A stretch of 64,000 nt of DNA from contig DASTWL010000013.1 in NCBI GenBank assembly GCA_035765895.1, forward strand, positions 1 to 64,000. Direction: 5' to 3'. Source of the DNA: Verrucomicrobiia bacterium. Lineage in GTDB: Bacteria > Verrucomicrobiota > Verrucomicrobiia > Limisphaerales > DSYF01. Shown here piece by piece: positions 1 through 64,000 of the stretch. Positions within the stretch are counted from its first letter, which is position 1. Each line of letters opens with the position of its first letter. The translations under genes were made by a program, and so were the position numbers. The notes below the pieces were generated by a model that worked only from the letters and a program-made list of their open reading frames with translations, did no database searches and was not told the origin of the DNA.

Positions 1-2
1 TG

Positions 3-542
3 GCGGCGCTGCCCCTCGCGCTGCCAGCCCAGGATGCGGCCACGGAAGAGCGGCTGAACCGGTTGCAGAACCAGATTGAAACCCTGCAACAAAGCAACGT
101 GGACCTGCAAAAGAAGCTTTCCGACGTGCAGCAGGAATTGCAGGAGCTGCGGCAGCAGGTGGCCAAGCCGCCGGGCAATTTTGCCGACGCGGCGGACGTT
201 AAAAACCTGGCTGACGCCATCAAGGAAGTGGACCGCAAACGCATGGCTGATCATGATCTGACGGTCGATGAACTCAAAAAGCTGCGCGCCATTTTGACGG
301 ATGCCAGCGCCCGGCGGACGAGCCGGCCGCCCGATGACACGCCGAAGACCGGCTCCACTTCGAGCGGTCCGGAACGGGGCTACGAATACGTGATTCAATC
401 CGGTGACACGCTGTCGAGCGTGGTATCCGCCTACCGTGACAAAGGCGTGAAGATTACGGTAGAGGACGTGCTCAAAGCCAACCCCGGCGTGAAGCCCACG
501 AGCCTGCGTGTGGGCCAGAAGATTTTCATCCCCGCGCAATGA
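3..542 (+). CDS. LysM-domain protein, 5' end missing
   Basis: The frame is open from the first bases of the window, so the true start lies upstream. About 179 residues are visible. The first ten (AALPLALPAQ) look like the tail of a signal peptide. A Gln/Leu/Glu-rich stretch of roughly 50 residues follows with coiled-coil spacing, then a charged helical region and a Pro/Ser/Thr linker. The last 55 residues form a LysM module, starting YVIQSGDTLSSV and ending VGQKIFIPAQ, so the protein probably binds peptidoglycan in the periplasm. The coiled coil before LysM suggests a scaffold or oligomer rather than an enzyme; no catalytic domain is visible. The exact function is unknown. Confidence 0.8.
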   Translation, partial: AALPLALPAQDAATEERLNRLQNQIETLQQSNVDLQKKLSDVQQELQELRQQVAKPPGNFADAADVKNLADAIKEVDRKRMADHDLTVDELKKLRAILTDASARRTSRPPDDTPKTGSTSSGPERGYEYVIQSGDTLSSVVSAYRDKGVKITVEDVLKANPGVKPTSLRVGQKIFIPAQ

Positions 543-565
543 TTTCATCGGATGGCGCGCCTGCC

Positions 566-1375
566 TCAGCGCAATCCGAACAGCAGGACGATCACGGCCA
601 GGGCGATCCGATACCAGCCGAACGCGGTGAAGGTGTGCGTCTGCACGTAGCGCAGGAGCCATTTCACCGTCACGAAAGAAACGACCGCGGAAACCAGGAA
701 ACCCAGGCCAATCATCGGCCAGTTTTCGGGCGGCGTATTGACGGCCGGGTGATGCAGGGACTTGAAAATTTCGTAGCCGCCCGCGGCCAGCATGGTGGGA
801 ATCCCGACCAGAAACGCAAACTCGGTGGCCAGAGGCCGGTTCAAGCCGAGCAGCAGCAGCAACACCATGCAGGCGCCGGAACGCGAGGTGCCGGGAAAGG
901 CTGCCGCCAGCAGTTGCGCGAAGCCGACGGTGATGGCCATCAGCCATGTGACGGAACCGCTTAGCGGGCGCCCGCGGAGCCGGGCCTCGGCCAGCACAAA
1001 CGCCACGCCGCCCACGATGAGCGCCGCGGCAATCGGCCAGACTGTTTCGGGGAGCTCCAGCCCGGCCTTCTTGAGCAGCAGCCCGCCAACGCCGGTGAGG
1101 AAAAACGCCGCGAGAATTTTCAGTCCGTAGTCCTGCGTGTCACGCCGCCGCCATTCAAACAGGAACTGGCGAAAGCGTGCCTTGAAGAGCGGAATCACCG
1201 CCAGCACGGCGCCGGATTGAATGACCACGTTGAACACTTCGGTCTGGCGCGGCAGCCAGTGCTCCGCCAGCAGCAGGTGAGCCGTGGACGAAACGGGCAG
1301 GAATTCCGTGATCCCCTCGATGATTCCCAGGATGGTGACAGCAAGCCAGTCAAGCATGCGCGGTAAAGACGCCAA
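566..1375 (-). CDS. uppP: Undecaprenyl-diphosphatase (UppP/BacA family)
   Basis: This membrane enzyme dephosphorylates undecaprenyl pyrophosphate to recycle the lipid carrier for peptidoglycan and other envelope polymers. The 269-aa product has the family length. It carries both signature motifs: EGITEFLPVSSTAH near residue 20 (acidic EXXXE and the Ser/His active site) and PGTSRSGA near the middle, with several hydrophobic helices between and after. The annotated ATG gives MASLPRMLDW; an internal ATG six codons later (1357) is an equally good start. It lies 45 bp downstream of a minus-strand set of signalling genes, so it may be the last gene of that operon, an unusual pairing. Family assignment is firm. 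Confidence 0.96.
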   Translation of the reverse strand: MASLPRMLDWLAVTILGIIEGITEFLPVSSTAHLLLAEHWLPRQTEVFNVVIQSGAVLAVIPLFKARFRQFLFEWRRRDTQDYGLKILAAFFLTGVGGLLLKKAGLELPETVWPIAAALIVGGVAFVLAEARLRGRPLSGSVTWLMAITVGFAQLLAAAFPGTSRSGACMVLLLLLGLNRPLATEFAFLVGIPTMLAAGGYEIFKSLHHPAVNTPPENWPMIGLGFLVSAVVSFVTVKWLLRYVQTHTFTAFGWYRIALAVIVLLFGLR

Positions 1376-1420
1376 AACGCCACCACAAACAAGCCGGAAA
1401 TGCGCGGCCCGCGCCTTTGG

Positions 1421-1828
1421 CTATTTCGCCTTCTTGCCGAACAATCCGGCCAGGGGCGATTTTGCATCGTCCGCCTGCTGCTGCACCTTGAGCTGGCCCA
1501 AAATGGCGTGCCAGCCGATGTAAATGCGGTGCCACTGGCTTTCCATGTTGCGCAAGGCGCCGTCCTGCGACTCGGCCAGAAACCGGAGCGACGGGGCGGC
1601 GGCAATCAGGGCATGCACTTCCTCCTTGGTCGGCGCAGTGATTTCCATGGCGGCGAGGATCAATTCAAGTTCCTGGACGATGACACTTTTCACCTCCAGA
1701 AAATGGTTTTCGTCCTCGATGGTGAATTTCTTGGCGCGGGCGAGGTTGAGAAATTGATTAAACTGCTTCCAGCACTCGATGTAATTCTCCATGTGCTGGA
1801 CAAGTTCTTCCAATGCTTTTGTGCTCAT
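1421..1828 (-). CDS. Conserved helical protein of unknown function
   Basis: I do not recognise this 135-aa protein. It is predicted almost entirely alpha-helical, acidic in the first two thirds, with Trp/Tyr-rich segments (ECWKQFNQFL near residue 20 and HRIYIGWHAI near residue 105) and a basic GLFGKKAK tail. There is no signal peptide or membrane segment, so it should be cytoplasmic. Its start codon overlaps the stop of the upstream gene (ATGA at 1828-1825), which indicates translational coupling with the small roadblock-like protein. That coupling, and the response regulator above it, suggest a partner in the same signalling module. Function is not inferable beyond that. Confidence 0.75.
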   Translation of the reverse strand: MSTKALEELVQHMENYIECWKQFNQFLNLARAKKFTIEDENHFLEVKSVIVQELELILAAMEITAPTKEEVHALIAAAPSLRFLAESQDGALRNMESQWHRIYIGWHAILGQLKVQQQADDAKSPLAGLFGKKAK

Positions 1829-2142
1829 AAAGTTCGGGTGACGGCGTTGGTTGTGGCAAGGTTGACGGGAACGAGGAAAATCATGGCGCCGCCGCGCATT
1901 TCACGGGCGATGATTTTCAGGCTGGGAAAGTGGATGACCAGCTCCTTGAGCGGCAGTTCGGCCGCCGCTTCGGCAAACGTGGCCAGGACCTGCTTGGCAA
2001 TCTCTGCCACGAGTTCCGCGGGGAACGAGGAGGGCAGGGTGGAGACCACCGTGCGGCCCGAGCGGTCCACGGTAAAGCTTCCCGACGGCAGCCGGACCAT
2101 GGTCGGGGCGGTTGGTTTGCTGAATAGATTCAGGAAGCCCAT
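1825..2142 (-). CDS. Small roadblock-like protein (tentative)
   Basis: This 105-aa soluble protein begins MGFLNLFSKP. Its N-terminal half reads like a short beta strand pair (VRLPSGSFTVDRSGRTVVST). Its C-terminal half (LPLKELVIHFPSLKIIAREM, then GGAMIFLVP) resembles a helix-strand-strand arrangement seen in roadblock/LC7 proteins, though no invariant motif proves it. It overlaps the response regulator by 13 bp and the next gene by ATGA, so the three are almost certainly co-translated. Roadblock proteins usually regulate MglA-type GTPases, and one lies 3.4 kb away in the divergent operon. The family call is inference; the gene itself is well supported by context. Confidence 0.6.
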   Translation of the reverse strand: MGFLNLFSKPTAPTMVRLPSGSFTVDRSGRTVVSTLPSSFPAELVAEIAKQVLATFAEAAAELPLKELVIHFPSLKIIAREMRGGAMIFLVPVNLATTNAVTRTL

Positions 2143-3191
2143 AGCGCCGCAGCTTTCTTGGTCATTTCACGGACATCATTCGCGTCCAGCGAATGGCGCC
2201 AGCCGATGCAGAACCGCAGGTCGCCCCGTTGCGCGAGGCCCACGTGGCGTGACGAGCTCAAGCCCACGACCGATTCCGGCTGGCCGATTTGCAGCCGGTC
2301 GCCCAGGGCGGTGAGCCGGTCCAGCGTGTTCTTGGTCCACTTGGCCATGCCTTCCGGGTTTTCGAAGCCGCGGGCTTCCCGCGGTTTGCTCGAGCCTTCG
2401 GGCAGGGTGATGAAAAATTCGAGGTCGGCAAACTGAGCCAGGGGATCCAGCGCCCGTTTTTCCGCGCCACCTTCGCTGGCGGGCTGTTCGCCGCCGCGGG
2501 CTTCATCAATGGCCTGGGCGGATTCCAGCAGCAGCGCGTTGTAGGAAACCGTGATGGCCTGCGGATGGCCGGGCTCGGCGGGCAGCACTTCGAACGTGCC
2601 GGTCTTCCATGACAGGATGTGTTGAAAGGCTTCGTTGGCGCGCAGGTTTCCGGCTTCCGCGTCGTAGAGTTCGCCCTGGTTGATCCAAATCTTCCCGATC
2701 AACGGTCCGTTGGTGATGCGCAGGACGGAGGAGCTTTGCGAGAGGCATTCGAGTTGGATGATGTCCACCAGGCTTTTGCTGTGCACGCCCCGGAAGCCGG
2801 CCTGCTCCTCGCGCTCCAGCAGGGATTGGATGCAGTCCCGGAACATGCCCACCTCGCGTTCCGTGTTGGGCTTCTGCCAGAAGATGTCCACGCCCAGGGA
2901 ATAAACGCGGGCACGGAATTGTTCGTCCACAACGGAGGTCAAAACCACGGTGCGCAGATCAGGCAGTTTGCGGCGGATGATGGACAGCAACTGCAGGCCG
3001 TCCATGCGCGGCATTTTGAGGTCGGTGATGAGCAGATCGAACGGCTCGGCCTCCAGCGCCGCAATGGCGCGGGCGCCGGAAACGGCGGTCTGCACTTCGG
3101 GATGGCTCGGCAAATTCGCGAGCAGCTCCCGATAAATCTCCAAAAATTCGGGATCGTCATCCACCAACAAGATTTTGCGCTTGGTCTCCAT
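2130..3191 (-). CDS. Response regulator, REC plus DUF4388
   Basis: This is a phospho-acceptor protein of about 353 aa. Residues 1-125 are a receiver domain: KILLVDDDPEF supplies the acidic pocket, ITDLKMPRMDG the phosphorylated Asp, VVLTS the switch Thr and WQKP the conserved Lys. A DUF4388 region follows (about 140-225, FRGVHSKSLVDIIQ to SWKTGTFEV), common in PVC and deltaproteobacterial signalling proteins. The last 110 residues (from LEFFITLPEG to KKAAALWAS) resemble a distant roadblock fold but are unassigned. The frame continues upstream to 3332, but the METKRKILLVDDD start at 3191 fits the usual distance to the first receiver strand. No kinase is adjacent. Confidence 0.88.
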   Translation of the reverse strand: METKRKILLVDDDPEFLEIYRELLANLPSHPEVQTAVSGARAIAALEAEPFDLLITDLKMPRMDGLQLLSIIRRKLPDLRTVVLTSVVDEQFRARVYSLGVDIFWQKPNTEREVGMFRDCIQSLLEREEQAGFRGVHSKSLVDIIQLECLSQSSSVLRITNGPLIGKIWINQGELYDAEAGNLRANEAFQHILSWKTGTFEVLPAEPGHPQAITVSYNALLLESAQAIDEARGGEQPASEGGAEKRALDPLAQFADLEFFITLPEGSSKPREARGFENPEGMAKWTKNTLDRLTALGDRLQIGQPESVVGLSSSRHVGLAQRGDLRFCIGWRHSLDANDVREMTKKAAALWAS

Positions 3192-3636
3192 CGACACTGT
3201 TTTCGATGTCGCGACTCCTGGCCGTTGTTCCTCGCAGGAGGGTCTCGACGAAGCTTCCCTAGCAAAGCCCGTTCCCAAGCATCTTCCAATCACAGAAATC
3301 GGCGAATCCTCGCGGAGTTCAGGCGAAGACAATCAGTGACGGCCTCCGGAGAAGGTTGTGCGGTGCCGCCGGCCGGACCCAATGTGGACAGCCGCAGTCC
3401 ACTGATGAGACAGAAGCAGCGTCTGAACAGGCGGCAAAAGCCCCATTGGTCACGGGGATTAGCCCAACTGGCGGGCTGGCGGGGCGTGCAGGTTTTCCCG
3501 GTTGCCGCTGGCATGGTTCGTGCAGACTCCAAATCCGCAGTCAGGCACGAATGGCACCGAAGCAGCGTTCGAGCGGGCATTTTGCGAGTCGGCCACGTGT
3601 TGGTATCAGCGAATACAACAACAAATTTAAGCGGAC
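3192..3636. other. Divergent intergenic region of 445 bp
   Basis: This stretch separates the minus-strand regulator operon from the plus-strand roadblock/GTPase operon and must hold both promoters. Short open frames exist on both strands but none has a credible start, domain or codon pattern. A three-way-junction-like fold can be drawn at 3364-3436 (see rejected items). The last 40 bp before 3637 are AT-richer than the rest (AACAACAAATTTAAGCGG) and probably contain the untranslated leader of the plus-strand operon. I see no clear -35/-10 pair. Confidence 0.6.
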
Positions 3637-5553
3637 ATGAAACTCTTCAACCTGATGAAAGGCATTTTCGGGAAGCCGGCCAGTGAACTGGAGGCGGCCG
3701 TTCCTGTTGATGCCGATTTCGGTGCCGCCGACGCGCCCGACGCCGTGTCACCTGCCACGGCGGAGGCCCCCGAAGCCTTAGCGCCGACGGCGATCATGGC
3801 GGAAAATCCTTTTACGGCGCCCGAACCGCGGAAAGCTTTTTTGCCCAAAGCCGCTCCCGTAGCTCCCGCTCCGGCGACCGTTCCGGCGGCCACGGTGAGC
3901 GTCAAGGGAGCAGAAATTGTGATTCCGCTGGCCTCGCTGATTGCGTCCTTCCCGGTGGAATTGCAGCAACGCGTGAAGGCGGACCGCATCGGCGAAAGCA
4001 CGGTGAGTCTGCCGTTGGACAAAATCCTGCCCCAATTGGCGCAGGGATTGGTGCGCGTCTCCTTTGGCGAAATTCGTCAGGCGGCATCGGAAGCCTTTTT
4101 GGATGCCGCCGATCGTGATTTTTTAATGGTGACCCTGCCGTTGAATGAGTTGGTGAGCCGGATCGCGCCGACGTTGCTGAATTCCCGCTCGCGCCGGCAG
4201 ATTGAAATTCCGGAAGAGATTGTCAGCCCGTTCGGTCCGGGTGGACATGGCCTGACCTTGAGCACGGAAAAGCCGAAACCTTCACTGGCGTTGCCGCCGC
4301 GGGGTGCGCGGCCCGCCGCCCCCGTTCCTCCGGCGGTGGATCCGCGCACCCGCGGCAACGTGACCTCGGTCAGCAAGCCGATCACGCCCGGCACGCCGCT
4401 GCCCACGAATTTGCCGAAGCCCGCACCGGCCGCTCCGGTGCGTCCCGTGACGCCTTCAATTTCCGCCTCGACGGGGGCGGTGCTGCCGGCGGTCAGTCAG
4501 CCTCCGGCCAACAAGCTGCCAGGCACCGGATTGCCCAAGCTGCCCACGCCGCCCGCGGCCAAACCGGTCAACGGCTCCAACGGAAGCAATGGTCATCATG
4601 GCGCCAATGGTCATGGTAACGGAAATGGCAACGGCGATGGGAATGGATTCCGGCTGCCTGCGGCCGCCCCGGCACCGACACTCGCCGATGCGAGTCCGTA
4701 TTGCCTTTCGTTTGCCGCGTTGGGCGAGGCTTTGCCGGAAGCGCTCCGGTTGGAAATGGCGCAGTTGAATCTCGATGAGGCGTTGCTGGCACTGCCTGCC
4801 GATCAGGTTGAGGCCGGCTTGAAGAGCGGCAAGATTGCGTTCACCTGGAAACAGCTTCGCTCCTGGATCAAGCCCGCGCCGCTGCCGAGTGTTTCGGCCC
4901 ACGACGGCATGGTGGTCAGTCTGCCGCTGGCGGTGATCGCACCCCTGTTCATGGCCCGCCAGAAGGAATTGGCCAACGGCAAGAAGCGGATCACGGTGGA
5001 CGAGAAGATTCCGAATTTGTTCTTCGGTTTTCCGCAGGCCGAAGCGGCTCCGGGACCGCTGGTTCCCAAGGAGATGCCGGCCATGCCTGCGCTGCCGGCC
5101 GACACCAACTACTTTGTCTGGGATGACGAGAAGGAAGCGGCGAAGATGCAGGATACGTCGCTGTTCCGCGGTCCGTCGCCGAGCACAACCTTCATGTCGC
5201 GCAAGGCCACGCCGGCCGAGGTGGTGAAAAAGGCGTCCACCTTGGAAGGGGTTTACGGAGCGTTGGTGGTGTTGCCGGACGGCCTGCTGGTCGCGTCAAA
5301 ACTCGATTCGAGTTTGAATGGTGACACGATCGCGGCCCTGATTCCGCAGATGTATTCCAAGCTCAGCGGCTGCACCAAGGAGCTGCGCATGGGCGAACTC
5401 AACAACCTCAAGTTTACCGTCGGCAATGTGCCGTGGAAGATTTTCCGCGTGAACGGCATTTTCTTCGCCGCCTTTGGACGGGCGGGTGAGCGGCTCCCCT
5501 CGGGGGTGCTGGCTCAACTCGCGTCAGAACTCGATTACAAGAAAGCGCAATAA
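3637..5553 (+). CDS. Multi-module protein with C-terminal roadblock domain
   Basis: This large (638-aa) soluble protein appears built for protein-protein contacts. After a short KLFNLMKGIFGKP start come several copies of a module built on 'V-x-LPL-x-x-h-x-x-x-hP'. Examples are IVIPLASLIASFP near 90, VSLPLDKILPQLA near 120, VTLPLNELVSRIAP near 165 and VVSLPLAVIAPLF near 425. They are separated by long Pro/Ala-rich linkers and one Asn/Gly/His-rich stretch near 310-335. Residues about 525-635 form a roadblock/LC7 domain (VYGALVVLPDGLLVAS, then VPWKIFRVNGIFFAAFG). The stop is one base before the MglA-like GTPase start, so the two are co-expressed. The likely role is scaffold or GTPase-activating partner (inference). 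Confidence 0.85.
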   Translation: MKLFNLMKGIFGKPASELEAAVPVDADFGAADAPDAVSPATAEAPEALAPTAIMAENPFTAPEPRKAFLPKAAPVAPAPATVPAATVSVKGAEIVIPLASLIASFPVELQQRVKADRIGESTVSLPLDKILPQLAQGLVRVSFGEIRQAASEAFLDAADRDFLMVTLPLNELVSRIAPTLLNSRSRRQIEIPEEIVSPFGPGGHGLTLSTEKPKPSLALPPRGARPAAPVPPAVDPRTRGNVTSVSKPITPGTPLPTNLPKPAPAAPVRPVTPSISASTGAVLPAVSQPPANKLPGTGLPKLPTPPAAKPVNGSNGSNGHHGANGHGNGNGNGDGNGFRLPAAAPAPTLADASPYCLSFAALGEALPEALRLEMAQLNLDEALLALPADQVEAGLKSGKIAFTWKQLRSWIKPAPLPSVSAHDGMVVSLPLAVIAPLFMARQKELANGKKRITVDEKIPNLFFGFPQAEAAPGPLVPKEMPAMPALPADTNYFVWDDEKEAAKMQDTSLFRGPSPSTTFMSRKATPAEVVKKASTLEGVYGALVVLPDGLLVASKLDSSLNGDTIAALIPQMYSKLSGCTKELRMGELNNLKFTVGNVPWKIFRVNGIFFAAFGRAGERLPSGVLAQLASELDYKKAQ

Positions 5554-5554
5554 T

Positions 5555-6169
5555 ATGGCTATCATCAACCAGGCTACCCGCGAATTACAGGTCAAGATCG
5601 TCTATTACGGTCCGGCGATGGGCGGCAAGACCACCAACCTCGTGCAGGTGCACGACCACGTGCAGACTGCGCAGGGCAACAAAGGCAAGCTCGTGTCGCT
5701 CGCGACAAGTTCCGACCGCACGCTGTTCTTCGACTTCCTGCCCATCGAGGCCATGTCGATCAAGGGCTTCAAGACGAAGTTCCAGCTCTACACCGTGCCC
5801 GGCCAGGTGATTTACAACACCACGCGCCAGCTTGTGCTGCGCGGCGTGGACGGCATCGTGTTCGTGGCGGATTCGCAATACGAGAAAATGGCCGAAAACG
5901 TGGAAAGCTTCCAGAACCTGCAGGACAACCTGAAGAGCTTGAAGCTGGACCTGGATGACATTCCCTACGTGCTGCAATACAACAAGCGCGACCTGCCCAA
6001 CGTGGCGCCGGTGGAATACATGGATTTTCTCCTCAATAACCGCGAAGTGCAGGTGCCGTCGTTTACCGGCTGCGCCAACAAGTGCGAGGGCGTGTTCGAA
6101 TCCTTGAACATGATCACCCGCATGCTCCTCCACAAGTTCGTCAATCAGAGTCAGCCGCAATACGCCTGA
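5555..6169 (+). CDS. mglA: MglA-type small Ras-like GTPase
   Basis: This 204-aa cytoplasmic GTPase matches the MglA subfamily, which sets cell polarity and gliding or twitching reversals in Myxococcus. The P-loop is GPAMGGKTTN (about residues 19-28). The MglA-specific switch I reads SSDRTLFFDFLP, switch II is TVPGQVIYN (Asp of DxxG replaced, as is usual in MglA) and the guanine-specificity motif is NKRD. The start at 5555 follows the upstream stop by one base; the frame is open further upstream but inside the previous gene. The two flanking roadblock proteins are the expected MglB-type regulators. Whether this organism glides or uses the GTPase for another purpose cannot be read from the sequence. 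Confidence 0.93.
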   Translation: MAIINQATRELQVKIVYYGPAMGGKTTNLVQVHDHVQTAQGNKGKLVSLATSSDRTLFFDFLPIEAMSIKGFKTKFQLYTVPGQVIYNTTRQLVLRGVDGIVFVADSQYEKMAENVESFQNLQDNLKSLKLDLDDIPYVLQYNKRDLPNVAPVEYMDFLLNNREVQVPSFTGCANKCEGVFESLNMITRMLLHKFVNQSQPQYA

Positions 6170-6171
6170 TT

Positions 6172-6654
6172 ATGGGCACGCTGCCACAACTCATCGAGGA
6201 GGATATTCTCCAAATCGATGCCGCGCTGCGCGAGTTGCTTGCCAAAAGCGAAGCCTCGACAGCGCTGGTCGCCGACAAGGGCGGGTTCCTCATCACCAGC
6301 CAGGGCAATGACCGTGACTTTGACCTGACCACGATTGCCGCGCTGGCCTCCGGCGCGTTCATGGCGAGCCAGAGCATTGCCAGCCTGGCGCAGGAAACCG
6401 GTTTCAACAGCACCTATCAGCAGGGCGAAAATTACAGCATTTTCATCCAGTGCGTGGATGACAACTGCCTGCTCCTGGTGCTGTTTCCCGCCGCTGTGGG
6501 CGTCGGGGCCGTGAAATACTTCGCGACCACCGCCTCCCAGAGGATCGCGCGCCAGATGCGTTCCGCTCAGGAGCGCGATCCTTCGGGCGGGCTGGATCTC
6601 TCCGTCCTCAATCTGGCAGATCCCAGCGGGCTCTTCAAAAAACGCGAGGCCTGA
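6172..6654 (+). CDS. Roadblock/LC7 domain protein (MglB-like)
   Basis: This 160-aa protein starts at the ATG two bases after the GTPase stop. Residues about 10-120 show the roadblock pattern: an N-terminal helix (LPQLIEEDILQIDAALREL), then STALVADKGGFLITSQG, a central helix (TIAALASGAFMASQSIASL) and paired strands (YSIFIQCVDDNCLLLVLF). A helical tail follows. In characterised systems such proteins form dimers that activate or position MglA-family GTPases. Here it completes a scaffold-GTPase-roadblock trio. It lacks the length and N-terminus of classical MglB, so it may be a functional analogue rather than an orthologue. Confidence 0.9.
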   Translation: MGTLPQLIEEDILQIDAALRELLAKSEASTALVADKGGFLITSQGNDRDFDLTTIAALASGAFMASQSIASLAQETGFNSTYQQGENYSIFIQCVDDNCLLLVLFPAAVGVGAVKYFATTASQRIARQMRSAQERDPSGGLDLSVLNLADPSGLFKKREA

Positions 6655-6669
6655 CCGTCAGTCGCCGGT

Positions 6670-7029
6670 TCAGACGTCAATGATTGGACCAGCCGGTCCG
6701 GCTGGCTTCGACGGGGCGGCCGGTGGCTCCGGAACCGTGGCCGATGCCCGGTGGCGTCGCAGCAGAATCACCGCTCCCACACAGCCTGTCCACGTCGGCA
6801 CCATGTCCACGACGGGAAACATTTCCACGATGAAGGTCGGCAGCAGGAGGGGATGAAACCCCAGGAGGACGCTGATGAGCAGCATCGCAATGACATCGCC
6901 CGCTTCATCAACAAACGCCCATCCCAAAGGCCCCAGGCCGATCTGAACTGCATCCGTCAACGCCGCGATGGCGAGGGCCACCACAATGCGGCCCCGGCTG
7001 AGCGGTTTGGGGCGAAAAGGGTTCGGCAT
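6670..7029 (-). CDS. Small membrane protein of unknown function
   Basis: This 119-aa protein has a basic N-terminus (NPFRPKPLSRGR), then three probable membrane segments (IVVALAIAALTDAV, AMLLISVLLGFHPLLLP with FIVEMFPVVDMVP, and CVGAVILLRR) and a Pro/Ala-rich C-terminal tail. The start at 7029 (MPNPFRP) is preferred over the ATG at 7077 because the positively charged run then sits directly before the first helix. It converges on the roadblock operon with only 15 bp between stops. I do not recognise a family; short proteins of this shape are frequent in Verrucomicrobia. Confidence 0.65.
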   Translation of the reverse strand: MPNPFRPKPLSRGRIVVALAIAALTDAVQIGLGPLGWAFVDEAGDVIAMLLISVLLGFHPLLLPTFIVEMFPVVDMVPTWTGCVGAVILLRRHRASATVPEPPAAPSKPAGPAGPIIDV

Positions 7030-7182
7030 GACGTTGATACAATCCCGCAAAACCAGATTCTTGCAATGCGGAAACAAGGCTCCCGCCAGCTCATGCCGGA
7101 CGAATCCTCAAGCAAGGAACCACAAGACATCCAGCGGGTGTCGCCGGGTTGAAACCAGCTCAGAGACGGGAGCGGAGGAAGG

Positions 7183-7220
7183 GAAGAGCGCGCACGCCGG
7201 CGCGCTCTTCAGGCTTTTTT
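7183..7220 (+). terminator. Hairpin with T-run, probable terminator
   Basis: A perfect 11-bp inverted repeat (GAAGAGCGCGC at 7183-7193 and its complement at 7200-7210) encloses a 6-nt loop. It is followed four bases later by six T residues (7215-7220), the layout of an intrinsic terminator for plus-strand transcription. The T-run itself is flanked by AGGCT/AGCCT. On the minus strand the same stem lies at the end of the 44-aa gene and could stabilise that transcript's 3' end. Confidence 0.5.
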
Positions 7221-7343
7221 AGCCTTCTGCACGTCGTCGGGGCCGGGCTTCTTGCGGTCCACCAGCCACCAGACGATTGCCGCGGGCGTCATGCACAGGG
7301 CCAGGCCGATCGGCACGCAAAGGATGCTCCAAAACTTGTCCAT
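7209..7343 (-). CDS. Tiny membrane protein, 44 aa
   Basis: The predicted product is MDKFWSILCVPIGLALCMTP, then AAIVWWLVDRKKPGPDDVQKAKKA. This is one or two closely spaced hydrophobic segments and a lysine-rich cytoplasmic tail. Such a hydrophobic-then-basic pattern is typical of short single-span membrane proteins. The longer frame up to 7400 lacks a credible N-terminus. The stop lies at the edge of a strong hairpin. Function is unknown; the gene call rests on composition alone. Confidence 0.45.
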   Translation of the reverse strand: MDKFWSILCVPIGLALCMTPAAIVWWLVDRKKPGPDDVQKAKKA

Positions 7344-7484
7344 AACAGGCGGGCAGTTTGCGAGAGCAGGCCGTGATGTAAAGCGGATTTCGTGTGCCAA
7401 AGGGTTTCGTTGAAAAAGGTGGGCGCGGGATTAGGATGGTGTGGCACCGCTGCGGAACGGCGGATCGGTGGGGGCAAACGGCGC

Positions 7485-10400
7485 ATGAATCTGACAATCT
7501 TTGGCAAACCCGCATCGCCTCGGATGCGGAAAGGAATCAAATGGACGGCGGGCTTGGGGCTCGCCTACACCCTGCTGGGGTTTTTAATTCTTCCCCCGAT
7601 CATTCGCGCCGTGGCGGTCCGGCAGCTCGGCCAACAACTGCACCGCGAGGTGTCCATCGCCGCCGTGCGGCTGAATCCTTACGCGCTGTCGGTGACCGTG
7701 CGCGGCTTGCGGGTGAAGGATCGTGACGCCGCGACCTTGCTTTCGTGGGACCAGGTTTACGTCAACCTGCAACTGGCCTCGTTTCTCGGACATCCCTGGG
7801 TCTTCCGCGAGGTTTCGGTGAGCAACCCCTACGTCCGGGTCCAGGTGAACAAGGATTACTCGCTGAACTTCTCGGACATTCTGCAGGCGCACGCGGGGAC
7901 GAACGCGGCGGCCAAACCCAGCGAACCGGCGCCGCCACTGGCCGTGGACATCCGTCAACTGCACGTGGAAGGCGCCAGACTGGAGTTCACCGATCTCACG
8001 CCGAAGCAGCCGTTTCATCGCGTGGTGGGACCGGTGAAGATTGCGCTCACCGATTTCCGCACCGACCCCAACAGCCGCAATCCGCACCTGTTCAGCGGCT
8101 CGACCGACTCGGGGGAAACGTTTTCGTGGGGCGGCAATTTTTCGCTCGATCCGATCAAGGCCTCCGGCGAGCTCGCTGTGGACAATGTGTCGCTGAACAA
8201 GTTCGCGCCGCTTTACGAGGATTTTGTGCGATTTGAAATCCGCGACGGCGTGGCCGGATTCCACGTGAACTACAACTTTGAAATGAGCGCGACGGCCACG
8301 AACGCGGCCGTTTCCAACCTGACGGCCACCTTGCGTTCGTTCCGGCTGGGCGAACCGGGGCAGACCAATGACCTGCTGGACCTGCCCGAGTTTTCGGTGT
8401 CCGATGTCGCGGGCGACCTGCTCGCGCGCCGGCTCACGGTGGGGGCGGTGGCCGTGCGCGGGGCGACGTTCAATCTGCGGCGCGCAACCAACGCGAATTT
8501 CAACGTGGTTGAGATGGCGCAGTTGAACACCGCCGAATCCGCCCCGGGCGGGATTCTCCTGCTGCTCCAGTCCGCCACCAACCTGTTCTCCCGTTTGCTG
8601 ACCAGCACCAACCTCGGCACTGCCACGGTCCGCGATGTCGCGGTGCGGGATTGCGCGGTGAATTTCGAGGATGATTCCCTCACGCCGGCGGTGCGAGTGG
8701 GCGTGGACAAGATCGATGTCACGGCGCGCAACCTGTCCAATCGCCCGGACACCAACATGACCACGGACGTTTCGCTGCGCTGGAACACCAATGGTCTCAT
8801 CACAACCAAGCTCAACGCCACGCTTGATCCGCTCGTGGCGGACCTCGATGTGCGGGCGCAGCAGGTTGAACTGGCGCCGCTCAGCCCTTATTTGCAGCCG
8901 TTCGTGAATGTTTACGTGCTGGGCAGCAAGGTGGGGATGGACGGCCGGATCCGCGTGCAGGCCAATCCCGGCGCGATTCCAACCGTGACCTTTGCGGGCA
9001 ACGGCGCGCTCGACGATTTGAATGTTTTGGGCAAAGGCAGCGAGGATTTGCTCAAATGGGGCGCGCTGCACTTTGATGGCGTGAACGCCAGTCTCAATCC
9101 TCCCACCGTCACCGTTTCCAACGTCACCTTGAGCAACGTGGCGGCCCGGTTGGTGATGGAAACCAACCGCACGCTGAATGTCATGGCCATCCTGCCCGCG
9201 GCGGCGACGAACGCGACAGCGGCCGCGACTGAAACTCCGCCGGCTGCTTCACCCGGTGCGGCTGTGGGAGGTGGCGAAATCAAACGCGTCTTCGGCCAGA
9301 TCAAAACGCTGCTGGGCATGGATACCAACACCTTTGCGGCGCTGGACTTGCCCAAGGTGGCCGTGGGCACCGTTCAGGTTGAGAACGGCGAAATCCAGTT
9401 CCTCGACCGGTCGGTTACGCCGCCTGCCCGGGCTTCGTTGCAAAAGATTCACGCCGCGATTCACCAACTCTCCACCGACGAAATGCGGCCCGCGCAGATT
9501 GAAGTGCAGACGCTGGTGGGCGGCACGGGACCGGTGGAGGTCACCGCCCGGCTCAATCCCTTGCACGCGAAGGAGGCCACCGAAGCGAAAATTTCCGCCA
9601 AAAACGTGCAGTTGCTGCCTGTGGATCCTTACGTGGGCAAATATCTCGGCTACCGGCTGAACCGCGGAAAGCTCGACGTGGATCTGCAATACCAAATCAC
9701 CAAGAGCGCCGTGAAGGGCCGCAACCTCGTCGTCCTCGACCAGCTCACGCTGGGCAACAAGGTGGCCAGTCCGGACGCCACCAGCCTGCCGGTCAAGCTC
9801 GCCATCGCGTTGCTCAAGGATCGCTCCGGCAAGATTGAAATCGACGTGCCGGTGGAGGGCAATCTCGACGATCCCAAGTTCCGTCTTGGCCCGGTCATCT
9901 GGCACGTCATTGGCAACGTATTCGTCAAGGCCGTGACGTCGCCGTTCGCGCTCCTCGGCAGCCTCGTCGGCGGCGGGGGCGGCGAGGACATGCAGTTCCA
10001 GGAGTTTGCTCCAGGCTCCGCGCAGCTCGACACCGTGGCGCAACAAAAACTGGCCACGCTGGCGAAGGCCTTGGAAGCCCGGCCCGAACTGCAGCTCGAA
10101 ATTGCCGGCAATGTGAATCCCGAACTGGACGGCTGGGCCTTGCGCCGGGCCAAGCTGGAGGCGCAACTTCGGACGGCCCGCTGGAATTCGCTGCGCGCTT
10201 CGGCCCGCGAAAATTTGAAACCCGAAGCGATCGTCATTGCCCCTGAAGTCCGGCTGGACCTCGTGCAGGCGGCCTACCGTGACCTCGTCAAAACCAATCC
10301 GCAACTGGCCGTGGTAACCGTTCCTGCCGGGGTGCAGGCGGCTGAAGCCAAGCCTGGTGCGGGCGCGGCCGTCCGCCCCTCAACCGACGTCACGAAAGGC

Positions 10401-10709
10401 GCCAGCCAGTTGCTCAAGCGTGATGCTGCGGTGCCCAGCGCGCCGGAGCAGAGCACATCAAAATCACTCCCGAGTGCAGCCGCTGCGGCGGGCGGGGCAC
10501 CGACGCCCGAGCAAATGGAGAACAGTTTGACCGCTGCGTCGCCGGTATCGGATGCGGATTATGCGGCCCTGGCCGCTGCGCGGGCTCAGGCCGTCCAGCA
10601 GCAGTTGGTGCAGATCCTGAAGATTGCCCCGGACCGGATTACGCTGGGACAGACGGAGGCTGGCACCTACGGCACCAACGGCAACCGCGTCGTTCTTCAG
10701 TTGGAATGA
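7485..10709 (+). CDS. DUF748 / AsmA-like envelope protein
   Basis: This 1074-aa protein has one N-terminal membrane anchor (about 17-40) followed by a very long beta-rich periplasmic region. An early block (LGQQLHREVSIAAVRLNPYA, then LSVTVRGLRVKD) and a late one (LNRGKLDVDLQYQI, then GNLDDPKFRLGPVIWHVIGN) match the DUF748/AsmA superfamily, whose members are linked to outer-membrane lipid transport and biogenesis. The stretch FAPGSAQLDTVAQQKLATLA near 840 is an OmpA-like motif, and it is repeated in spirit at the C-terminus (DRITLGQTEAGTYGTNGNRV). The start at 7485 is chosen because a G-rich sequence precedes it and the anchor follows at the right distance; the frame is open upstream to 7392. 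Confidence 0.85.
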   Translation: MNLTIFGKPASPRMRKGIKWTAGLGLAYTLLGFLILPPIIRAVAVRQLGQQLHREVSIAAVRLNPYALSVTVRGLRVKDRDAATLLSWDQVYVNLQLASFLGHPWVFREVSVSNPYVRVQVNKDYSLNFSDILQAHAGTNAAAKPSEPAPPLAVDIRQLHVEGARLEFTDLTPKQPFHRVVGPVKIALTDFRTDPNSRNPHLFSGSTDSGETFSWGGNFSLDPIKASGELAVDNVSLNKFAPLYEDFVRFEIRDGVAGFHVNYNFEMSATATNAAVSNLTATLRSFRLGEPGQTNDLLDLPEFSVSDVAGDLLARRLTVGAVAVRGATFNLRRATNANFNVVEMAQLNTAESAPGGILLLLQSATNLFSRLLTSTNLGTATVRDVAVRDCAVNFEDDSLTPAVRVGVDKIDVTARNLSNRPDTNMTTDVSLRWNTNGLITTKLNATLDPLVADLDVRAQQVELAPLSPYLQPFVNVYVLGSKVGMDGRIRVQANPGAIPTVTFAGNGALDDLNVLGKGSEDLLKWGALHFDGVNASLNPPTVTVSNVTLSNVAARLVMETNRTLNVMAILPAAATNATAAATETPPAASPGAAVGGGEIKRVFGQIKTLLGMDTNTFAALDLPKVAVGTVQVENGEIQFLDRSVTPPARASLQKIHAAIHQLSTDEMRPAQIEVQTLVGGTGPVEVTARLNPLHAKEATEAKISAKNVQLLPVDPYVGKYLGYRLNRGKLDVDLQYQITKSAVKGRNLVVLDQLTLGNKVASPDATSLPVKLAIALLKDRSGKIEIDVPVEGNLDDPKFRLGPVIWHVIGNVFVKAVTSPFALLGSLVGGGGGEDMQFQEFAPGSAQLDTVAQQKLATLAKALEARPELQLEIAGNVNPELDGWALRRAKLEAQLRTARWNSLRASARENLKPEAIVIAPEVRLDLVQAAYRDLVKTNPQLAVVTVPAGVQAAEAKPGAGAAVRPSTDVTKGASQLLKRDAAVPSAPEQSTSKSLPSAAAAAGGAPTPEQMENSLTAASPVSDADYAALAAARAQAVQQQLVQILKIAPDRITLGQTEAGTYGTNGNRVVLQLE

Positions 10710-10715
10710 GCCCGC

Positions 10716-11666
10716 CTACGGTTGGGTGGACGTATCCAGCTTCGGCCGTTCGGCCCGCACCAGCGGGCGCACCTTGGCCAGCGTTTTCGGGCCAATTCCT
10801 GGCACGGTCGCGAGATCATCGACGGATGCATAAGGACGGTGCGCAACAATGCGCTCCGCCAGCTTCCGGCCCACGCCGGGCAACGCGACGAGCTCCTCCA
10901 AGGTTGCCGAGTTGAGCTCAACGCTTGCCGTCGCCGCTGGCGCCGCATCCGTTGCCAGGGCAGGCGTCGTCTTGGTTGGCGCGGCCGGATGGCCGTCTTC
11001 GACGCGCGGGAACTGGCGTTCGTCCCAGACTCCCAGCTGCTTTTCGCGGGCCGTCAGTTCCAGATGCTTGAGCTGGTTGACGAACGTGGTGGAGCGTGGC
11101 CCGCCGGGGAAGTTGGCGTGCAGTCCGTAGATGCGGGCCAGCCCGTGCGCCACCAGTTCCTCCGCGAGATTGGCCCGGCCGACCAGCACCACGGCATAGA
11201 ACCGGGCGAGGCTGCTTCGGCCCATGGCATTTTGCCAGCGCGTGAGCACGGTGAAGTTGGTGCCCGTCAATTGCCCGCGGGTGAAGCGGGCGGCCAGCAC
11301 ACCGGCGCGGGTGACACTCTCCGGCGCGATGCCAAAATAGGCGGCCTGGTCCTGAATGCGCTCCGTCAAAGTCGGATCCTTCTCCGGCGCGTCCACAAAA
11401 TAAAGGCGGAACACGTATTCCCGGCCCGCGTGCAACACGTGGAAGCTGTCGCCATCCGCGAGCGCGTTGGTCACAAACTCACAATGCTCCAGCGTCTCCC
11501 ATTTGCCGCCGGGCTGCGCGGGATCAGGCACCTGCTGCGCCGGGGTCATCCCGCGACCGGCGGCCAAAAACAATCCCAATACGATCCCCCAACTGCCGTC
11601 GGGCCGCGCCGCGCGGCCGGGCCGGCCCTTGGCCTTGGGAACACGAAAGGAGCGAAAACTGAACAT
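10716..11666 (-). CDS. Secreted SNase-like nuclease fused to HhH domain
   Basis: This 316-aa protein has a basic N-terminus and hydrophobic segment (GIVLGLFLAAG) suggesting export. Residues about 60-215 form a staphylococcal-nuclease-like fold (VTNALADGDSFHVLHAGREY, VFRLYFVDAPEKD, LVAHGLARIYG). After an Ala/Thr linker, residues about 250-310 are a ComEA-type double helix-hairpin-helix DNA-binding domain (LNSATLEELVALPGVGRKLA, then VPGIGPKTLAKV). The pairing suggests binding and cutting of extracellular or periplasmic DNA, perhaps during uptake. The catalytic Arg residues expected in active SNase are not obvious to me, so activity is unproven. It converges on the DUF748 gene with 6 bp between stops. 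Confidence 0.8.
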   Translation of the reverse strand: MFSFRSFRVPKAKGRPGRAARPDGSWGIVLGLFLAAGRGMTPAQQVPDPAQPGGKWETLEHCEFVTNALADGDSFHVLHAGREYVFRLYFVDAPEKDPTLTERIQDQAAYFGIAPESVTRAGVLAARFTRGQLTGTNFTVLTRWQNAMGRSSLARFYAVVLVGRANLAEELVAHGLARIYGLHANFPGGPRSTTFVNQLKHLELTAREKQLGVWDERQFPRVEDGHPAAPTKTTPALATDAAPAATASVELNSATLEELVALPGVGRKLAERIVAHRPYASVDDLATVPGIGPKTLAKVRPLVRAERPKLDTSTQP

Positions 11667-11730
11667 GCCGCGACTATTGCAAAAACCACCGGAGTTCCCA
11701 GCGCGAAGTGAATCGGAACTCCGGCGCCCG

Positions 11731-13416
11731 CTAATGGGACTCGCGGTTTTCCGCCGGCCGATGCCAGCGCTGTTTCGTGAGCGCCACGGCGGTGCCCAGG
11801 GCGAACAACGCGAAACTACCGGCTACCGCGAGCAGACCTGCCGGAGCCGTGGCCACCCAGCCTCCCAAAGCGTCCAGCGGACGGCTGACCATGACCAGAC
11901 CTCCCACAACGCCAACCCAGCGCAGCCCCCGCACCCACCCCCAATAACGCGCCGCGGCCCACGCGGCCAAAACGATCAGGCCCATCGCCGCGAGTCCAAG
12001 GCCGGGTCCGCCGTGGTGAACCCAGGCAAACGAATGCAGCAGCCAGAGCGCCGCGCCCAGGCCGCGGGCCACCGGCAGGCCCTTCTCCCGCCAGTCCAGC
12101 CAGCGCAAACTGTGCAGGAGGAAAAACACGCAGCCGGCTTGCACACCCCAATTGACGGCCCGCCCGCCGGGTCCTCCCAGCGCGCCCACGCCCGCGGCCA
12201 CGGCCAATGCCCCGAGGAATCCCAGCTTTGGGTTGCGGGACAGCAGCGCGGGAAGAATCAGGCCGGCCAGTGCGGCGACCGCGACGGCTTTGGCCGGGCT
12301 GAAGCCGGGGACGAGGACGCCACCCCATTGATGCGGAATGGCACCGATAACCATAAGCAGTGAGACGACCGCCAAATTGCGGGCGAGGCGTGGCCGGGCG
12401 CCCAACAACGCAGTCAGGCCATAAACGATCACGTTGAACGCGGCGATGGCGAGCGCCGTGGCGTTGTTGGTGAACCCGGCCACCATCGGAGTAACCAGCG
12501 GTGCAATCAACAGCGCCCGGCGAGTTTTTTCACCGGGCCGGGTGACAACGTCCGTGATCCGCCAATTGAGTGTCCAACTGAGCATGACCAGGGCCGGCGC
12601 AATCATGTTGCGGTGGAGATCGAAGTCATAAACGTAACCCAGGCTGTAGAGGTGCGTGATGGTGGCGGCCAGCCACAACGCAAACAGCATCGGGGGCAGC
12701 CACCGGGATCGGGGCGCAGCGCCGCCGCCGGCGCCTGGCCGGGGCAGCAGGTTGATGCACGCAATCAACGCGGGCAGCAACGCCAGCCAGCTCCACAGGT
12801 TGAAATCGTAGGCGGCGCCCTCCGTGGGTTTGGTCCCGACTTTCGACTCGTGCAGTTGTCGAAAAATCACGGGGAGCGCCGCGTTGACTGCCAGCACGAT
12901 GCCGCCACAACTCAGCAGGCGCGCCGGCAAATTCAGATTCTGAAACCAGGTTTTGAGGGCCGTCGTCCGGGCGATGACCAGCGTCACCGCCGCGCCGCAA
13001 TAACCCCAGACCCAGTGTTGTTCCATCAGGGCCGCCTGGCTGATCAGGATGAACGGCACGAACAGCAGCGCGTTCTCCAGGCAGACCAGCAAGGTTGCGT
13101 CATACCAGACCCGCCGGCGGGCCAGCAGAATGGCTGTGCCGGCCAGCAGGATTTCGTAGAACTGGAGCGAGCCGAAGTTGAATTCAAGCTGCGTCCGGTC
13201 ACCCGCGAACAGCGCCGGGTCCACCGATACGCGATAAATGCCGTAGAGCAACAAGGCCGCGCTGATCAGGTAAAACGGATTCGTGGCCAGCAGGCGCGTG
13301 AACCAGTGCCGCCCATCAAAGGGCGTTCCCGCCGCGGCGGACGTTTCGACGTTCAATGACGGGGGCACGAGGGTGGCGGGGGTGGGCGGCAGGTCGGGAC
13401 CATTCATGTTGTTCAT
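11731..13416 (-). CDS. Multi-spanning membrane protein, unknown
   Basis: This 561-aa protein is dominated by about 14 hydrophobic segments, beginning with FYLISAALLLYGIYRV and including HWVWGYCGAAVTLVIARTT and TALAIAAFNVIVYGLTALLG. The start at 13416 is chosen because a GGAGG ribosome-binding sequence lies about seven bases upstream; the frame is open to 13620 but without such a signal. No motif of a known transporter or polymerase family stands out. The Asn/Met-rich cytoplasmic N-terminus (NNMNGPDLPPTPATLVPP) is disordered. It diverges from hisD across 220 bp. I can only call it an integral membrane protein. Confidence 0.8.
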   Translation of the reverse strand: MNNMNGPDLPPTPATLVPPSLNVETSAAAGTPFDGRHWFTRLLATNPFYLISAALLLYGIYRVSVDPALFAGDRTQLEFNFGSLQFYEILLAGTAILLARRRVWYDATLLVCLENALLFVPFILISQAALMEQHWVWGYCGAAVTLVIARTTALKTWFQNLNLPARLLSCGGIVLAVNAALPVIFRQLHESKVGTKPTEGAAYDFNLWSWLALLPALIACINLLPRPGAGGGAAPRSRWLPPMLFALWLAATITHLYSLGYVYDFDLHRNMIAPALVMLSWTLNWRITDVVTRPGEKTRRALLIAPLVTPMVAGFTNNATALAIAAFNVIVYGLTALLGARPRLARNLAVVSLLMVIGAIPHQWGGVLVPGFSPAKAVAVAALAGLILPALLSRNPKLGFLGALAVAAGVGALGGPGGRAVNWGVQAGCVFFLLHSLRWLDWREKGLPVARGLGAALWLLHSFAWVHHGGPGLGLAAMGLIVLAAWAAARYWGWVRGLRWVGVVGGLVMVSRPLDALGGWVATAPAGLLAVAGSFALFALGTAVALTKQRWHRPAENRESH

Positions 13417-13637
13417 GACAACCTCCGGAGTTGAGTTTTTGCCGGCGTCACGGTTGACGTCGGGATACCCAGTCCCAGCGCATGGCGTATGCCACTCACG
13501 AAAGCCCGCGTTTTGTTGGGGAATTGAGGTGGTTTGCCCACAGCCGCCCGGGCGCGCGGGAAAATTTTCACGCGGCGTGCGTGGGTTTTGGCCAGCCGCA
13601 ACTGGCGTGGCGCGCTTCAACCTGTTAGCCTGCGCGC

Positions 13638-14933
13638 ATGAAAGTGATTCGTCACACCGATGCCGACTACCGCGCGAAACTCGCCGAGGTCACCGCGCCG
13701 TCGAGCTTGTTTGATCCGGTCATCGAGCAGCGGACCCGCGCCCTGGTGGAGGGCGTGCGCGAGCGCGGCGACGCGGCCCTGCTGGAGTTCACCGAGCGCT
13801 TCGATGGGGCGAAGCTGGCGGCGGAGCAACTGGCCGTGACGCAGGCAGAATTCATGGGCGCGGCCTTGAGCGCCGACGCCGCCCTGCGCGACGCCGTGGC
13901 GCTGGCGCATAAAAACATTCTCGCCTACAGCAAACGGTGCCTGCGGAAAAACTGGTCGGCCCGCAACACCCAGGGTGCAAAGGTCGGGGAGAAGTTCGAT
14001 CCCTTCCAGCGCGTGGGCGTTTACATCCCGGGCGGGATGGCGCCATTGGTTTCGACCGCGCTGATGACGGTGACGCTCGCGAAGGCGGCCGGCTGTCCGG
14101 AAATCGTCGTCTGCACGCCATGCGGCAAGGACGGCACGGTGAATCCGGCGTTGCTCTACGCGGCGCGGGTGGCCGGCGCCACGGAAGTGTATCGCGTGGG
14201 CGGCGCCCAGGCCATTGCGGCGCTCGCCCTCGGCACGGCAACCATTCGGCGCACCCAGAAAATTTTCGGCCCCGGCAATGCCTACGTCGTGGCGGCCAAG
14301 CGGCTGCTGGTGGGTTATGTGGCGATCGACCTGCTGCCCGGACCGAGCGAATTGCTGGTCCTGGCCGACGACACGGCGAACGCGCGGTTCGCCGCCGCTG
14401 ATTTGATTGCGCAGGCGGAGCACGGTTCCGGCTACGAGCGCGTCTGGCTGGTCACGCCATCGGCCAAGGTGGTGAAGGCGGTTGAGAAGGAAATCGCGAA
14501 GCAGTTGCCCCAGGCGAAACGCCGCGAACTGATTGCGCCGGTGCTCGCGAACAACAGTTGGGCCATTCAGACCAAAACCCTGGCCGACGCCATCACGCTG
14601 ACAAACCAACTGGCGCCGGAGCATCTCGAAATCATGACACGCCAGGCCGGCAAGGTTTCCGAACGCATCACCACCGCCGGGGCCATTTTCCTGGGGCCGT
14701 GGACGCCGACCGTGTTGGGTGATTACGTCGCCGGGCCGAGCCACACGCTGCCCACGGGCGGCGCGGGCTTGTCGTTCCCGGGTTTGACGGCGGACATGTT
14801 CCAGCGCCGGACGAGCCTCGTGGAATACTCGAAGCCTGCGTTGAAGAAGTCGCTCAAGGCGGTGCAAAAGTTTGCCGAGATGGAGGGCCTGGAAGGGCAC
14901 GGGAAAAGTGCGACGATTCGTGGGGAACACTGA
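13638..14933 (+). CDS. hisD: Histidinol dehydrogenase
   Basis: This zinc enzyme catalyses the last two oxidations of histidine biosynthesis (histidinol to histidine, NAD-dependent). The 431-aa length is normal. Recognisable blocks are VGVYIPGG, the NAD site region GPGNAYVVAAKRLL, the family signature LPGPSELLVLADD, the zinc/catalytic region IAQAEHGSG, LAPEHLEIMT and GPSHTLPTGG. It starts a short plus-strand set hisD-GH43-hisC with 8 bp to the next gene. The rest of the his operon is not in the window. Assignment is firm. Confidence 0.98.
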   Translation: MKVIRHTDADYRAKLAEVTAPSSLFDPVIEQRTRALVEGVRERGDAALLEFTERFDGAKLAAEQLAVTQAEFMGAALSADAALRDAVALAHKNILAYSKRCLRKNWSARNTQGAKVGEKFDPFQRVGVYIPGGMAPLVSTALMTVTLAKAAGCPEIVVCTPCGKDGTVNPALLYAARVAGATEVYRVGGAQAIAALALGTATIRRTQKIFGPGNAYVVAAKRLLVGYVAIDLLPGPSELLVLADDTANARFAAADLIAQAEHGSGYERVWLVTPSAKVVKAVEKEIAKQLPQAKRRELIAPVLANNSWAIQTKTLADAITLTNQLAPEHLEIMTRQAGKVSERITTAGAIFLGPWTPTVLGDYVAGPSHTLPTGGAGLSFPGLTADMFQRRTSLVEYSKPALKKSLKAVQKFAEMEGLEGHGKSATIRGEH

Positions 14934-14941
14934 GGAATAAC

Positions 14942-15943
14942 ATGAAACGAGTCCTGCGTTTTATTCTGCTGGTGGGATTGGGCGGCTTGTGCGCGTGCCG
15001 CAGCCAACGGCCGGATGCGGCCACATCGCGCGAGGAACAATCCGGCAATCCGATTGTTCAAGGCTGGTATGCGGATCCGGAGGGCGCGGTGTTTGGGCAT
15101 CGTTACTGGGTTTATCCCACGTATTCCGCGCCGTATGACGCGCAGGTGTTATTCGACGCGTTCTCGTCGCCGGACCTGGTGCATTGGACGCGGCACGATC
15201 ACATTCTGGGCACCAATGCCGTTGCCTGGGCGAAACGCGCGCTGTGGGCGCCGTCCATTATCGCCAAGGATGGCCGCTATTTCCTCTTCTTCGCGGCCAA
15301 TGATATTCAGAACGATCACCAGTCGGGCGGGATTGGTGTGGCGGTGGCCGACCGGCCGGAAGGCCCGTTCCGTGACTACTTGGGCAAACCGCTGGTGGAC
15401 CGTTTTCACCATGGCGCGCAGCCGATTGACCCGTTTGTGTTTCGCGACACCGACGGCCAGTTTTACCTGATTTACGGCGGCTGGCGGCATTGCAACATCG
15501 TCCGCCTGCAGGCCGATTTTCGCGGGGTGCTGCCCTTTGCCGATGGCGCGGTGTTCAAGGAAATCACACCGGCGGGTTATGTCGAAGGCCCGTTCATGCT
15601 CAAGCGCAACGGCAAGTATTACTTCATGTGGTCTGAAGGCGGGTGGACCGGCCCCGATTATTGCGTGGCGTATGCCGTGGCGGATTCGCCGCTGGGGCCG
15701 TTTCGGCGCGTCGGGAAAATTTTGCAGCAGGATCCCAACGTGGCCACGGGTGCCGGCCATCACTCCGTGATTAAGGTGCCCGGCCGGGAGGAATACTACA
15801 TTGTCTATCATCGCCGTCCGCTGGGCGAAACCGACGGCAACCATCGCGTCGTTTGCATCGACCGGCTCGAGTTTGACGCGGACGGCTTCATCAAACCCGT
15901 CAAAATCACCTTTGCCGGCGTGCCGGCGCGGCCGTTGCGCTGA
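14942..15943 (+). CDS. GH43-type glycoside hydrolase lipoprotein
   Basis: This 333-aa protein has a lipoprotein signal peptide (RFILLVGLGGLCAC, lipobox Cys near residue 19) and a five-bladed-propeller glycosidase domain. The first-blade acid is in GWYADPEGAVF (likely base Asp), the middle Asp in QPIDPFVFRD, and the proposed general acid Glu in YVEGPFMLKR. The blocks LWAPSIIAKDGRYFLFFAAN and HHSVIKVPGREEYYIVYHR are typical of GH43 arabinanases and xylosidases. It probably trims plant or algal arabinose/xylose side chains outside the cytoplasm. Its place between hisD and hisC is metabolically odd. Substrate is not determinable from sequence. Confidence 0.9.
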   Translation: MKRVLRFILLVGLGGLCACRSQRPDAATSREEQSGNPIVQGWYADPEGAVFGHRYWVYPTYSAPYDAQVLFDAFSSPDLVHWTRHDHILGTNAVAWAKRALWAPSIIAKDGRYFLFFAANDIQNDHQSGGIGVAVADRPEGPFRDYLGKPLVDRFHHGAQPIDPFVFRDTDGQFYLIYGGWRHCNIVRLQADFRGVLPFADGAVFKEITPAGYVEGPFMLKRNGKYYFMWSEGGWTGPDYCVAYAVADSPLGPFRRVGKILQQDPNVATGAGHHSVIKVPGREEYYIVYHRRPLGETDGNHRVVCIDRLEFDADGFIKPVKITFAGVPARPLR

Positions 15944-15996
15944 CCCGTTCTTCGCGCGCTCGACTTTTGCGCGGCTTCATTTGAAATTCAGCCTCC

Positions 15997-17115
15997 ATGA
16001 CAACGCGCAACGTTCGTTCCTTGATTCGACCGCTGGTGCACCGCTTGCACGCCTACGTGCCGGGCGAGCAGCCGAAAATCAAGGGCCTCATCAAGCTCAA
16101 CACCAACGAGAATCCTTACCCGCCGTCGCCGAAAGTGCGGGTGGCGGTGCGGGCGGCGGTGGATGAACGGCTGCGGTTGTATCCGAATCCGACCGCACAG
16201 GCGCTGCGCGAGAAGCTGGCGCGCCTGCATCGGTGCGGTCCGGAGAATGTTTTCATCGGCAACGGCTCGGACGAATGCCTGGCCCTGGCGGTGCGGGCTT
16301 TTGTGGAGCCGCAAAGCGCGCAACGCGGAACGCGGAAGCGCTCGCGGAGCGTGGTGCAGTTTTTCACGCCCAGCTATTCGCTGTATCCGGTGCTGGCGGA
16401 CATTCACGGCGCGGCGCGGAACGCAGTGCCGCTGAAGCCGGACTTCGGGCTGCCGAGCGGGGTGGAGTTGAAGCGTGGCAAACAGTGGGATTTCAATGCA
16501 GCGCTCACCTTCATCACCACGCCAAACGCGCCAAGCGGACGCGGCTACGCGACCAAGGAACTTGACGCGTTGTGCCAGGCACAGCGGGGCGTGACCGTGC
16601 TGGACGAGGCTTACGTGGATTTCGCGGAAGAAAATGCCCTGTCGCTGGCGTTGAAACATCCCCACGTGCTCGTGGCGCGGACGTTCTCGAAGGCCTATTC
16701 GCTGTGTTTCCAGCGCGTGGGCTATTTCGTCGGTCATGCGGAGTTGATCGCCGCGCTGGACAAGATTCGCGACAGCTACAACGTGAACGGTCTTGGCCAG
16801 GTTGCTGCGCTCGCCACCCTTGATGATCTGTCTTACTACCGGGCGAACTTCCGGAAGGTCATCGGCACCCGTGAGGTGCTGACGTGTGCCTTGGCGGAGC
16901 TTGGCTTCGTGGTGCTGCCGAGCCAGACGAATTTCATTCTCACGCGTCCGCCCAAGTTTCCCGCGAAGGTGTGGCTTCAGAAATTGCGTGAGGAAAAGAT
17001 TCTGGTGCGCTGGTTCAGCGCGCCGGAAGTGAGCGAATATCTGCGCATCACCATCGGCACAGAAGCGGAGGCTGCCGCGTTGGTGAAGGCGGCGAGGCAG
17101 ATCCTACGCGGCTGA
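15997..17115 (+). CDS. hisC: Histidinol-phosphate aminotransferase
   Basis: This PLP enzyme of fold type I converts imidazole-acetol phosphate to histidinol phosphate. The 372-aa product shows IKLNTNENPYPPSPKV at the N-terminus, the cofactor loop GNGSDECLAL, TTPNAPSG (Asn ligand), LDEAYVDFAE (PLP Asp) and the Schiff-base Lys in ARTFSKAYSL. A short extra stretch (EPQSAQRGTRKRSRS near residue 105) interrupts the normal fold. It is encoded partly by three tandem 7-nt repeats at 16317-16337. A second HisC-like gene lies at 54987-56093; this copy is the likelier histidine enzyme because hisD is close by. Confidence 0.93.
   Translation: MTTRNVRSLIRPLVHRLHAYVPGEQPKIKGLIKLNTNENPYPPSPKVRVAVRAAVDERLRLYPNPTAQALREKLARLHRCGPENVFIGNGSDECLALAVRAFVEPQSAQRGTRKRSRSVVQFFTPSYSLYPVLADIHGAARNAVPLKPDFGLPSGVELKRGKQWDFNAALTFITTPNAPSGRGYATKELDALCQAQRGVTVLDEAYVDFAEENALSLALKHPHVLVARTFSKAYSLCFQRVGYFVGHAELIAALDKIRDSYNVNGLGQVAALATLDDLSYYRANFRKVIGTREVLTCALAELGFVVLPSQTNFILTRPPKFPAKVWLQKLREEKILVRWFSAPEVSEYLRITIGTEAEAAALVKAARQILRG
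16317..16337. repeat. Three tandem CGCGNAA heptads inside hisC
   Basis: Three consecutive 7-mers (CGCGCAA, then CGCGGAA twice) sit inside a small extra segment of hisC. The period equals that of the intergenic heptad tracts elsewhere in the window, but because seven is not a multiple of three each copy is read in a different frame. The remaining reading frame is kept because the whole inserted segment is a multiple of three. Confidence 0.55.
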
Positions 17116-17171
17116 GACGCACGCCAAATTCGGCAAGGTCTCCGCGGAGGCATTGTTGGTGGCCCGTCCGG

Positions 17172-18080
17172 TCAGGGCTTGGCCGCCGCGGCTTTCACCA
17201 CGCCGCGCACCAGTTCGTCCACGGTCCACTGGTTGCCCGGCACGATGGATTGCACGCGGCCGCTGGCGTTGATCACCACCGTGCGCAGGTTGTGGCTGGG
17301 CAACTGTGTCTCGCCTTCCCGCCAGAAGGTCATGCCGAATTGTTCGGCCAGCGCCGTGACGTCCACCAGGTCGCCGGTCAGGAAGCTCCACGTTTTCGGG
17401 TCATACGCATAGCGCTTGGCGTATTCCTGCAAGACCGGCGGCGTGTCGTAGTCGGGGTCGATGGAAACGGCGAGGATGTGCCAGTTTGCCGGTCCGTTGG
17501 TCAGGCCGGTCAGGCGGCGCTGCAAATCGGCCAGCTTGCCGGCGGTCAGCGGGCAATACATCGGATACGGACAGCGCGTGAAGAGAAACGACAGCACGAC
17601 CGCGTCGCCCCTGAACTGGCGGGTGCTGACGGCCCGGCCGAGTTCGTTGGTGAAATGATACTCCGGCAGGGCGTCGCCGATGTTCAGCGGCTCCACGTCA
17701 CGGACGAGGCGGAACGGCCCGCGCGTCGGGACGCCGCTGAGAGATTTTTCCGTGATGTGGACGTCCTCAATCCAGGCGTCATTGGTCGTGACGATCAGGC
17801 GGAACTTCACCCGGTCGCCCGGGCCCAAGCCGGTCAGTTCGTTGGTGTTTTTCACGTCGAACGGCATGGTCATGGCCTGCATGTAGCCGGGAATATCCTC
17901 GTGCTGGATTTCGACGGACTTTTCGGCGGGCTGCACCTCGATGACGGTGCCGTTGACCTGATAGGTCTGGCGCGGCGCGGCGTTTGTCGGCGCTGGCGCG
18001 GCATTGGCAATGTGCGGACGCGAATCGCAGCCGGCGACCACGGCGGCGAGGAGCAAAAGGGGGCAAAGTTTCCAGTTCAC
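17172..18080 (-). CDS. SCO/SenC lipoprotein with N-terminal copper-binding domain
   Basis: This roughly 302-aa lipoprotein is likely involved in copper delivery to cytochrome oxidase. The signal peptide is WKLCPLLLLAAVVAGC with the lipobox Cys. Residues about 35-105 form a CusF-type copper-binding module (VNGTVIEVQPAEKSVEIQHE, then MQAMTMPF). A thioredoxin-fold SCO domain follows, with the copper motif CPYPMYC and the distal His in SHNLRTVVI. The GTG at 18080 is preferred because it places two residues before the hydrophobic core; a TTG at 18116 would add a poor leader. It diverges from the zincin gene. Confidence 0.9.
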   Translation of the reverse strand: MNWKLCPLLLLAAVVAGCDSRPHIANAAPAPTNAAPRQTYQVNGTVIEVQPAEKSVEIQHEDIPGYMQAMTMPFDVKNTNELTGLGPGDRVKFRLIVTTNDAWIEDVHITEKSLSGVPTRGPFRLVRDVEPLNIGDALPEYHFTNELGRAVSTRQFRGDAVVLSFLFTRCPYPMYCPLTAGKLADLQRRLTGLTNGPANWHILAVSIDPDYDTPPVLQEYAKRYAYDPKTWSFLTGDLVDVTALAEQFGMTFWREGETQLPSHNLRTVVINASGRVQSIVPGNQWTVDELVRGVVKAAAAKP

Positions 18081-18163
18081 AACGGTAATTAACACCCGTC
18101 CCGGGCAAAATGACAAGTGGCGCCGCTTGCGTCGCCCCGACGGGCTGTGCTAACCCGCTGGGC

Positions 18164-18535
18164 ATGACCGGGCTGGTTGATCAACTGCGCCGACTCGCGC
18201 TCGATGAAGTCGCGGCGACCCTGGAGGCGTTGCCCGCGCCCTTGCGTGAACGGGCCCGCCAGGTGCCGGTGACCTTGGAGCGTGTGCCGAATGCGGGCTT
18301 GCAGGCCGACGGAATTGAGGCCGACACGCTGGGGCTGTTTGTGGGTCCGGATTTCGCCGAGGAGGAATCCGTGCCGATGCCGCCGCAAATCATCCTGTTC
18401 CTCGACAATCTTTGGGAGCAGGCCGCGCGGAATGAGGAGGCGTTTCGCGAGGAAGTCCGCACGACCTACCTGCACGAACTTGGGCACTACCTGGGACTTG
18501 ATGAGGATGAGTTGACCGAGCGGGGCTTGGAGTAA
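18164..18535 (+). CDS. Zincin-like metallopeptidase, short
   Basis: This 123-aa protein belongs to the small soluble zincin family annotated as metallopeptidase (TTHA0227-like). Its only strong motif is HELGHYLGLDEDEL near the C-terminus, an HExxHxxGxxE-type zinc site. The N-terminal half carries VPVTLERVP and LGLFVGPDF, and the centre PPQIILFLDNLWEQA. The ATG at 18164 gives the normal family length; the frame opens earlier, but over the divergent promoter region. Substrates of this family are unknown. It converges on the glutamate dehydrogenase gene with four bases between them. Confidence 0.85.
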   Translation: MTGLVDQLRRLALDEVAATLEALPAPLRERARQVPVTLERVPNAGLQADGIEADTLGLFVGPDFAEEESVPMPPQIILFLDNLWEQAARNEEAFREEVRTTYLHELGHYLGLDEDELTERGLE

Positions 18536-18539
18536 GCCG

Positions 18540-19796
18540 CTACGGGAACAGCCCGCGGATGCGTTTGGCCTCATGCACACGCTTGACGCCAAGGCTGAGC
18601 GCGGCCAGGCGCAGCGGGATTTTTTGTTCGCGGTGCATTTTTAGGACCTGCGTAAAGGCGTTTTCGAGAATGCGGTAAAGTTTGTCCACCACCTCCGTTT
18701 CACTCCAAAAGAAGCTTTGCAAGTCCTGCACCCATTCAAAATAGCTGACGACGACGCCGCCAGCGTTGCAGAGCACGTCGGGAATGACAAAGATTTCCGG
18801 GCGCTCATTCAGAATGCGGTCGGCTTCCGGCGTGGTCGGGCCATTGGCGGCCTCGGCGAGAATGCGACACTGGAGCCGGCCGGCGTTCGCCTCGGTAATG
18901 ACGCGTTCCAGGGCCGCGGGCACCAGAATGTCGCACGGGAGCAGCAGCAGTTGTTCGTTTGAAATCGCGTCGCCGCCGGGGAACCCCTTCACACCGCGCT
19001 GCTGGGCGAGGTGTCGATCCAGCGCCCACAGGTCGAGTCCCTGCGCGTTGTAGGTGCCGCCGCTGACATCGGACACGGCAATGATTTTTGCGCCCTGCCG
19101 CGCCAGCGAAAGCGCGGCCACGGAACCGACGTTGCCATAGCCCTGCACCACGGCGGAGGCCTTGGTGATGTCGAGCCCCAGGGTGTCGGCGGCCCGGTTG
19201 ACGAGGTAGGCGACGCCCCGGCCGGTGGCCTCGCGGCGGCCTTGCGAACCGCCCAGCCCAACGGGTTTGCCCGTGACAATGCTGGGTTCCGTGTAACCAG
19301 CGTGGGTGGAATATGTGTCCATCATCCACGCCATGATCTGTTCGTTGGTGCCCACATCGGGCGCCATCACATCGGTGCGCGGCCCGATGAAGGGGATCAT
19401 CTCCTGGGTGTAGCGGCGGGTCAGGCGTTCGAGCTCCGGCCGGGAGAGTTGATGCGGGTCGCAGGTGATGCCGCCCTTGGCCCCGCCATAGGGCAGGCCG
19501 GTCAGCGCACACTTCCAACTCATCCACATGGCGAGCGCGGCGACTTCGCCGAGCGTCACGCCCGGATGATAACGCAATCCGCCCTTGGTCGGGCCCAGCG
19601 TGAGGTAATGCTGCACGCGGTAGCCGGTGAACACCTGGGTCGAGCCATCGTCGCGATGAATGGGCACCGCCACTGTCAAGGCGCGTTTCGGATACTTGAG
19701 ACGGTCGCGGTCGGACTGCGGAATCTGGAGGCGGTCGGCGACAAGTTCGAACTGCTGGCAGGCCATGCGAAAGGTCGGACTGTCATAGATTTCCAT
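18540..19796 (-). CDS. gdhA: Glutamate (Glu/Leu/Phe/Val) dehydrogenase
   Basis: This cytoplasmic 418-aa enzyme interconverts glutamate and 2-oxoglutarate with ammonia. Key blocks are HRDDGSTQVFTGYRVQH, the substrate region GPTKGGLRYHP, the catalytic Lys in LPYGGAKGGI, the Asp in APDVGTNEQIMAW, the Rossmann motif VQGYGNVGSVAA and a C-terminal NAGGVVVSYFEW. Length and order match the hexameric Gdh family (the non-GdhB, NAD-preferring type judging by length). It could act on other amino acids, as this family does in some bacteria, but GTKGGLR-type residues favour glutamate. It is monocistronic here. Confidence 0.95.
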   Translation of the reverse strand: MEIYDSPTFRMACQQFELVADRLQIPQSDRDRLKYPKRALTVAVPIHRDDGSTQVFTGYRVQHYLTLGPTKGGLRYHPGVTLGEVAALAMWMSWKCALTGLPYGGAKGGITCDPHQLSRPELERLTRRYTQEMIPFIGPRTDVMAPDVGTNEQIMAWMMDTYSTHAGYTEPSIVTGKPVGLGGSQGRREATGRGVAYLVNRAADTLGLDITKASAVVQGYGNVGSVAALSLARQGAKIIAVSDVSGGTYNAQGLDLWALDRHLAQQRGVKGFPGGDAISNEQLLLLPCDILVPAALERVITEANAGRLQCRILAEAANGPTTPEADRILNERPEIFVIPDVLCNAGGVVVSYFEWVQDLQSFFWSETEVVDKLYRILENAFTQVLKMHREQKIPLRLAALSLGVKRVHEAKRIRGLFP

Positions 19797-19862
19797 GACT
19801 GCAAGGTAGCGCGTCCGCCGGGATTGAAAAGTCGTGAACCGGCGCCCGCCGCCGTGCCGTCG

Positions 19863-21500
19863 TCACGGCCGGCGCAGGCGGAAGAACTGGGCCGCGTTCG
19901 TGGTGGCGTCGATGGTGACGTGGTTCAGGCCGTTGCTGACCGCCGGCGCAACGTTAACCGGCGACCAGACGGGCGCCGCGAGATCGGGTGCCGATTCCAG
20001 GGTGAAGCCGGCCGGGTAGATCGGCCATGACAGCGTGGCGTGGGTCAACGTGGGCGTAATCGTCAACGGCAGGGCGAAGAATTCCCACGCGAGCGCATAC
20101 GTTTCGCGGCTCGTCACGTTTTGTCCGGCGGCGCTTTTGCGGACCTGCAAATTATAGCGTCCGGGTGGCAGGCCGTTCACGTAAAGATGCTCCACGTTGT
20201 CCACCAGACTGGTGCTGCAGGCGATGAGATTGCTGGTGGCGACGTCGTAGAGGAACAGGTCGAGGTTGTTGAGATTGGGCGTGGCTGGTTGCAATACCAG
20301 CGGGTCGCGGTTCCAGACCAGTGTGGCGGTCAGGGTGAACCCGGCGTTGGCGACGGCGTTGGTCAACTCGAAGTAGTAGTAGTTGAGGCGGTCCTGCGTG
20401 GCCGGCGGAAGACCTCCCAGCGCATTGGTGAGTGCCGCCAGATTCCAGCCGCTCCACGCCGCAATGGTGTTCGTCGCGGCCAGGGGCGGATGCGCGCCGC
20501 CGGCCGGCACGCTGCCCGCCACGAAATTGGCCTGCTTGCCACCCGCCAGTTGCATGTATGAGTTGAACACGTTCAGCAAGCCGGCACCAAACAACGGGTC
20601 CAGCGGCGCCGTGGCCGTGTGGGTCCAGTTGGTGGGCTTGATGGCGCCGTTCAAGAGGAGCGCCTTCACGGTGCGGGCATCGGCCGCGGCATTCGTGTCG
20701 CTGCCGCCATCCCCGCGCTGGCCCGCCTGCATCAAGACGGCGGCGGCACCCGACACAAACGGCGTGGAGAAACTGGTGGCCTGTCCGAATGTGACCAGAT
20801 CGGGTTTCGAGCGGCCGTTATCACGCGTCGGGCCGACGCTGGTCCCGCCGTCGCAGTCGCCCACCCCGATCCCGTTGTAACACGTGCCGGGCGGATAGAC
20901 CTGGCCACCGTTGCCGACGGCGGAGACAAACAGCGTGCCGTATTGCGCGGCGTAAGCGTCGTAGTAGGCATCGGCGGTTTCCTGATTGTTGATGTCGGTG
21001 CTGTCGAAAATGAAGCTTTGATTCACCAACCCGGCCGGGATGGGCGGCGGGGTGGCGGTGATGATGGTGTTATTGATGAAAAAGTCCGCCTCGTAATTGT
21101 CCACGCGGGCCACGTTCGGGGCAATGCCGCCGGATTTGCCGTAGAAATTCATGCCGACGCCATTGGCGTGGTCTGACTCGGCGCCCACCGCGTCCGCAAA
21201 ATTCGTGCTGGTGCCGTTGGTGGAATAGTAGGTGAACAACGCGGCGGGCTGGCCCACCCAGGCCGGGTTGACCTCGAAAGTTGGAAAATTGGTGGATGCG
21301 GACGCCTCGGCCTGCGCCACCGCAATGCCCGTGCCGTCGAGATTGGTCGTGACCTGGCGGAGCAGGGTGGTGCCGGTAGCGTCCAGAATGGACGCGGCAG
21401 CTGGCAAAACGGCGGCGCCGCCCAACAACCCTGCGGCACCCACAGCGCACACCGTTAACCAGAACGCGCGAAAGGATTGACGGCGATTCGAATACATCAT
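19863..21500 (-). CDS. Secreted subtilase (S8) with unusual active site
   Basis: This 545-aa exported protein has a signal peptide to about residue 37 (WLTVCAVGAAGLLGGAAVLP). The serine motif is ATSFSTPFVSGAA, with the nucleophile at about S243, and AVGNGG supplies the oxyanion region. The His is likely H111 in ESDHANGVG. The position normally holding the catalytic Asp (GTGIAVAQAEA) has Glu (E65). The C-terminal half is beta-rich (a proprotein-convertase-like domain, then an LSWPIYPAGFTLE repeat ending FFRLRRP), a tail I associate with verrucomicrobial secreted proteins. Two ATGs, 21500 and 21497, are equivalent starts. It may be an altered-activity protease. Confidence 0.85.
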   Translation of the reverse strand: MMYSNRRQSFRAFWLTVCAVGAAGLLGGAAVLPAAASILDATGTTLLRQVTTNLDGTGIAVAQAEASASTNFPTFEVNPAWVGQPAALFTYYSTNGTSTNFADAVGAESDHANGVGMNFYGKSGGIAPNVARVDNYEADFFINNTIITATPPPIPAGLVNQSFIFDSTDINNQETADAYYDAYAAQYGTLFVSAVGNGGQVYPPGTCYNGIGVGDCDGGTSVGPTRDNGRSKPDLVTFGQATSFSTPFVSGAAAVLMQAGQRGDGGSDTNAAADARTVKALLLNGAIKPTNWTHTATAPLDPLFGAGLLNVFNSYMQLAGGKQANFVAGSVPAGGAHPPLAATNTIAAWSGWNLAALTNALGGLPPATQDRLNYYYFELTNAVANAGFTLTATLVWNRDPLVLQPATPNLNNLDLFLYDVATSNLIACSTSLVDNVEHLYVNGLPPGRYNLQVRKSAAGQNVTSRETYALAWEFFALPLTITPTLTHATLSWPIYPAGFTLESAPDLAAPVWSPVNVAPAVSNGLNHVTIDATTNAAQFFRLRRP

Positions 21501-21534
21501 GGCTGATTGCGCAGAAGGCGTGCCTTTTCATGAC

Positions 21535-22350
21535 ATGCGAACGGCGAAAAGTCCAGCGGCACGGTTCGAGGTTCACTCCGCGGGTCCGAACCATTACAGT
21601 CAGCGCGTGGCCGACACGCTGGTTGTCAACGAAATCTACCTGAGCTTGCAGGGCGAAAGCACCTTCGCCGGGCTGCCGTGCGTCTTTGTGCGCCTGACCG
21701 CCTGCAATCTCCGCTGCTCCTACTGCGACACGGCGTATGCCTTCACCGAGGGCAAAAAGCGTCCGCTGCCGGACGTGATTGCCGAGGTTCAGAGGCTGGC
21801 CCGGCCCTACCAGAAACCGTCCTCTGTCATTGGCCATCCGCCATTGCCTTTGGTGGAGCTGACCGGCGGTGAACCCTTGCTCCAGGCCGGGTCGCTCGGG
21901 CTGATGAAACAACTCTGCGATCTTGGTTTCACCGTGCTCGTGGAAACCAGCGGCGCGCTCGATATTTCCGGGGTGGACCCGCGCGTGCGGCGCATCATGG
22001 ATTTGAAATGCCCCAGCAGCGGCGAAGTGGCGCGCAATCGTTTTGAAAACCTCCCGCATCTCAAGGCCACCGACGAAATCAAGTTCGTCATCGGCACGGT
22101 TGAGGATTACGAGTGGGCCAGGCAACAGATCACCACGCACCGGCTGGACGCGCTTTGTCCGCTGCTGATGTCCTGGGTGCATCCGCTGCGACCCGAGCAG
22201 CAGGACAAATCGTTGAAGCGGGTTCCGGCGGACCAGACGCCCCTCACGCGCCAGCAGTTGGTGGAACGCATCATCGCCGACGCGCTGCCGGTGCGTTTCC
22301 AGGCGCAACTGCACAAAATCATCTGGCCGCCGGAGCAACGTGGCGTTTGA
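21535..22350 (+). CDS. queE: 7-carboxy-7-deazaguanine synthase
   Basis: This radical-SAM enzyme rearranges carboxy-tetrahydropterin to 7-carboxy-7-deazaguanine, a precursor of queuosine tRNA modification. The cluster motif is CNLRCSYCDTAYAF, preceded by NEIYLSLQGEST. ELTGGEPLLQ binds SAM and DLKCPSSGE lies further on. The first in-frame ATG (21499) would overlap the divergent peptidase start, so it is unlikely. 21535 is used here, but a GTG at 21607 (VADTLVVNEIY) gives the usual family N-terminus and may be the true start. Other queuosine genes are not in the window. Function is firm; the start is uncertain. Confidence 0.93.
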   Translation: MRTAKSPAARFEVHSAGPNHYSQRVADTLVVNEIYLSLQGESTFAGLPCVFVRLTACNLRCSYCDTAYAFTEGKKRPLPDVIAEVQRLARPYQKPSSVIGHPPLPLVELTGGEPLLQAGSLGLMKQLCDLGFTVLVETSGALDISGVDPRVRRIMDLKCPSSGEVARNRFENLPHLKATDEIKFVIGTVEDYEWARQQITTHRLDALCPLLMSWVHPLRPEQQDKSLKRVPADQTPLTRQQLVERIIADALPVRFQAQLHKIIWPPEQRGV

Positions 22351-22363
22351 AACGAATCCGCCA

Positions 22364-22381
22364 AATGAGTGACATGAGTGA
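22364..22381. repeat. Two AAATGAGTG-type nonamers
   Basis: Two adjacent 9-mers (AAATGAGTG and ACATGAGTG) lie 75 bases before the class III aminotransferase. The same nonamer starts the palindromic element at 52941-53003. This copy has no opposing arm that I can see. Confidence 0.4.
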
Positions 22382-22456
22382 ATTGTTACAAGCACTGCAG
22401 GTTGCCGAACGACGCATTCAACCATTTGCCGTGCAACTCATCTGCTCCTTGCCAAC

Positions 22457-23818
22457 GTGAACACCCGCGAAACCCTCGACCTGTTGCGCCGCTACGAATC
22501 GCGGAACGTCACGTTCCTCGACCCGGACGGCACGTGGCCAATGGTTTGGGAGCGTGCCAAGGGCGTTCACGTCTGGGACGCGGAAGGCAAAAAATATCTC
22601 GATCTGACCGCGGCGTTTGGCGTGGCTGCCGCCGGCCATGCGAATGCCAACGTCGTGGCCGCGGGGCAGGCGCAGATGGGCCGGTTGCTGCACGCAATGG
22701 GCGATGTGCATCCGCATGCGCTGAAGGCGCGGCTCGCGCAGGAATTGAGCCGGATCACCTTCGAGCGCTGGGGGGAAGCATTGGCCCATTCCCACGTTGA
22801 AACGCCTCCTCGCGGGCCGGAGTCGCGAGGCGGCGGGGGAACCGTGCCAACGGGGAAAACCATTTTCTGCAACTCCGGTTTTGAAGCTGTCGAGGCGGCG
22901 CTCAAAACGGCCATGCTGACCGCGGGCAAATACGGCGTTATTGCCTTCAAGGGCGCGTATCACGGCCTGGGCTACGGCACGCTGAACGCCACGCACCGCG
23001 AACATTTTCGGGGGCCGTTCCACCTGCAGCTGAAGGAATTTGGCCACTTCGTGGATTTTCCGGCCCGGCCCGCCGACCTCGCGGTGGTGGAACTGCAAAT
23101 CCGGCGCTTCTTCCAGCGCGGCTGGGTGAGCGCGATTTTGGTGGAGCCGGTGCAGGCCCGCGGCGGCATCAACCTTCCGCCGCCGGGCTTCCTGCCGTTG
23201 CTGCGCAAGTTGTGCGACGAACACAAGGCGCTGCTGATCCTGGACGAGATTTACACGGGCTTCGGTCGCACGGGGAAGTGGTTCGCGTGCGAACACAGCC
23301 ACGTGGTGCCGGACCTGATCTGCCTCGGCAAAGCCCTGACGGGCGGTTTCCCGTTGTCAGCGTGCGTCGGCCGGGCGGCGGTCATGGACGCCGCATGGCC
23401 GGACTCCAACGGCGAGGCAATCCACACGAGCACGTATCTCGGGCACCCGGTTGGCTGCGTGATGGCGCTCGCCCAGATCGATGAAATCCGCCGGCTGAAG
23501 CTCGTCGAACGCAGCGCCAAATTGGGCGCTGTTCTGCTCGACCGGCTGGCTGGGGCGCAACTGGAAGCCGGCCAGCCGAAGCTCAACATCACCCGGCGTG
23601 GGGTCGGCCTGATGGCCGGGGTCGAGTTGCGCCGCCCGGATGGTTCGCCGGCCACCGCCGAAGCGCTGGCGGCCATCAAGGCATTGTTGCAACGCGGTTT
23701 TATTTTTCTGCCCGAAGGCGAGCACGCCAACGTCATCAGTTTCACACCGCCGCTGACCATCACCGAGGCGCAACTGACGGAAGCCGTGCAGGCAATGGGA
23801 GAGGTTCTGAACCGATGA
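22457..23818 (+). CDS. Class III PLP aminotransferase
   Basis: This 453-aa enzyme is of the ornithine/acetylornithine aminotransferase family (fold type I). It has the PLP-region GFEAVEAALKTAM, the cofactor Asp in LILDEIYTGFGRTG and the Schiff-base Lys in CLGKALTGGFPLSA. STYLGHPVGCVMAL follows. Substrate cannot be assigned; no arginine or biotin genes flank it. Translation starts at GTG 22457. Residues about 103-132 are an insertion relative to family members, low in complexity (PPRGPESRGGGG) and encoded over a 7-bp inverted repeat (22808-22814 with 22824-22830). Its stop overlaps the rsmA start (ATGA), so the two are co-translated. Confidence 0.88.
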   Translation: MNTRETLDLLRRYESRNVTFLDPDGTWPMVWERAKGVHVWDAEGKKYLDLTAAFGVAAAGHANANVVAAGQAQMGRLLHAMGDVHPHALKARLAQELSRITFERWGEALAHSHVETPPRGPESRGGGGTVPTGKTIFCNSGFEAVEAALKTAMLTAGKYGVIAFKGAYHGLGYGTLNATHREHFRGPFHLQLKEFGHFVDFPARPADLAVVELQIRRFFQRGWVSAILVEPVQARGGINLPPPGFLPLLRKLCDEHKALLILDEIYTGFGRTGKWFACEHSHVVPDLICLGKALTGGFPLSACVGRAAVMDAAWPDSNGEAIHTSTYLGHPVGCVMALAQIDEIRRLKLVERSAKLGAVLLDRLAGAQLEAGQPKLNITRRGVGLMAGVELRRPDGSPATAEALAAIKALLQRGFIFLPEGEHANVISFTPPLTITEAQLTEAVQAMGEVLNR

Positions 23819-24768
23819 AACTTCCCGAGATGCGTCAACTGTTGTCCGAGCGCGGGATTCAGCTCACGAAATCTCTCGGGCAAAATTTTCTGCACGAGGA
23901 GAAGGTTCTCGCCAGGATCGCCGCCGCGGGCGAACTCACCCGGGCGGACAAGGTTCTGGAGATTGGTCCCGGCCTCGGCCCGCTGACGGAATTGCTGCTG
24001 GCCCAGGCGGGCGAAGTGCTGGCCATCGAGATGGATGCCCGGCTGGTGGAGATTCTGCGGCTGCGGTTTCAAGGTGGGGCGAGAGCCGCGGGTGATTCGG
24101 ACGAACCCACCCCCCACCCCTCCCAAGAGCGGAGCGCAGATTCGAGCGCGCCCGCAAATGAAGTTCCCCTCCTGGGAGGGGGTGGGTTGCCCCAAACAAC
24201 CGGCACCTTGCAGCTCATCCACGCCGACGCGTTGAAATATCTTGAACGCCATCCCCGCGACTGGCGCGGGTGGAAGCTCGTGGCGAACCTGCCTTATTCC
24301 GTGGCGTCGCCCATTCTGGTTGAACTGGCCTTGGCCGAACACGGGCCGGACCGGATGGTGGTGACGCTGCAACGGGAAGTGGCGGAACGATTGCGGGCCC
24401 AGGCGAACGAGGAGGATTATGGTCTGCTCACGCTGCTGGTGCAGTTGAACTACGAACCGCGCGCGCTGTTCAAGATTTCGGCGGGCTGCTTCTTCCCGCA
24501 GCCGAACGTGGATTCCGCCTGCCTCACGCTGGTGCGCCGTCCGCAGCCGTTGCTGACGCCGGCGCAGACGAAGGTGTTTGTGCGCGTCGTGAAACAAGCC
24601 TTCAGCCAGCGGCGCAAGATGATGGCAAAACTCCTCCGTGCTGACTGGCCCGAGGAGCAACTGGCCCGCGCCATGAGCGAGCTCAATCTCTCACCCCAAA
24701 TCCGCGCCGAGGCGGTAACGCTGATAGAGTTCGTCAAACTAACCAAGCAGCTTCTTGAGAAAGCATGA
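23815..24768 (+). CDS. rsmA: 16S rRNA dimethyladenosine transferase, with insertion
   Basis: RsmA (KsgA) dimethylates two adjacent adenosines near the 3' end of 16S rRNA during small-subunit assembly. The motifs are LGQNFL, the SAM site VLEIGPGLGPLT, ANLPYSVASPI (NLPY catalytic motif) and a C-terminal FSQRRKMM. At 317 aa it is about 40 residues longer than usual. The excess is residues about 87-131, a Gly/Pro/Ser-rich segment between the acidic SAM-ribose loop (IEMDARLVEI) and the strand LQLIHADAL. It is encoded over a long inverted repeat (24104-24188). The methylase core appears intact. It overlaps neighbours on both sides by ATGA. Confidence 0.94.
   Translation: MKLPEMRQLLSERGIQLTKSLGQNFLHEEKVLARIAAAGELTRADKVLEIGPGLGPLTELLLAQAGEVLAIEMDARLVEILRLRFQGGARAAGDSDEPTPHPSQERSADSSAPANEVPLLGGGGLPQTTGTLQLIHADALKYLERHPRDWRGWKLVANLPYSVASPILVELALAEHGPDRMVVTLQREVAERLRAQANEEDYGLLTLLVQLNYEPRALFKISAGCFFPQPNVDSACLTLVRRPQPLLTPAQTKVFVRVVKQAFSQRRKMMAKLLRADWPEEQLARAMSELNLSPQIRAEAVTLIEFVKLTKQLLEKA
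24104..24188. repeat. Palindromic insertion element in rsmA
   Basis: Left arm 24104-24125 is C-rich and begins AACCCACCCCC; right arm 24173-24188 reads TGGGAGGGGGTGGGTT, the reverse complement of the left arm's outer and inner parts. The left arm carries six extra bases. The spacer is about 47 nt. The whole inserted segment is a multiple of three, so rsmA stays in frame. It behaves like a coding-region-tolerated palindromic repeat. Confidence 0.75.
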
Positions 24769-25199
24769 AGCCACCGTGTCTGTTTTCGAAACTGGCCACC
24801 ATCGTTTGTCTTGCCGCTGTCGCGTTGGGAATGGTTACGGAGGGAGATTTCGGTGGAAACGCAACTCCCGCCGAGTTGAGATGGTGGGCGTTGGCTGGGT
24901 TTATATTTTTCGCCGTTGCATCTGCTCTTGGAGCGCTGATTGAGAAAATGGCGCGCAAGGTGGGAAGGAATTTACAGCGAGTGGTGAACCGCAGCCCAAT
25001 GCCAGAGGCCGACTCGACAAATCACCAATGGCGATTTTTCGGCCTTGGTGGCCTGGTCGCGATCGGGCTTGGCTTTGGCATGCTTGTAAGTGCCATCTGG
25101 CGAGATTCCATCTTGGCATGGCACGGCTTGGCTTTTCTTGGAGCCGGGGCGGGTCTTCTAGTTGGCCGCAGGCTCGGCCTTCGAATTCTGAATTCATGA
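24765..25199 (+). CDS. Small membrane protein, unknown
   Basis: This 144-aa protein is translationally coupled to rsmA (ATGA overlap at 24765). Four probable membrane segments are visible: LATIVCLAAVALGMV, WWALAGFIFFAVASALGALI, FGLGGLVAIGLGFGMLVSAI and LAFLGAGAGLLVGRRLGL. A short hydrophilic loop (MARKVGRNLQRVVNRSP) lies between the second and third. There is no recognised domain. Its codons look less GC-biased than its neighbours, which could mean recent acquisition or relaxed constraint. Confidence 0.6.
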   Translation: MKPPCLFSKLATIVCLAAVALGMVTEGDFGGNATPAELRWWALAGFIFFAVASALGALIEKMARKVGRNLQRVVNRSPMPEADSTNHQWRFFGLGGLVAIGLGFGMLVSAIWRDSILAWHGLAFLGAGAGLLVGRRLGLRILNS

Positions 25200-25209
25200 C
25201 GAGGGGATT

Positions 25210-25710
25210 ATGACTGAAGACATCTTCGACATCGTCAACGAGCGCGACGAAGTGATCGGGCGCGCGCCGCGAAGCGAGGTGCATGCGCGCGGGTTGTTGC
25301 ATCGCGCGGTGCATGTGCTGGTGTTCAATGCGCGCGGCGAGCTGTTTCTCCAGAAGCGCTCGAAGACGAAGGATCGCGAGCCGGGCCGCTGGGGCGCGGC
25401 GTGCTCCGGTCATGTGGACAGTGGCGAGGATTACGACACCGCGGTGATGCGCGAGCTGGGGGAAGAACTCGGCTGGACACCCGCCGCGCCGCCGCAGCGC
25501 ATTCTGCGCATCGAAGCCTGCCGCGAAACGGACCAGGAATTCGTGTGGATCTATCGCTGCACCGGCGAAGGGCCGTTTACGTTGAACGCGGACGAGATTG
25601 AAACCGGCGGCTGGTTTTCCCGCGCGCAGATCGAACGCTGGCTGGCGGAGCGGCCGGAGGATTTCACCACCGCGTTTGTGAAATTGTGGCAGCTCATCCC
25701 GCAAGCTTGA
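25210..25710 (+). CDS. Nudix hydrolase (IPP-isomerase-like/YfcD type)
   Basis: This 166-aa protein has a complete Nudix box, GHVDSGEDYDTAVMRELGEE, around residue 64, with the acidic metal ligands present. The leading DIFDIVNERDEVIGRAPRSE and HRAVHVLVFNARGELFLQKR are the pattern of the YfcD/IDI-like Nudix group. Some members isomerise isopentenyl diphosphate, others hydrolyse nucleoside diphosphate derivatives. The conserved Cys of true isopentenyl isomerase is not evident in the expected place, so hydrolase activity is more likely. Substrate is unknown. It stands between a small membrane protein and an RCC1 protein, neither informative. Confidence 0.9.
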   Translation: MTEDIFDIVNERDEVIGRAPRSEVHARGLLHRAVHVLVFNARGELFLQKRSKTKDREPGRWGAACSGHVDSGEDYDTAVMRELGEELGWTPAAPPQRILRIEACRETDQEFVWIYRCTGEGPFTLNADEIETGGWFSRAQIERWLAERPEDFTTAFVKLWQLIPQA

Positions 25711-25742
25711 GGCAATCCGCAACGCCGCACTCTCACACGTTT

Positions 25743-27050
25743 ATGAAGGCACCGGTTAAATGGGGACTCATCGCGGTGGCCGCGCTCGCCGGTCTGGCGT
25801 TGCTCATCTGGTTCCGTTGGCCACGCGACGGGCAATCGTCGGCGACCAAGTTGCCGACGGCGTTGTCGGGAAGACCGCTGGTTGCGCCACAGATGGTGGC
25901 GGGCTGGGGGCGGATGATCGTCGTTGCGGCCGACGGGACGTTGTGGGGCTGGGGTGATTCGAAGATGGGCGAACTCGGCGTGGTGTCCACCGCAGTATGC
26001 AGTCCCCGGCAAATCAGCGCGGAACCTTGCTGGAAAGCAGCCGCCACGGACGTCAGTTCCACCGTGGCCCTCAAGACGAACGGCACGTTGTGGGTCTGGG
26101 GCGCGCTCAGGGGCATGGCGCCCAATTCCGGCAAGCCGGTGCAATTTGGCCGCGACACCGATTGGGTTCGCATCGGTGCGGGTTCGAGTTTTTACGTCGC
26201 CCAGAAGCGGGACGGCACGTTGTGGGCCTGGGGCAGCAACAACGAGAGCCAGTTGGGCGACGGGACCACCACCGACCATGCCAATCCGGTTCAGATTGGT
26301 TCCGGCCCCTGGAAAACTTTTGCGGCGGGTTCGTTTCATGGCATGGCGCTGGCGCCGAATGGAACGCTCTGGGGCTGGGGCCGGCACGCCACGGGTGCCG
26401 GGCCTGCGCTGGCTCAACTGGGCAACGAAACCAACTGGACGGCGGTTTATGCCGGTGAGTTTCACAACCTTGCCCGCAAGCGCGACGGCTCCTGGTGGGT
26501 GTGGGGCGACAACGCGGGCTTCATGACCACCAATGCGAACCCTGTTTTACCCACGCCCGTTGTTGGTGGTCAGGCGTGGTCGATTGTCGCGGGTGGAAAT
26601 ATTCACACGGTGGCCATTGGTGCGGACGGGACCCTCTGGGGTTGGGGGAGCAACAGTTACGGCGAAATTGGCAATGGAACCGGACGCATGGAAAAATCGC
26701 CGGTGCGGGTGGGGCGAGGGACCAACTGGGTGGCCGTGACTGCGTTTGGGAATTCAAGTGCGGGACTGACGGCGGATGGAACGGTTTTCGTTTGGGGCAG
26801 TCGGGTGGATGTGCCGCCGCGCGTGCAATACGACATCGGCCGGCTGGTGCGGAATCTCTTTGCTCCCGTGTTTCGCATGTCCGGGCGTGGCACCGGCAGC
26901 ACACGTTCGGTCATTTTCGCCCGGTCCGCGCAGCCCGTGCCCATCATGCAGTTCCACCGGAGCGAAAGCCGCCGGAGCGAAAGCCAAACCACCAACGCCT
27001 CCGGCGCGGGCGCGATTTCGTCGCCCGCGGCGTCCTCAAGCGAACATTGA
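25743..27050 (+). CDS. Membrane-anchored RCC1-repeat protein
   Basis: This 435-aa protein has one N-terminal anchor (WGLIAVAALAGLALLIWF) and a beta-propeller built of about seven RCC1-type repeats. They are recognised by the recurring G-T-L-W-x-W-G signature (for example GTLWGWGDSKMGELG, GTLWAWGSNNESQLG and GTLWGWGSNSYGEIG). The C-terminal 60 residues are Ser/Arg-rich and disordered. Such propellers bind proteins; bacterial versions have no agreed function. It starts at ATG 25743, immediately before the hydrophobic segment; the frame is open upstream into the Nudix gene. Its last 15 bp overlap the convergent VOC gene. Confidence 0.85.
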   Translation: MKAPVKWGLIAVAALAGLALLIWFRWPRDGQSSATKLPTALSGRPLVAPQMVAGWGRMIVVAADGTLWGWGDSKMGELGVVSTAVCSPRQISAEPCWKAAATDVSSTVALKTNGTLWVWGALRGMAPNSGKPVQFGRDTDWVRIGAGSSFYVAQKRDGTLWAWGSNNESQLGDGTTTDHANPVQIGSGPWKTFAAGSFHGMALAPNGTLWGWGRHATGAGPALAQLGNETNWTAVYAGEFHNLARKRDGSWWVWGDNAGFMTTNANPVLPTPVVGGQAWSIVAGGNIHTVAIGADGTLWGWGSNSYGEIGNGTGRMEKSPVRVGRGTNWVAVTAFGNSSAGLTADGTVFVWGSRVDVPPRVQYDIGRLVRNLFAPVFRMSGRGTGSTRSVIFARSAQPVPIMQFHRSESRRSESQTTNASGAGAISSPAASSSEH

Positions 27051-27431
27051 ATCCGGCGGACGATCGACCAGGTGGAGCAGGTTGCCCTCGCAATCCTGGA
27101 AGAAGAGCACACGCCCGCCGCCCGCCGCCAGCTTGATTGGGTCCAGGAACACCACACCGCGTTTTTCGAGTTCGGCCCGGGCGGTTTCGATGGCCGCCAC
27201 GCGCAGGGCGAGATGGCGCCAGCCGGCGAGGCCGTTGTCCGCAGTCTGAGGGACGGAACCCGTTGCGGCGTAAACCTCGAAGGTCGTGGCAGTGCCGGGC
27301 AGCTTGATGAAGTAGGGCGGTTCGGTGCCATTCGGCGCCACGCAGGTGGCGTCGAGCCTGGCCACATACCAGTCGCGCAGGGCCGCCGGGTTTTGGGCCG
27401 GCAGGGCAATGTGTTCGAGGACAAACGTCAT
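27036..27431 (-). CDS. VOC-superfamily (glyoxalase-like) protein
   Basis: This 131-aa protein comprises two beta-alpha-beta-beta-beta modules. The metal-ligand candidates are the His of LEHIALPA near the N-terminus, the His of GWRHLALRV and the Glu of FFQDCEGNLLHLV near the end. The family includes glyoxalase I, dioxygenases and resistance proteins. The absence of longer loops and of neighbouring methylglyoxal genes leaves the substrate open. A second, unrelated VOC gene lies at 47325-47696. It overlaps the end of the RCC1 gene on the other strand by 15 bp. Confidence 0.8.
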   Translation of the reverse strand: MTFVLEHIALPAQNPAALRDWYVARLDATCVAPNGTEPPYFIKLPGTATTFEVYAATGSVPQTADNGLAGWRHLALRVAAIETARAELEKRGVVFLDPIKLAAGGGRVLFFQDCEGNLLHLVDRPPDSMFA

Positions 27432-27620
27432 GCGGATTACTTAAGGCGATTTCCAGCCCAACGCACGCCGATTTGCGGACCATGGCAGTGTCCGGATTTA
27501 AAGGGAGCGCGACTGTATTGGGGACCAGGCACAGCACTCCTGAACTGCTGCGGCTGACGCTTCGCGCATAGCCGCGCCCCAACCAGGGCAAATTAGGACA
27601 ATGCCCCTCGCCCGCGTTGC

Positions 27621-27649
27621 TTGACGCTGTCGCCGCCGTCCTCTAGGTT
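27621..27649 (+). promoter_or_regulatory. Likely housekeeping promoter of clpP-clpX
   Basis: TTGACG (27621-27626) and TAGGTT (27644-27649) are separated by exactly 17 bp and lie about 20 bases before the clpP ATG. The -35 matches the sigma-70 consensus in five of six positions; the -10 keeps the first T-A and last T. The intergenic interval is otherwise empty. Confidence 0.6.
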
Positions 27650-27669
27650 GCGCCGCCTGATTTAAGATT

Positions 27670-28305
27670 ATGAACGCACAAAATTTCCTCGTGCCAATGG
27701 TCGTCGAGCAGACCGGTCGTGGCGAACGCGGCTACGACATTTATTCGCGCCTGCTTGTGGACCGGATCGTGTTCCTCGGCACGCCGGTCGACGACATGGT
27801 GTCGAACCTCATCATCGCCCAGCTTTTGTTTCTCCAGATGACGGATCCGAAGAAGGACATTCATCTCTACATCAATTCGCCCGGCGGCAGCGTCACGGCG
27901 GGCCTGGCGATTTACGACACAATGCAGTTTCTGACCTGCGACGTGAACACGTATTGCATCGGGCAGGCGGCGAGCATGGGCGCCGTGCTGCTGGCGGCCG
28001 GCACGAAGGGCAAGCGTTACGCGCTGCCGAACGCCCGCATCATGATCCACCAGCCGTGGGGCGGCGTGCAGGGCCAGGCCACGGACATCAGCATCCAGGC
28101 GAAGGAAATTCTGCGCCTCAAGGATCGCCTGAACGAAATCCTCGCCAAGCACACCGGCAAGAGCGTGGATGACATCGGCAAGTCCACCGACCGCGACAAT
28201 TTCATGTCCGCCGACGAAGCCAAGGCTTTCGGCCTGGTTGATCAGGTGGTCGTTTCACGCAAGGAGATTGCCGGGCTGGCCGAGAAAACCTCCGTGGTCG
28301 CTTGA
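27670..28305 (+). CDS. clpP: ATP-dependent Clp protease, proteolytic subunit
   Basis: ClpP is the tetradecameric serine peptidase chamber of the Clp protease. The 211-aa protein has the N-terminal loop [20 protein letters not shown], the nucleophile Ser in [10 protein letters not shown], the His in IMIHQPWGG and the Asp in STDRDNFMS. These form the full triad. It begins without an obvious propeptide. It precedes clpX by two bases and the two form one operon served by the promoter at 27621-27649. Assignment is firm. Confidence 0.98.
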
Positions 28306-28307
28306 GT

Positions 28308-29597
28308 ATGGCCCGTCCGACGAACATGACGATGTGCAGCTTCTGCGGGAAGTCCCACGCGGAGGTGAAGAAGTTGATTTCCGGCCCCGGCGTTTACATC
28401 TGCGACAACTGCGTCACGTTGTGCAAGAACGTCCTCGACACCGAGGCGGCGGCCCGTGAGCGCAAGCACAAGCCAATCGGCCGCGTCCCGCGGCCGGCGG
28501 AAATCCGGCACGAACTCGACAAACATTGCATCGGCCAGGAACACGCCAAGAAAACCTTGTCCGTGGCGGTGCACAACCACTACAAGCGCCTTCAGATCAA
28601 GGAGCGGCCGGCCGCGGGTGAAGAGCAGCCCGCCAGCGATGATCCCCACGCGGACGTCGAACTGGAAAAGAGCAACATCCTCATGGTTGGACCGACCGGT
28701 TCGGGCAAGACGTTGCTCGCCCGGACGCTCGCCAAAATCCTCGACGTGCCGTTTGCCATCGCCGATGCGACCGTGCTCACCGAAGCCGGTTACGTGGGCG
28801 AGGATGTGGAGAACATCATTCTCCGCCTGCTGCAGAACTGTGATTACGATGTCAAACGCGCCCAGCGCGGCATCGTTTATATTGACGAAATCGACAAGAT
28901 CACGCGCAAGCAGGACGGACCCAGCATTACCCGCGACGTCTCCGGGGAAGGCGTCCAGCAGGCGCTGTTGAAAATTCTGGAGGGCACGGTTTGCGCAGTC
29001 CCGCCGCAGGGCGGCCGGAAACATCCGCAGCAGGAATACATCCGCGTGGACACGTCGGACATCCTGTTCATCTGCGGCGGCGCGTTCGTTGGACTGGAGA
29101 AAGTCATCCAGCGCCGGCTGGGCCGGCATGTGATGGGCTTTGCCGGCGCCGAGGCGCAACAAAAGGCCGCTGCCGTGCAGCGGGACGAAATGCTCAAGCA
29201 CGTTGAACCCGAAGATTTGCTGAGCTTCGGTTTCATCCCCGAATTCATCGGCCGGTTGCCGATGGTGACGACGCTGGCCGAACTCACCGAAGACCAGCTG
29301 GTCACGGTGTTGACGAGTCCCAAGAACGCGCTGACCAAGCAATATACCAAGCTTCTGGCGATGGAAGGCGTGGCGCTGCATTTCACGGAGGACGCCCTGC
29401 ATGAGCTCGCCGTGCAGGCGATTAAAAAGGGCACCGGCGCCCGCGCGCTCCGCAGTTTGCTTGAGAAATTGATGCTCGACACGATGTATGATCTGCCGGG
29501 CTCCGAGGACGTCGCCCAAGTGACCATCACGGCGCCGGTGGTGCGCGGTGAGTCCAAGCCAATCGTCCAGCACAAAGAGAAACAGGCGGCCGCCTAG
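28308..29597 (+). CDS. clpX: ATP-dependent Clp protease ATP-binding subunit ClpX
   Basis: ClpX unfolds substrates and feeds them to ClpP. The 429-aa protein has the N-terminal C4 zinc-binding domain (CSFC and CDNC), Walker A GPTGSGKT, Walker B with sensor VYIDEID, and the pore loop region [10 protein letters not shown]. The ClpP-docking region is near the C-terminus of the large domain (RKHPQQEY precedes sensor-2 elements). The start ATG 28308 sits two bases after the clpP stop; a TTG three codons earlier would overlap it. Length and order are normal. Confidence 0.98.
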
Positions 29598-29669
29598 CGA
29601 CACAGGCCTTCCGCCCGTCCCATGCCGGCCGGCACGGCGAACGCCGTTTTGCCGGCGCAGCATTGATTC

Positions 29670-31349
29670 ATGACCAAACCCGCTCCAACTCCGCCGCCCA
29701 TTCGCGTCGGCATGATTTCGCTCGGTTGTGCGAAAAATCTCGTGGACGCCGAGATCATGCTCGGCTCGCTGCTCAAGGACGGCATCGAGATCACCAACGA
29801 CGCGGCCCAGGCGGACGCGGTGATTGTCAACACCTGCTCGTTCATTGACGCGGCGCAGGAAGAGAGCGTGGACACGATTCTGGAATCCGCGCAGGTGCGG
29901 GAGGCGAAGAATCGCGGCCAGGGCTTGATTGTTTCCGGCTGCCTGTCCCAAAGGTTCCGCGACGAATTGCCCAATCTGTTCCCCGAGGTCGATGCGTTCA
30001 TGGGCATTGATCAGGTCGCCCAGGTCAGCGACATCGTGAAGACGGCGCTGGCTCGGCGGGCTGCCAAGGTTGCGAATCCGTCCGGGCCGGTTCGCGGACG
30101 CAAGTCAAAGGTCGTGGCCAAACTGGCCGAACTCGACCACGGCCGGGCGGCTGACGAACACGGGCCGCAAAACGCCGTGCGCGGCACGGAGCAGTTTGGC
30201 CGGACGAAGACGCTGCTCAGTCCGCCGTCTGCCGCGCCGGTTTTGGACGTCACGGCGCGGCCGGTTTACATCCCGGACTACGAGACGCCGCGATTCCGGC
30301 TCACGCCGCGCCATTTCGCCTACCTGAAGATTGCCGAGGGCTGCAATCACCCGTGCAGCTTCTGCATCATTCCGCGGATGCGCGGCTCGCACCGGAGCCG
30401 CACGCAGGCCGACATTGTGGCCGAGGCGAAGGCGCTGATTGCCGACGGCGTGAAGGAAATCAACCTGATTTCGCAGGACTCGACCTATTACGGTCTCGAC
30501 CTGCGGCCGAATCACAGCCGCGCGATTTCGTCGCCGGACAAATTCCGCGCAGCCACCCAATCACTGACCGCCGATGCGACCACCCTGTGCTCGCTGTTGC
30601 GCGAGTTAAACGCGTTGCGCGGCGATTTCTGGATTCGGATCCTCTACACGCATCCGGCTCATTGGACCGACGAGCTTATCCAGACCATTGCCGAGTGTCG
30701 CAAGGTGGCGCGCTACGTGGACATTCCGCTCCAGCATATCCACGACAACATGCTGGAACGCATGCGCCGCGAAACGTCCCGCCAATACATTGTGGACCTG
30801 CTCAGGCGGATTCGCGCCGGCGTGCCCGGCATCGCCTTGCGCACCACGTTCATCGTCGGCTTTCCCGGCGAAACGGAGGCCGCGTTTGAAACGTTGCTGG
30901 ACTTCATCCGCGAGACCAAGTTCGAGCGGCTTGGCGTGTTTGCCTATTCCAAGGAGGACGGCACGCGTGCCGGCGCCATGGCGGGGCAGTTGTCCGACCA
31001 GGTGAAGCAGCGCCGCCGCGAACGGGCCATGGCCGCGCAACACCAGGTTGCGGTTGAAGTGGCGGAACGCTTCGTCGGCCGGAGCATCAAGGTGCTGGTT
31101 GAAGGCGAGGCCAGCGCGAAACAGCTCGCCGGGGCGAACGTTTCCTCGTGGGAGCACGGCCTTATCCGGGAAACGGATGCCCATGCGGCCCAACTCAAGG
31201 GCCGTTACCTCGTGGCGCGCGGCGAGGCGGACGCACCGGACATTGACGGCCGGATCTACATCCGCGGCAAGCTGCCATCCGGCGGGTTCGCGAAGGTCAA
31301 CATCATCGGGCACACGGATTACGATCTGATTGCCGAGCCAGCCGGTTAG
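29670..31349 (+). CDS. rimO: Ribosomal protein S12 methylthiotransferase, enlarged
   Basis: RimO is a radical-SAM enzyme that adds a methylthio group to Asp88 of ribosomal protein S12. The N-terminal UPF0004 domain shows SLGCAKNLVDAE and NTCSFID. The radical-SAM motif is CNHPCSFCIIPRMRGSHRSR; a TRAM domain ends the protein (KLPSGGFAKVNIIGHTDYD). At 559 aa it is about 110 longer than usual. There is an added hydrophilic region at about 130-195, between the two catalytic domains, and another of about 25 residues near 277-305 (RPNHSRAISSPDKFRAATQS). A second family member, MiaB, lies downstream. Confidence 0.95.
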   Translation: MTKPAPTPPPIRVGMISLGCAKNLVDAEIMLGSLLKDGIEITNDAAQADAVIVNTCSFIDAAQEESVDTILESAQVREAKNRGQGLIVSGCLSQRFRDELPNLFPEVDAFMGIDQVAQVSDIVKTALARRAAKVANPSGPVRGRKSKVVAKLAELDHGRAADEHGPQNAVRGTEQFGRTKTLLSPPSAAPVLDVTARPVYIPDYETPRFRLTPRHFAYLKIAEGCNHPCSFCIIPRMRGSHRSRTQADIVAEAKALIADGVKEINLISQDSTYYGLDLRPNHSRAISSPDKFRAATQSLTADATTLCSLLRELNALRGDFWIRILYTHPAHWTDELIQTIAECRKVARYVDIPLQHIHDNMLERMRRETSRQYIVDLLRRIRAGVPGIALRTTFIVGFPGETEAAFETLLDFIRETKFERLGVFAYSKEDGTRAGAMAGQLSDQVKQRRRERAMAAQHQVAVEVAERFVGRSIKVLVEGEASAKQLAGANVSSWEHGLIRETDAHAAQLKGRYLVARGEADAPDIDGRIYIRGKLPSGGFAKVNIIGHTDYDLIAEPAG

Positions 31350-31425
31350 GCGGCCGGTTGCCAGTTGAAAGCGGCCGGCTGCCGCTTTGAAACTTGCAAC
31401 GTTCAACATTCAACGTTCAACCTTT
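31350..31425. repeat. Heptad tract before pgsA, with 21-nt direct repeat
   Basis: Five tandem 7-mers of form AACNTTC occupy 31391-31425 and end five bases before the pgsA ATG. They follow an approximate direct repeat of 21-22 nt (31350-31370 and 31371-31392, each beginning GCGGCCGG). That repeat contains an AAAGCGGC/GCCGCTTT inverted repeat. No conventional ribosome-binding site lies in the tract. Confidence 0.8.
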
Positions 31426-31430
31426 CCCCG

Positions 31431-32024
31431 ATGAATCTGCCCAACAAGCTGACCGTTTCGCGCTTCGTTCTTACGGCGGCGTTTCTGGTGGTGATGTTCA
31501 CGGAGATGCCCTGGCACCAGACCCTCGCGCTGGTGCTGTTCAGCCTCGGCGGCATTACCGACTTTTTGGACGGCCGCATTGCGCGGCAACGCCAGCTCAT
31601 CACCAATTTCGGCATCCTGATGGATCCCCTCGCCGACAAAATCATGACCTGTTCAGCCTTCATCGCCTTTGTCGGTCTGAATTTGATTCCCGCGTGGATG
31701 GTTGTGGTGATTGTGGCTCGCGAACTGGCCATCACGGGGCTGCGGTTGTTGGCGGCGGCGAAGAATCTCGTGCTGGCAGCGGAAGGTTTCGGCAAGCACA
31801 AGACCATTTCGCAGATTGTGGCGATCATCGCCATCTTGACCGTGCGCGCTTACCCGCAATGGGGGACGGTCGGTCAGTCCATCTTTGGCCTTCATCTCGT
31901 GCGGGATGTTCCCTGGGCGGTGAGCTTTGCCCAGCTCTCCGTCTGGGTGGCCGTGGCTTTGACGATTTATTCCGGCTGCGCCTACTTGTGGAAGAATCGG
32001 GCGCTTTTCCTGCAGGACATGTAA
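31431..32024 (+). CDS. pgsA: CDP-diacylglycerol-glycerol-3-phosphate phosphatidyltransferase
   Basis: This integral membrane enzyme makes phosphatidylglycerophosphate, the first committed step to phosphatidylglycerol. The 197-aa protein opens NLPNKLTVSRF and has the CDP-alcohol phosphotransferase signature, DFLDGRIARQRQLITNFG continuing to LMDPLADK, with all conserved Asp residues. About five hydrophobic helices follow. The start at 31431 is chosen for the standard N-terminus; the longer frame lies over the heptad repeats. It forms a plus-strand run with rimO and miaB. Confidence 0.94.
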   Translation: MNLPNKLTVSRFVLTAAFLVVMFTEMPWHQTLALVLFSLGGITDFLDGRIARQRQLITNFGILMDPLADKIMTCSAFIAFVGLNLIPAWMVVVIVARELAITGLRLLAAAKNLVLAAEGFGKHKTISQIVAIIAILTVRAYPQWGTVGQSIFGLHLVRDVPWAVSFAQLSVWVAVALTIYSGCAYLWKNRALFLQDM

Positions 32025-32115
32025 GACCTGCCGGATCAACGCGGCCGGGCCCCGCGGTTCATTCGCGCTTTTCAACATCCGGCGGATGGTTAGACTGACC
32101 GCCGCTTTTGTTTCA

Positions 32116-33471
32116 ATGCCGAGCGTTTTCCTCAAGACCTACGGATGTCAGATGAACGAGCGCGACAGCGAGGCCGTGGCGGCCCAGCTGGTCGCGAAGG
32201 GCTACACGCTGGCGGCCTCCGAACATGTGGCTGACGTGGTGCTGCTCAACACGTGCAGTGTGCGGGACAACGCCGAACAGACGGCGCTCGGCAAAATGGC
32301 GGCGGTCATCGGCGAGGCCAAAAAGCAGCGTCCCAACCAGGTGTTCGGCTTCATGGGCTGCATGGCACAGAGCCGTGGCCGGGAGTTGATTGACCGGCTG
32401 CCGGATGTGGATCTGGTCCTGGGCACGCAGAAGTTTCATCGCGCGGCCGAATATCTGGATGACCTGCTGGCGGGCCGGCGGGACAAGGTGGTGGACACCG
32501 AGGCGGAGCAGGGGAGCGAAGCGGCGATCCGCGAGCATTTGCTGGGCGGCAAAGGCGGCCGGGCCGTGACCGCGTTTGTCAGCATCATGCAAGGCTGCAA
32601 CCAGTATTGCACCTTCTGCATTGTGCCTTACACGCGCGGCGAGGAACGCAGCCGCACCATCACGGACATCGTTTCCGAATGCCGTTCACTTGTGGCGGGC
32701 GGCGTTCGTGAAATCACGCTGCTGGGGCAGATCGTAAACAGCTACGCCAAGCGCGACCTGCCCAGGCGCGACGGCAAGTCCGCCTTTGTCCAGCTCATCG
32801 AAGCCGTGCATGAAATCGAGGGCCTGGAACGCATTCGTTTCACCTCGCCGCACCCCAAAGGTTACGGTGACGACCTCGTGGAGGCGTATGGACGCCTGCC
32901 CAAACTGTGTGAGAGCGCCCATCTGCCGGTGCAAAGCGGTAGCGACCGGGTCTTGAAGCTCATGCATCGTGGCTACACGCGGGCGCGCTTTCTTGAGATT
33001 GTCGGCAAACTGCGTGCCGTCCGTCCCGAAATCGGCGTCAGCACGGACATCATCGTGGGGTTTCCGGGCGAGACGGAGGGGGATTTTCAACAGACGTGCT
33101 CGCTCGTGCGCGAGGCGGCGTTCGACCAGGCCTATCTCTTCAAATACTCGCCCCGCCAGGGCACGCCCGCGGCGGCGATGCCGGAGCAGCTCCCGCCGGA
33201 GGTCATCGAAGAGCGCCACGCACGGCTGTTCGAGCTCATCAATGAGGTAGGTCGCGAGAAGCATCGGGCGTTTGTGGGACGCACCGTGCAAATTCTCGTC
33301 GAAGGGCCAAGCAAGAAGAACGATGCGCGGCTCACGGGCCGCACGCGCTGCAACAAAATCGTGGTTTTTGAAGGGTCTGAACGGCACCGCGACCAGTTAC
33401 TGGACCTGCGCATCACGCGGGCCAGCAATTTCACCCTTTATGGGGATCCCGCCATTGTGAATCTGGATTGA
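32116..33471 (+). CDS. miaB: tRNA-2-methylthio-N6-dimethylallyladenosine synthase
   Basis: MiaB adds the 2-methylthio group to i6A37 in tRNAs reading UNN codons. The 451-aa protein begins SVFLKTYGCQMNERDSE and has NTCSVRDNAE, the radical-SAM motif CNQYCTFCIVPYTRGEERSR, and a C-terminal TRAM domain (GRTRCNKIVVFEG). All six cluster Cys positions are present. It starts at ATG 32116, which yields the family N-terminus; the frame is open from 32086. It differs from RimO in length and in the CQMN motif, so the two paralogues are clearly separated. Confidence 0.97.
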   Translation: MPSVFLKTYGCQMNERDSEAVAAQLVAKGYTLAASEHVADVVLLNTCSVRDNAEQTALGKMAAVIGEAKKQRPNQVFGFMGCMAQSRGRELIDRLPDVDLVLGTQKFHRAAEYLDDLLAGRRDKVVDTEAEQGSEAAIREHLLGGKGGRAVTAFVSIMQGCNQYCTFCIVPYTRGEERSRTITDIVSECRSLVAGGVREITLLGQIVNSYAKRDLPRRDGKSAFVQLIEAVHEIEGLERIRFTSPHPKGYGDDLVEAYGRLPKLCESAHLPVQSGSDRVLKLMHRGYTRARFLEIVGKLRAVRPEIGVSTDIIVGFPGETEGDFQQTCSLVREAAFDQAYLFKYSPRQGTPAAAMPEQLPPEVIEERHARLFELINEVGREKHRAFVGRTVQILVEGPSKKNDARLTGRTRCNKIVVFEGSERHRDQLLDLRITRASNFTLYGDPAIVNLD

Positions 33472-33507
33472 GCCTCACCCCGGCCTCCGGCAATCTACCC
33501 GCCTGAC

Positions 33508-34068
33508 ATGAATTTCAAGCTTTCTACGCTGGCCCTCGTGCTGGGCCTGATGGGCGCCGTGCCGCAGGCTTACGGGCTCTTGAACCCCAAAGGGCTGGCC
33601 GCGAAGGCGCGCCAGTTTCCGCGCCACATTCCTGCGGGCGTGGCGCTGATGGTGCTGGGCACCGCCTGGTTCCTCTACAACCTGAGTCTGGAATCCATCG
33701 CCGACTTCGCCGCCTTCAAGCCGCACATGATGATCGCCTTTGCCGCCATCGGGCTGGGCACGTGCATCTTTGTGCATGACTTTCTCGCGGTGCGCGGACT
33801 GGCGGTTGTGTTTCTGTTGCTGGCCAAGCTCATGGTGGACACGGGCCGGCCGCACCTCACAGATTCACCCTGGGTGCTGGTGATTCAGGGCTGGGCTTAC
33901 GTTTTCGTGGTGGCGGGCATCTGGCTGACGGTTTCTCCGTGGCGGCTGCGCGACTGGATCCAGTGGAACACCGCCACCGAGGGCCGCACCCGGATCGGTT
34001 GCGGGTTGCGCCTGGGCTTCTGTCTGTTCGTTGCGGCACTGGGACTGACGGCGTTCCACAACTTCTGA
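33508..34068 (+). CDS. Integral membrane protein, unknown
   Basis: This 186-aa protein has about five membrane helices (LSTLALVLGLMGAVPQAYGL, AGVALMVLGTAWFLYNLSL, MMIAFAAIGLGTCIFVHDFL, VVFLLLAKLMVDT and a C-terminal pair). Loops carry conserved-looking motifs (RQFPRHIPAG, DTGRPHLTDSPW and VSPWRLRDWIQWN). I do not recognise a family. The stop precedes the GT9 glycosyltransferase start by eight bases, suggesting a shared transcript and possibly an envelope role. Confidence 0.75.
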   Translation: MNFKLSTLALVLGLMGAVPQAYGLLNPKGLAAKARQFPRHIPAGVALMVLGTAWFLYNLSLESIADFAAFKPHMMIAFAAIGLGTCIFVHDFLAVRGLAVVFLLLAKLMVDTGRPHLTDSPWVLVIQGWAYVFVVAGIWLTVSPWRLRDWIQWNTATEGRTRIGCGLRLGFCLFVAALGLTAFHNF

Positions 34069-34076
34069 CCCCGTGC

Positions 34077-35018
34077 ATGCGTGTCACCCGGGGTCGCATT
34101 CTCGTCATTCGCGGCGGTGCCATCGGCGATTTCATTCTGACGCTGCCGGCCATGGCTGCGCTTCGCGGGCAATTTCCCGAAGCGCATCTCGAAGTTCTTG
34201 GCTATCCCCACATCGCGCAACTGGCGCAATACGGCGGCCTGGTGGATCGCGTTCAACCCATTGAAGCGCGCGGCCTGGCGGGTTTTTTCGCGCGGCGCGG
34301 CGTGCTGGATCCGGCGACCGCGGATTACTTTGCGCGTTTTGACATCATCGTCAGCTACCTGTTTGACCCCGACGACATCTTCAGAACGAACGTGGCGGCG
34401 TGCTCGCGGGCCCAATTCCTCCAGGGGCCTCACCGGCCGAAGGAAAGCGGGCAGGAGCACGCGACGAAGGTTTATCTCAAGCCGCTCGAACGGCTGGCGA
34501 TTTTCGATGCCGATCCGGTTCCCCGGCTGATCAAACAAACGGTCGCGGCGGCCGGAAATGCATGTGAACGCGGTTTAATCGCGGCGCATCCGGGCAGCGG
34601 GAGCGAACGGAAAAACTGGCCGGAGGCCAGTTGGGAGGCGTTGCTGGCGCGCGTGCTGGCGGAAAGTCCAAATGACGTGCTGCTGGTGGGCGGCGAAGCG
34701 GAAGGCGACCGTTTGGAGCGGCTGGCGGCGCGGCTTTCCACGCCGCGCGTCCGGCTGGCGCGCAGTCTGCCGCTCGCCGAACTGGCGGGGCTGTTGCGGT
34801 TCTGTGCCGCGTTTGTCGGCCACGATTCCGGCATCACGCATCTGGCGGCCGCGCTGGCGGTGCCCACGCTCGCGCTTTGGGGGCACACCACCGAGGCCGT
34901 CTGGCGGCCGCAGGGAAAGCGCGTCATCATTGCCCGCGCGGAAGGCGGTCTGGCGAGGTTGCCGGTGGAACAGGTTTGGCAGGCGCTGGGCGTGCTGTTG
35001 CAGGGTGCGGCCGTATAA
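34077..35018 (+). CDS. Glycosyltransferase family 9 (heptosyltransferase-like)
   Basis: This 313-aa protein is of the ADP-heptose:LPS heptosyltransferase type. The N-terminal acceptor-binding start is RILVIRGGAIGDFILTLPAM, with the Gly-Asp-Phe loop typical of GT9. The nucleotide-sugar half has AAHPGSGSERKNWPEASW, then LLVGGEAEGD and FVGHDSGITHLAAAL, and GHTTEAVWRPQG near the end. It probably extends the lipopolysaccharide core. No other LPS genes flank it. The start at 34077 gives the expected first strand; a longer frame overlaps the upstream gene. Confidence 0.9.
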   Translation: MRVTRGRILVIRGGAIGDFILTLPAMAALRGQFPEAHLEVLGYPHIAQLAQYGGLVDRVQPIEARGLAGFFARRGVLDPATADYFARFDIIVSYLFDPDDIFRTNVAACSRAQFLQGPHRPKESGQEHATKVYLKPLERLAIFDADPVPRLIKQTVAAAGNACERGLIAAHPGSGSERKNWPEASWEALLARVLAESPNDVLLVGGEAEGDRLERLAARLSTPRVRLARSLPLAELAGLLRFCAAFVGHDSGITHLAAALAVPTLALWGHTTEAVWRPQGKRVIIARAEGGLARLPVEQVWQALGVLLQGAAV

Positions 35019-35035
35019 GTTTTGGGGTGGGCGGA

Positions 35036-35572
35036 CTATTCGGTGGCGAGCCAGCCCTCGCGCTCGGCCTTGCGCTCGATGTAACGCGGGTGTGATTCCA
35101 GGTTGAGCGACATGTAGATGTGGTGGATGCCATTGGTGAAACCGGCACTCTTGAAGAAGTGGATGGCCTTCTCGTTGTTCACGTCGGTGTCCACCAACAT
35201 CATGCGTGCGCCGTCCTCAATGAAACGCTCCGTGAGCCGGTTTACCAGGCGGTCGCCAATGCCGCGACGCTTATGTCGCCGCGCGACGCCGAGCCAGAGC
35301 AGCCAGCCGTAGCGCCATGCGTTGCGCGGTTTTTTCATCATCATGCCCAGCGCAAAGCCAACCACACGCTTGTTGGCTTCCGCGACGAGGCAGTATTCGC
35401 CATGTGATTCGTAGAGATCCACGAGTTCATACTCGTCCCACGAGCGGTATAACGTGGGCCAGCGTTCGGCCGTGAAGAGTTTGCCGCCCAGATGGAACAC
35501 TGGTTCGATGTCGCCCAGCGCCATTTCACGGATCTCAATGGGCGCTGCATTCGCAGCGTCGTTCGATTTCAT
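35036..35572 (-). CDS. GNAT-family N-acetyltransferase
   Basis: This 178-aa protein starts at 35572 and carries a GNAT fold. The acetyl-CoA pyrophosphate loop is RRHKRRGIGDRLVNRL (variant of Q/RxxGxG/A), preceded by the strand WLLWLGVA. MLVDTDVNNEKAIHFFKSAG with GFTNGIHHIYMSL is the common C-terminal signature. Substrate cannot be predicted. Its stop faces the GT9 stop. The 171 bp beyond its start, towards the DeoR gene, show no gene. Confidence 0.88.
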   Translation of the reverse strand: MKSNDAANAAPIEIREMALGDIEPVFHLGGKLFTAERWPTLYRSWDEYELVDLYESHGEYCLVAEANKRVVGFALGMMMKKPRNAWRYGWLLWLGVARRHKRRGIGDRLVNRLTERFIEDGARMMLVDTDVNNEKAIHFFKSAGFTNGIHHIYMSLNLESHPRYIERKAEREGWLATE

Positions 35573-35743
35573 AGCATCCCAATCTCTAAAAAGCTCAAAA
35601 AAGTGGCGCGTTTCCGGCGCTTGTCACCATGGTAGGCGGATGGGCAGGTCGCAACCCAGCAGGGAGAAAATTCAGGCCAGCCGCCCAAAAACTCAACGCA
35701 AATCACGGAGTCGTGACGCCCTTGGCTGCGCGCCCGACCACCA

Positions 35744-36526
35744 TCATTTGGGAAGCACCGTTTCCGGCGGCGGCGCGACAATTATTTCAATACCTTTGGT
35801 TTGAATGACTTCCAGTAAATCATTCGGCGGGACGGCATCCGTGACGATGGCGTGCACGGCGCTCAGTTCACACAGGGGGATCATTGATTTGCGGCCGAAT
35901 TTGGTGTGGTCCAGGCAGAGAATGACCTTCTGCGCGCCGCGAATCATCTGGTGCTGGATGTCAATTAACAGCGCATGGGAGTTCGTAATGCCTTCGGGCG
36001 TAATGCCACCCGCACCCATGATCGCCACATCCGTGTGAATCTTGCCAAATGTCTCAACCGCAAGCGGCCCCACCAAAACGCCCAATCGCGGGTAGATAAT
36101 CCCTCCGCTGACAACGACTTCCACCCGGCTGGCTGAGGCAAATAGGTTCGCAACCGGCAGTGAATTGGTGACGACCATCTGCACCTTGTCCACCAAATGG
36201 CGCGCGACGTGGAAGGCCGTCGTGCCCGCGTCCACAATGACGCTCTGATTCGGCTGAATCAGCGCCGCGGCGGCCCGGCCGATGGCCTCTTTCTCATTCA
36301 GTTGATGCGTATCACGGGCGGAAAAAGCGAATTCATCCGTGGGCGGACTGACAATGCGGGCTCCGCCGTGGGTTCGCTTAACGTTACCGTTCGTTTCAAG
36401 GGCGGTTAAATCACGGCGAACTGTCGAAACCGAGGCCCCAACATGGGCAGAAAGCTCCTCCAACGAGGCGAATTCCGCCTTTTGCAGGTATTCCTCAATG
36501 CGCTTTTGACGCTCGTCTGCCGACAT
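35744..36526 (-). CDS. DeoR/GlpR-family repressor, divergent from BMC operon
   Basis: This 260-aa sugar-phosphate-responsive regulator has an N-terminal winged helix-turn-helix (ERQKRIEEYLQK to VSTVRRDLTAL and NGNVKRTHGGA). The C-terminal DeoR sensor domain has VDAGTTAFHVARHL, VVVSGGIIYPRLG and CLDHTKFGRKS, the motifs that bind phosphosugars. It is transcribed away from pduL across an 87-bp AT-rich region. DeoR regulators accompany the fucose/rhamnose microcompartment loci of planctomycetes, so it likely represses this operon and itself, with the sugar phosphate as inducer (inference). Confidence 0.93.
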   Translation of the reverse strand: MSADERQKRIEEYLQKAEFASLEELSAHVGASVSTVRRDLTALETNGNVKRTHGGARIVSPPTDEFAFSARDTHQLNEKEAIGRAAAALIQPNQSVIVDAGTTAFHVARHLVDKVQMVVTNSLPVANLFASASRVEVVVSGGIIYPRLGVLVGPLAVETFGKIHTDVAIMGAGGITPEGITNSHALLIDIQHQMIRGAQKVILCLDHTKFGRKSMIPLCELSAVHAIVTDAVPPNDLLEVIQTKGIEIIVAPPPETVLPK

Positions 36527-36613
36527 TGAGTGTGTTTGTGATAGATTTTGGAAGATATTGCAAGAAATTTGTTGACCGAATTATCAAAACTCGTCAAAGT
36601 CGCGCCCACAATT
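36527..36613. promoter_or_regulatory. Divergent promoter/operator region of BMC locus
   Basis: The 87-bp AT-rich gap separates the DeoR gene from pduL and should contain both promoters and the operator. For the plus strand, TTGCAA (36558-36563) and TATCAA (36582-36587) are spaced 18 bp, a plausible sigma-70 pair. I see no perfect inverted repeat that would define the operator. Confidence 0.5.
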
Positions 36614-37294
36614 ATGGCCACGGCACCAGCACAGCTTCCGCATCGCGCGGTGATTGAGCACATGGTTCGGCAGTCGGTTTACGCTCGACTCGGCAAGCCT
36701 TTGCCGCGCATGGCGCAGGCCCCCAGTCCGCTCGTGGTGAACGTCAGCGCGCGCCATTGCCATCTCACGCCCGAAGCAGTGGAGATCCTTTTCGGCAAAG
36801 GCCACAAGCTCACCGTTCACAAGTGGCTCTACATGGATGGCCAATTCGCCGCGAAGGAAACGGTGACCCTCATCGGCCCGCGCAGCCGTGTGATTTCCAA
36901 TCTCCGCATTCTCGGCCCGTGCCGGAATCTCAATCAGGTCGAACTTGCTTACACCGACGCCGTCGCGCTCGGCTTTGATATTCCACTCCGCATGTCCGGC
37001 GACATCAAGGGCACTCCCGGCTGCATGTTGATGGGGCCGGCGGGTTTCTTCGCGATGGAGCAGGGCGTGATTCGCGCGATGCGCCACGTTCACATGCACC
37101 AAACCGATGCGGAATTTTACGGTGTGAAAGCCGGCGACCATATGAAGCTGAAGATCGGCGGCCCGTGCGGGTTGACGCTCGACAAAATGGTCTGCCGCGT
37201 GGACCCGAGCTTCAAATTGGAAGTTCACATTGATACGGACGAGGGTAATGCGTGCAACCTCCAGCTCGAAACGCCGTGCGAACTTGCGAAGTGA
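36614..37294 (+). CDS. pduL: PduL-type phosphotransacylase
   Basis: PduL moves an acyl group from CoA to phosphate inside bacterial microcompartments, regenerating CoA. The 226-aa protein has two beta-barrel halves with the zinc sites SARHCHLTPE and RHVHMHQTDAEFYGV. Residues about 8-27 (PHRAVIEHMVRQSVYARLGK) form an amphipathic helix resembling an encapsulation peptide, followed by a Pro linker. The ATG at 36614 is used; a TTG at 36548 would add a hydrophobic leader and is unlikely. It is the first gene of the operon and differs from the soluble Pta at 56120-57178. The substrate is inferred to be lactyl-CoA or propionyl-CoA. Confidence 0.95.
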   Translation: MATAPAQLPHRAVIEHMVRQSVYARLGKPLPRMAQAPSPLVVNVSARHCHLTPEAVEILFGKGHKLTVHKWLYMDGQFAAKETVTLIGPRSRVISNLRILGPCRNLNQVELAYTDAVALGFDIPLRMSGDIKGTPGCMLMGPAGFFAMEQGVIRAMRHVHMHQTDAEFYGVKAGDHMKLKIGGPCGLTLDKMVCRVDPSFKLEVHIDTDEGNACNLQLETPCELAK

Positions 37295-37300
37295 TTTTCC

Positions 37301-37337
37301 CATCAACTATCAACCAAGAACCATCAACTAATAATTT
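37301..37337. repeat. YATCAAC heptad tract before BMC-H 1
   Basis: Five in-register 7-mers run from 37301 to 37335 and end two bases before the ATG. They are CATCAAC, TATCAAC, CAAGAAC, CATCAAC and an AT-rich TAATAAT. No Shine-Dalgarno sequence is present. Near-identical leaders precede BMC-H 2 and BMC-H 3. Confidence 0.85.
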
Positions 37338-37625
37338 ATGAGCGAAGCCATCGGAATGATTGAAACGAAGGGCTACACCGGAAGCATCGAAGCAACCGAT
37401 GCCATGGCCAAAGCCGCGAACATCACCATCAGCAAGACGATTCCCATCGGGGGTGGTCTCATTACCGTCATCTGCCGCGGGGACGTCGCGAGCGTCAAAG
37501 CCGCTGTGGACGCGGGCGCGAAAGCTGCCAGCAAAGTCGGCGAACTCGTCGCCAGCCACGTCATCGCCCGTCCGCACGAAGACCTGGCGAAGGGTTTCCT
37601 CGGCGAAGCCGCCGTGAAGAAGTAA
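37338..37625 (+). CDS. BMC-H hexameric shell protein 1
   Basis: This 95-aa single-domain shell protein (Pfam BMC) forms flat hexamers that tile the compartment facets. [35 protein letters not shown] and [11 protein letters not shown] are canonical. The residues lining the central pore ([10 protein letters not shown]) give a Gly-Gly-Gly loop, expected to make a small, neutral pore. It is followed 36 bp later by a second BMC-H gene. The C-terminal tail (FLGEAAVKK) is short and basic. It is one of three H proteins in the operon; planctomycete loci usually have two. Confidence 0.97.
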
Positions 37626-37628
37626 CGC

Positions 37629-37661
37629 CATCAACTGCCAAACAAGAACCTCAACAATTTT
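37629..37661. repeat. YATCAAC heptad tract before BMC-H 2
   Basis: CATCAAC (37629-37635), a diverged TGCCAAA, CAAGAAC (37643-37649) and a six-base CTCAAC are followed by AATTTT and the ATG. The order of copies matches the leaders of BMC-H 1 and 3, with one base lost in the last copy. Confidence 0.7.
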
Positions 37662-37940
37662 ATGGCTCAACAAGCAATTGGAATGATCGAATGCAAGGGA
37701 CTCTGCGCCCTGTTCGAAGCCACGGATGCCGCCCTCAAGGCCGCAAACGTCACGTTCACGGGCTGGGAGAAGATCGGCAGCGGTTACTGCACCGTGTTCT
37801 TCCGCGGCGACGTCGCCAGCGTGAAGGCTGCGACGGATGCCGGCGCTGCGGCGGCCGCAACAGTGGGTTCCGTCGTCGCTGTCCAGGTGATTCCACGTCC
37901 GCACGACGACCTGGCCGGTCTCGGCAAGTGGCTGGCCTGA
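37662..37940 (+). CDS. BMC-H hexameric shell protein 2
   Basis: This 92-aa shell protein begins [20 protein letters not shown] and ends [12 protein letters not shown]. Its pore loop is [10 protein letters not shown], a Gly-Ser-Gly type found in PduA and other propanediol-related shell proteins, so it may conduct a polar metabolite such as lactaldehyde or 1,2-propanediol (inference). Two Cys residues (IECKGLC) near the N-terminus are unusual for this family. It is followed by a palindromic heptad tract that precedes ackA. Confidence 0.97.
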
Positions 37941-38022
37941 TCAGGAGCTAGGAGTCAGGAGATAGAAGTTAGAACGGCCGAAGCAAATTCTAACTCCGAG
38001 CTTCCAACTTCTATCTACCAGA
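37941..38022. repeat. Palindromic NNRGRAG heptad element before ackA
   Basis: Five 7-mers of form NNRGRAG run from 37941 and are answered by five of form YTCYNNC ending exactly at the ackA ATG. Two perfect inverted repeats are present: AGTTAGAA (37967-37974) with its complement at 37988-37995, and AGATAGAAGTT (37960-37970) with 38006-38016. The loop is about 13 nt. Expected in RNA: a stem-loop directly abutting the start codon. Confidence 0.85.
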
Positions 38023-39213
38023 ATGAAAATCCTCGTCGCCAATCTCGGTTCCACGTCGCTCAAGTGGCGGCTGTTCGATTTCTCGAACGGCGCCGAGCGC
38101 CTGCTCCACAAGGGCGGGTTTGAGCGCGTGACCGATTATCCCAAGGCGATCGAGGACTGCCTCGCGCAGTTGAAGGAGGCGGGCGCCATCAGCAGCGAAC
38201 GCGAACTCGCCGCCGTCGGTTTCAAGACGGTGCTGGCGAAAGGCGTCAGTGGCTGCGTCCGGCTCGACGAACGCGTGTTGCAGGCCATGACCGATTACAT
38301 CGGGCTCGCGCCCGCGCACAATCCGCCTTACATCACGGGCATCCGGCTCTTCGCTCAACGGATGCCGGACGTGCCGCGCGTCGGGTTGTTTGAGACGGCG
38401 TTCTATCAATTCGCGCCCGAGGCCAACATGCGTTACGCCGTGCCACAGTCGTGGCACGACATCGGCGTGCGACGCTACGGCTTCCACGGCGCGAGCCACA
38501 AGTTCATCGCCGAGCGCTCGGCGGAATTGCTCGGTCGCAACGACATCGCGGAGCGCGCGCGTCGACTCTATCTCGACGGCGTGAAAACTTCGGTAAACGG
38601 CGCGAACGTGCGCATCATCTCCTGCCACCTCGGCGGCAGCTCCAGCGTGACGGGCATCCTGAACGGCGCGGGCATCGGCACCAGCATGGGGCTCAGCCCG
38701 CAATCCGGCTTGCCGCAGAACAATCGCGTCGGCGATCTCGATGCCGAGGCATTGCCTTACGCCGTGAAGACGCTCGGCATAAGCATCGAGGAAGCGCAAC
38801 GCCAGCTCTCGAAGGAAGGCGGCTTGAAGGGCTTGAGCGGCGTGTCCAACGACATCCGTGACATCAGCGCCGCGGCGGAGCAGGGCAATGCGAACGCGAA
38901 GCTAGCGCTCGACGTGCTCGTGGCCAGCGCGCGGCACTGGGTCGGCAGCTACTTTTTTCAGTTGAACGGTGCGGATGCCATCGTGTTCACCGCGGGGATT
39001 GGTGAAAACCGCGCCGACCTGCGCGCCGCCATCTGCGCAAACCTCGACAATCTCGGCGTCATCATTGACCCGGCGAAGAACGCCGCAGTGAAGGCGACTG
39101 AAGCTGTCATCAGCGCGGACAACTCGAAAGTGAAAGTGCTCGTGATCCCAACGAACGAAGAACTCGTCGTCGCCCGCGAGACCAAGCGCCTGCTCGAAGC
39201 GGCAAAGAACTGA
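38023..39213 (+). CDS. ackA: Acetate/propionate-type kinase of the BMC
   Basis: This 396-aa ASKHA-fold enzyme converts an acyl phosphate and ADP to the free acid and ATP. It starts [17 protein letters not shown] (phosphate-1 motif) and has [43 protein letters not shown] (phosphate-2) and [13 protein letters not shown] (adenosine motif). Residue differences from classical AckA (NLGSTS for NSGSSS, extra residues near 170-190) suggest a specialised substrate, perhaps lactyl phosphate. Position between shell genes ties it to the compartment pathway, where it probably acts with PduL. Confidence 0.93.
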
Positions 39214-39219
39214 TTTTTC

Positions 39220-39253
39220 CCTCAACCATCAACCTAGAATCATCAACAAATTT
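39220..39253. repeat. YATCAAC heptad tract before BMC-H 3
   Basis: CCTCAAC (39220-39226), CATCAAC, CTAGAAT and CATCAAC (39241-39247) are followed by AAATTT and the ATG at 39254. Copy order and even the preceding T-rich stretch match the tract before BMC-H 1, about 1.9 kb upstream. Confidence 0.85.
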
Positions 39254-39538
39254 ATGGCACAACAAGCAATCGGTATGATCGAAACACGCGGCCTCGTCGC
39301 CCTCGTCGAGGGGACGGACGCGATGCTCAAGGCGGCGAACGTCCAGCTCGTCGGCCCCATGACCCAGGTCGGCAACGCGCTCGTCACGGCGTGCGTCGTC
39401 GGCGACGTCGCGGCAGTGAAGGCCGCGGTTGACGCCGGCGCGCAGGCGGTCAGGTCCATCAAGGGCGAGATCGTCAGCGTCCACGTTATTGCGCGTCCGC
39501 ACGAAGACGTCGAAGCAGTGTTGCCCAAGAAAAAATAG
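39254..39538 (+). CDS. BMC-H hexameric shell protein 3
   Basis: This 94-aa shell protein starts [20 protein letters not shown], sharing most of its first 20 residues with BMC-H 2. Its pore loop is [11 protein letters not shown], where Asn-Ala replaces the Gly-Gly or Ser-Gly of the other two, giving a different pore edge. The C-terminal [20 protein letters not shown] keeps the inter-hexamer contact Arg/His region. It is the third H paralogue in the operon and lies just before a palindromic element. Confidence 0.97.
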
Positions 39539-39629
39539 TTAGAAGCGAGAAGCTGGAAGTTGGAATGGCACGCGAGTGCCAGCCTTCTGGCTCCTATCTC
39601 CTAACTTCTAACTTCAAACTCCTAACTTT
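39539..39629. repeat. Palindromic NNRGRAG heptad element before BMC-P 1
   Basis: Left arm: four 7-mers of form NNRGRAG (39539-39566), the first TTAGAAG. Apex: a perfect 6-bp stem (39566-39571 with 39576-39581) capped by GCGA, a GNRA tetraloop. Right arm: six 7-mers of form CTYCNNN in perfect register from 39584 to 39625, ending four bases before the BMC-P ATG. The stop codon of BMC-H 3 touches the left arm. Confidence 0.85.
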
Positions 39630-39947
39630 ATGTTCCTCGCCAAAGTCGAAGGCTCGGTGGTTGCCACCAAGAAAGAGGGCACGATGCTCGGACGCAAGCT
39701 CCTGCTCGTCCGGCCTCAACTGGTGGATGATAAAGATCCGACCAAGTTCAAGAACGGTCAAAACACCATCGTGGCCGTGGACACCGTGGGCGCCGGCCTG
39801 GGCGAGTTGGTGATGTTCTGCCAGGGCAGTTCCGCCCGTCTGTCCGCCGGCCTCAAGGATTGCCCCGTGGACGCCGTCATCATCGGCATCGTGGACACCG
39901 TGGACGTGCTGGGGAAAGTCATCTACAACGCGCGCACCGGCGCCTGA
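39630..39947 (+). CDS. BMC-P pentameric vertex protein 1
   Basis: This 105-aa protein is of the EutN/CcmL family, which caps the twelve vertices of the shell. It starts FLAKVEGSVVATKKEGTMLG and contains LVRPQLV, VAVDTVGAGLGELVMFCQGS and VDAVIIGIVDTVDV, all family hallmarks. The loop after the second strand is longer than in the other two BMC-P proteins of this operon (QLVDDKDPTKFKNGQN). Three distinct pentamer genes is the number usual in planctomycete-type loci. It is followed at 16 bp by the aldehyde dehydrogenase. Confidence 0.97.
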   Translation: MFLAKVEGSVVATKKEGTMLGRKLLLVRPQLVDDKDPTKFKNGQNTIVAVDTVGAGLGELVMFCQGSSARLSAGLKDCPVDAVIIGIVDTVDVLGKVIYNARTGA

Positions 39948-39963
39948 CGCAACTTAACTCTCG

Positions 39964-41466
39964 ATGAGCCAGATCAACGAAACCCTGATCCGCGATGTGG
40001 TTGCGGACGTAATGAACCGCTTGGGCGGCTCTGCTCCCGCGCCGACCGCGAGGCCCGCCGCGCCCGCAACGAACGCCACCTGCGGTTGCCACGTGCCCCC
40101 CGCCGTCACACCCGCGCCGTCGAGTGGCGGACGCAAGTTCGGTGTGTTTCAAGACGCGAACGAAGCTTGTGCCGCGGCGCATGAAGCGTTTCTGCAATTG
40201 CGCGAGAAGGGAATGGAAGGTCGTTCCAAGATCGTTGATATCATCAAGAAGATGGCGGACGCCTACGCCGACGAGTGGGGCCGCATTGAATATCAGGAGA
40301 CAAAGATCGGCCGCCTCGACCACAAGATCGCGAAGCTGAAGATCATCAAGCTTGTGCCCGGTGTGGAATGGATCCGCCCCGACGGGCGCAGCGGTGACCA
40401 CGGCATCACGATGGAGGAATACACTCCGTTCGGCGTCGTGGGTGCAGTCACGCCCAGCACGCATTCTGTGCCGACGATGAGCGGCAACATCGTGAACATC
40501 GTCGCGGCGGGGAATGCCGTCGTGTTCAACGCGCATCCGAGCGCGGCGAAGTGCGCCGCCATCGCGCTGCGCGCCTACAACGAAGCCATTTTCCGCGAGA
40601 CCGGCATCGAGAGCATCGCGTGCATGGTCGAGAAGCCGACGCTCGATTCCTTCAACGTCATCTGCAAACACGAAGTCGTCCGCCTGTTGCTCATCACCGG
40701 CGGACCCGCCGTGGTGAAAGCCGCGATGCTCACCGGCAAACGCGCCATCTGCGCTGGCCCTGGCAATCCACCCGTGCTCGTGGACGACACATGCGATTTG
40801 AAGCGCGCAGCGAAGGCGATCATCGCGGGCGCGAGTTTCGACAACAATCTTCTCTGCATCGGCGAGAAGCAGGTCTTCGTGCTCGACCACATCGCGGACA
40901 AGTTGATGGCCGAGATGGCGAACGCGGGCGCGCTCAAGTTGAACGGCGGCCAGATCGAGCGTTTGACTAAGTCGGCGTTCACCTTCGATGAAGCCGAGGC
41001 GGGAGGCTGTGCCCGCGCTCATGTGCATAAAGATTTTGTCGGCAAAGATCCTGCCGTCCTGGCGCAAGCCGCGGGCGTGAATCTGCCGGTAGGCACCGAG
41101 TTGCTCTTTGGTGAGACTGACCTGATGCATCCCTATGTGCAGGAAGAGCAGATGATGCCGTTCCTGCCCATCGTGCGCGTGAAAGACATTGCGCAGGGCA
41201 TCCAATTCGCGAAGCAATCCGAGCACGAGTATCGCCACACGTCCATTATCCACTCGCACAACGTTGAGCACATGACCGCGATGGCGCGGGCGATGGATAC
41301 CACGTTGTTCATCAAGAACGGTCCGAGCATGGCCGGTCTAGGCCTCGGCGGCGAAGGTTACCTGAGTTATTCCATCGCCACGCCGACCGGCGAAGGCGTT
41401 ACGAACCCAAAGACCTTTACGCGCGTCCGCCGCTGCGTAATGGTGGACAATTTACGGATTTACTAA
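39964..41466 (+). CDS. CoA-acylating aldehyde dehydrogenase of the BMC
   Basis: This 500-aa enzyme of the PduP/EutE type oxidises an aldehyde to acyl-CoA with NAD. Residues 1-20 (SQINETLIRDVVADVMNRLG) are an amphipathic helix typical of encapsulation peptides, followed by a Pro/Ala-rich linker to about residue 55. The catalytic Cys is C298 in SFDNNLLCIG. PFGVVGAVTPSTH and TGGPAVVKAAM mark the cofactor region. It would act inside the shell on lactaldehyde or propionaldehyde. A linker motif with ATCGCHVPP adds two Cys and a His of unknown role. Homology cannot fix the aldehyde substrate. Confidence 0.95.
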   Translation: MSQINETLIRDVVADVMNRLGGSAPAPTARPAAPATNATCGCHVPPAVTPAPSSGGRKFGVFQDANEACAAAHEAFLQLREKGMEGRSKIVDIIKKMADAYADEWGRIEYQETKIGRLDHKIAKLKIIKLVPGVEWIRPDGRSGDHGITMEEYTPFGVVGAVTPSTHSVPTMSGNIVNIVAAGNAVVFNAHPSAAKCAAIALRAYNEAIFRETGIESIACMVEKPTLDSFNVICKHEVVRLLLITGGPAVVKAAMLTGKRAICAGPGNPPVLVDDTCDLKRAAKAIIAGASFDNNLLCIGEKQVFVLDHIADKLMAEMANAGALKLNGGQIERLTKSAFTFDEAEAGGCARAHVHKDFVGKDPAVLAQAAGVNLPVGTELLFGETDLMHPYVQEEQMMPFLPIVRVKDIAQGIQFAKQSEHEYRHTSIIHSHNVEHMTAMARAMDTTLFIKNGPSMAGLGLGGEGYLSYSIATPTGEGVTNPKTFTRVRRCVMVDNLRIY

Positions 41467-41468
41467 GC

Positions 41469-41747
41469 ATGCTCCTCGCACGCGTCGAAGGCAATGTGGT
41501 TGCGACTCGGAAGCATCCGAGCTTCGACGGCTGGCGCTTGGTGATTTGCCAGCCCATTAACAACGCGGGCGAACCCGAAGGCGCGCCGCAGGTGGCGATT
41601 GATTCCCATGGCGCCGGCATGCATCAGCGCGTGGTGATTTCGTCGGATGGAATGGCCGCGCGCAAAGCGGTGGGCGACGACAAAAGCCCGGCACGTTGGC
41701 TGGTCATCGGCGTGGTGGACGAGAAAGAGCCGGGGGTGCCGGTATGA
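41469..41747 (+). CDS. BMC-P pentameric vertex protein 2
   Basis: This 92-aa EutN/CcmL-type protein starts LLARVEGNVVATRKHPSFDG, with WRLVICQPI, AIDSHGAGMHQRVVISSDG and LVIGVVDEKEPGV. Its ATG follows the dehydrogenase stop by two bases. Its middle loop is shorter than in BMC-P 1. It overlaps the next BMC-P gene by ATGA, so the two are translationally coupled and probably expressed at equal levels. Confidence 0.96.
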   Translation: MLLARVEGNVVATRKHPSFDGWRLVICQPINNAGEPEGAPQVAIDSHGAGMHQRVVISSDGMAARKAVGDDKSPARWLVIGVVDEKEPGVPV

Positions 41748-42052
41748 AGCTGGGCGCGGTCATTGGTCGCGTGACGTTCAGCAAGCTCGACCCGCAATTA
41801 GTGGGCGGGCGCTTCCTAATCGTGAGCCCGTTCACGCGCGACCATTACCAGCAGGGCAGCGAGACGCCGCCCGGCTTGAGTAAGGATCCGAGCCTCGTCG
41901 TTTACGACTCGCTTGGCGGCGGGGTCGGCCAGACGATTGGATACGTCGAAGGGCGCGAAGCTGCGCAGCCGTTCGCCACGTCGCCACCGATTGACGCCAT
42001 CAACGCGGCGTTGGTGGACGAAATTTTTTACAATCCATTCCGGAAGGAGTGA
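41744..42052 (+). CDS. BMC-P pentameric vertex protein 3
   Basis: This 102-aa EutN/CcmL-like protein starts KLGAVIGRVTFSKLDPQLVG, followed by RFLIVSPFTRDHY, VVYDSLGGGVGQTIGYVEG and a C-terminal extension (ALVDEIFYNPFRKE). It is the most divergent of the three: the usual hydrophobic strand ending VIGIVD is replaced by the helical tail, so it may cap a specialised vertex or bind cargo. The start at 41744 is fixed by the ATGA overlap with BMC-P 2; an earlier in-frame ATG lies inside that gene. Its stop (TGA) lies within the first heptad of the next element. Confidence 0.93.
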   Translation: MKLGAVIGRVTFSKLDPQLVGGRFLIVSPFTRDHYQQGSETPPGLSKDPSLVVYDSLGGGVGQTIGYVEGREAAQPFATSPPIDAINAALVDEIFYNPFRKE

Positions 42053-42442
42053 GGAGCGAGAAGCTGGGAGCGAGCATGGGAACTCCAGCACGAAAGTTTC
42101 AAGATCTTTTGGTGTGGCAAAGGGCGCATGCGCTGGTGTTGAGCGTATACCAAATGACACGCGGATTCCCTCCCCGAAGAGCGGTTTGGGTTGAGTTCAC
42201 AATTGCGCCGGGCGGTGGTGTCCGTGCCGGCCAACATCGCCGAAGGTTTTCGGAAGCGGGGCACAGCGGACAAAGCGCGGTTCATGAACATCGCGCAAGG
42301 GTCTTTGGACGAAGTGCAGTATTATTTGATACTGACGCAGGATTTGAAATATGCCGATTGTAGCAAACTGCTCTCGGATTACGAGGAAGTCAGCAAAATG
42401 TTAAATGCTTACGAGCGGGCGATTCTATCTTCTCGCTCCTAG
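42050..42442 (+). mobile_element. IVS-like element: 12-bp inverted repeats around four-helix-bundle gene
   Basis: The element is bounded by AGGAGCGAGAAG (42052-42063) and its exact reverse complement (42429-42440). Both ends are built of NNRGRAG-type 7-mers in register, the same family as the palindromes at 37941 and 39539. It encloses a single broken gene for an S23/IVP-type four-helix-bundle protein. The 23S rRNA intervening sequences of several bacteria have this layout (terminal inverted repeats around an S23 gene) and are removed by RNase III. Here the element lies between BMC-P 3 and the aldolase, with no rRNA nearby, and ends directly at the aldolase ATG. Confidence 0.7.
42076..42442 (+). 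pseudogene. Four-helix-bundle (S23/IVP-type) protein, frameshifted
   Basis: The N-terminal part (frame of 42076) reads ARKFQDLLVWQRAHALVLSV with YQMTRGFPP, the standard opening of the family. The C-terminal part, in the +1-shifted frame, reads LSSQLRRAVVSVPANIAEGF to ILSSRS and ends at 42442. The frames meet in the C-run at 42172-42175. Deleting one C there would restore an uninterrupted protein (FPPEERFGLSSQ) of about 121 residues. So this is either a one-base pseudogene or a sequencing error in a homopolymer. These proteins are pentameric helical bundles related to Avd of diversity-generating retroelements and to 23S intervening-sequence proteins; they are thought to bind nucleic acid. Confidence 0.8.
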
Positions 42443-43546
42443 ATGCTCGATACTATGAATAAAGTCATCACAGCCCGGGACGTTGAGGAACTGATTCAGA
42501 AGGGCGGCTCGCTAAGTTCACTGCCGGGCGACGCGATCATCACGCCGTCGGCCCGTGACCTGATCCGTGATTTGGAAAACAAGGCCGCGTCCACCGGTGG
42601 CAACGGCGAGCCTGCCGCAGCCAAAGCGCCGAATGGCGATGTGGCCTACGTGGCCGGCGCGCACCTTGCTCCTCCGCCGGTGAAGTTGAATTCCAAGTCG
42701 CCGAAGCGTGAGTTGGAGGCGTTCTTCAACTCGGCTTACGCACACAGTCTGAAGGTTCAGATTTGCGAGATGGGCAAGCGTCTTTGGGCGCGCGAATACG
42801 TGGACGGCAACGGCGGCAACATGGCCATCCGTGTCGGCGAAGACATCGCCATCTGCACGCCCACGCTCGTCAGCAAAGGCTCGCTCAAGCCGGAGGACAT
42901 GTGCCTCGTGGATTTCGAGGGCACGCAACTGCTTGGCACAAAGAAGCGCACCAGCGAAATCCTGATGCACCTGCAGATGATGAAGCGCCAGCCCAATGCG
43001 GTTGCCACGTGCCACTGTCATCCGCCCTACGCCACGGCGTTCGCCATCGTCGGCGAGGCGCCGCCCACGTGCATGCTGCCGGAGTATGAAGTCTTTTGCT
43101 CCGTCGGTGTCGCACCGTATCGCACGCCCGGTTCGCCGGAGATGGGCAAGCTCGTCGCCGAGTTGACCGACCAATACAACACCATCCTCATGGCCAATCA
43201 CGGCGTCGTGACGTGGTCGCACAACAATATCGAGGAAGCTTACTGGCGGATGGAAATCATCGAGGCCTACTGCCGCACGATCGTCGTTGCGGCGCAACTC
43301 GGGAAGCCCATCAACACCTTCACGGGCCGGCAGATGAAGGACATTTTAAACATCAAGAAGAGCCTCGGTTACGTGGATCCACGCTACAACATGAAGGAGT
43401 GCGAGCTCTGCGACACGGGTGACTGGCGTCCGGGCGCAACCTGTGCTGTGCCGCCGCATTCTGATGTTTCCGGCCCCGCGCCCGATCCTGATGCGGAGAA
43501 ACTGGTGCAGGCCATTACTGACCAAATCCTTGCCAAGGGCGGGTGA
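42443..43546 (+). CDS. Class II aldolase (fuculose/rhamnulose-phosphate type) of the BMC
   Basis: This 367-aa zinc-dependent aldolase probably cleaves a deoxyhexulose phosphate to dihydroxyacetone phosphate and lactaldehyde. The zinc site is in TCHCHPPYATAF with a further His in ANHGVVTWSH. DGNGGNMAIRVGED and SKGSLKPEDM are typical of the family. An N-terminal extension of about 85 residues carries an amphipathic helix (VITARDVEELIQKGGSL), and the C-terminus ends in another (AEKLVQAITDQILAKGG). Both resemble encapsulation peptides. Translation begins at 42443, exactly at the end of the four-helix-bundle element; a second ATG at 42455 is possible. The exact sugar phosphate is not determinable. 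Confidence 0.92.
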   Translation: MLDTMNKVITARDVEELIQKGGSLSSLPGDAIITPSARDLIRDLENKAASTGGNGEPAAAKAPNGDVAYVAGAHLAPPPVKLNSKSPKRELEAFFNSAYAHSLKVQICEMGKRLWAREYVDGNGGNMAIRVGEDIAICTPTLVSKGSLKPEDMCLVDFEGTQLLGTKKRTSEILMHLQMMKRQPNAVATCHCHPPYATAFAIVGEAPPTCMLPEYEVFCSVGVAPYRTPGSPEMGKLVAELTDQYNTILMANHGVVTWSHNNIEEAYWRMEIIEAYCRTIVVAAQLGKPINTFTGRQMKDILNIKKSLGYVDPRYNMKECELCDTGDWRPGATCAVPPHSDVSGPAPDPDAEKLVQAITDQILAKGG

Positions 43547-43571
43547 TGCCTGCTAAAGCGGCAGGTGCCAC

Positions 43572-44204
43572 ATGCAGCCGTTACAGCATCTGTTCGACAA
43601 CAACCGGGCTTGGTCCGAGGGCATTCGTGCCGACAGACCCGATTTTTTCAAGAAGCTGTCGCTTCAGCAATCGCCGGAATATCTCTGGATCGGCTGTTCG
43701 GACAGCCGGGTTCCGGCCAACGAAATCGTGGGCCTTCTGCCGGGGGAAATCTTTGTGCATCGCAACATTGCAAATGTCGTGGTGCATGCCGATTTGAACT
43801 GCCTTTCCTGCATTCAATACGCCGTTGAAGTGTTGCGGGTGAAGCACATCATCGTGGTGGGGCACTACGGCTGCGGTGGCGTGCAGGCCGCTTACGAGAA
43901 CCTCAAGTTTGGCCTGGTGGACAACTGGCTGCGGCACGTGCAGGACGTCATGCAGAAGCACGCTGAATTGCTGGACCGCCTGCCGGCGGAGCAGCGGGTG
44001 GCGCGCTTGTGTGAGCTGAATGTGATTGAGCAGGCGCTGAACGTGACGCAGACCACGGTGGTGCGCAGCGCGTGGGAGCGCGGGCAGCCGCTGACCGTGC
44101 ACGGCTGGGTTTACAGTCTGCGGGACGGGCTGGTGCGTGATCTTCATGTCAGCGCCTCAAATGTGGAGAGAAGTTTTACCGTCAACGCCCGGGCCTTGCA
44201 ATAA
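43572..44204 (+). CDS. can: Beta-class carbonic anhydrase
   Basis: This 210-aa zinc enzyme interconverts CO2 and bicarbonate. The zinc ligands are in IGCSDSRVPAN (Cys, Asp) and VVGHYGCGGVQAA (His, Cys); VHRNIANVV lies between. It follows the aldolase by 25 bp on the same strand, so it may be read through from the BMC promoter. It has no encapsulation-peptide-like helix at either end. In carboxysomes a carbonic anhydrase is encapsulated, but nothing here shows encapsulation; a housekeeping role is equally likely. Confidence 0.93.
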   Translation: MQPLQHLFDNNRAWSEGIRADRPDFFKKLSLQQSPEYLWIGCSDSRVPANEIVGLLPGEIFVHRNIANVVVHADLNCLSCIQYAVEVLRVKHIIVVGHYGCGGVQAAYENLKFGLVDNWLRHVQDVMQKHAELLDRLPAEQRVARLCELNVIEQALNVTQTTVVRSAWERGQPLTVHGWVYSLRDGLVRDLHVSASNVERSFTVNARALQ

Positions 44205-44343
44205 GCCCGGCCGGCGTCGGCAGAACATTGGCTCCGTCGGGTGGAATGAGGCTCGACTTCAATGCTTTCCCCCTTAATTTGGCCCGAAGCTGACAGCTGG
44301 CATCAGTATTGCCATCGCAGCGGACGTAAATCACGGGCATCCG

Positions 44344-45438
44344 ATGAAAAAAATCCTGGTCATTGATGACGAAGAATGGTTGCGCGACATGGTCAAGATG
44401 GCCTTGGTCGAGCGCGGCTATGAGGTCATTGAAGCGGATAACGGCACGACCGGCATCGAAATCGCGCGGCGAGATTTGCCGGATCTCATCCTCTGTGACG
44501 TGCGCATGGAGCGGGTGGACGGCTACCTGACCCTCTCCACCCTGCGCAACGAACCGGCCACGGCGTCCATTCCCTTCATTCTCATCACCGGCATGGCCGA
44601 CACTGCCGGCATGCGGCACGGCATGGAACTCGGCGCCGACGATTATCTGCCCAAGCCCTTTACGTTGGACGCCCTGTATGCCGCCGTGGAAGCCCGGCTC
44701 AAAAAGGCGCAGGCGACCCGGGAGGAGGCGGAAAAGAAGCTTTCCGATTTGCGGGACAACATCAGCCTGATGTTGCCACACGAAATGCGCACGCCGTTGA
44801 ACGGCATTCTCGGTTTTGGCGAATTGTTGCAACTTTCCGCGGACTCGCTGACCCCCGCGGAGATCAGCGAGATGGGGCAGACCATTTACGAATCCGGCAA
44901 GCGCCTGGAGCGGCTGATCGACAATTTTCTCGTTTACGTGCAATTGGAAATCGCGGCCGCCGATCCCGACAAGGCCGCCGCCCTGCGGGGCAAGGTGACG
45001 CCGGTCGCGCGGCAGATTGTCGAGGAAAAGGCGCGCGCGACGGCCGCCGCCGCGGGCCGGAATGCCGATCTGCAATTGGAGCTTGCTGGAGTTTCCATGC
45101 CGATCGCGGAGGATTATCTGGCCAAGATGACCGAGGAGCTGCTGCAAAATGCCTTCAAGTTTTCCAAGCCAGGTTCGCCGGTGAAGGTGACGTTGGCCGC
45201 CTCGCCCACCAGCGTGTCATTGGCAATCAACGACCGCGGGCGCGGCCTGACGTCCGACCAGATCGCCCGCATCGGCGCTTACATGCAGTTCAATCGCCGG
45301 TCGCAGGAACAGCAGGGCGCCGGCTTGGGGCTCATCATTACAAAGCGCATCACCGAACTGCACGGCGGCACGCTGACGCTGGCCAGCAATGCGGAAGAGG
45401 GGACCACGGTGACGGTCAAACTTCCGCCGCCCGGCTAA
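44344..45438 (+). CDS. Hybrid response regulator-histidine kinase
   Basis: This 364-aa cytoplasmic protein has the receiver domain first (residues 1-120: ILVIDDEEWLRDM, LPDLILCDVRMERVDG with the Asp, LPKPF). A short coiled coil follows, then a HisKA domain with the phospho-His in LPHEMRTPLNGILGFGELLQ. The HATPase domain has LLQNAFKFSKPG (N box), INDRGRGL (G1) and GAGLGLIITKRI (G2). There is no membrane segment, so the signal must come from a soluble partner or from phosphotransfer onto the receiver. The stop overlaps the YggT-like gene on the other strand by four bases. Confidence 0.93.
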   Translation: MKKILVIDDEEWLRDMVKMALVERGYEVIEADNGTTGIEIARRDLPDLILCDVRMERVDGYLTLSTLRNEPATASIPFILITGMADTAGMRHGMELGADDYLPKPFTLDALYAAVEARLKKAQATREEAEKKLSDLRDNISLMLPHEMRTPLNGILGFGELLQLSADSLTPAEISEMGQTIYESGKRLERLIDNFLVYVQLEIAAADPDKAAALRGKVTPVARQIVEEKARATAAAAGRNADLQLELAGVSMPIAEDYLAKMTEELLQNAFKFSKPGSPVKVTLAASPTSVSLAINDRGRGLTSDQIARIGAYMQFNRRSQEQQGAGLGLIITKRITELHGGTLTLASNAEEGTTVTVKLPPPG

Positions 45439-46292
45439 AACAGCGGCAGTCGGGGGTAGAGCCAGGTCAGCCCGCGCTGGATGAATTCGGCGGCGACAAA
45501 GACCAGAGCAATGCCCACCAGTGGCGTGAAGTCTGCCATGCCGATGCGCGGAGTCCAGCCCAGCGGCTGCAGGAGTCGACGCGCCGTGGTGTTGATGAAG
45601 CCCCAGACCGGGTGATTGCCGAAGTAAATGTAATTGTTCAGCAGATGAAGCACCAGCACGGCCCCGATGAGGTGTTTCCAGGGCGGATAAGTGCTCAAGC
45701 TCAGCACACCCGCTTGTTGCAGCAACAGTGACCAGGTTTGCGCCCGGGGAACGATGCCCATCCGGGCCAGGAACGGTTCGCAGGCCAGCCACGCCAGTCC
45801 GGCGGCCAGCGCGGGGAGCAGCACTTTCAGCCACGCCGGCCAGCCGTGGATCGCACCCAGTTGGATGCGCAGGAACCGCACACAGGGTTCGGCATCCGCG
45901 TCGCGACCATGAACGACCGAAAGCAGAATTAGCATGCCGTAAAACAGGAGCAGCGTGCTGGCAAAGCTGCCCACGGAAAAAAGCATCATTCGCCACAGCA
46001 GATCACTGCGGAACGCAATCGTGATGGCTCCCAGATTGATTCCCGGCGTCCACTCCAATGCCTCGCCCAGCCACCAGTAAAAAAGACCGCGGAGGAACAG
46101 CAACGCGAAGAGCGCCACCAAGGAGGCGATGCTCATGAAGGAGCGGCTCAACTTGGAGTGACGGTTGGCTGACCGTAACGTGCCGGTCAGCGTGGCCGGC
46201 CGGCGCTGGCTGAGGGGATCAAAGGGGACGTAACGCCAGCTCACCCAGAGGAGCAGCCCCGCCAGATTCAGAATGAAGTCGAGCAGGGACAT
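45435..46292 (-). CDS. YggT-like membrane protein
   Basis: This 285-aa protein has about six membrane helices: LLDFILNLAGLLLWVSWRYV, FMSIASLVALFALLFLRGLF, LWRMMLFSVGSFASTLLLFY and a C-terminal group. The final 90 residues (NNYIYFGNHPVWGFINTTAR, LLQPLGWTPRI, DFTPLVGIALVFV) match the YggT pattern, and the N-terminal half is a second, degraded copy. YggT proteins are linked to cell division or osmotic balance, but without a defined activity. The gene is convergent with the hybrid kinase. Family assignment is moderate. Confidence 0.75.
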   Translation of the reverse strand: MSLLDFILNLAGLLLWVSWRYVPFDPLSQRRPATLTGTLRSANRHSKLSRSFMSIASLVALFALLFLRGLFYWWLGEALEWTPGINLGAITIAFRSDLLWRMMLFSVGSFASTLLLFYGMLILLSVVHGRDADAEPCVRFLRIQLGAIHGWPAWLKVLLPALAAGLAWLACEPFLARMGIVPRAQTWSLLLQQAGVLSLSTYPPWKHLIGAVLVLHLLNNYIYFGNHPVWGFINTTARRLLQPLGWTPRIGMADFTPLVGIALVFVAAEFIQRGLTWLYPRLPLF

Positions 46293-46354
46293 GCTTGGGC
46301 GAAGTTAAACGGTTTACTCAGTGAAAGCTCAAACAGGCGCAGATGGTGCACTGC

Positions 46355-46386
46355 CCTTTAACCATTTAACAATTCAACCATCCAAC
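46355..46386. repeat. Four tandem octamers after sucD
   Basis: Four 8-mers of form NNTYYAAC (CCTTTAAC, CATTTAAC, AATTCAAC and CATCCAAC) stand just beyond the sucD stop. They resemble the YATCAAC heptads, with one extra base per copy. Confidence 0.6.
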
Positions 46387-46396
46387 TCGTCCGCCC

Positions 46397-47296
46397 TCAC
46401 ATCATCTTCAACAATGTGTCCGCCATGTCGCTCGGCGTGGTGGCGACGCCAATGCCAGCGGCCTTGAATGCGGCGATCTTCGCTTCCGCTGTTCCCTTGC
46501 CACCGCTGACGATGGCGCCCGCATGACCCATGCGGCGTCCGGGAGGGGCGGTCGCACCCGCGATGAAGCCGGCGACCGGTTTGGTGCCGTTCTGCTTGAT
46601 CCATTCGGCCGCTTCTTCTTCCGCGCTGCCGCCGATTTCGCCGATCATGATGATGCCGGTCGTTTCCGGGTCGGCCATGAAGAGTTTGATGACATCGAGG
46701 TGCGATGTGCCGTTGACGGGGTCGCCGCCGATGCCCACGCAGGTGCTCTGGCCAACACCACGCGAGGTGAGCTGCCACACGGCCTCGTAGGTCAACGTGC
46801 CGGAGCGCGAGACGACGCCGATGTTGCCTTGCTTGTGGATGTAGCCGGGCGCGATGCCAATACGGCAGCCGCCGTGCGAATCCTTGCCCGTGCCGGGCGT
46901 GACGATGCCCGGGCAGTTCGGGCCGATGAGGCGCGTCTTGCTGCCGGCCATGCCCTGCTTGGCGCGGATCATGTCGCGAACGGGAATGCCTTCCGTGATG
47001 GCGACGACGAGATCAAGGCCAGCATCCACGCCTTCGAGAATCGCGTCGGCCGCGAAGGCGGGCGGAACGAACACAGCACTTGCCGTGGCACCGGTCTGCT
47101 TCACCGCATCGGCGACGGTGTCGAAGATGGGCACCTTGACGCCGTTGTGCTCGAAGACTTGCCCGCCTTTGCCGGGCGTGACGCCTGCGACGACGGCAGA
47201 GCCGTATTCGATGGAGAGTTTGGCGTGGCGCGCACCGAATTCGCCGGTGATGCCTTGCACGAGAACTTTGGTGTCGGGTTTAACGAGGATGGCCAT
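46397..47296 (-). CDS. sucD: Succinyl-CoA synthetase, alpha subunit
   Basis: This TCA-cycle enzyme makes ATP or GTP from succinyl-CoA. The 299-aa subunit has the CoA-binding Rossmann start [20 protein letters not shown], the ligase region [13 protein letters not shown], and the phosphohistidine loop [17 protein letters not shown] near residue 250. It is separated from sucC (47933-49135) by a VOC gene and a possible small gene, although alpha and beta are usually adjacent. Its start codon immediately follows a tract of AAATCNN heptads, with no clear ribosome-binding site. Assignment is firm. Confidence 0.98.
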
Positions 47297-47332
47297 GGGA
47301 AATTTATGATTTCGGATTTGGGATTTATGATT
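47297..47332. repeat. AATCNNA heptad tract before sucD
   Basis: On the minus strand five 7-mers in register (AATCATA, AATCCCA, AATCCGA, AATCATA and AATTTCC) run to one base before the sucD ATG. The first copy covers the end of the upstream VOC gene, including its stop codon. No Shine-Dalgarno sequence is present. Confidence 0.8.
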
Positions 47333-47696
47333 GCTTCCGCTTGTGGATGCACAGCGTGTTGCCGTCGGGGTCGAAGGCCATCGCCATGTGGCACACGGGG
47401 GTTTCCATCGGTTCCATGCGGAACTTCACGTTATGCTGCTTGAGCGTGGCGATGGCGGCATCAAAATCTTCAACCTCCAGCGCAACCGAGCAGCCGTCCG
47501 GGCCGGGCTTGAACATCCCGGGCGCGCAGCCAATGGCCAGTGCACCGGGACCGATTTCGTATTCGGCCCACTGCGGACCGCCGGGCTCGCCGTAATGACT
47601 GGTGGGTTTCAGCCCCAGCACGCCCTCATAAAATTCGCGGGCGCGCTTCATGTCTGTGACGGCATAACAGCTGAAGGCAATTTCTTTGATTTTCAT
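47325..47696 (-). CDS. VOC-superfamily (glyoxalase-like) protein
   Basis: This 123-aa protein has the two-module VOC fold. [20 protein letters not shown] is the first strand and helix; [20 protein letters not shown] and [20 protein letters not shown] complete the second. The usual first His is replaced by Cys (SCYAV), and the last Glu by Asn (DPDGN), so metal binding is doubtful. It stands between sucC and sucD on their strand and is probably transcribed with them. Its stop codon lies inside a heptad tract. Function is unknown. Confidence 0.82.
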
Positions 47697-47711
47697 ACGA
47701 CTTCTTCCCGG

Positions 47712-47870
47712 TCACCAGAGTTGCGACAGAAATGAGAGCAGGCGGCGGGGTGCGGCGGCAAGCTTCAGCGCGTTGGTGCGGCGATGCTGCTGCGCGAGTT
47801 TAACCTGCTCTGCCTGTTTCACGACTTCCGTCTGGATTTCCACCAGGCGCCTCAACTGCTCAACGGTCAT
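47712..47870 (-). CDS. Possible small helical protein, 52 aa
   Basis: The frame from ATG 47870 gives [20 protein letters not shown] and then [20 protein letters not shown], a single amphipathic charged helix with a basic, Leu-rich end. A longer version from 47924 would begin with a Pro/Asp-rich leader. It lies between sucC and the VOC gene on the same strand, in a gap that would otherwise be empty. No domain is visible and there is no clear ribosome-binding site. It may be a true small protein, but the evidence is composition and context only. Confidence 0.4.
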
Positions 47871-47932
47871 GTTGCCGTCGTGCAGGGGCTGATCGCCCGG
47901 TCTTGTTGGAACACCCGGATTCACCCAGCGAT

Positions 47933-49135
47933 TTACTTCACCGCTTTAACCACCTTCTGCGCCGCGTCGGCCATCGAGTCGCCGCTGATGATGGTCAGGC
48001 CGGATTCAGCCAGCGTCTTCTTGCCGGCGGCGACGTTGTTGCCCTCGAGGCGCACGACGAGCGGGAGCTTCAAGCCCGTTTCCTTGACGGCCGCGACGAT
48101 GCCGGTGGCGATGACGTTGCAATCCATGATGCCGCCAAAGATGTTCACGAAGATGGCCTTCACGCTCGGGTCGGTGAGAATGATCTTGAACGCCGCCGTG
48201 ACCTGGTCTTTGCTCGCGCCGCCGCCGACGTCGAGGAAGTTGGCCGGGCTGGCGCCGAAGTGCTGAATGATGTCCATCGTGGCCATCGCAAGGCCGGCGC
48301 CGTTGACGAGGCAGGCGATGGAACCGTCGAGCTTGATGTAATTCAGGTTGAACTTGCTCGCCTCGATTTCCAGCGGCGATTCCTCGGCCAGGTCGCGCAT
48401 CTCCTGGATGTCCTTGTGGCGGTAAAGCGCGTTGTCGTCGAGACCGATCTTGGCGTCCACGGCGATGATCTTCTCCTTACCATCGGGACCGATGCAGATG
48501 CAAAGGGGATTGATCTCGACGAGCGAGGCGTCGCATTCCCACCACGTCTTGTAAACACCGGCGATGAGCTTGGCGCACTGACTGGCGAGGTCGCCCTTGA
48601 GCCCGAGCGCAGCGGCGATCTTGCGGCCCTGCCACGCTTGGAAGCCCATCAGCGGGTCCACGTGTTCCTTGACGATTTTCTCGGGATGCTTTTCCGCCAC
48701 TTCCTCGATGTCCATGCCGCCTTCGGTGCTCGCCATGATGAGCGGCTGGCTTACGGCGCGGTCGAGGAGGACGGCGAGGTAGAATTCCTTTTTGATGTCC
48801 TCGGCGGCAGCAACGAGAATGGTGCCCACTACACGACCATCAGGCCCGGTCTGCTTCGTGATGAGCGTCTTGCCGAGCATGTTCTCGGCAAAGTTCACCG
48901 TGTCGGCGACGGATTTGGCGAGCTTCACGCCGCCCTGGAAGCCGTGCTTGAAGGTGCCTTTGCCGCGTCCGCCGGCGTGGATTTGCGACTTGATGACGGC
49001 GAGCTTGTGGCCCGCGGCGAACAGCTTTTCCGCGGCGGCTTTGGCTTCATCGACGGTCTTGCACGGCGAACCGGCGGGGACGGCGACGCCGTATTGGGCG
49101 AGGAGTTGCTTGGCTTGATACTCGTGGATGTTCAT
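47933..49135 (-). CDS. sucC: Succinyl-CoA synthetase, beta subunit
   Basis: This 400-aa subunit carries the ATP-grasp fold and binds nucleotide and succinate. It begins [19 protein letters not shown] and has [43 protein letters not shown] and [19 protein letters not shown]. All are standard. It is co-directional with gltA (69 bp upstream) and sucD downstream, making a TCA-cycle cluster. The intervening VOC gene separates it from its partner subunit. Confidence 0.98.
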
Positions 49136-49204
49136 CGGAATTTCTTTGGCAAATGCGTTGCCCGCCGCGTGGAACGCGAGCGGAGGGTGACCCGGAGGAG
49201 CCGC

Positions 49205-50494
49205 TTATTTGCGGTCCCGAAGGGGCACGTAGTGGTTCAAGGTCGGACCGGTGTAAATCTGGCGGGGCCGGTTGATGCGCGAGCCGGAATCTTCCATCAC
49301 TTCCTTGAAGTTCGCGATCCAGCCCGGCATGCGCCCGATGGCAAACAGCACGGTGAACATTTCCACCGGAATCTTGAGGGCGCGCATGATGATGCCGCTG
49401 TAGAAGTCCACATTCGGATACAGCTTGCGCTCGACGAAGTAAGACTCCTGGAGTGCGGCCTCCTCGAGTTTCTTGGCGATGTCCAGCAGCGGGTCGGAAA
49501 TCTTCAAGGTTTCCAGCAGGTTGTCGCAGGCGCGCTTGATGATTTTCGCGCGGGGATCGTAATTCTTGTAAACCCGGTGACCGAAGCCCATCAGGCGTTT
49601 GCCGCTGTTTTTGTCCTTCGCCGCGGTGATGAATTTGGAGCCGTCATCGCCGGACTTGTGGATGTCCTCGAGCATTTCGAGCACGGCCTGGTTGGCACCG
49701 CCGTGCAGCGGCCCCCAGAGGGCACACACGCCTGCGGCGGCACTGGCAAACAGGTTTGCGCGGCTGGAAGCCACCATGCGCACGGTCGAGGTGGAGCAGT
49801 TTTGTTCGTGATCTGCGTGCAGCAGGAAAATCAGGTCGAGCGCCTTGACCGCGGCCGGATCGAGTTCGAAATCCTTCAGCGGATGCGAGAACATCATGTG
49901 CAGGAAATTCGCCGTGTATTTGTAGTCCGGCTTGGCGTAGATGATGGGCAGGCCGCGTGACGTGCGATACGCAAACGCCGCAATGGTCCGCACCTGTGAA
50001 ATGAGCCGGGCCGCCTGCAGGTCGAAGGACGCCTTCATCTCAGACGTCAGCAGTTCCGGATAAAAACAACTGGCCGCGTTGATCATGGACGACAGGATGG
50101 CCATCGGATGGGCGTTGGCGGGAAACGCCTCGAACTGCTGCTTCATGTCCTCGTGCAGCATCGAATTTTCCGTCAGCAGTTCGGAGAACCGGCGCAGCTC
50201 GGCTGGTGAGGGCAGGTGCCCCCAGATGATCAGGAACGCCGCCTCGATGAAGGAGCTCTTCTCGGCCACCTCCTCAATCGGGATGCCGCGATAGCGCAGG
50301 ATGCCCTGCTCGCCGTCAATGAACGTAATCGCGCTTTTGCAGGAACCGGTGTTGCCATAGCCGTCATCCAAGGTGATGTAACCCGTCTGTGCGCGCAGCT
50401 GCGAGATGTCGATGCCGCGCTCCTGTTCACTGCCTTCGACCACCGGGAATTGATAGGTCTTGTCTTCGATCTTCAGTTCAACTGTTTTTGCCAT
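49205..50494 (-). CDS. gltA: Citrate synthase
   Basis: This 429-aa enzyme condenses acetyl-CoA with oxaloacetate. It is the type II hexameric form: the N-terminal domain has VELKIEDKTYQFPVVEGSEQ and ILRYRGIPIEEVAEKSSF. Catalytic residues lie in LHADHEQNCSTSTVRMV (His), MGFGHRVYKNYDPRA (His, Arg) and FYSGIIMRALKIP (Asp replaced region). The start at 50494 has GGAG about eleven bases upstream; the frame is open to 50722 but without similarity. It is divergent from the amidase gene. Confidence 0.97.
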   Translation of the reverse strand: MAKTVELKIEDKTYQFPVVEGSEQERGIDISQLRAQTGYITLDDGYGNTGSCKSAITFIDGEQGILRYRGIPIEEVAEKSSFIEAAFLIIWGHLPSPAELRRFSELLTENSMLHEDMKQQFEAFPANAHPMAILSSMINAASCFYPELLTSEMKASFDLQAARLISQVRTIAAFAYRTSRGLPIIYAKPDYKYTANFLHMMFSHPLKDFELDPAAVKALDLIFLLHADHEQNCSTSTVRMVASSRANLFASAAAGVCALWGPLHGGANQAVLEMLEDIHKSGDDGSKFITAAKDKNSGKRLMGFGHRVYKNYDPRAKIIKRACDNLLETLKISDPLLDIAKKLEEAALQESYFVERKLYPNVDFYSGIIMRALKIPVEMFTVLFAIGRMPGWIANFKEVMEDSGSRINRPRQIYTGPTLNHYVPLRDRK

Positions 50495-50618
50495 GGTGAT
50501 TTGCTCCGGTTCGCTCCAAAACCGACAGCAGAAGCTATCCGCATCGGGCCAAGCCACGCAACAGCAAACGCCAATTTCACTTGAGCGGCGCGGGGCGCCA
50601 GCGGCACATTCCGGGCGC

Positions 50619-51617
50619 GTGAATTTTTTGCGGGCTTTTTTCGTATCGCTCGGATTGCTGGGGGCACTGGCGGTTGCCGCCGCGCCCGCCGCACCGCGAC
50701 CGGTGGAACGCATCGCGGCCAACGGCCGCGCTTACCTGCGCGTGTCGGACTGGGCGCGCACCCACGAGTTGTCATCGAGCTGGCTGGTTCCCGGAAAAAC
50801 CCTCCAGCTCGCGGGCGGCGGCAATCGCCTCTGGCTGACGTTGGATTCACCGGGAATCCGTTTCAACGACATCCGTCTTTACCTCTCCCTGCCGGTCGCG
50901 GGCCGGGACGGCGCCCTTTACCTTGCCGAACTCGACGCGGCAAGGGCGCTGGAGCCGTTGCTCAATCCGCCCCGGTTGCCGGTGGGGCGCAAGGTTCGAA
51001 CCATCTGTCTGGACCCGGGCCATGGTGGTCGCGATTCCGGCAATCAGGAGGCGGGCCGGCAGGAAAAGCAATTCACCTTGTTGCTGGCGAAAGAATTACG
51101 GACCCAGCTTGCACAACGCGGATTCAAGGTCGTGATGACGCGCGGCACGGACACGTATGTGGACCTGCCGGAACGTCCGAAAGCGGCGGCCCGCGCGCAC
51201 GCAGACCTGTTCGTCAGCCTGCATTTCAACGCCGTGGCCACCGGCAAGGGAGCGGTGCGCGGGGCTGAGACGTATTGCCTGACGCCTGCGGGCGCCAGTT
51301 CCACCAACGCCCGGGGCGTGGGGGCGGAGACCGGCGGCTACCCGGGCAACCGGTTCAACGCACAGAACGTGTGGCTCGCCTGCAAAATCCAATCCGCGCT
51401 GCTGGACACCTTGAAAACCGACGACCGCGGCGTGCGCCGGGCGCGGTTTGCCGTGCTGCGCGATGCGACGATGCCCGCCGTGCTGGTGGAAGCCGGGTTC
51501 ATGAGCCATCCGGCCGAGGGACAGAAGATTTTCTCGACTGCGTATCGCCAACAGATGGCCCGGGCCATTGCGGACGGGATTGTAGCTTACAAAAAAACCG
51601 TGGAACGTCCGGGCTGA
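50619..51617 (+). CDS. N-acetylmuramoyl-L-alanine amidase
   Basis: This periplasmic 332-aa peptidoglycan hydrolase cleaves the amide between MurNAc and L-alanine. A signal peptide (FFVSLGLLGALAVAAAPAAP) follows a GTG start at 50619. An N-terminal beta domain (AMIN-like, residues about 30-115) precedes Amidase_3. Its zinc ligands are in LDPGHGGRDSGN (His), GRQEKQF (Glu) and SLHFNA (His), and the catalytic Glu is in VLVEAGFMSHP. A GGGN- and GAET-rich insert separates two helices. It likely acts in cell division or turnover. Confidence 0.93.
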   Translation: MNFLRAFFVSLGLLGALAVAAAPAAPRPVERIAANGRAYLRVSDWARTHELSSSWLVPGKTLQLAGGGNRLWLTLDSPGIRFNDIRLYLSLPVAGRDGALYLAELDAARALEPLLNPPRLPVGRKVRTICLDPGHGGRDSGNQEAGRQEKQFTLLLAKELRTQLAQRGFKVVMTRGTDTYVDLPERPKAAARAHADLFVSLHFNAVATGKGAVRGAETYCLTPAGASSTNARGVGAETGGYPGNRFNAQNVWLACKIQSALLDTLKTDDRGVRRARFAVLRDATMPAVLVEAGFMSHPAEGQKIFSTAYRQQMARAIADGIVAYKKTVERPG

Positions 51618-52610
51618 CTACTCTGCGTCCAATTCCCACGGACCGAGGTATTGCAGGTCATCCAGCAGAATTTCCCGCGGGCCATCCGCCACGAATTCAA
51701 ACGTCACCCAGTCCAAACCCGCCGGCGGCGGTTGGTGAAAGGAGTCGAACGGCACGTCCACCCGCTGCCAGTGATTCGAGATGCGCACCTCGAGTTGGCT
51801 CTCATCGCGCGCATGGTGCGGCGTAAAGGCATCCGCATGCAGGGCAAACCGCGCCGTGGCGGTGCCTTGGCGCGTCCGCAGCCAGACGCTGAACCCGCGG
51901 ATGCCGTGCTGCATCACTTTCCAGCCGCGCAGCCGGGTGGTGCCGACCGAGACCGCCTTTTTGCCGGCGGGCAGCGTGAGCAACAGGGCCGCCTTGCCGT
52001 GCTTTGCCTCGCTGGTCAGTCGCAGGGACCCGGCGTCGCTGGCGAGCCGCCAACTGCCGGGCCCTTCCTCGAATCCCTCCACAAACGGCCAGAATATGCG
52101 CGTCGGTTCCGCCAGACCCAGGGCGCGGGGCAGGGTGATGCGGGGAGGCGAGAAGTTCGTCGCGCCCGCGCGTGCCGCGGCGGCGAAGTAAACGAGCGGC
52201 ACATCCACATCATCCACGGGAATCCGGGCCTCCCAATTCGTATCGTGCGCGACGGCCCCGTAGCCGCGCCAGTCGCGTGCCGGCCAGTGGCCGGGCGAAT
52301 CTGCACTGACAAAGAATTGCACGGCGGCATTCGTATCCAAGGCGGACGGGCTCCAGAAGATTTTCAGCCTGCCGCCGCTGGTTTCGGCCCGCAGGCTTTC
52401 GAAGTCCGGCTGACTGCTGGCCGGTGAGCCCGCGAAATCCGGCCAGGTGAACGCGTTGGTCAACCAGCCGTCCGGCGGCGGGGAGTTGGTTTCGGCGCCG
52501 GTCGACAGCATCGGCAACAACAGCCAGGCGGCCAGCCCCCGGGTGAGCCGGAGCCGGAGCCCGCGCCGGGAGGGTGGCGGGGAGACGATTCGTGGCCGGC
52601 TCGCGTGCAT
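51618..52610 (-). CDS. Secreted beta-rich protein, unknown
   Basis: This 330-aa protein starts with an Arg-rich segment (SRPRIVSPPPSRRGLRLRLT) and a signal peptide (LAAWLLLPMLSTGAE). Two beta-sandwich-like halves are visible: the first with FFVSADSPGHWPARDWRGYG, the second (from about 180) with FEEGPGSWRLASDAGSLRLT and VDVPFDSFHQPPPAGLDWVT. The latter resembles a carbohydrate-binding jelly roll of the type found in CBM families. There are no catalytic residues I can point to. It ends at the stop of the amidase gene, convergent. A carbohydrate-binding role is inference. Confidence 0.7.
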   Translation of the reverse strand: MHASRPRIVSPPPSRRGLRLRLTRGLAAWLLLPMLSTGAETNSPPPDGWLTNAFTWPDFAGSPASSQPDFESLRAETSGGRLKIFWSPSALDTNAAVQFFVSADSPGHWPARDWRGYGAVAHDTNWEARIPVDDVDVPLVYFAAAARAGATNFSPPRITLPRALGLAEPTRIFWPFVEGFEEGPGSWRLASDAGSLRLTSEAKHGKAALLLTLPAGKKAVSVGTTRLRGWKVMQHGIRGFSVWLRTRQGTATARFALHADAFTPHHARDESQLEVRISNHWQRVDVPFDSFHQPPPAGLDWVTFEFVADGPREILLDDLQYLGPWELDAE

Positions 52611-52629
52611 GCAGGAAGCGCGAGGCGGG

Positions 52630-52854
52630 CTATTCGGACTTGCTCTTGCCGCGGCGTCCGGCCGTGAGCACCGCGCCGGCCAGCAAGCCCGCGGCGAAGA
52701 AGCCGAAATACATGATGGCCGCGGGCTGCTTCTCAGTCCGGGACAGCAACGGCGGCAGATTCAGTTCGACCAGCTGCCGGTTGTTCATGCCCATGATGAC
52801 CAGCAGCAGCAATAACGCGGCCGTGAAGGCGGTTTTGAAAATGAGTCGTGCCAT
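52630..52854 (-). CDS. Small LapA-like membrane protein
   Basis: This 74-aa protein has two membrane helices: IFKTAFTAALLLLLVIMGMN, a short NRQLVELNLPPLLSRTEKQP loop, and AIMYFGFFAAGLLAGAVLTA, ending in a basic GRRGKSKSE tail. The arrangement and the loop (N-R-Q-L-V-E-L-N-L) are typical of LapA/DUF1049 proteins, which associate with envelope assembly factors in E. coli. It lies 19 bp before the unknown secreted protein, on the same strand, so may be co-expressed with it. Confidence 0.7.
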   Translation of the reverse strand: MARLIFKTAFTAALLLLLVIMGMNNRQLVELNLPPLLSRTEKQPAAIMYFGFFAAGLLAGAVLTAGRRGKSKSE

Positions 52855-52940
52855 GGCAACGAATGTGGTGGGACGCTACGGCAGCCCGCGCGCTTTGGCA
52901 AAGTGAAATGGGCAGGCGTCAGATCGGTCGGGGAAAAATC

Positions 52941-53003
52941 AAATGAGTGATGCGTGGGAGCCGGTCACGTGGGCCTTCCACTTCTCACTGATTTCACTCA
53001 TTT
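52941..53003. repeat. Palindromic AAATGAGTG element before the adenosyltransferase
   Basis: AAATGAGTGA (52941-52950) and its exact reverse complement (52994-53003) enclose about 43 nt, with partial pairing continuing inward (GTGGGAGCC with GGCCTTCCAC). The right arm consists of nonamers of the AAATSAGTG family and ends about 40 nt before the ATG at 53044. No T-run follows, so it is not a standard terminator. Confidence 0.7.
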
Positions 53004-53043
53004 AACTTTTCACGTTCCGGCCGCACGTGCCAAAGTTCCCGCC

Positions 53044-53580
53044 ATGAGCATTGTCACCAAGACTGGCGACCAGGGCACCACGGCCGTGATGTATGGCCGG
53101 CGGGTCGCGAAGAGCCATCCGCGCGTGGAAGCCTACGGCACCGTGGATGAACTGAACGCCGCTTTGGGCATGGCCCGGGCCTCCGCCGCGCACAGTTTCA
53201 TTCGCGACCACCTGCTCGTCATCCAGCAGGACCTGGTGATTCTCATGGGCGAACTGGCCACGGCGGTGGAGGATTTGCCCCGTTACGTGAAAGACGGCTA
53301 TTCGCTGGTCACGTCGGCAATGACCCAAAAGCTTGACGCCTTGGTGCAGGAAATCGAGGCGCAGAGTCTCACCTTCAAGGGCTGGGCGACGCCGGGTGCC
53401 ACGATGCATTCCGCGGCTCTGGATCTCGCCCGCACGATTTGCCGCCGCGCGGAGCGCCGCGTCTGCGCGTTGCAGGAGGCCGCGCAACTGCACAATGCGG
53501 AAATCATCATCTACCTCAACCGCCTCGCGGACCTGCTCTGGCTGATGGCGCGCTGGGTGGAAACCCACGCCGCCTCATAG
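53044..53580 (+). CDS. PduO-type cob(I)alamin adenosyltransferase
   Basis: This 178-aa trimeric enzyme transfers the adenosyl group of ATP to cob(I)alamin to make adenosylcobalamin. It has the N-terminal TKTGDQGTTAVMYGRRVAK (ATP loop), SHPRVEAYGTVDELNAALGM, and the C-terminal RRAERRVCALQE with LNRLADLLWLMARW. The start at 53044 gives the standard N-terminus. No cobalamin biosynthesis gene, no B12-dependent mutase and no B12 riboswitch is in the window, and it is 10 kb from the microcompartment, so a link to that pathway is not shown. Confidence 0.94.
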   Translation: MSIVTKTGDQGTTAVMYGRRVAKSHPRVEAYGTVDELNAALGMARASAAHSFIRDHLLVIQQDLVILMGELATAVEDLPRYVKDGYSLVTSAMTQKLDALVQEIEAQSLTFKGWATPGATMHSAALDLARTICRRAERRVCALQEAAQLHNAEIIIYLNRLADLLWLMARWVETHAAS

Positions 53581-53630
53581 CGAAACCTTGCCGGTTGAAG
53601 GCGCGCTCGCGGGGTGCCCGTTGCCGCCGC

Positions 53631-54911
53631 CTATTTCAACTTTTTGACGAGCACCTTGGAGTTGCGGCCGCTTTGGTCGTATTTCTCGCGGCGCGCTGGC
53701 GGGAGGTCGTCCGGCGTGCCTTCGGCGAAGCCGGCCTTGGACTGAAAATAGTTGAACGCCTGCGTCGAGAGCGCGATGAGTTCGGTGAGCCCCAGTTCGC
53801 GGGCCTTGGTTTCGATGAACTGGATGAGTTTGCGGCCAATGCCCTGGTTTTCGTGCGAGGGACTCACGTAAAGGCAGGCGAGCTCGCCCTTCTTCTGGTC
53901 GGCATGAACGTGCAGCGCGATGCAGGCCACGGTGTTCTTGTCGATCTCGAACAGGTAATAATCGCCGAGCTGCTTCTCGATGGCGGCGCGCGTCCGCTTC
54001 ACCAGTTCGGTGGTTGCCACGGATGCCTTGGTCAGGTTGAGGATGCTGCGCACATCCTTTTTCATGGCCCGGCGGATTTGCTGATATTCGTTGGCGTAAA
54101 TGAGCGTGCCGATGCCTTCGTTCGAAAACACTTCGGCGAGCAGGCCCTCATCCACGCGGCCGTTGATGATGTGCACGCGCGGAATGCCCGCCTTGCACGC
54201 GGCCACGGCATGGACGGCTTTGGAGAGCGTGTCCGGCGGAATGGCGTTGCGCTGCAAGGCCAGCACGCTTTCGAGTTCGCCCACGAGCATCTGGCGGATC
54301 ATCTGGTCGCCGACGCGGATGCCGTCGGTGGTGGTGATGAAAATGAGCTTGGTTGCCCGGAGCGCCTCGGCGAGGGCCACCGCCACGCTGTCGGAGTTGA
54401 CGCGGTAAGTGCGGCCGTCCCCGTCGAAACCGAGCGGCGGCACCACGGGAATCACCCCGCCGTCGAGCAGCTTTTGCAGCATTTCGACGTCAATGCGTTC
54501 GACCTTGCCGGTGAACAGGTGATCCACGCCCTGCAGGATGCCGAGGGGGTGGGCAATGATGGAGTTGGTGGTGACGGCCCGCAGGTCGTTGGCAGAAAGC
54601 CCCTCCAGGATTTCGTGTGTGAGCCGGTTGGCGGCGGTGAGGGCCAGCTTCAAGGTGGCGGCGTCGGTGATGCCGCCGCCATCGAGATTGGACGGGGCGA
54701 CGTGCTGCTCCGCGGCCAGGGCCTTGATCTGGGCGGCGGCGCCGTGGACCATGACCACCCGGATGTTCAGCGAGCGCAGCACCGCGACGTCGAGCAGGAG
54801 GTTGGCAAAGTTTTCGTCCGTGACGACCGCGCCGTCGAGCGCGAGCACGAAGACTTTATCCCGGAAGCGCGGAATGTATTGCAGGATGCCCCGCAGGTCG
54901 GTGGGTTTCAC
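53631..54911 (-). CDS. argA: Amino-acid N-acetyltransferase (N-acetylglutamate synthase)
   Basis: This bifunctional-looking 426-aa protein has an N-terminal amino-acid kinase domain (FVLALDGAVVTDENFANLLL, VVMVHGAAAQIKAL, VVPPLGFDGDGRTYRVNSDS) and a C-terminal GNAT domain. The latter has LACLYVSPSHENQGIGRKLI (acetyl-CoA loop) and LSTQAFNYFQSKAGFAEG. This matches ArgA, which starts arginine biosynthesis; the kinase domain binds arginine for feedback control rather than phosphorylating. No other arg genes are nearby. The start at 54911 follows an open upstream region. Confidence 0.95.
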   Translation of the reverse strand: MKPTDLRGILQYIPRFRDKVFVLALDGAVVTDENFANLLLDVAVLRSLNIRVVMVHGAAAQIKALAAEQHVAPSNLDGGGITDAATLKLALTAANRLTHEILEGLSANDLRAVTTNSIIAHPLGILQGVDHLFTGKVERIDVEMLQKLLDGGVIPVVPPLGFDGDGRTYRVNSDSVAVALAEALRATKLIFITTTDGIRVGDQMIRQMLVGELESVLALQRNAIPPDTLSKAVHAVAACKAGIPRVHIINGRVDEGLLAEVFSNEGIGTLIYANEYQQIRRAMKKDVRSILNLTKASVATTELVKRTRAAIEKQLGDYYLFEIDKNTVACIALHVHADQKKGELACLYVSPSHENQGIGRKLIQFIETKARELGLTELIALSTQAFNYFQSKAGFAEGTPDDLPPARREKYDQSGRNSKVLVKKLK

Positions 54912-54986
54912 GGTGTGCGAATCAAGTTTGCGTCAACGCGTGATAAGTAACGCGTTTGGCCCGCGAGGCAACACTATTTGCGGCGG

Positions 54987-56093
54987 TCAGCGGCCGAGCA
55001 CTTTTCGCAGCGCGGCGAGGCAGCGCTGATTTTCCTCCGGCCGGCCGATCGAGATGCGAATCCACTCCGGGAGCTGATAGCCGCCCATCGGCCGGGTGAT
55101 CACACCTTCGCGCTGCAAGGCCTCAAAAACGCGCTGCCCTTCGCCCACCTGCACGAGCAGAAAGTTGGCGGCGGAGGGAATGCAGGGCAGCGCCAGTTCA
55201 CGACACGCGGCCTCGAAAAAGCGCAGGCCGGCGATGTTGTTTTCCCGGGTGCGGCGGGTGTGTTCGTCGTCGGCCAGCGCCGCCAGCGCCCCGGCCTGGG
55301 CAATGGCGTTGATGTTGAAGGGCTGCCGGATCTTCTCGAAAGCCGCAATCAATTCCGGATGCGCGACGCCATAACCGAGGCGCAGCCCGGCGAGGCCGAA
55401 GATTTTTGAAAACGTGCGCATCAGAATCACGTTCTGGCGCGCGCCCGCCCGGAGGTCGGCCACGAAATCGGCGCGTTCCGGTTCCGGCAGGAACTCGATG
55501 TAGGCTTCATCCAACGCCAGGAGCACGTCGGCGGGAACAGCATTGACGAAATCGCGCAGACTTTCCGGGCTGGCCAGCGTGCCGGTGGGATTGTTGGGAT
55601 TGGCCACAAACACCACCCGGGTGGCTGGCGTGATGGCCTTGAGCATGGCCGGCAGGTCGTGCGCGTAGTGCCGCGCCGGCACGGTGATCAAATTGGCGCC
55701 GAATAGTTTGGTGACCAAAGGATAGACGGCGAAGCAGTATTGCGACACCACCACGTCGGTGCCCGGGCCCATGTAGGCGTGGCCGATGAACTCGATGATT
55801 TCGTTGGAGCCGTTGCCGAGAATCAGGTTGGCCGGCTGCACGTCCAGCTTCCGCGCCAGCGCCTGTTTCAAATAAAACGCATTGCCATCCGGATACAGGT
55901 GCAGATTGGCGAGCACCTGCTGCATGGCGGCCAGCGCCTTCGGGGAGGGCCCCAGCGGATTCTCGTTGGATGCCAGCTTGATGATGCCGGCCGCCGACAA
56001 GCCGAGTTCGCGCGCGACCTCCTCGATGGGACGGCCGGGCTGGTAAACCGGGATGTCGTTCAGCGAACGATTGACGGGGCGGGGGATGGCCAT
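54987..56093 (-). CDS. hisC: HisC-like aminotransferase, second copy
   Basis: This 368-aa PLP enzyme has IIKLASNENPLGPSPKALAA, GNGSNEIIEFIGHAYM, NPNNPTGTLAS, LLALDEAYIEFL and the Lys motif MRTFSKIFGLAGLRLGYG. It is full length and lacks the insertion seen in the other HisC (15997-17115). It precedes pta on the minus strand after argA and may serve aromatic amino acids or be the main histidinol-phosphate aminotransferase. Substrate preference is not decidable from sequence. The start at 56093 (AIPRPVNRSL) is chosen over 56102, three codons earlier. Confidence 0.9.
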   Translation of the reverse strand: MAIPRPVNRSLNDIPVYQPGRPIEEVARELGLSAAGIIKLASNENPLGPSPKALAAMQQVLANLHLYPDGNAFYLKQALARKLDVQPANLILGNGSNEIIEFIGHAYMGPGTDVVVSQYCFAVYPLVTKLFGANLITVPARHYAHDLPAMLKAITPATRVVFVANPNNPTGTLASPESLRDFVNAVPADVLLALDEAYIEFLPEPERADFVADLRAGARQNVILMRTFSKIFGLAGLRLGYGVAHPELIAAFEKIRQPFNINAIAQAGALAALADDEHTRRTRENNIAGLRFFEAACRELALPCIPSAANFLLVQVGEGQRVFEALQREGVITRPMGGYQLPEWIRISIGRPEENQRCLAALRKVLGR

Positions 56094-56119
56094 GATGCGC
56101 AACGCGGTGTTGACCGGGA

Positions 56120-57178
56120 TTAGTGGCCCAGCAAATCGGGCGGCAGCTGGAGGCTGGGATAAAGTTTTTCGTAGGCCACCGATTGCACGCCGACGATGGC
56201 GGCCACGCCGAGGATGTCATGTGCGTTGGAACCGCGGGAAACGTCGGCTGCCGGCCGGTCAAGGCCGAGGAGGATGTTGCCGTAGGCATTGGCGCGGGCC
56301 ATGTGGCGGACGAGCTTGCTGGCGATGTTGCCCGAATTGAGGTCCGGGAAAATCAACACATTGGCGCGGCCGGAAACATCGGTGTCCGACATCTTGCGGC
56401 GCGCCACTTCCGGCACAATGGCGGTGTCGGCCTGCATTTCACCATCAATCAGCATTTCGAGTTTGGCCTGCTCGGCCTTGCGTTTGGCGAGGGCGGTGGC
56501 GGCCTTGATTTTGTCGATGCTCGGGTGCGCGATGTTGCTCTTGGTGGAGAACGAGAGCATGGCCACGCGCGGTTTCACGCCCAGCAACTGCCGCGCGAGC
56601 CGCGCGACCGAGACGGCGATGTCCGCCAGCTGTTCGGCGGTCGGATCCGGAATGACGTCGCAATCGCCCATGAACAGCACGCCTTTTTCGCCGATGGCCG
56701 TGTCCTCCACTTCCATGACCATGCAACTGGCGGTGGTTTTGATGCCTTCGGCCGGTTTCACGATTTGCAGCAGCGGTCGGAGCACGCTGCCGGTGAAGCC
56801 GGTGGCGCCCGAAACCATGCCGTCGGCCTGGTGCATGGCCACCATCATCGCGCCGTAGTAATTGGGCTGCATCATCGCGTCCTGCGATTCGGCCGTGCGC
56901 ATGCCTTTGTAATGGCGCAGCTGGCGGAAACGTTTGGTGAAATTCTCCAGATCCTCGCTCTCGGCCGGCTTGATGATGCGGATGCCCTCCAGATTGATGC
57001 TCAATTCCGCGGCCATCTCCTTGATGCGGGAACGATCACCCAGAAGAATCGGCACCCCCAGGCGCAACGAATAGAACTGGCGCGCCGCCTGCAAAATGCG
57101 GGGCTCGTGTCCTTCCGGGAACACGATTCGTTTCGGATGACGTTGTAGCTTGTCAATAACGCTGCCAATGAAGCGCAT
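56120..57178 (-). CDS. pta: Phosphate acetyltransferase
   Basis: This 352-aa soluble Pta (short form without the N-terminal regulatory domain) exchanges acetyl between CoA and phosphate. Signature blocks are VFPEGHEPRILQAARQFYSL, ADGMVSGATGFTGSVLRPLL, FMGDCDVIPDPTAEQLADIA, MLSFSTKSNIAHPSIDKIKA and a C-terminal VLIFPDLNSGNIASKLVRHM. It is unrelated to PduL, which serves the microcompartment. The only ackA in the window is the one in the BMC operon, so the cytoplasmic partner must lie elsewhere, or that kinase serves both. Its start lies 377 bp from the pseudopilin operon. Confidence 0.96.
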   Translation of the reverse strand: MRFIGSVIDKLQRHPKRIVFPEGHEPRILQAARQFYSLRLGVPILLGDRSRIKEMAAELSINLEGIRIIKPAESEDLENFTKRFRQLRHYKGMRTAESQDAMMQPNYYGAMMVAMHQADGMVSGATGFTGSVLRPLLQIVKPAEGIKTTASCMVMEVEDTAIGEKGVLFMGDCDVIPDPTAEQLADIAVSVARLARQLLGVKPRVAMLSFSTKSNIAHPSIDKIKAATALAKRKAEQAKLEMLIDGEMQADTAIVPEVARRKMSDTDVSGRANVLIFPDLNSGNIASKLVRHMARANAYGNILLGLDRPAADVSRGSNAHDILGVAAIVGVQSVAYEKLYPSLQLPPDLLGH

Positions 57179-57555
57179 GGGCGTTTTCTAACCGATGACA
57201 GCCCAAATCGCAAACGGCATTCCGTCGAAAGCGAATTTGTCGCACGCCTGCAAAGATGAACCGCCCAGGCAGTTCGCGGCCCGGATCAGAGCCCGCGCCG
57301 GTGATTTGAACGGCCGTCACGTGGCCGGGCAAGCGCCTGTGCGGGCGGCTCCTCCGGTCAGTGACGACGCGATTGCACCGCTGCGTCGCCGGAAAGGGGA
57401 AGTGGTCCGGTTCCCCGGGCATTTCCCGGTTGGTTGTCCATTTCCGCAACGAAAATGACCATGAACGATTCATTTTTGACCCGCCCGCCCGGGCGCGGTG
57501 GAAAATTCTCGTTGGCACCGACTTTGCTAGGTGGGCGTTGGAAGCAGGACCGATA
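57179..57555. other. 377-bp intergenic region with sigma-54 promoter
   Basis: Apart from the promoter at 57513-57528 I see no gene: frames exist in this GC-rich DNA but none has domain similarity or a credible start. A stretch at 57420-57475 contains CATTTCCCGGTTGG and AACGAAAATGACC, AT-richer than its surroundings, where an activator might bind. Confidence 0.5.
57513..57528 (+). promoter_or_regulatory. Sigma-54 (RpoN) promoter of pseudopilin operon
   Basis: TGGCAC (57513-57518), five bases, then TTGCT (57524-57528) match the -24/-12 consensus (TGGCAC-N5-TTGCW) in every defined position, with T before it. The transcript would begin about 12 bases beyond, near 57540, leaving a leader of about 16 nt to the ATG at 57556. 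Type IV pilin genes are often sigma-54 dependent. Confidence 0.75.
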
Positions 57556-58005
57556 ATGCGCCTCGAAATTCCCGTTCTCGCGAAAAGAAATTCCGGCATG
57601 ACGCTGACTGAAGTGGTGATGTCTTTGGGTGTTGGCGGACTCATCTTCGGTGGCGTGCTGACGGGCTACGTGCAGTCGGCCAACCAATCCGAATGGACCG
57701 CCTACAACCTGGCCGGAAATTCGATGGCGATGCAGCACCTCGAACTGGCGCGCGCCGCGAAGTGGGACACCCAGGCATCACCGCCGGTTGACAATCTCGT
57801 GTCCACGCGCTTTCCCCAAACGGTGGAACCGCTGGACGTGCCGCTTTGGGGTGCGACGCCGGTGATGGCCACGAACACGGTCACCATCAGCACGATTTCG
57901 GCAGATCCACCGCTGAAAATGATCGAAATCCAAACCGTGTGGTCGTTCCGCGGCCGCGGTTTTTACACCAACTTGACCGCCACGTATCGCGCCCCGGATC
58001 AATGA
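57556..58005 (+). CDS. Type IV pseudopilin, N-terminal methylation motif
   Basis: This 149-aa protein has a leader peptide followed by the prepilin motif NSGMTLTEVVMSLGVGGLIF, with cleavage after Gly and Met as the first mature residue, Glu at +5. The hydrophobic helix is followed by a beta-rich body that includes ALDVPLWGATP-like loops and TVTISTISADPPLKMIEIQT. The size suits a minor pseudopilin of the PilV/GspI type, which helps start the fibre. It is the first gene of an operon behind a sigma-54 promoter and overlaps the next gene by ATGA. Only three pilus-type genes are here. Confidence 0.8.
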   Translation: MRLEIPVLAKRNSGMTLTEVVMSLGVGGLIFGGVLTGYVQSANQSEWTAYNLAGNSMAMQHLELARAAKWDTQASPPVDNLVSTRFPQTVEPLDVPLWGATPVMATNTVTISTISADPPLKMIEIQTVWSFRGRGFYTNLTATYRAPDQ

Positions 58006-58616
58006 AAATCTCCCGTCAGCTCTGTTCCCGGCGGCGTCCAGCGCAACGCGCCATGACCCTGCCCGAAGTGATGGTCACCAGCGCCATTTTCACGATGGCG
58101 ATGGCCGGCTTTCTCGCCGTGCACATCTTCGCCCTGCGCTACGACCAAACGGTGAAACTCAAGCTGCAGGCGTGCAATGACGCCCGCAATGTGCTGGACC
58201 GCGTGGCGGCGGACATCCGTTCGGCGGGTGTGGTGCGCGTCGGCAATGGCGACAACGCGCACTTCACGGAAGCGCCCTTCGGCCAGTTGCAGGCGGGCAA
58301 TGCGCTGGAGATTTTTCCCGACAAGCAGAACACGAACAATTTCATCCGGTATTACTGCGATCCCGATGACGAGTATTTGAAACGCTACCGCAGCGGCGAC
58401 GCGGAAATCGTCCTGGCCCGGTCCGTCACCAACGCCGTCGTGTTCACGTCCGAAAATGACCAGGGACAGGTGCTTACGAACAGCCTCAACAACCGCGTCA
58501 TCGGCGTGACGCTGCACTTCTATCAGGACCAGTCCGGCCGGGGTTCGGGTGGCCGTGGTTTTCTTTACAACTACTACCAGATCAGCACGCGGGTGACCCG
58601 CCGCGCGCTCGAATAA
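58002..58616 (+). CDS. Type IV pseudopilin with Ala at cleavage site
   Basis: This 204-aa protein has the prepilin motif AQRAMTLPEVMVTSAIFTMA. Glu is at +5 of the mature protein, but the residue before the cut is Ala rather than Gly, tolerated in some pseudopilins. Its body (ALRYDQTVKLKLQACNDARN, DRVAADIRSAGVVRVG) resembles the PilW/GspJ group. It is coupled to the upstream pseudopilin by ATGA. The C-terminal half ends NYYQISTRVTRRALE, forming a beta-sheet typical of minor pilins. It likely assembles with its neighbours at the fibre tip. Confidence 0.8.
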   Translation: MKISRQLCSRRRPAQRAMTLPEVMVTSAIFTMAMAGFLAVHIFALRYDQTVKLKLQACNDARNVLDRVAADIRSAGVVRVGNGDNAHFTEAPFGQLQAGNALEIFPDKQNTNNFIRYYCDPDDEYLKRYRSGDAEIVLARSVTNAVVFTSENDQGQVLTNSLNNRVIGVTLHFYQDQSGRGSGGRGFLYNYYQISTRVTRRALE

Positions 58617-58628
58617 ACATTTTGCCGC

Positions 58629-60350
58629 ATGAAAATCTTGCCCCGTCGCTGTCCGGAACGCGCGGCCGCCCTGTTGATCGTCATGGTGCTGGGCGCGGTG
58701 GCGCTCTTGATCCTGGCCAGCACGATGGCGTGGACCTCGACGACGGCGCGCATCGCCGACAGTTCGGTGCGGCATTCGGTGGCCGTGGCGGCGGCGGAGG
58801 CCGCCACGGAAAAGGTCATTGCCGACCTGACGACGGACTTCGCGAAGCAGGGCGCGGCCACCGTCAGCGCCAACCTGCCGAATTACCGCGTGCACATTCC
58901 CAACGGCTCGGAAAACGCCCATTGGAACCGGTATAAATTCAGCAACGGCAAGGGCGGCAACGATGCCGTCTCGCTTGAGCAGATCGAGGCGTGGGCGAAC
59001 GGCACGCCGCTCATTTCGCAGTATCAAGGGATCAAGGGCTACGCGGCGACCTATCGCATCAAGGCGAACGCCACCGATCTGCTCGGGTCGCATCAGGTCA
59101 TCGGCGCGGTGCAGGAGGACGTCCAACTGGCGCTGATTCCCATCTTCCAGTTCGCCATTTTTTACAACATGGATTTGGAGATCAATCCCGGCGCCGCCAT
59201 GACCATCGGCGGCCGCACGCACGCCAACGCCAACATTTACCTGCAACCGGCGGCGCCCCTGACCTTCAATGGCGATGTGACGGGTTCCGGCGACATCATC
59301 CCCGACAAGAAGTCCGGCGATCCGACGGTGCGCAGCGGCCAGACGCCGAGCTTCAGCGGCGAGCATGATGGCGGTGTGATGACCCTGAACCTGCCGATCG
59401 GCACCGACAACTCGCCCGAAGCCGTGCGGCAAATCGTGGAGATCCCGCCCAACAATGAATCCGTTAACTCCGATCTCGGACGCCAGCGCTTCTACAACAA
59501 TGCCGACCTGGTCATCGTCGTCCGTGACGGCGGTGTGAGCGTGCGTGGCGGCGGCATCGCCAACGGCAACGGACCCAATCTGGGGTGGTCCTCGATCAGC
59601 AATTTCGTCAACCTCAACAAGTCCTTTTACGATGCGCGCGAGAACAAGACGATCAAGCTGGTTGAACTGGACGTGGCGGGGCTCGTGGCCTGGAATGCCG
59701 ATTCCAAGAACGCCTTGAAGAACGCGCTCAAGCGGGACGTGAACTCGGTTTATGTCGCGGACCAACGCACGCAGTCCGCCGCCACGGAACCGGGCGTGCG
59801 TCTGATCAACGGTGCCACCCTTCCGCCCCTGGGGCTGACCGTTGCCACGCCGGACCCCCTTTACGTGCAGGGCAATTTCAATGCGAGCGGCGGCGCCTTG
59901 GGCAGCAGCGACACCTCCAGCGCCAGGCCTGCCGCGCTCATTGGTGATTCCATCAACGTGCTGTCCGGGAACTGGAGCGACGCCAACAGCTCCAAATCCC
60001 TGTCATCGCGCACCGCCGCCAACACCACGGTCAACGCCGCGTTCATGGCGGGCATCGTCGAAACGGGCAACGGATATTACAGCGGCGGTGTGGAAAACTT
60101 CCCGCGCTTTCTGGAAAACTGGTCCGGCCGGACGTTTACCTACAACGGCTCGATGATCGTGCTTTACTACAGCCAGCACGCCACCGGCCCGTGGCGTGGC
60201 ACCGGCAACCTTTACAACATTTACAATCCGCCCAACCGCAACTGGTATTTCGACCACAATTTCCTCGACCCAAACAAATTGCCCCCGCTGTGTCCCTCCG
60301 TTCGTGCCGTCATCCGCGGCCGGTGGGCCACCATCGCGCCAAACACCTGA
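58629..60350 (+). CDS. PilX-like pilus-associated protein, unknown
   Basis: This 573-aa protein starts with a basic segment and a helix (AALLIVMVLGAVALLILAST), as in PilX/GspK-type minor pilins but without a conventional GF-xxx-E site. It continues with a long Asn/Gly-rich region (about 180-480) that may form a beta-helix or adhesin-like domain, including NMDLEINPGAAMTIGGRTHA and VRDGGVSVRGGGIANGNGPN. It follows the pseudopilins by 12 bp in the same operon. It probably forms the tip or a surface-exposed adhesin of the fibre. The gene is secure; the role is inference. Confidence 0.7.
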   Translation: MKILPRRCPERAAALLIVMVLGAVALLILASTMAWTSTTARIADSSVRHSVAVAAAEAATEKVIADLTTDFAKQGAATVSANLPNYRVHIPNGSENAHWNRYKFSNGKGGNDAVSLEQIEAWANGTPLISQYQGIKGYAATYRIKANATDLLGSHQVIGAVQEDVQLALIPIFQFAIFYNMDLEINPGAAMTIGGRTHANANIYLQPAAPLTFNGDVTGSGDIIPDKKSGDPTVRSGQTPSFSGEHDGGVMTLNLPIGTDNSPEAVRQIVEIPPNNESVNSDLGRQRFYNNADLVIVVRDGGVSVRGGGIANGNGPNLGWSSISNFVNLNKSFYDARENKTIKLVELDVAGLVAWNADSKNALKNALKRDVNSVYVADQRTQSAATEPGVRLINGATLPPLGLTVATPDPLYVQGNFNASGGALGSSDTSSARPAALIGDSINVLSGNWSDANSSKSLSSRTAANTTVNAAFMAGIVETGNGYYSGGVENFPRFLENWSGRTFTYNGSMIVLYYSQHATGPWRGTGNLYNIYNPPNRNWYFDHNFLDPNKLPPLCPSVRAVIRGRWATIAPNT

Positions 60351-60421
60351 CCGCCGGCTCCGGGTTTGGTTTGAGCGGCTTCATTGACTTGGCCTGCATG
60401 CCCCCATAGCATCCGGGCAGC

Positions 60422-61150
60422 ATGCTGGAAGTCATCGAAAAACTCCTCGTCCTCCAAGATCGGGATCGTCGGATTCGCCGGGTTGCGGTGGAACTGGCGG
60501 CCGTTGCCCCTCAACGCCAGGCCTTGCAAGACAAGGCCGCCGGCGCCCGTGCTGCACTCGAGCGCGCCCGCCAGCAGGCGAAGGAGATCGAAACCCGCCG
60601 GAACCAGCTGGAACTTGAGATTGAGACCAAAAAGGGACTCATCTCCAAATACAGCCAGCAGCAGTTCCAGACGCGCAAGAACGATGAGTATCAGGCGCTC
60701 ACACACGAAATCGAAATGTGCAAGGAGGCCATCACCAAGATCGAAGACCAGGAAATCGAGTTGATGGAGCAGGCGGAAACGACGGCCAAATCCGTGGCCG
60801 CCGCTGAAAAGGTCTTGAAGGAAGCTCAGGCCGTGGTGGACGCGGAAGTTGGGCAGCTGGATGACCGCGAGAAGAATTTGCAGAATGAACTCGGCGAGCT
60901 GCAATCCAACCGCGGCGAACTCGCGGCGGCGGTGGGCGAGGGAGCGCTGAACCGTTACGAGCGCATCATGAAAACCCGGGGCGACAACGTGATTGTGGGC
61001 ATCGAACACGGCGTTTGCGGCGGTTGCCACATGAAAATTCCGGCCCAGGTCATTGTGCACTGCCGCGCGCAGCAGGAGTTGACCACCTGCACGAATTGCG
61101 GCCGCATTCTTTACTACACACGGGACATGATTCTTGCGGGCGCCGAATAA
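60422..61150 (+). CDS. DUF164 coiled-coil protein with C4 zinc ribbon
   Basis: This 242-aa cytoplasmic protein has a long coiled coil through residues about 5-170 (EVIEKLLVLQDRDRRIRRVA to NELGELQSN) and a C-terminal zinc ribbon: CGGCHMKIPAQVI with CTNCGRILYY, four Cys. This is the DUF164 family, widespread in bacteria with no settled function; the chlamydial relative has been linked to type III secretion, but that need not apply here. It begins at the ATG 72 bp after the pilus gene and precedes the L,D-transpeptidase. Confidence 0.88.
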   Translation: MLEVIEKLLVLQDRDRRIRRVAVELAAVAPQRQALQDKAAGARAALERARQQAKEIETRRNQLELEIETKKGLISKYSQQQFQTRKNDEYQALTHEIEMCKEAITKIEDQEIELMEQAETTAKSVAAAEKVLKEAQAVVDAEVGQLDDREKNLQNELGELQSNRGELAAAVGEGALNRYERIMKTRGDNVIVGIEHGVCGGCHMKIPAQVIVHCRAQQELTTCTNCGRILYYTRDMILAGAE

Positions 61151-61210
61151 CCCGGGGCGTCATCAAGTTCGTTCTTGGGCCGGCGGGCGGGCTTGTGGCT
61201 AAATCCCGCC

Positions 61211-62380
61211 GTGGCGCGCCGACGGCAATATATCCTTCCCGCATCCACCCCGCGAGGCTCCGGCTGCCTTTACTGGGTGCTGACGGCGCTGCTCTTGGCG
61301 GGACTCGTCTGGGTGTGGCGCCAGACCGGCCAACGCGCCGCGCCACGTCCGCCGGTGAAAACATCACGACCCGCCCGATCTGCGGTCATCAAATCCAATC
61401 CGCCGCCGCTGCGCGCGCCCGCACCATCGGCTCCGCCGGTTGCTCAACCCGTGCCCGTCAATTCGCCGGCGCCCCCCGTCGTCACCCGGCCGTCAACGGT
61501 GCCGCCTGCCACCAACGACCTGGCGCGGGCGCCACAGAACACGTTCGAGGCGCAACTGGCGCTCACGTGGCAGGGCATCTCCGCCGGTTCCATTGACGGT
61601 GTGCCCGGTTCCCAGACGCGCGCGGCGCTGTGGGCTTTTCAGACGCGCGAGCATTTGCCGGTGACCGGAGAATTGGATCCCGCTACGCGCAGCCGGTTGC
61701 TGCTGGATCGTGCGCCCGTGGTGAGTTATCAGGTCACCAGCAACGATCTCGCCCGGCTTCAGCCCGTGGCGTCGACGTGGCTGGGCAAGTCTCAGCAATC
61801 AGCGCTCGATTATGAAACGCTCCTCGAACTGGTGGCGGAGAAATTTCACGCGCGTCCGGCGTTCGTTCGCGCGCTGAATCCGGCCGTCAACTGGTCCAAC
61901 GTGGTGGCGGGCACCGAGCTGCGCGTGCCCAACGCCGCCTATCCCGAACCGGTCGCCAAGGCGGCCTGCCTGCGCATTTCGTTGGCGGGCAAAACGCTCG
62001 AGGCGTTTGACGCTGCCACGAACCTGCTCGCACATTTCCCGTGCAGCATCGCACAGCGCGTCGAGAAGCGGCCGGTGGGTGAACTGCACGTGATCGCGAT
62101 TGCACCGGACCCGAATTACACGTTCGACCCCGAGGTGTTTCCTGAGTCGCCCGAAGCACGGGCCATTGGGCACAAGCTCATCCTCCCGCCCGGCCCGAAC
62201 AATCCCGTCGGCGTCGCGTGGATCAGTCTTGACCGTCCGGGCTACGGCATTCACGGCACGCCCAGTCCGGAGCAGGTCGGTCGCACGGAATCGCACGGGT
62301 GCTTCCGGCTGGCCAACTGGAACGCGGCCTACCTGCTCAAGCTGGTGAACATCGGCACGCCCGTTTATGTCGTCCCATGA
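61211..62380 (+). CDS. L,D-transpeptidase with peptidoglycan-binding domain
   Basis: This 389-aa envelope protein has one N-terminal membrane anchor (YWVLTALLLAGLVWVW) and a long Pro/Ala linker. A PG_binding_1 domain (FEAQLALTWQGISAGSIDGV, then AALWAFQTRE) and a LysM-like region (ELVAEKFHARPAFVRALNPA) follow. The C-terminal YkuD domain has the catalytic Cys in SHGCFRLANW and the His in GIHGTPSPE. It makes 3-3 cross-links or attaches proteins to peptidoglycan. A GTG at 61211 is preferred over the TTG at 61175 because the anchor then follows a short basic tail. It overlaps the next gene by ATGA. Confidence 0.93.
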   Translation: MARRRQYILPASTPRGSGCLYWVLTALLLAGLVWVWRQTGQRAAPRPPVKTSRPARSAVIKSNPPPLRAPAPSAPPVAQPVPVNSPAPPVVTRPSTVPPATNDLARAPQNTFEAQLALTWQGISAGSIDGVPGSQTRAALWAFQTREHLPVTGELDPATRSRLLLDRAPVVSYQVTSNDLARLQPVASTWLGKSQQSALDYETLLELVAEKFHARPAFVRALNPAVNWSNVVAGTELRVPNAAYPEPVAKAACLRISLAGKTLEAFDAATNLLAHFPCSIAQRVEKRPVGELHVIAIAPDPNYTFDPEVFPESPEARAIGHKLILPPGPNNPVGVAWISLDRPGYGIHGTPSPEQVGRTESHGCFRLANWNAAYLLKLVNIGTPVYVVP

Positions 62381-62925
62381 GTTCCCGCTTTGCCTTTCAC
62401 GTCGAGAGCCCGGCCGGCCGCCAACGCCTGCCGGAACGGGTGTTTATCGGCCGGAAGGAAACCGAGACCACGCGGCATGTGCTGCTGAAGTTTCTCGGCT
62501 TCGCGCTGTTTTATCGCGACCGGCTGCAGATCGAGGCGGAATTGCACGATGACAACATCCCGTTTACACCTGACCTGGTGCAGCTCGACTACACGCTGCG
62601 GCCGGCCTTGTGGGTGGAGTGCGGCGAGGTCAGCGTGGCCAAGCTCGACAAGCTCGCCGTGAAGGCGCCCGACGCCGAACTCTGGGTGCTCAAGCGTTCG
62701 CCGGCGGAAGCCGGAGCGCTCCTGCGCGAAATGGCAAAGCACGAGCTCCGCCGGCACCGCTATCACATCGTGGCCTTCGACCCGGAGATGTTCGATGAAG
62801 CACTGGCCAGCCTGCGTCCGCGCAACGAAGTCTTCTGGCTGCGCGGCGATTTCCAGCCGCCGGCGCTCCAGTTCGATTTCAACGGCCTGTGGTTCGATGG
62901 CGAGTTCAGCGTGCTGGAGTTTTGA
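62377..62925 (+). CDS. YaeQ-like PD-(D/E)XK family protein
   Basis: This 182-aa protein shows the YaeQ pattern: HVLLKFLGFALFYRDRLQIE, then VQLDYTLRPALWVECGEVSV and a C-terminal strand VFWLRGDFQPPALQFDFNGL. The putative core acidic/Lys residues of the PD-(D/E)XK nuclease fold are W-x-E-C-G-E with K residues nearby. YaeQ proteins have no confirmed activity. The start at 62377 overlaps the L,D-transpeptidase stop (ATGA). Family assignment is by pattern only. Confidence 0.55.
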   Translation: MSSRFAFHVESPAGRQRLPERVFIGRKETETTRHVLLKFLGFALFYRDRLQIEAELHDDNIPFTPDLVQLDYTLRPALWVECGEVSVAKLDKLAVKAPDAELWVLKRSPAEAGALLREMAKHELRRHRYHIVAFDPEMFDEALASLRPRNEVFWLRGDFQPPALQFDFNGLWFDGEFSVLEF

Positions 62926-62944
62926 CGGCTGCGCTTGAGGCGTC

Positions 62945-64000
62945 TCAGCTCCGCGGCCAGAAGCGCAGCAGGAAGAAGCGCCGCGACTGCGCGAACAGAT
63001 CCTTCAGCAACGCCTCCATGCTCGCCGCCGCAGGTTCCTGCAGGCGACGCGCCAGCGCCAGCGTCACGCCAAACGCCGCCGCCACGGCGGCGAAGAACAC
63101 CGTGTAGCGATTCCAATCCAGCCCGAGCCATTGCGGATGTCGCGAGCCGACGGCGTCAATCAGCACGCCCCAGCCAATCGGCGCCAGCCCCAGCGTCACG
63201 CTGCCGAGCACCGAGTAGAGCGCGAAGAAATGGTTCCGGCCCATCACCGGAATGACCGCCATCGCCAGCCGGTTCGTCGCCATCGTCATCAGCGCCGCCA
63301 GCAGGCCCATCAGGAATTCAAGTGTCAGCACGGGCAGCAGCGCCGTGGCGAGCGCGCCGCCCGCCAGCGCCAGCCAGCCGCCCATCACCGCGAGCCACGC
63401 CGCGAGCGCAAAAGTCATCACCGGCTTGCTGCCCAGGTGATCGAGCCGGGCGCCCAGAAACCACAAACTGCTCAAACCGCCGAGAAATGAAACCGACGTG
63501 ATCATCAGGATTTTGTCGTCTGGCAGGTCGGCTTTTCCCTTGAGGAACGCCACGGTGAATGCGGTCATGCCGCCGTAGGCAATGCTCCACGCCACCACGG
63601 CGCGGATCAGCTTCCAGAACGGCGGATGCCGGAGCATCGCCAGCCACGGCACGCGCGTGGTGGATTTGACGGTTTCCTCGGGCACCGGCACATCCGGAAT
63701 GCGCTTCAAGAAAATCAGGCTGATCGCGCCGCTGATGGCGCTGAAGGCGAACAACGCCGCGAAGCGCCACGGCCCGGGCGTGTCGCCGAGCAGCAGTGCG
63801 CTGATGAGAAACGTGATGAAGCTCGCGAAATTCAGCATGCCCTGGTCGCGGGCGAGATAATGCCCGCGCACGTCGGCGGGGATGAGGCCCGTGATCCACG
63901 GCAGCCATGCGCAGCTGGAAATGCCGCGGGACAGGTTGAAGCAGAACAGCAGCACGAGCAGCACGGCGAGCTGGTTGTTGGCGCCCAGCATCCGGTCGCC
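62945..64000 (-). CDS. Major facilitator transporter, N-terminus missing
   Basis: The minus-strand frame is open at the window's last base, so the start lies beyond it; about 351 residues are seen. Eight or nine membrane helices are visible, for example LAVLLVLLFCFNLSRGISSC, FAALFAFSAISGAISLIFL, FALYSVLGSVTLGLAPIGWG and VFFAAVAAAFGVTLALARRL. LSRGISSCAWLPWITGLIPA with DVRGHYLARDQ is a cytoplasmic-loop motif typical of MFS. The substrate is unknown. It converges on the YaeQ-like gene. Confidence 0.85.
   Translation of the reverse strand, partial: GDRMLGANNQLAVLLVLLFCFNLSRGISSCAWLPWITGLIPADVRGHYLARDQGMLNFASFITFLISALLLGDTPGPWRFAALFAFSAISGAISLIFLKRIPDVPVPEETVKSTTRVPWLAMLRHPPFWKLIRAVVAWSIAYGGMTAFTVAFLKGKADLPDDKILMITSVSFLGGLSSLWFLGARLDHLGSKPVMTFALAAWLAVMGGWLALAGGALATALLPVLTLEFLMGLLAALMTMATNRLAMAVIPVMGRNHFFALYSVLGSVTLGLAPIGWGVLIDAVGSRHPQWLGLDWNRYTVFFAAVAAAFGVTLALARRLQEPAAASMEALLKDLFAQSRRFFLLRFWPRS

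Follow-up and report, generated by a model that had tools for sequence, protein, structure and literature searches.

How can one operon supply a microcompartment with wall protein in large excess over corner protein? In alpha-carboxysomes ~89 hexamers are present per pentamer (PMC9040747), so that hexamer over pentamer production has to be tuned, and how an operon makes hundreds of shell hexamers per dozen pentamers matters in practice when microcompartments are to be built. The question is raised here by a microcompartment (BMC) operon at 36.6-43.5 kb of the window, i.e. of the whole 64,000 nucleotide stretch analysed, which belongs to a 4.6 Mb genome whose nearest relatives are metagenome genomes of Limisphaerales (Verrucomicrobia subdivision 3). 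Its genes are, in order, a PduL-type phosphate propanoyltransferase (gene 1, 36614-37294), BMC-H1 (37338-37625, 95 aa), BMC-H2 (37662-37940, 92 aa), an acetate/propionate kinase-family gene (38023-39213, TIGR00016 above cut-off), BMC-H3 (39254-39538, 94 aa), the CcmL/EutN-like pentamer gene BMC-P (39630-39947), an acylating aldehyde dehydrogenase (ALDH, 39964-41466), a further BMC-P and a class II aldolase; those given with coordinates are on the plus strand. With PduL, several BMC-H, BMC-P, acylating ALDH and class II aldolase clustered, this is a sugar-type planctomycete/verrucomicrobial BMC locus, and its gene order is kept in relatives. The three BMC-H products gave EutM/CsoS1-like matches, all under the NCBIfam equivalog cut-offs. 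By eye, an additional ORF of the operon (41744-42052) looks like a third BMC-P-type protein, and two overlapping frames flanked by the BMC-P genes and the aldolase (42049-42442) have translations resembling the halves of one four-helix-bundle protein, whose gene may be frameshifted. The verrucomicrobial BMC operon, in the same gene order, is also present in three records (L066, L030 and L061) that bear the titles Klebsiella pneumoniae or Proteobacteria bacterium and are probably mislabelled metagenome bins.

Each hexamer gene is preceded by an operon-internal leader built of short repeats, on the plus strand. Leader 1 (37301-37337, abutting the ATG at 37338) consists of CATCAAC, TATCAAC, CAAGAAC and CATCAAC, followed by TAATAATTT and the ATG. 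In leader 2 (37629-37661), a decayed version of this pattern, CATCAAC, TGCCAAA, CAAGAAC and CTCAAC are followed by AATTTT and the ATG at 37662-37664, and in leader 3 (39220-39253, units starting at 39221) CTCAAC, CATCAAC, CTAGAAT and CATCAAC precede AAATTT and the ATG at 39254-39256. The order common to the three is CATCAAC / YATCAAC / CWAGAAY / CATCAAC / AT-rich / ATG, the odd unit CWAGAAY always standing third. The first-pass annotation had described about four 7-mers per leader; this holds exactly for leader 1 and roughly for the other two, as leaders 2 and 3 each contain one 6-mer. It had also reported that Shine-Dalgarno (SD) sequences are missing, and indeed no SD core (GGAG, GAGG or AGGA) was found in any of the three leaders, which occupy the place of the SD site. 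Matches at lag 7, summed over the three leaders, amounted to 45, compared to 29.1±4.4 in dinucleotide shuffles (0/5000); per leader, P was 0.0005 for leader 1, 0.04 for leader 3 and 0.45 for leader 2, which is heptad-like solely through its resemblance to leader 1. Aligned in pairs, the leaders scored 20.5, 26.5 and 14.0, while shuffles averaged 6.4, 8.4 and 6.5 (P at most 0.0005), confirming that the leaders are closer to each other than expected by chance.

The leaders are also predicted to be open. Leader 1 has a single G within its last 30 nt, and all three folded less well than their shuffles (z of +1.2, +2.0 and +1.2 for leaders 1, 2 and 3). Within their own genome they ranked from the 92nd to the 98th percentile for openness, and their G content placed them within the bottom 3%. 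Genome-wide G depletion of leaders was ruled out (mean G 0.23), as was an open leader being a general mark of high expression, since leaders of the ribosomal-protein operon are ordinary in this genome (mean G 0.25, unpaired probability 0.49). The absence of SD sites is by itself unremarkable, because such sites are rare across the genome (10%, compared to a 6% background). As the anti-SD (CCTCC) is retained in the 16S rRNA and a full-length S1 gene (rpsA) is present, both the SD and the S1 routes are possible. In composition, the three leaders associate A/C-rich heptads with 6-9 AT-rich nt at the ATG, an S1 target being expected to be A/U-rich.

The unstructured state put forward in the first-pass annotation proved to be conserved in relatives for BMC-H genes, and not for their operon neighbours. 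Start positions in relatives were fixed through protein alignment, which makes an artefact of start calling unlikely. Among 41-45 related loci, G represented 7-11% of the last 30 nt of BMC-H leaders, compared to 20-25% before PduL, kinase, BMC-P and ALDH (paired P of 3×10−4 to 1×10−7 with near duplicates removed, values that overstate independence as the loci are phylogenetically related). Mean unpaired probability was 0.61-0.71 in BMC-H leaders, and 0.41-0.49 in neighbouring ones (up to 45 loci). Periodicity was found as well in the BMC-H leaders of relatives, the window being excluded (z of 9.7 at lag 7, and 8.0 at lag 14). The outcome said beforehand to refute the first-pass reading, unrelated leaders with ordinary ribosome-binding sites in relatives, was half observed: orthologous BMC-H leaders mostly differed in sequence, with units such as AATCATA, TGACTAC, GTGAAAC, or none, but ordinary ribosome-binding sites were not found in them. 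In 15 Akkermansiaceae-like loci, SD-like motifs were present in 73% of the ALDH leaders and 0% of the BMC-H2 and BMC-H3 leaders. Like the rarity of SD sites and the ordinary ribosomal-protein leaders in this genome, two further observations count against the reading developed below: SD-like bases occur in 40% of the Akkermansiaceae BMC-H1 leaders, and in the window BMC-P too has a G-free leader, closed solely by its predicted hairpin. We conclude that the conserved feature of BMC-H leaders is their predicted openness, and not their sequence.

Were the leaders copied together with the shell genes, as had been suggested? The three BMC-H proteins are just 55-58% identical, with ~50% identity at third codon positions, and in relatives most BMC-H orthologues resemble their own class more closely than the paralogues resemble one another, meaning that the duplications are old. 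Coding sequences are far more diverged than the leaders, which argues against joint copying, and in two same-family loci (L039, at the same contig position as in genome G002, and L067, with the same match as in genome G003) orthologous BMC-H genes carry different leaders. Inheritance of the leader with gene duplication was ruled out on these two grounds. The other proposal, an independent repeat inserted three times, came nearer to the truth, in that the heptads belong to a genome-wide repeat class. In Limisphaerales-like genomes, the likeness between BMC-H leaders of one genome was 9.93, compared to 8.02±0.27 after permutation (0/1000), and the window was the most extreme case. As leader similarity within genomes exceeds that of permuted genomes, a likely cause is either homogenisation that followed duplication or a repeat "dialect" common to the leaders. 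The likeness seen here would most likely come from copying or homogenisation of the arrays within the genome, after the genes had diverged; within-genome copying and a shared dialect give the same pattern, and are indistinguishable here.

The spread of heptads through the genome goes beyond the first-pass annotation. Periodicity was measured on 1.15 Mb of stretches, and pattern searches were run over the whole genome. Period 7 was the sole clearly enriched non-triplet period in noncoding DNA, with 15 islands compared to 0-2 for other non-triplet periods, and 7 for its double, period 14. The pattern TCAACNNTCAAC had 40 matches in the genome, compared to 2 for the reversed control. Three-unit arrays were detected in 45 of 195 genomes sampled across the phylum, in some of which the reversed control matches too. 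Across the phylum the TCAAC core is constant and the last two positions (NN) are variable, units varying at fixed positions, and further unit families (TAACTYC, TTCCGCR, AAATCRT, ACTGANN) behave alike. Two other arrays lie in the window: GTTCAAC/ATTCAAC heptads of the same repeat class as in BMC-H leaders immediately precede the pgsA start codon (31384-31432), and GGATTTN/TGATTTN units occupy a gene boundary (47300-47335).

TCAACNN arrays were also found inside coding sequences, in leuS (two sites), pheT, priA and rsmB, on L114 (minus strand), L112, L121 and L129, where they encode QPSTLN-like hydrophilic linkers of LeuRS (twice), PheT, PriA and RsmB. Comparison to solved structures showed insertions of ~17-18 residues for the first LeuRS stretch and for that of PriA, a 3-residue difference for PheT, and no net insertion for RsmB. 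A near-palindrome, GTTCGGGCGTCCCGCCCGAACC (L121:1040-1065), immediately precedes the priA heptads within the same in-frame insertion. At the first leuS site, TCAACNN units are present in our genome, a decayed TCAAC array in a same-genus genome, and CCGCAAY units in a same-family genome. The array at this site thus changes its units while staying at one permissive position, just as in the BMC-H leaders.

A second element, likewise absent from the first-pass annotation, lies on the 3′ side of BMC-H2 and BMC-H3. In relatives, most arrays that precede a start are rich in C, A and T on the mRNA strand, and most of those that follow a stop are rich in G and A, therefore the pairs form inverted repeats. 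Past BMC-H2 (37941-38022, plus strand), GGAGTCA/GAAGTTA-type units (37942-37975) are followed by complementary AACTTCTATC-type units up to the kinase start, with a predicted hairpin (MFE −29.4 kcal/mol, z −1.8) that would occlude the kinase leader. Past BMC-H3 (39533-39629, plus strand), GTTAGAA-type units (39534-39567) face CTAACTT-type units (39580-39629), and the predicted hairpin (MFE −36.2 kcal/mol, z −3.7) extends into the BMC-P leader. In relatives, predicted structure recurred in the 80 nt past the stops of BMC-H2 and BMC-H3 (mean z of −1.5 and −2.0 respectively), whereas the slots past BMC-H1, PduL and the kinase gene gave +0.7 to +1.0 (P of 3×10−18 when BMC-P was included among the genes compared, and 1×10−9 in the paired test). 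Slot-by-slot folding was concordant. Many of the hairpins of relatives are built of heptads, and many are not. Stable hairpins are therefore predicted right after genes whose products are in high demand.

Starting from what was computed, namely the sequences, the repeat class, the conserved composition, and the predicted openness and hairpins, the reading we consider rather probable is that open, SD-less leaders and 3′ hairpins together set a high hexamer yield on one mRNA, with heptads as the raw material. Leaders 1-3 would be G-poor, single-stranded ribosome loading regions within the polycistronic BMC mRNA, supporting strong SD-independent initiation on the hexamer genes, perhaps via S1, or by openness alone. 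The hairpins past BMC-H2 and BMC-H3 may protect the upstream hexamer segment, damp kinase and vertex protein, or both, so that, with the leaders, they would split the mRNA into segments of high yield, for the hexamers, and of lower yield, for kinase and vertex protein. The leaders would raise initiation, and the hairpins would either reduce translation downstream or stabilise the mRNA upstream, a layout that probably allows wall protein to be made from a single operon in large excess over corner protein and enzyme. As to the heptads, they would belong to a class of degenerate 7-bp repeats that occurs genome-wide and turns over fast, and would not be copied promoters or inherited gene parts. 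Arising or spreading in unconstrained C/A-rich DNA, they would furnish ready-made unstructured sequence when in sense-only arrays, and hairpin stems when in inverted pairs. A considerably less probable possibility is that this turnover is all there is: heptads would land or expand in unconstrained sequence, leaders would tolerate them, and low G and openness would be by-products of functionless repeats. Like arrays serving as linkers inside genes, and the replacement of TCAACNN by CCGCAAY at one leuS site, are what neutral turnover would produce, and the excess of heptamers in bacteria has been attributed to polymerase slippage, at least as cited in PMC4692102. However, heptad-free BMC-H leaders of relatives are likewise G-poor and open, whereas neighbouring leaders, with an equal chance of gaining repeats, are not; moreover, simple slippage would not keep TCAAC constant while units vary at fixed positions.

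The constant TCAAC core with variable NN across the phylum, the sense orientation before starts, and the sharing of the pattern by three genes of one structure could alternatively point to a recognition site, where an RNA-binding protein (of the Csp/OB-fold type, S1 or a dedicated one) bound to tandem TCAACNN would recruit ribosomes or co-regulate the three hexamer genes, as MacGregor 2015 put forward for TAACTGA (PMC4679880). We find this very doubtful, for the orthologous leaders of relatives carry other units or none, identical units lie inside genes, and no copy is present at the operon promoter. A role at the DNA level, with heptads as transcription-factor sites or internal promoters, seems most improbable, even with a DeoR-like regulator gene next door (35744-36526, translation judged by eye). 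No sigma-70-like site was recovered by a consensus scan of 36300-39700, which also missed a promoter-like stretch containing TTGAC (36572-36576) upstream of PduL that resembles conserved upstream sequences of relatives. Heptads are absent from this upstream region and from the divergent promoter region, and their position follows start codon and strand, not promoters. In the intergenic slots neither internal promoters nor intrinsic terminators were detected, and no Rfam family or riboswitch was found in the region at E up to 1. A last and speculative extension, which we regard as quite improbable, is a heptad RNA code of Verrucomicrobiota, in which sense arrays would be protein-bound enhancers, inverted ones closing hairpins, and turnover would retune microcompartment stoichiometry between species.

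Open leaders and 3′ hairpins, as a conserved pattern, offer a directly testable answer to the question of shell stoichiometry in a large and uncultured group, and the BMC-H leader sequences could serve to tune synthetic shells. The data also extend a poorly understood phenomenon, heptamer repeats, to Verrucomicrobiota, with arrays lying inside housekeeping genes as well.

Intergenic stem-loops are known to tune expression within operons, e.g. in malE-malF and puf. As in these cases, the hairpins predicted here are right after a gene whose product is needed in excess, but their stems are often inverted heptad arrays. The leaders resemble SD-independent initiation regions such as those of E. coli rpsA and Bacteroidia mRNAs (PMC9976891), as they have no SD, low structure, and an anti-SD still present in the cell, but differ by their A/C-rich heptads and by their restriction, within the operon, to the hexamer genes. 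They share with the G-rich heptamers of Xanthomonas and Nostoc (PMC4692102) the intergenic 7-bp arrays, the conserved and variable positions, the inverted pairs and the fast length change, and the heptanucleotide repeats of Calothrix, as far as that paper cites them, are grouped with these arrays; the Xanthomonas and Nostoc heptamers have quadruplex potential, whereas our leaders are G-poor on the mRNA strand. In placement, the leaders are like the TAACTGA direct repeats of marine Beggiatoaceae, located before SD-less starts, for which binding of S1 or Csp was suggested (MacGregor 2015, PMC4679880): both are tandem 7-mers in sense orientation a few bases upstream of start codons, replace the SD, and also occur within ORFs. 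In Beggiatoaceae, however, a single heptamer is preferred across the genome, its near variants not being repeated, and there is no enrichment of any functional class (PMC4679880), whereas the units described here are degenerate (core plus NN), fall into several families, and precede one structural gene class with open, G-poor leaders phylum-wide. Heptamer repeats before SD-less starts were thus already known in Beggiatoaceae, Xanthomonas and cyanobacteria; what is new is the association of G-poor, predicted-open BMC-H leaders with recurrent predicted 3′ hairpins across 45 related loci.
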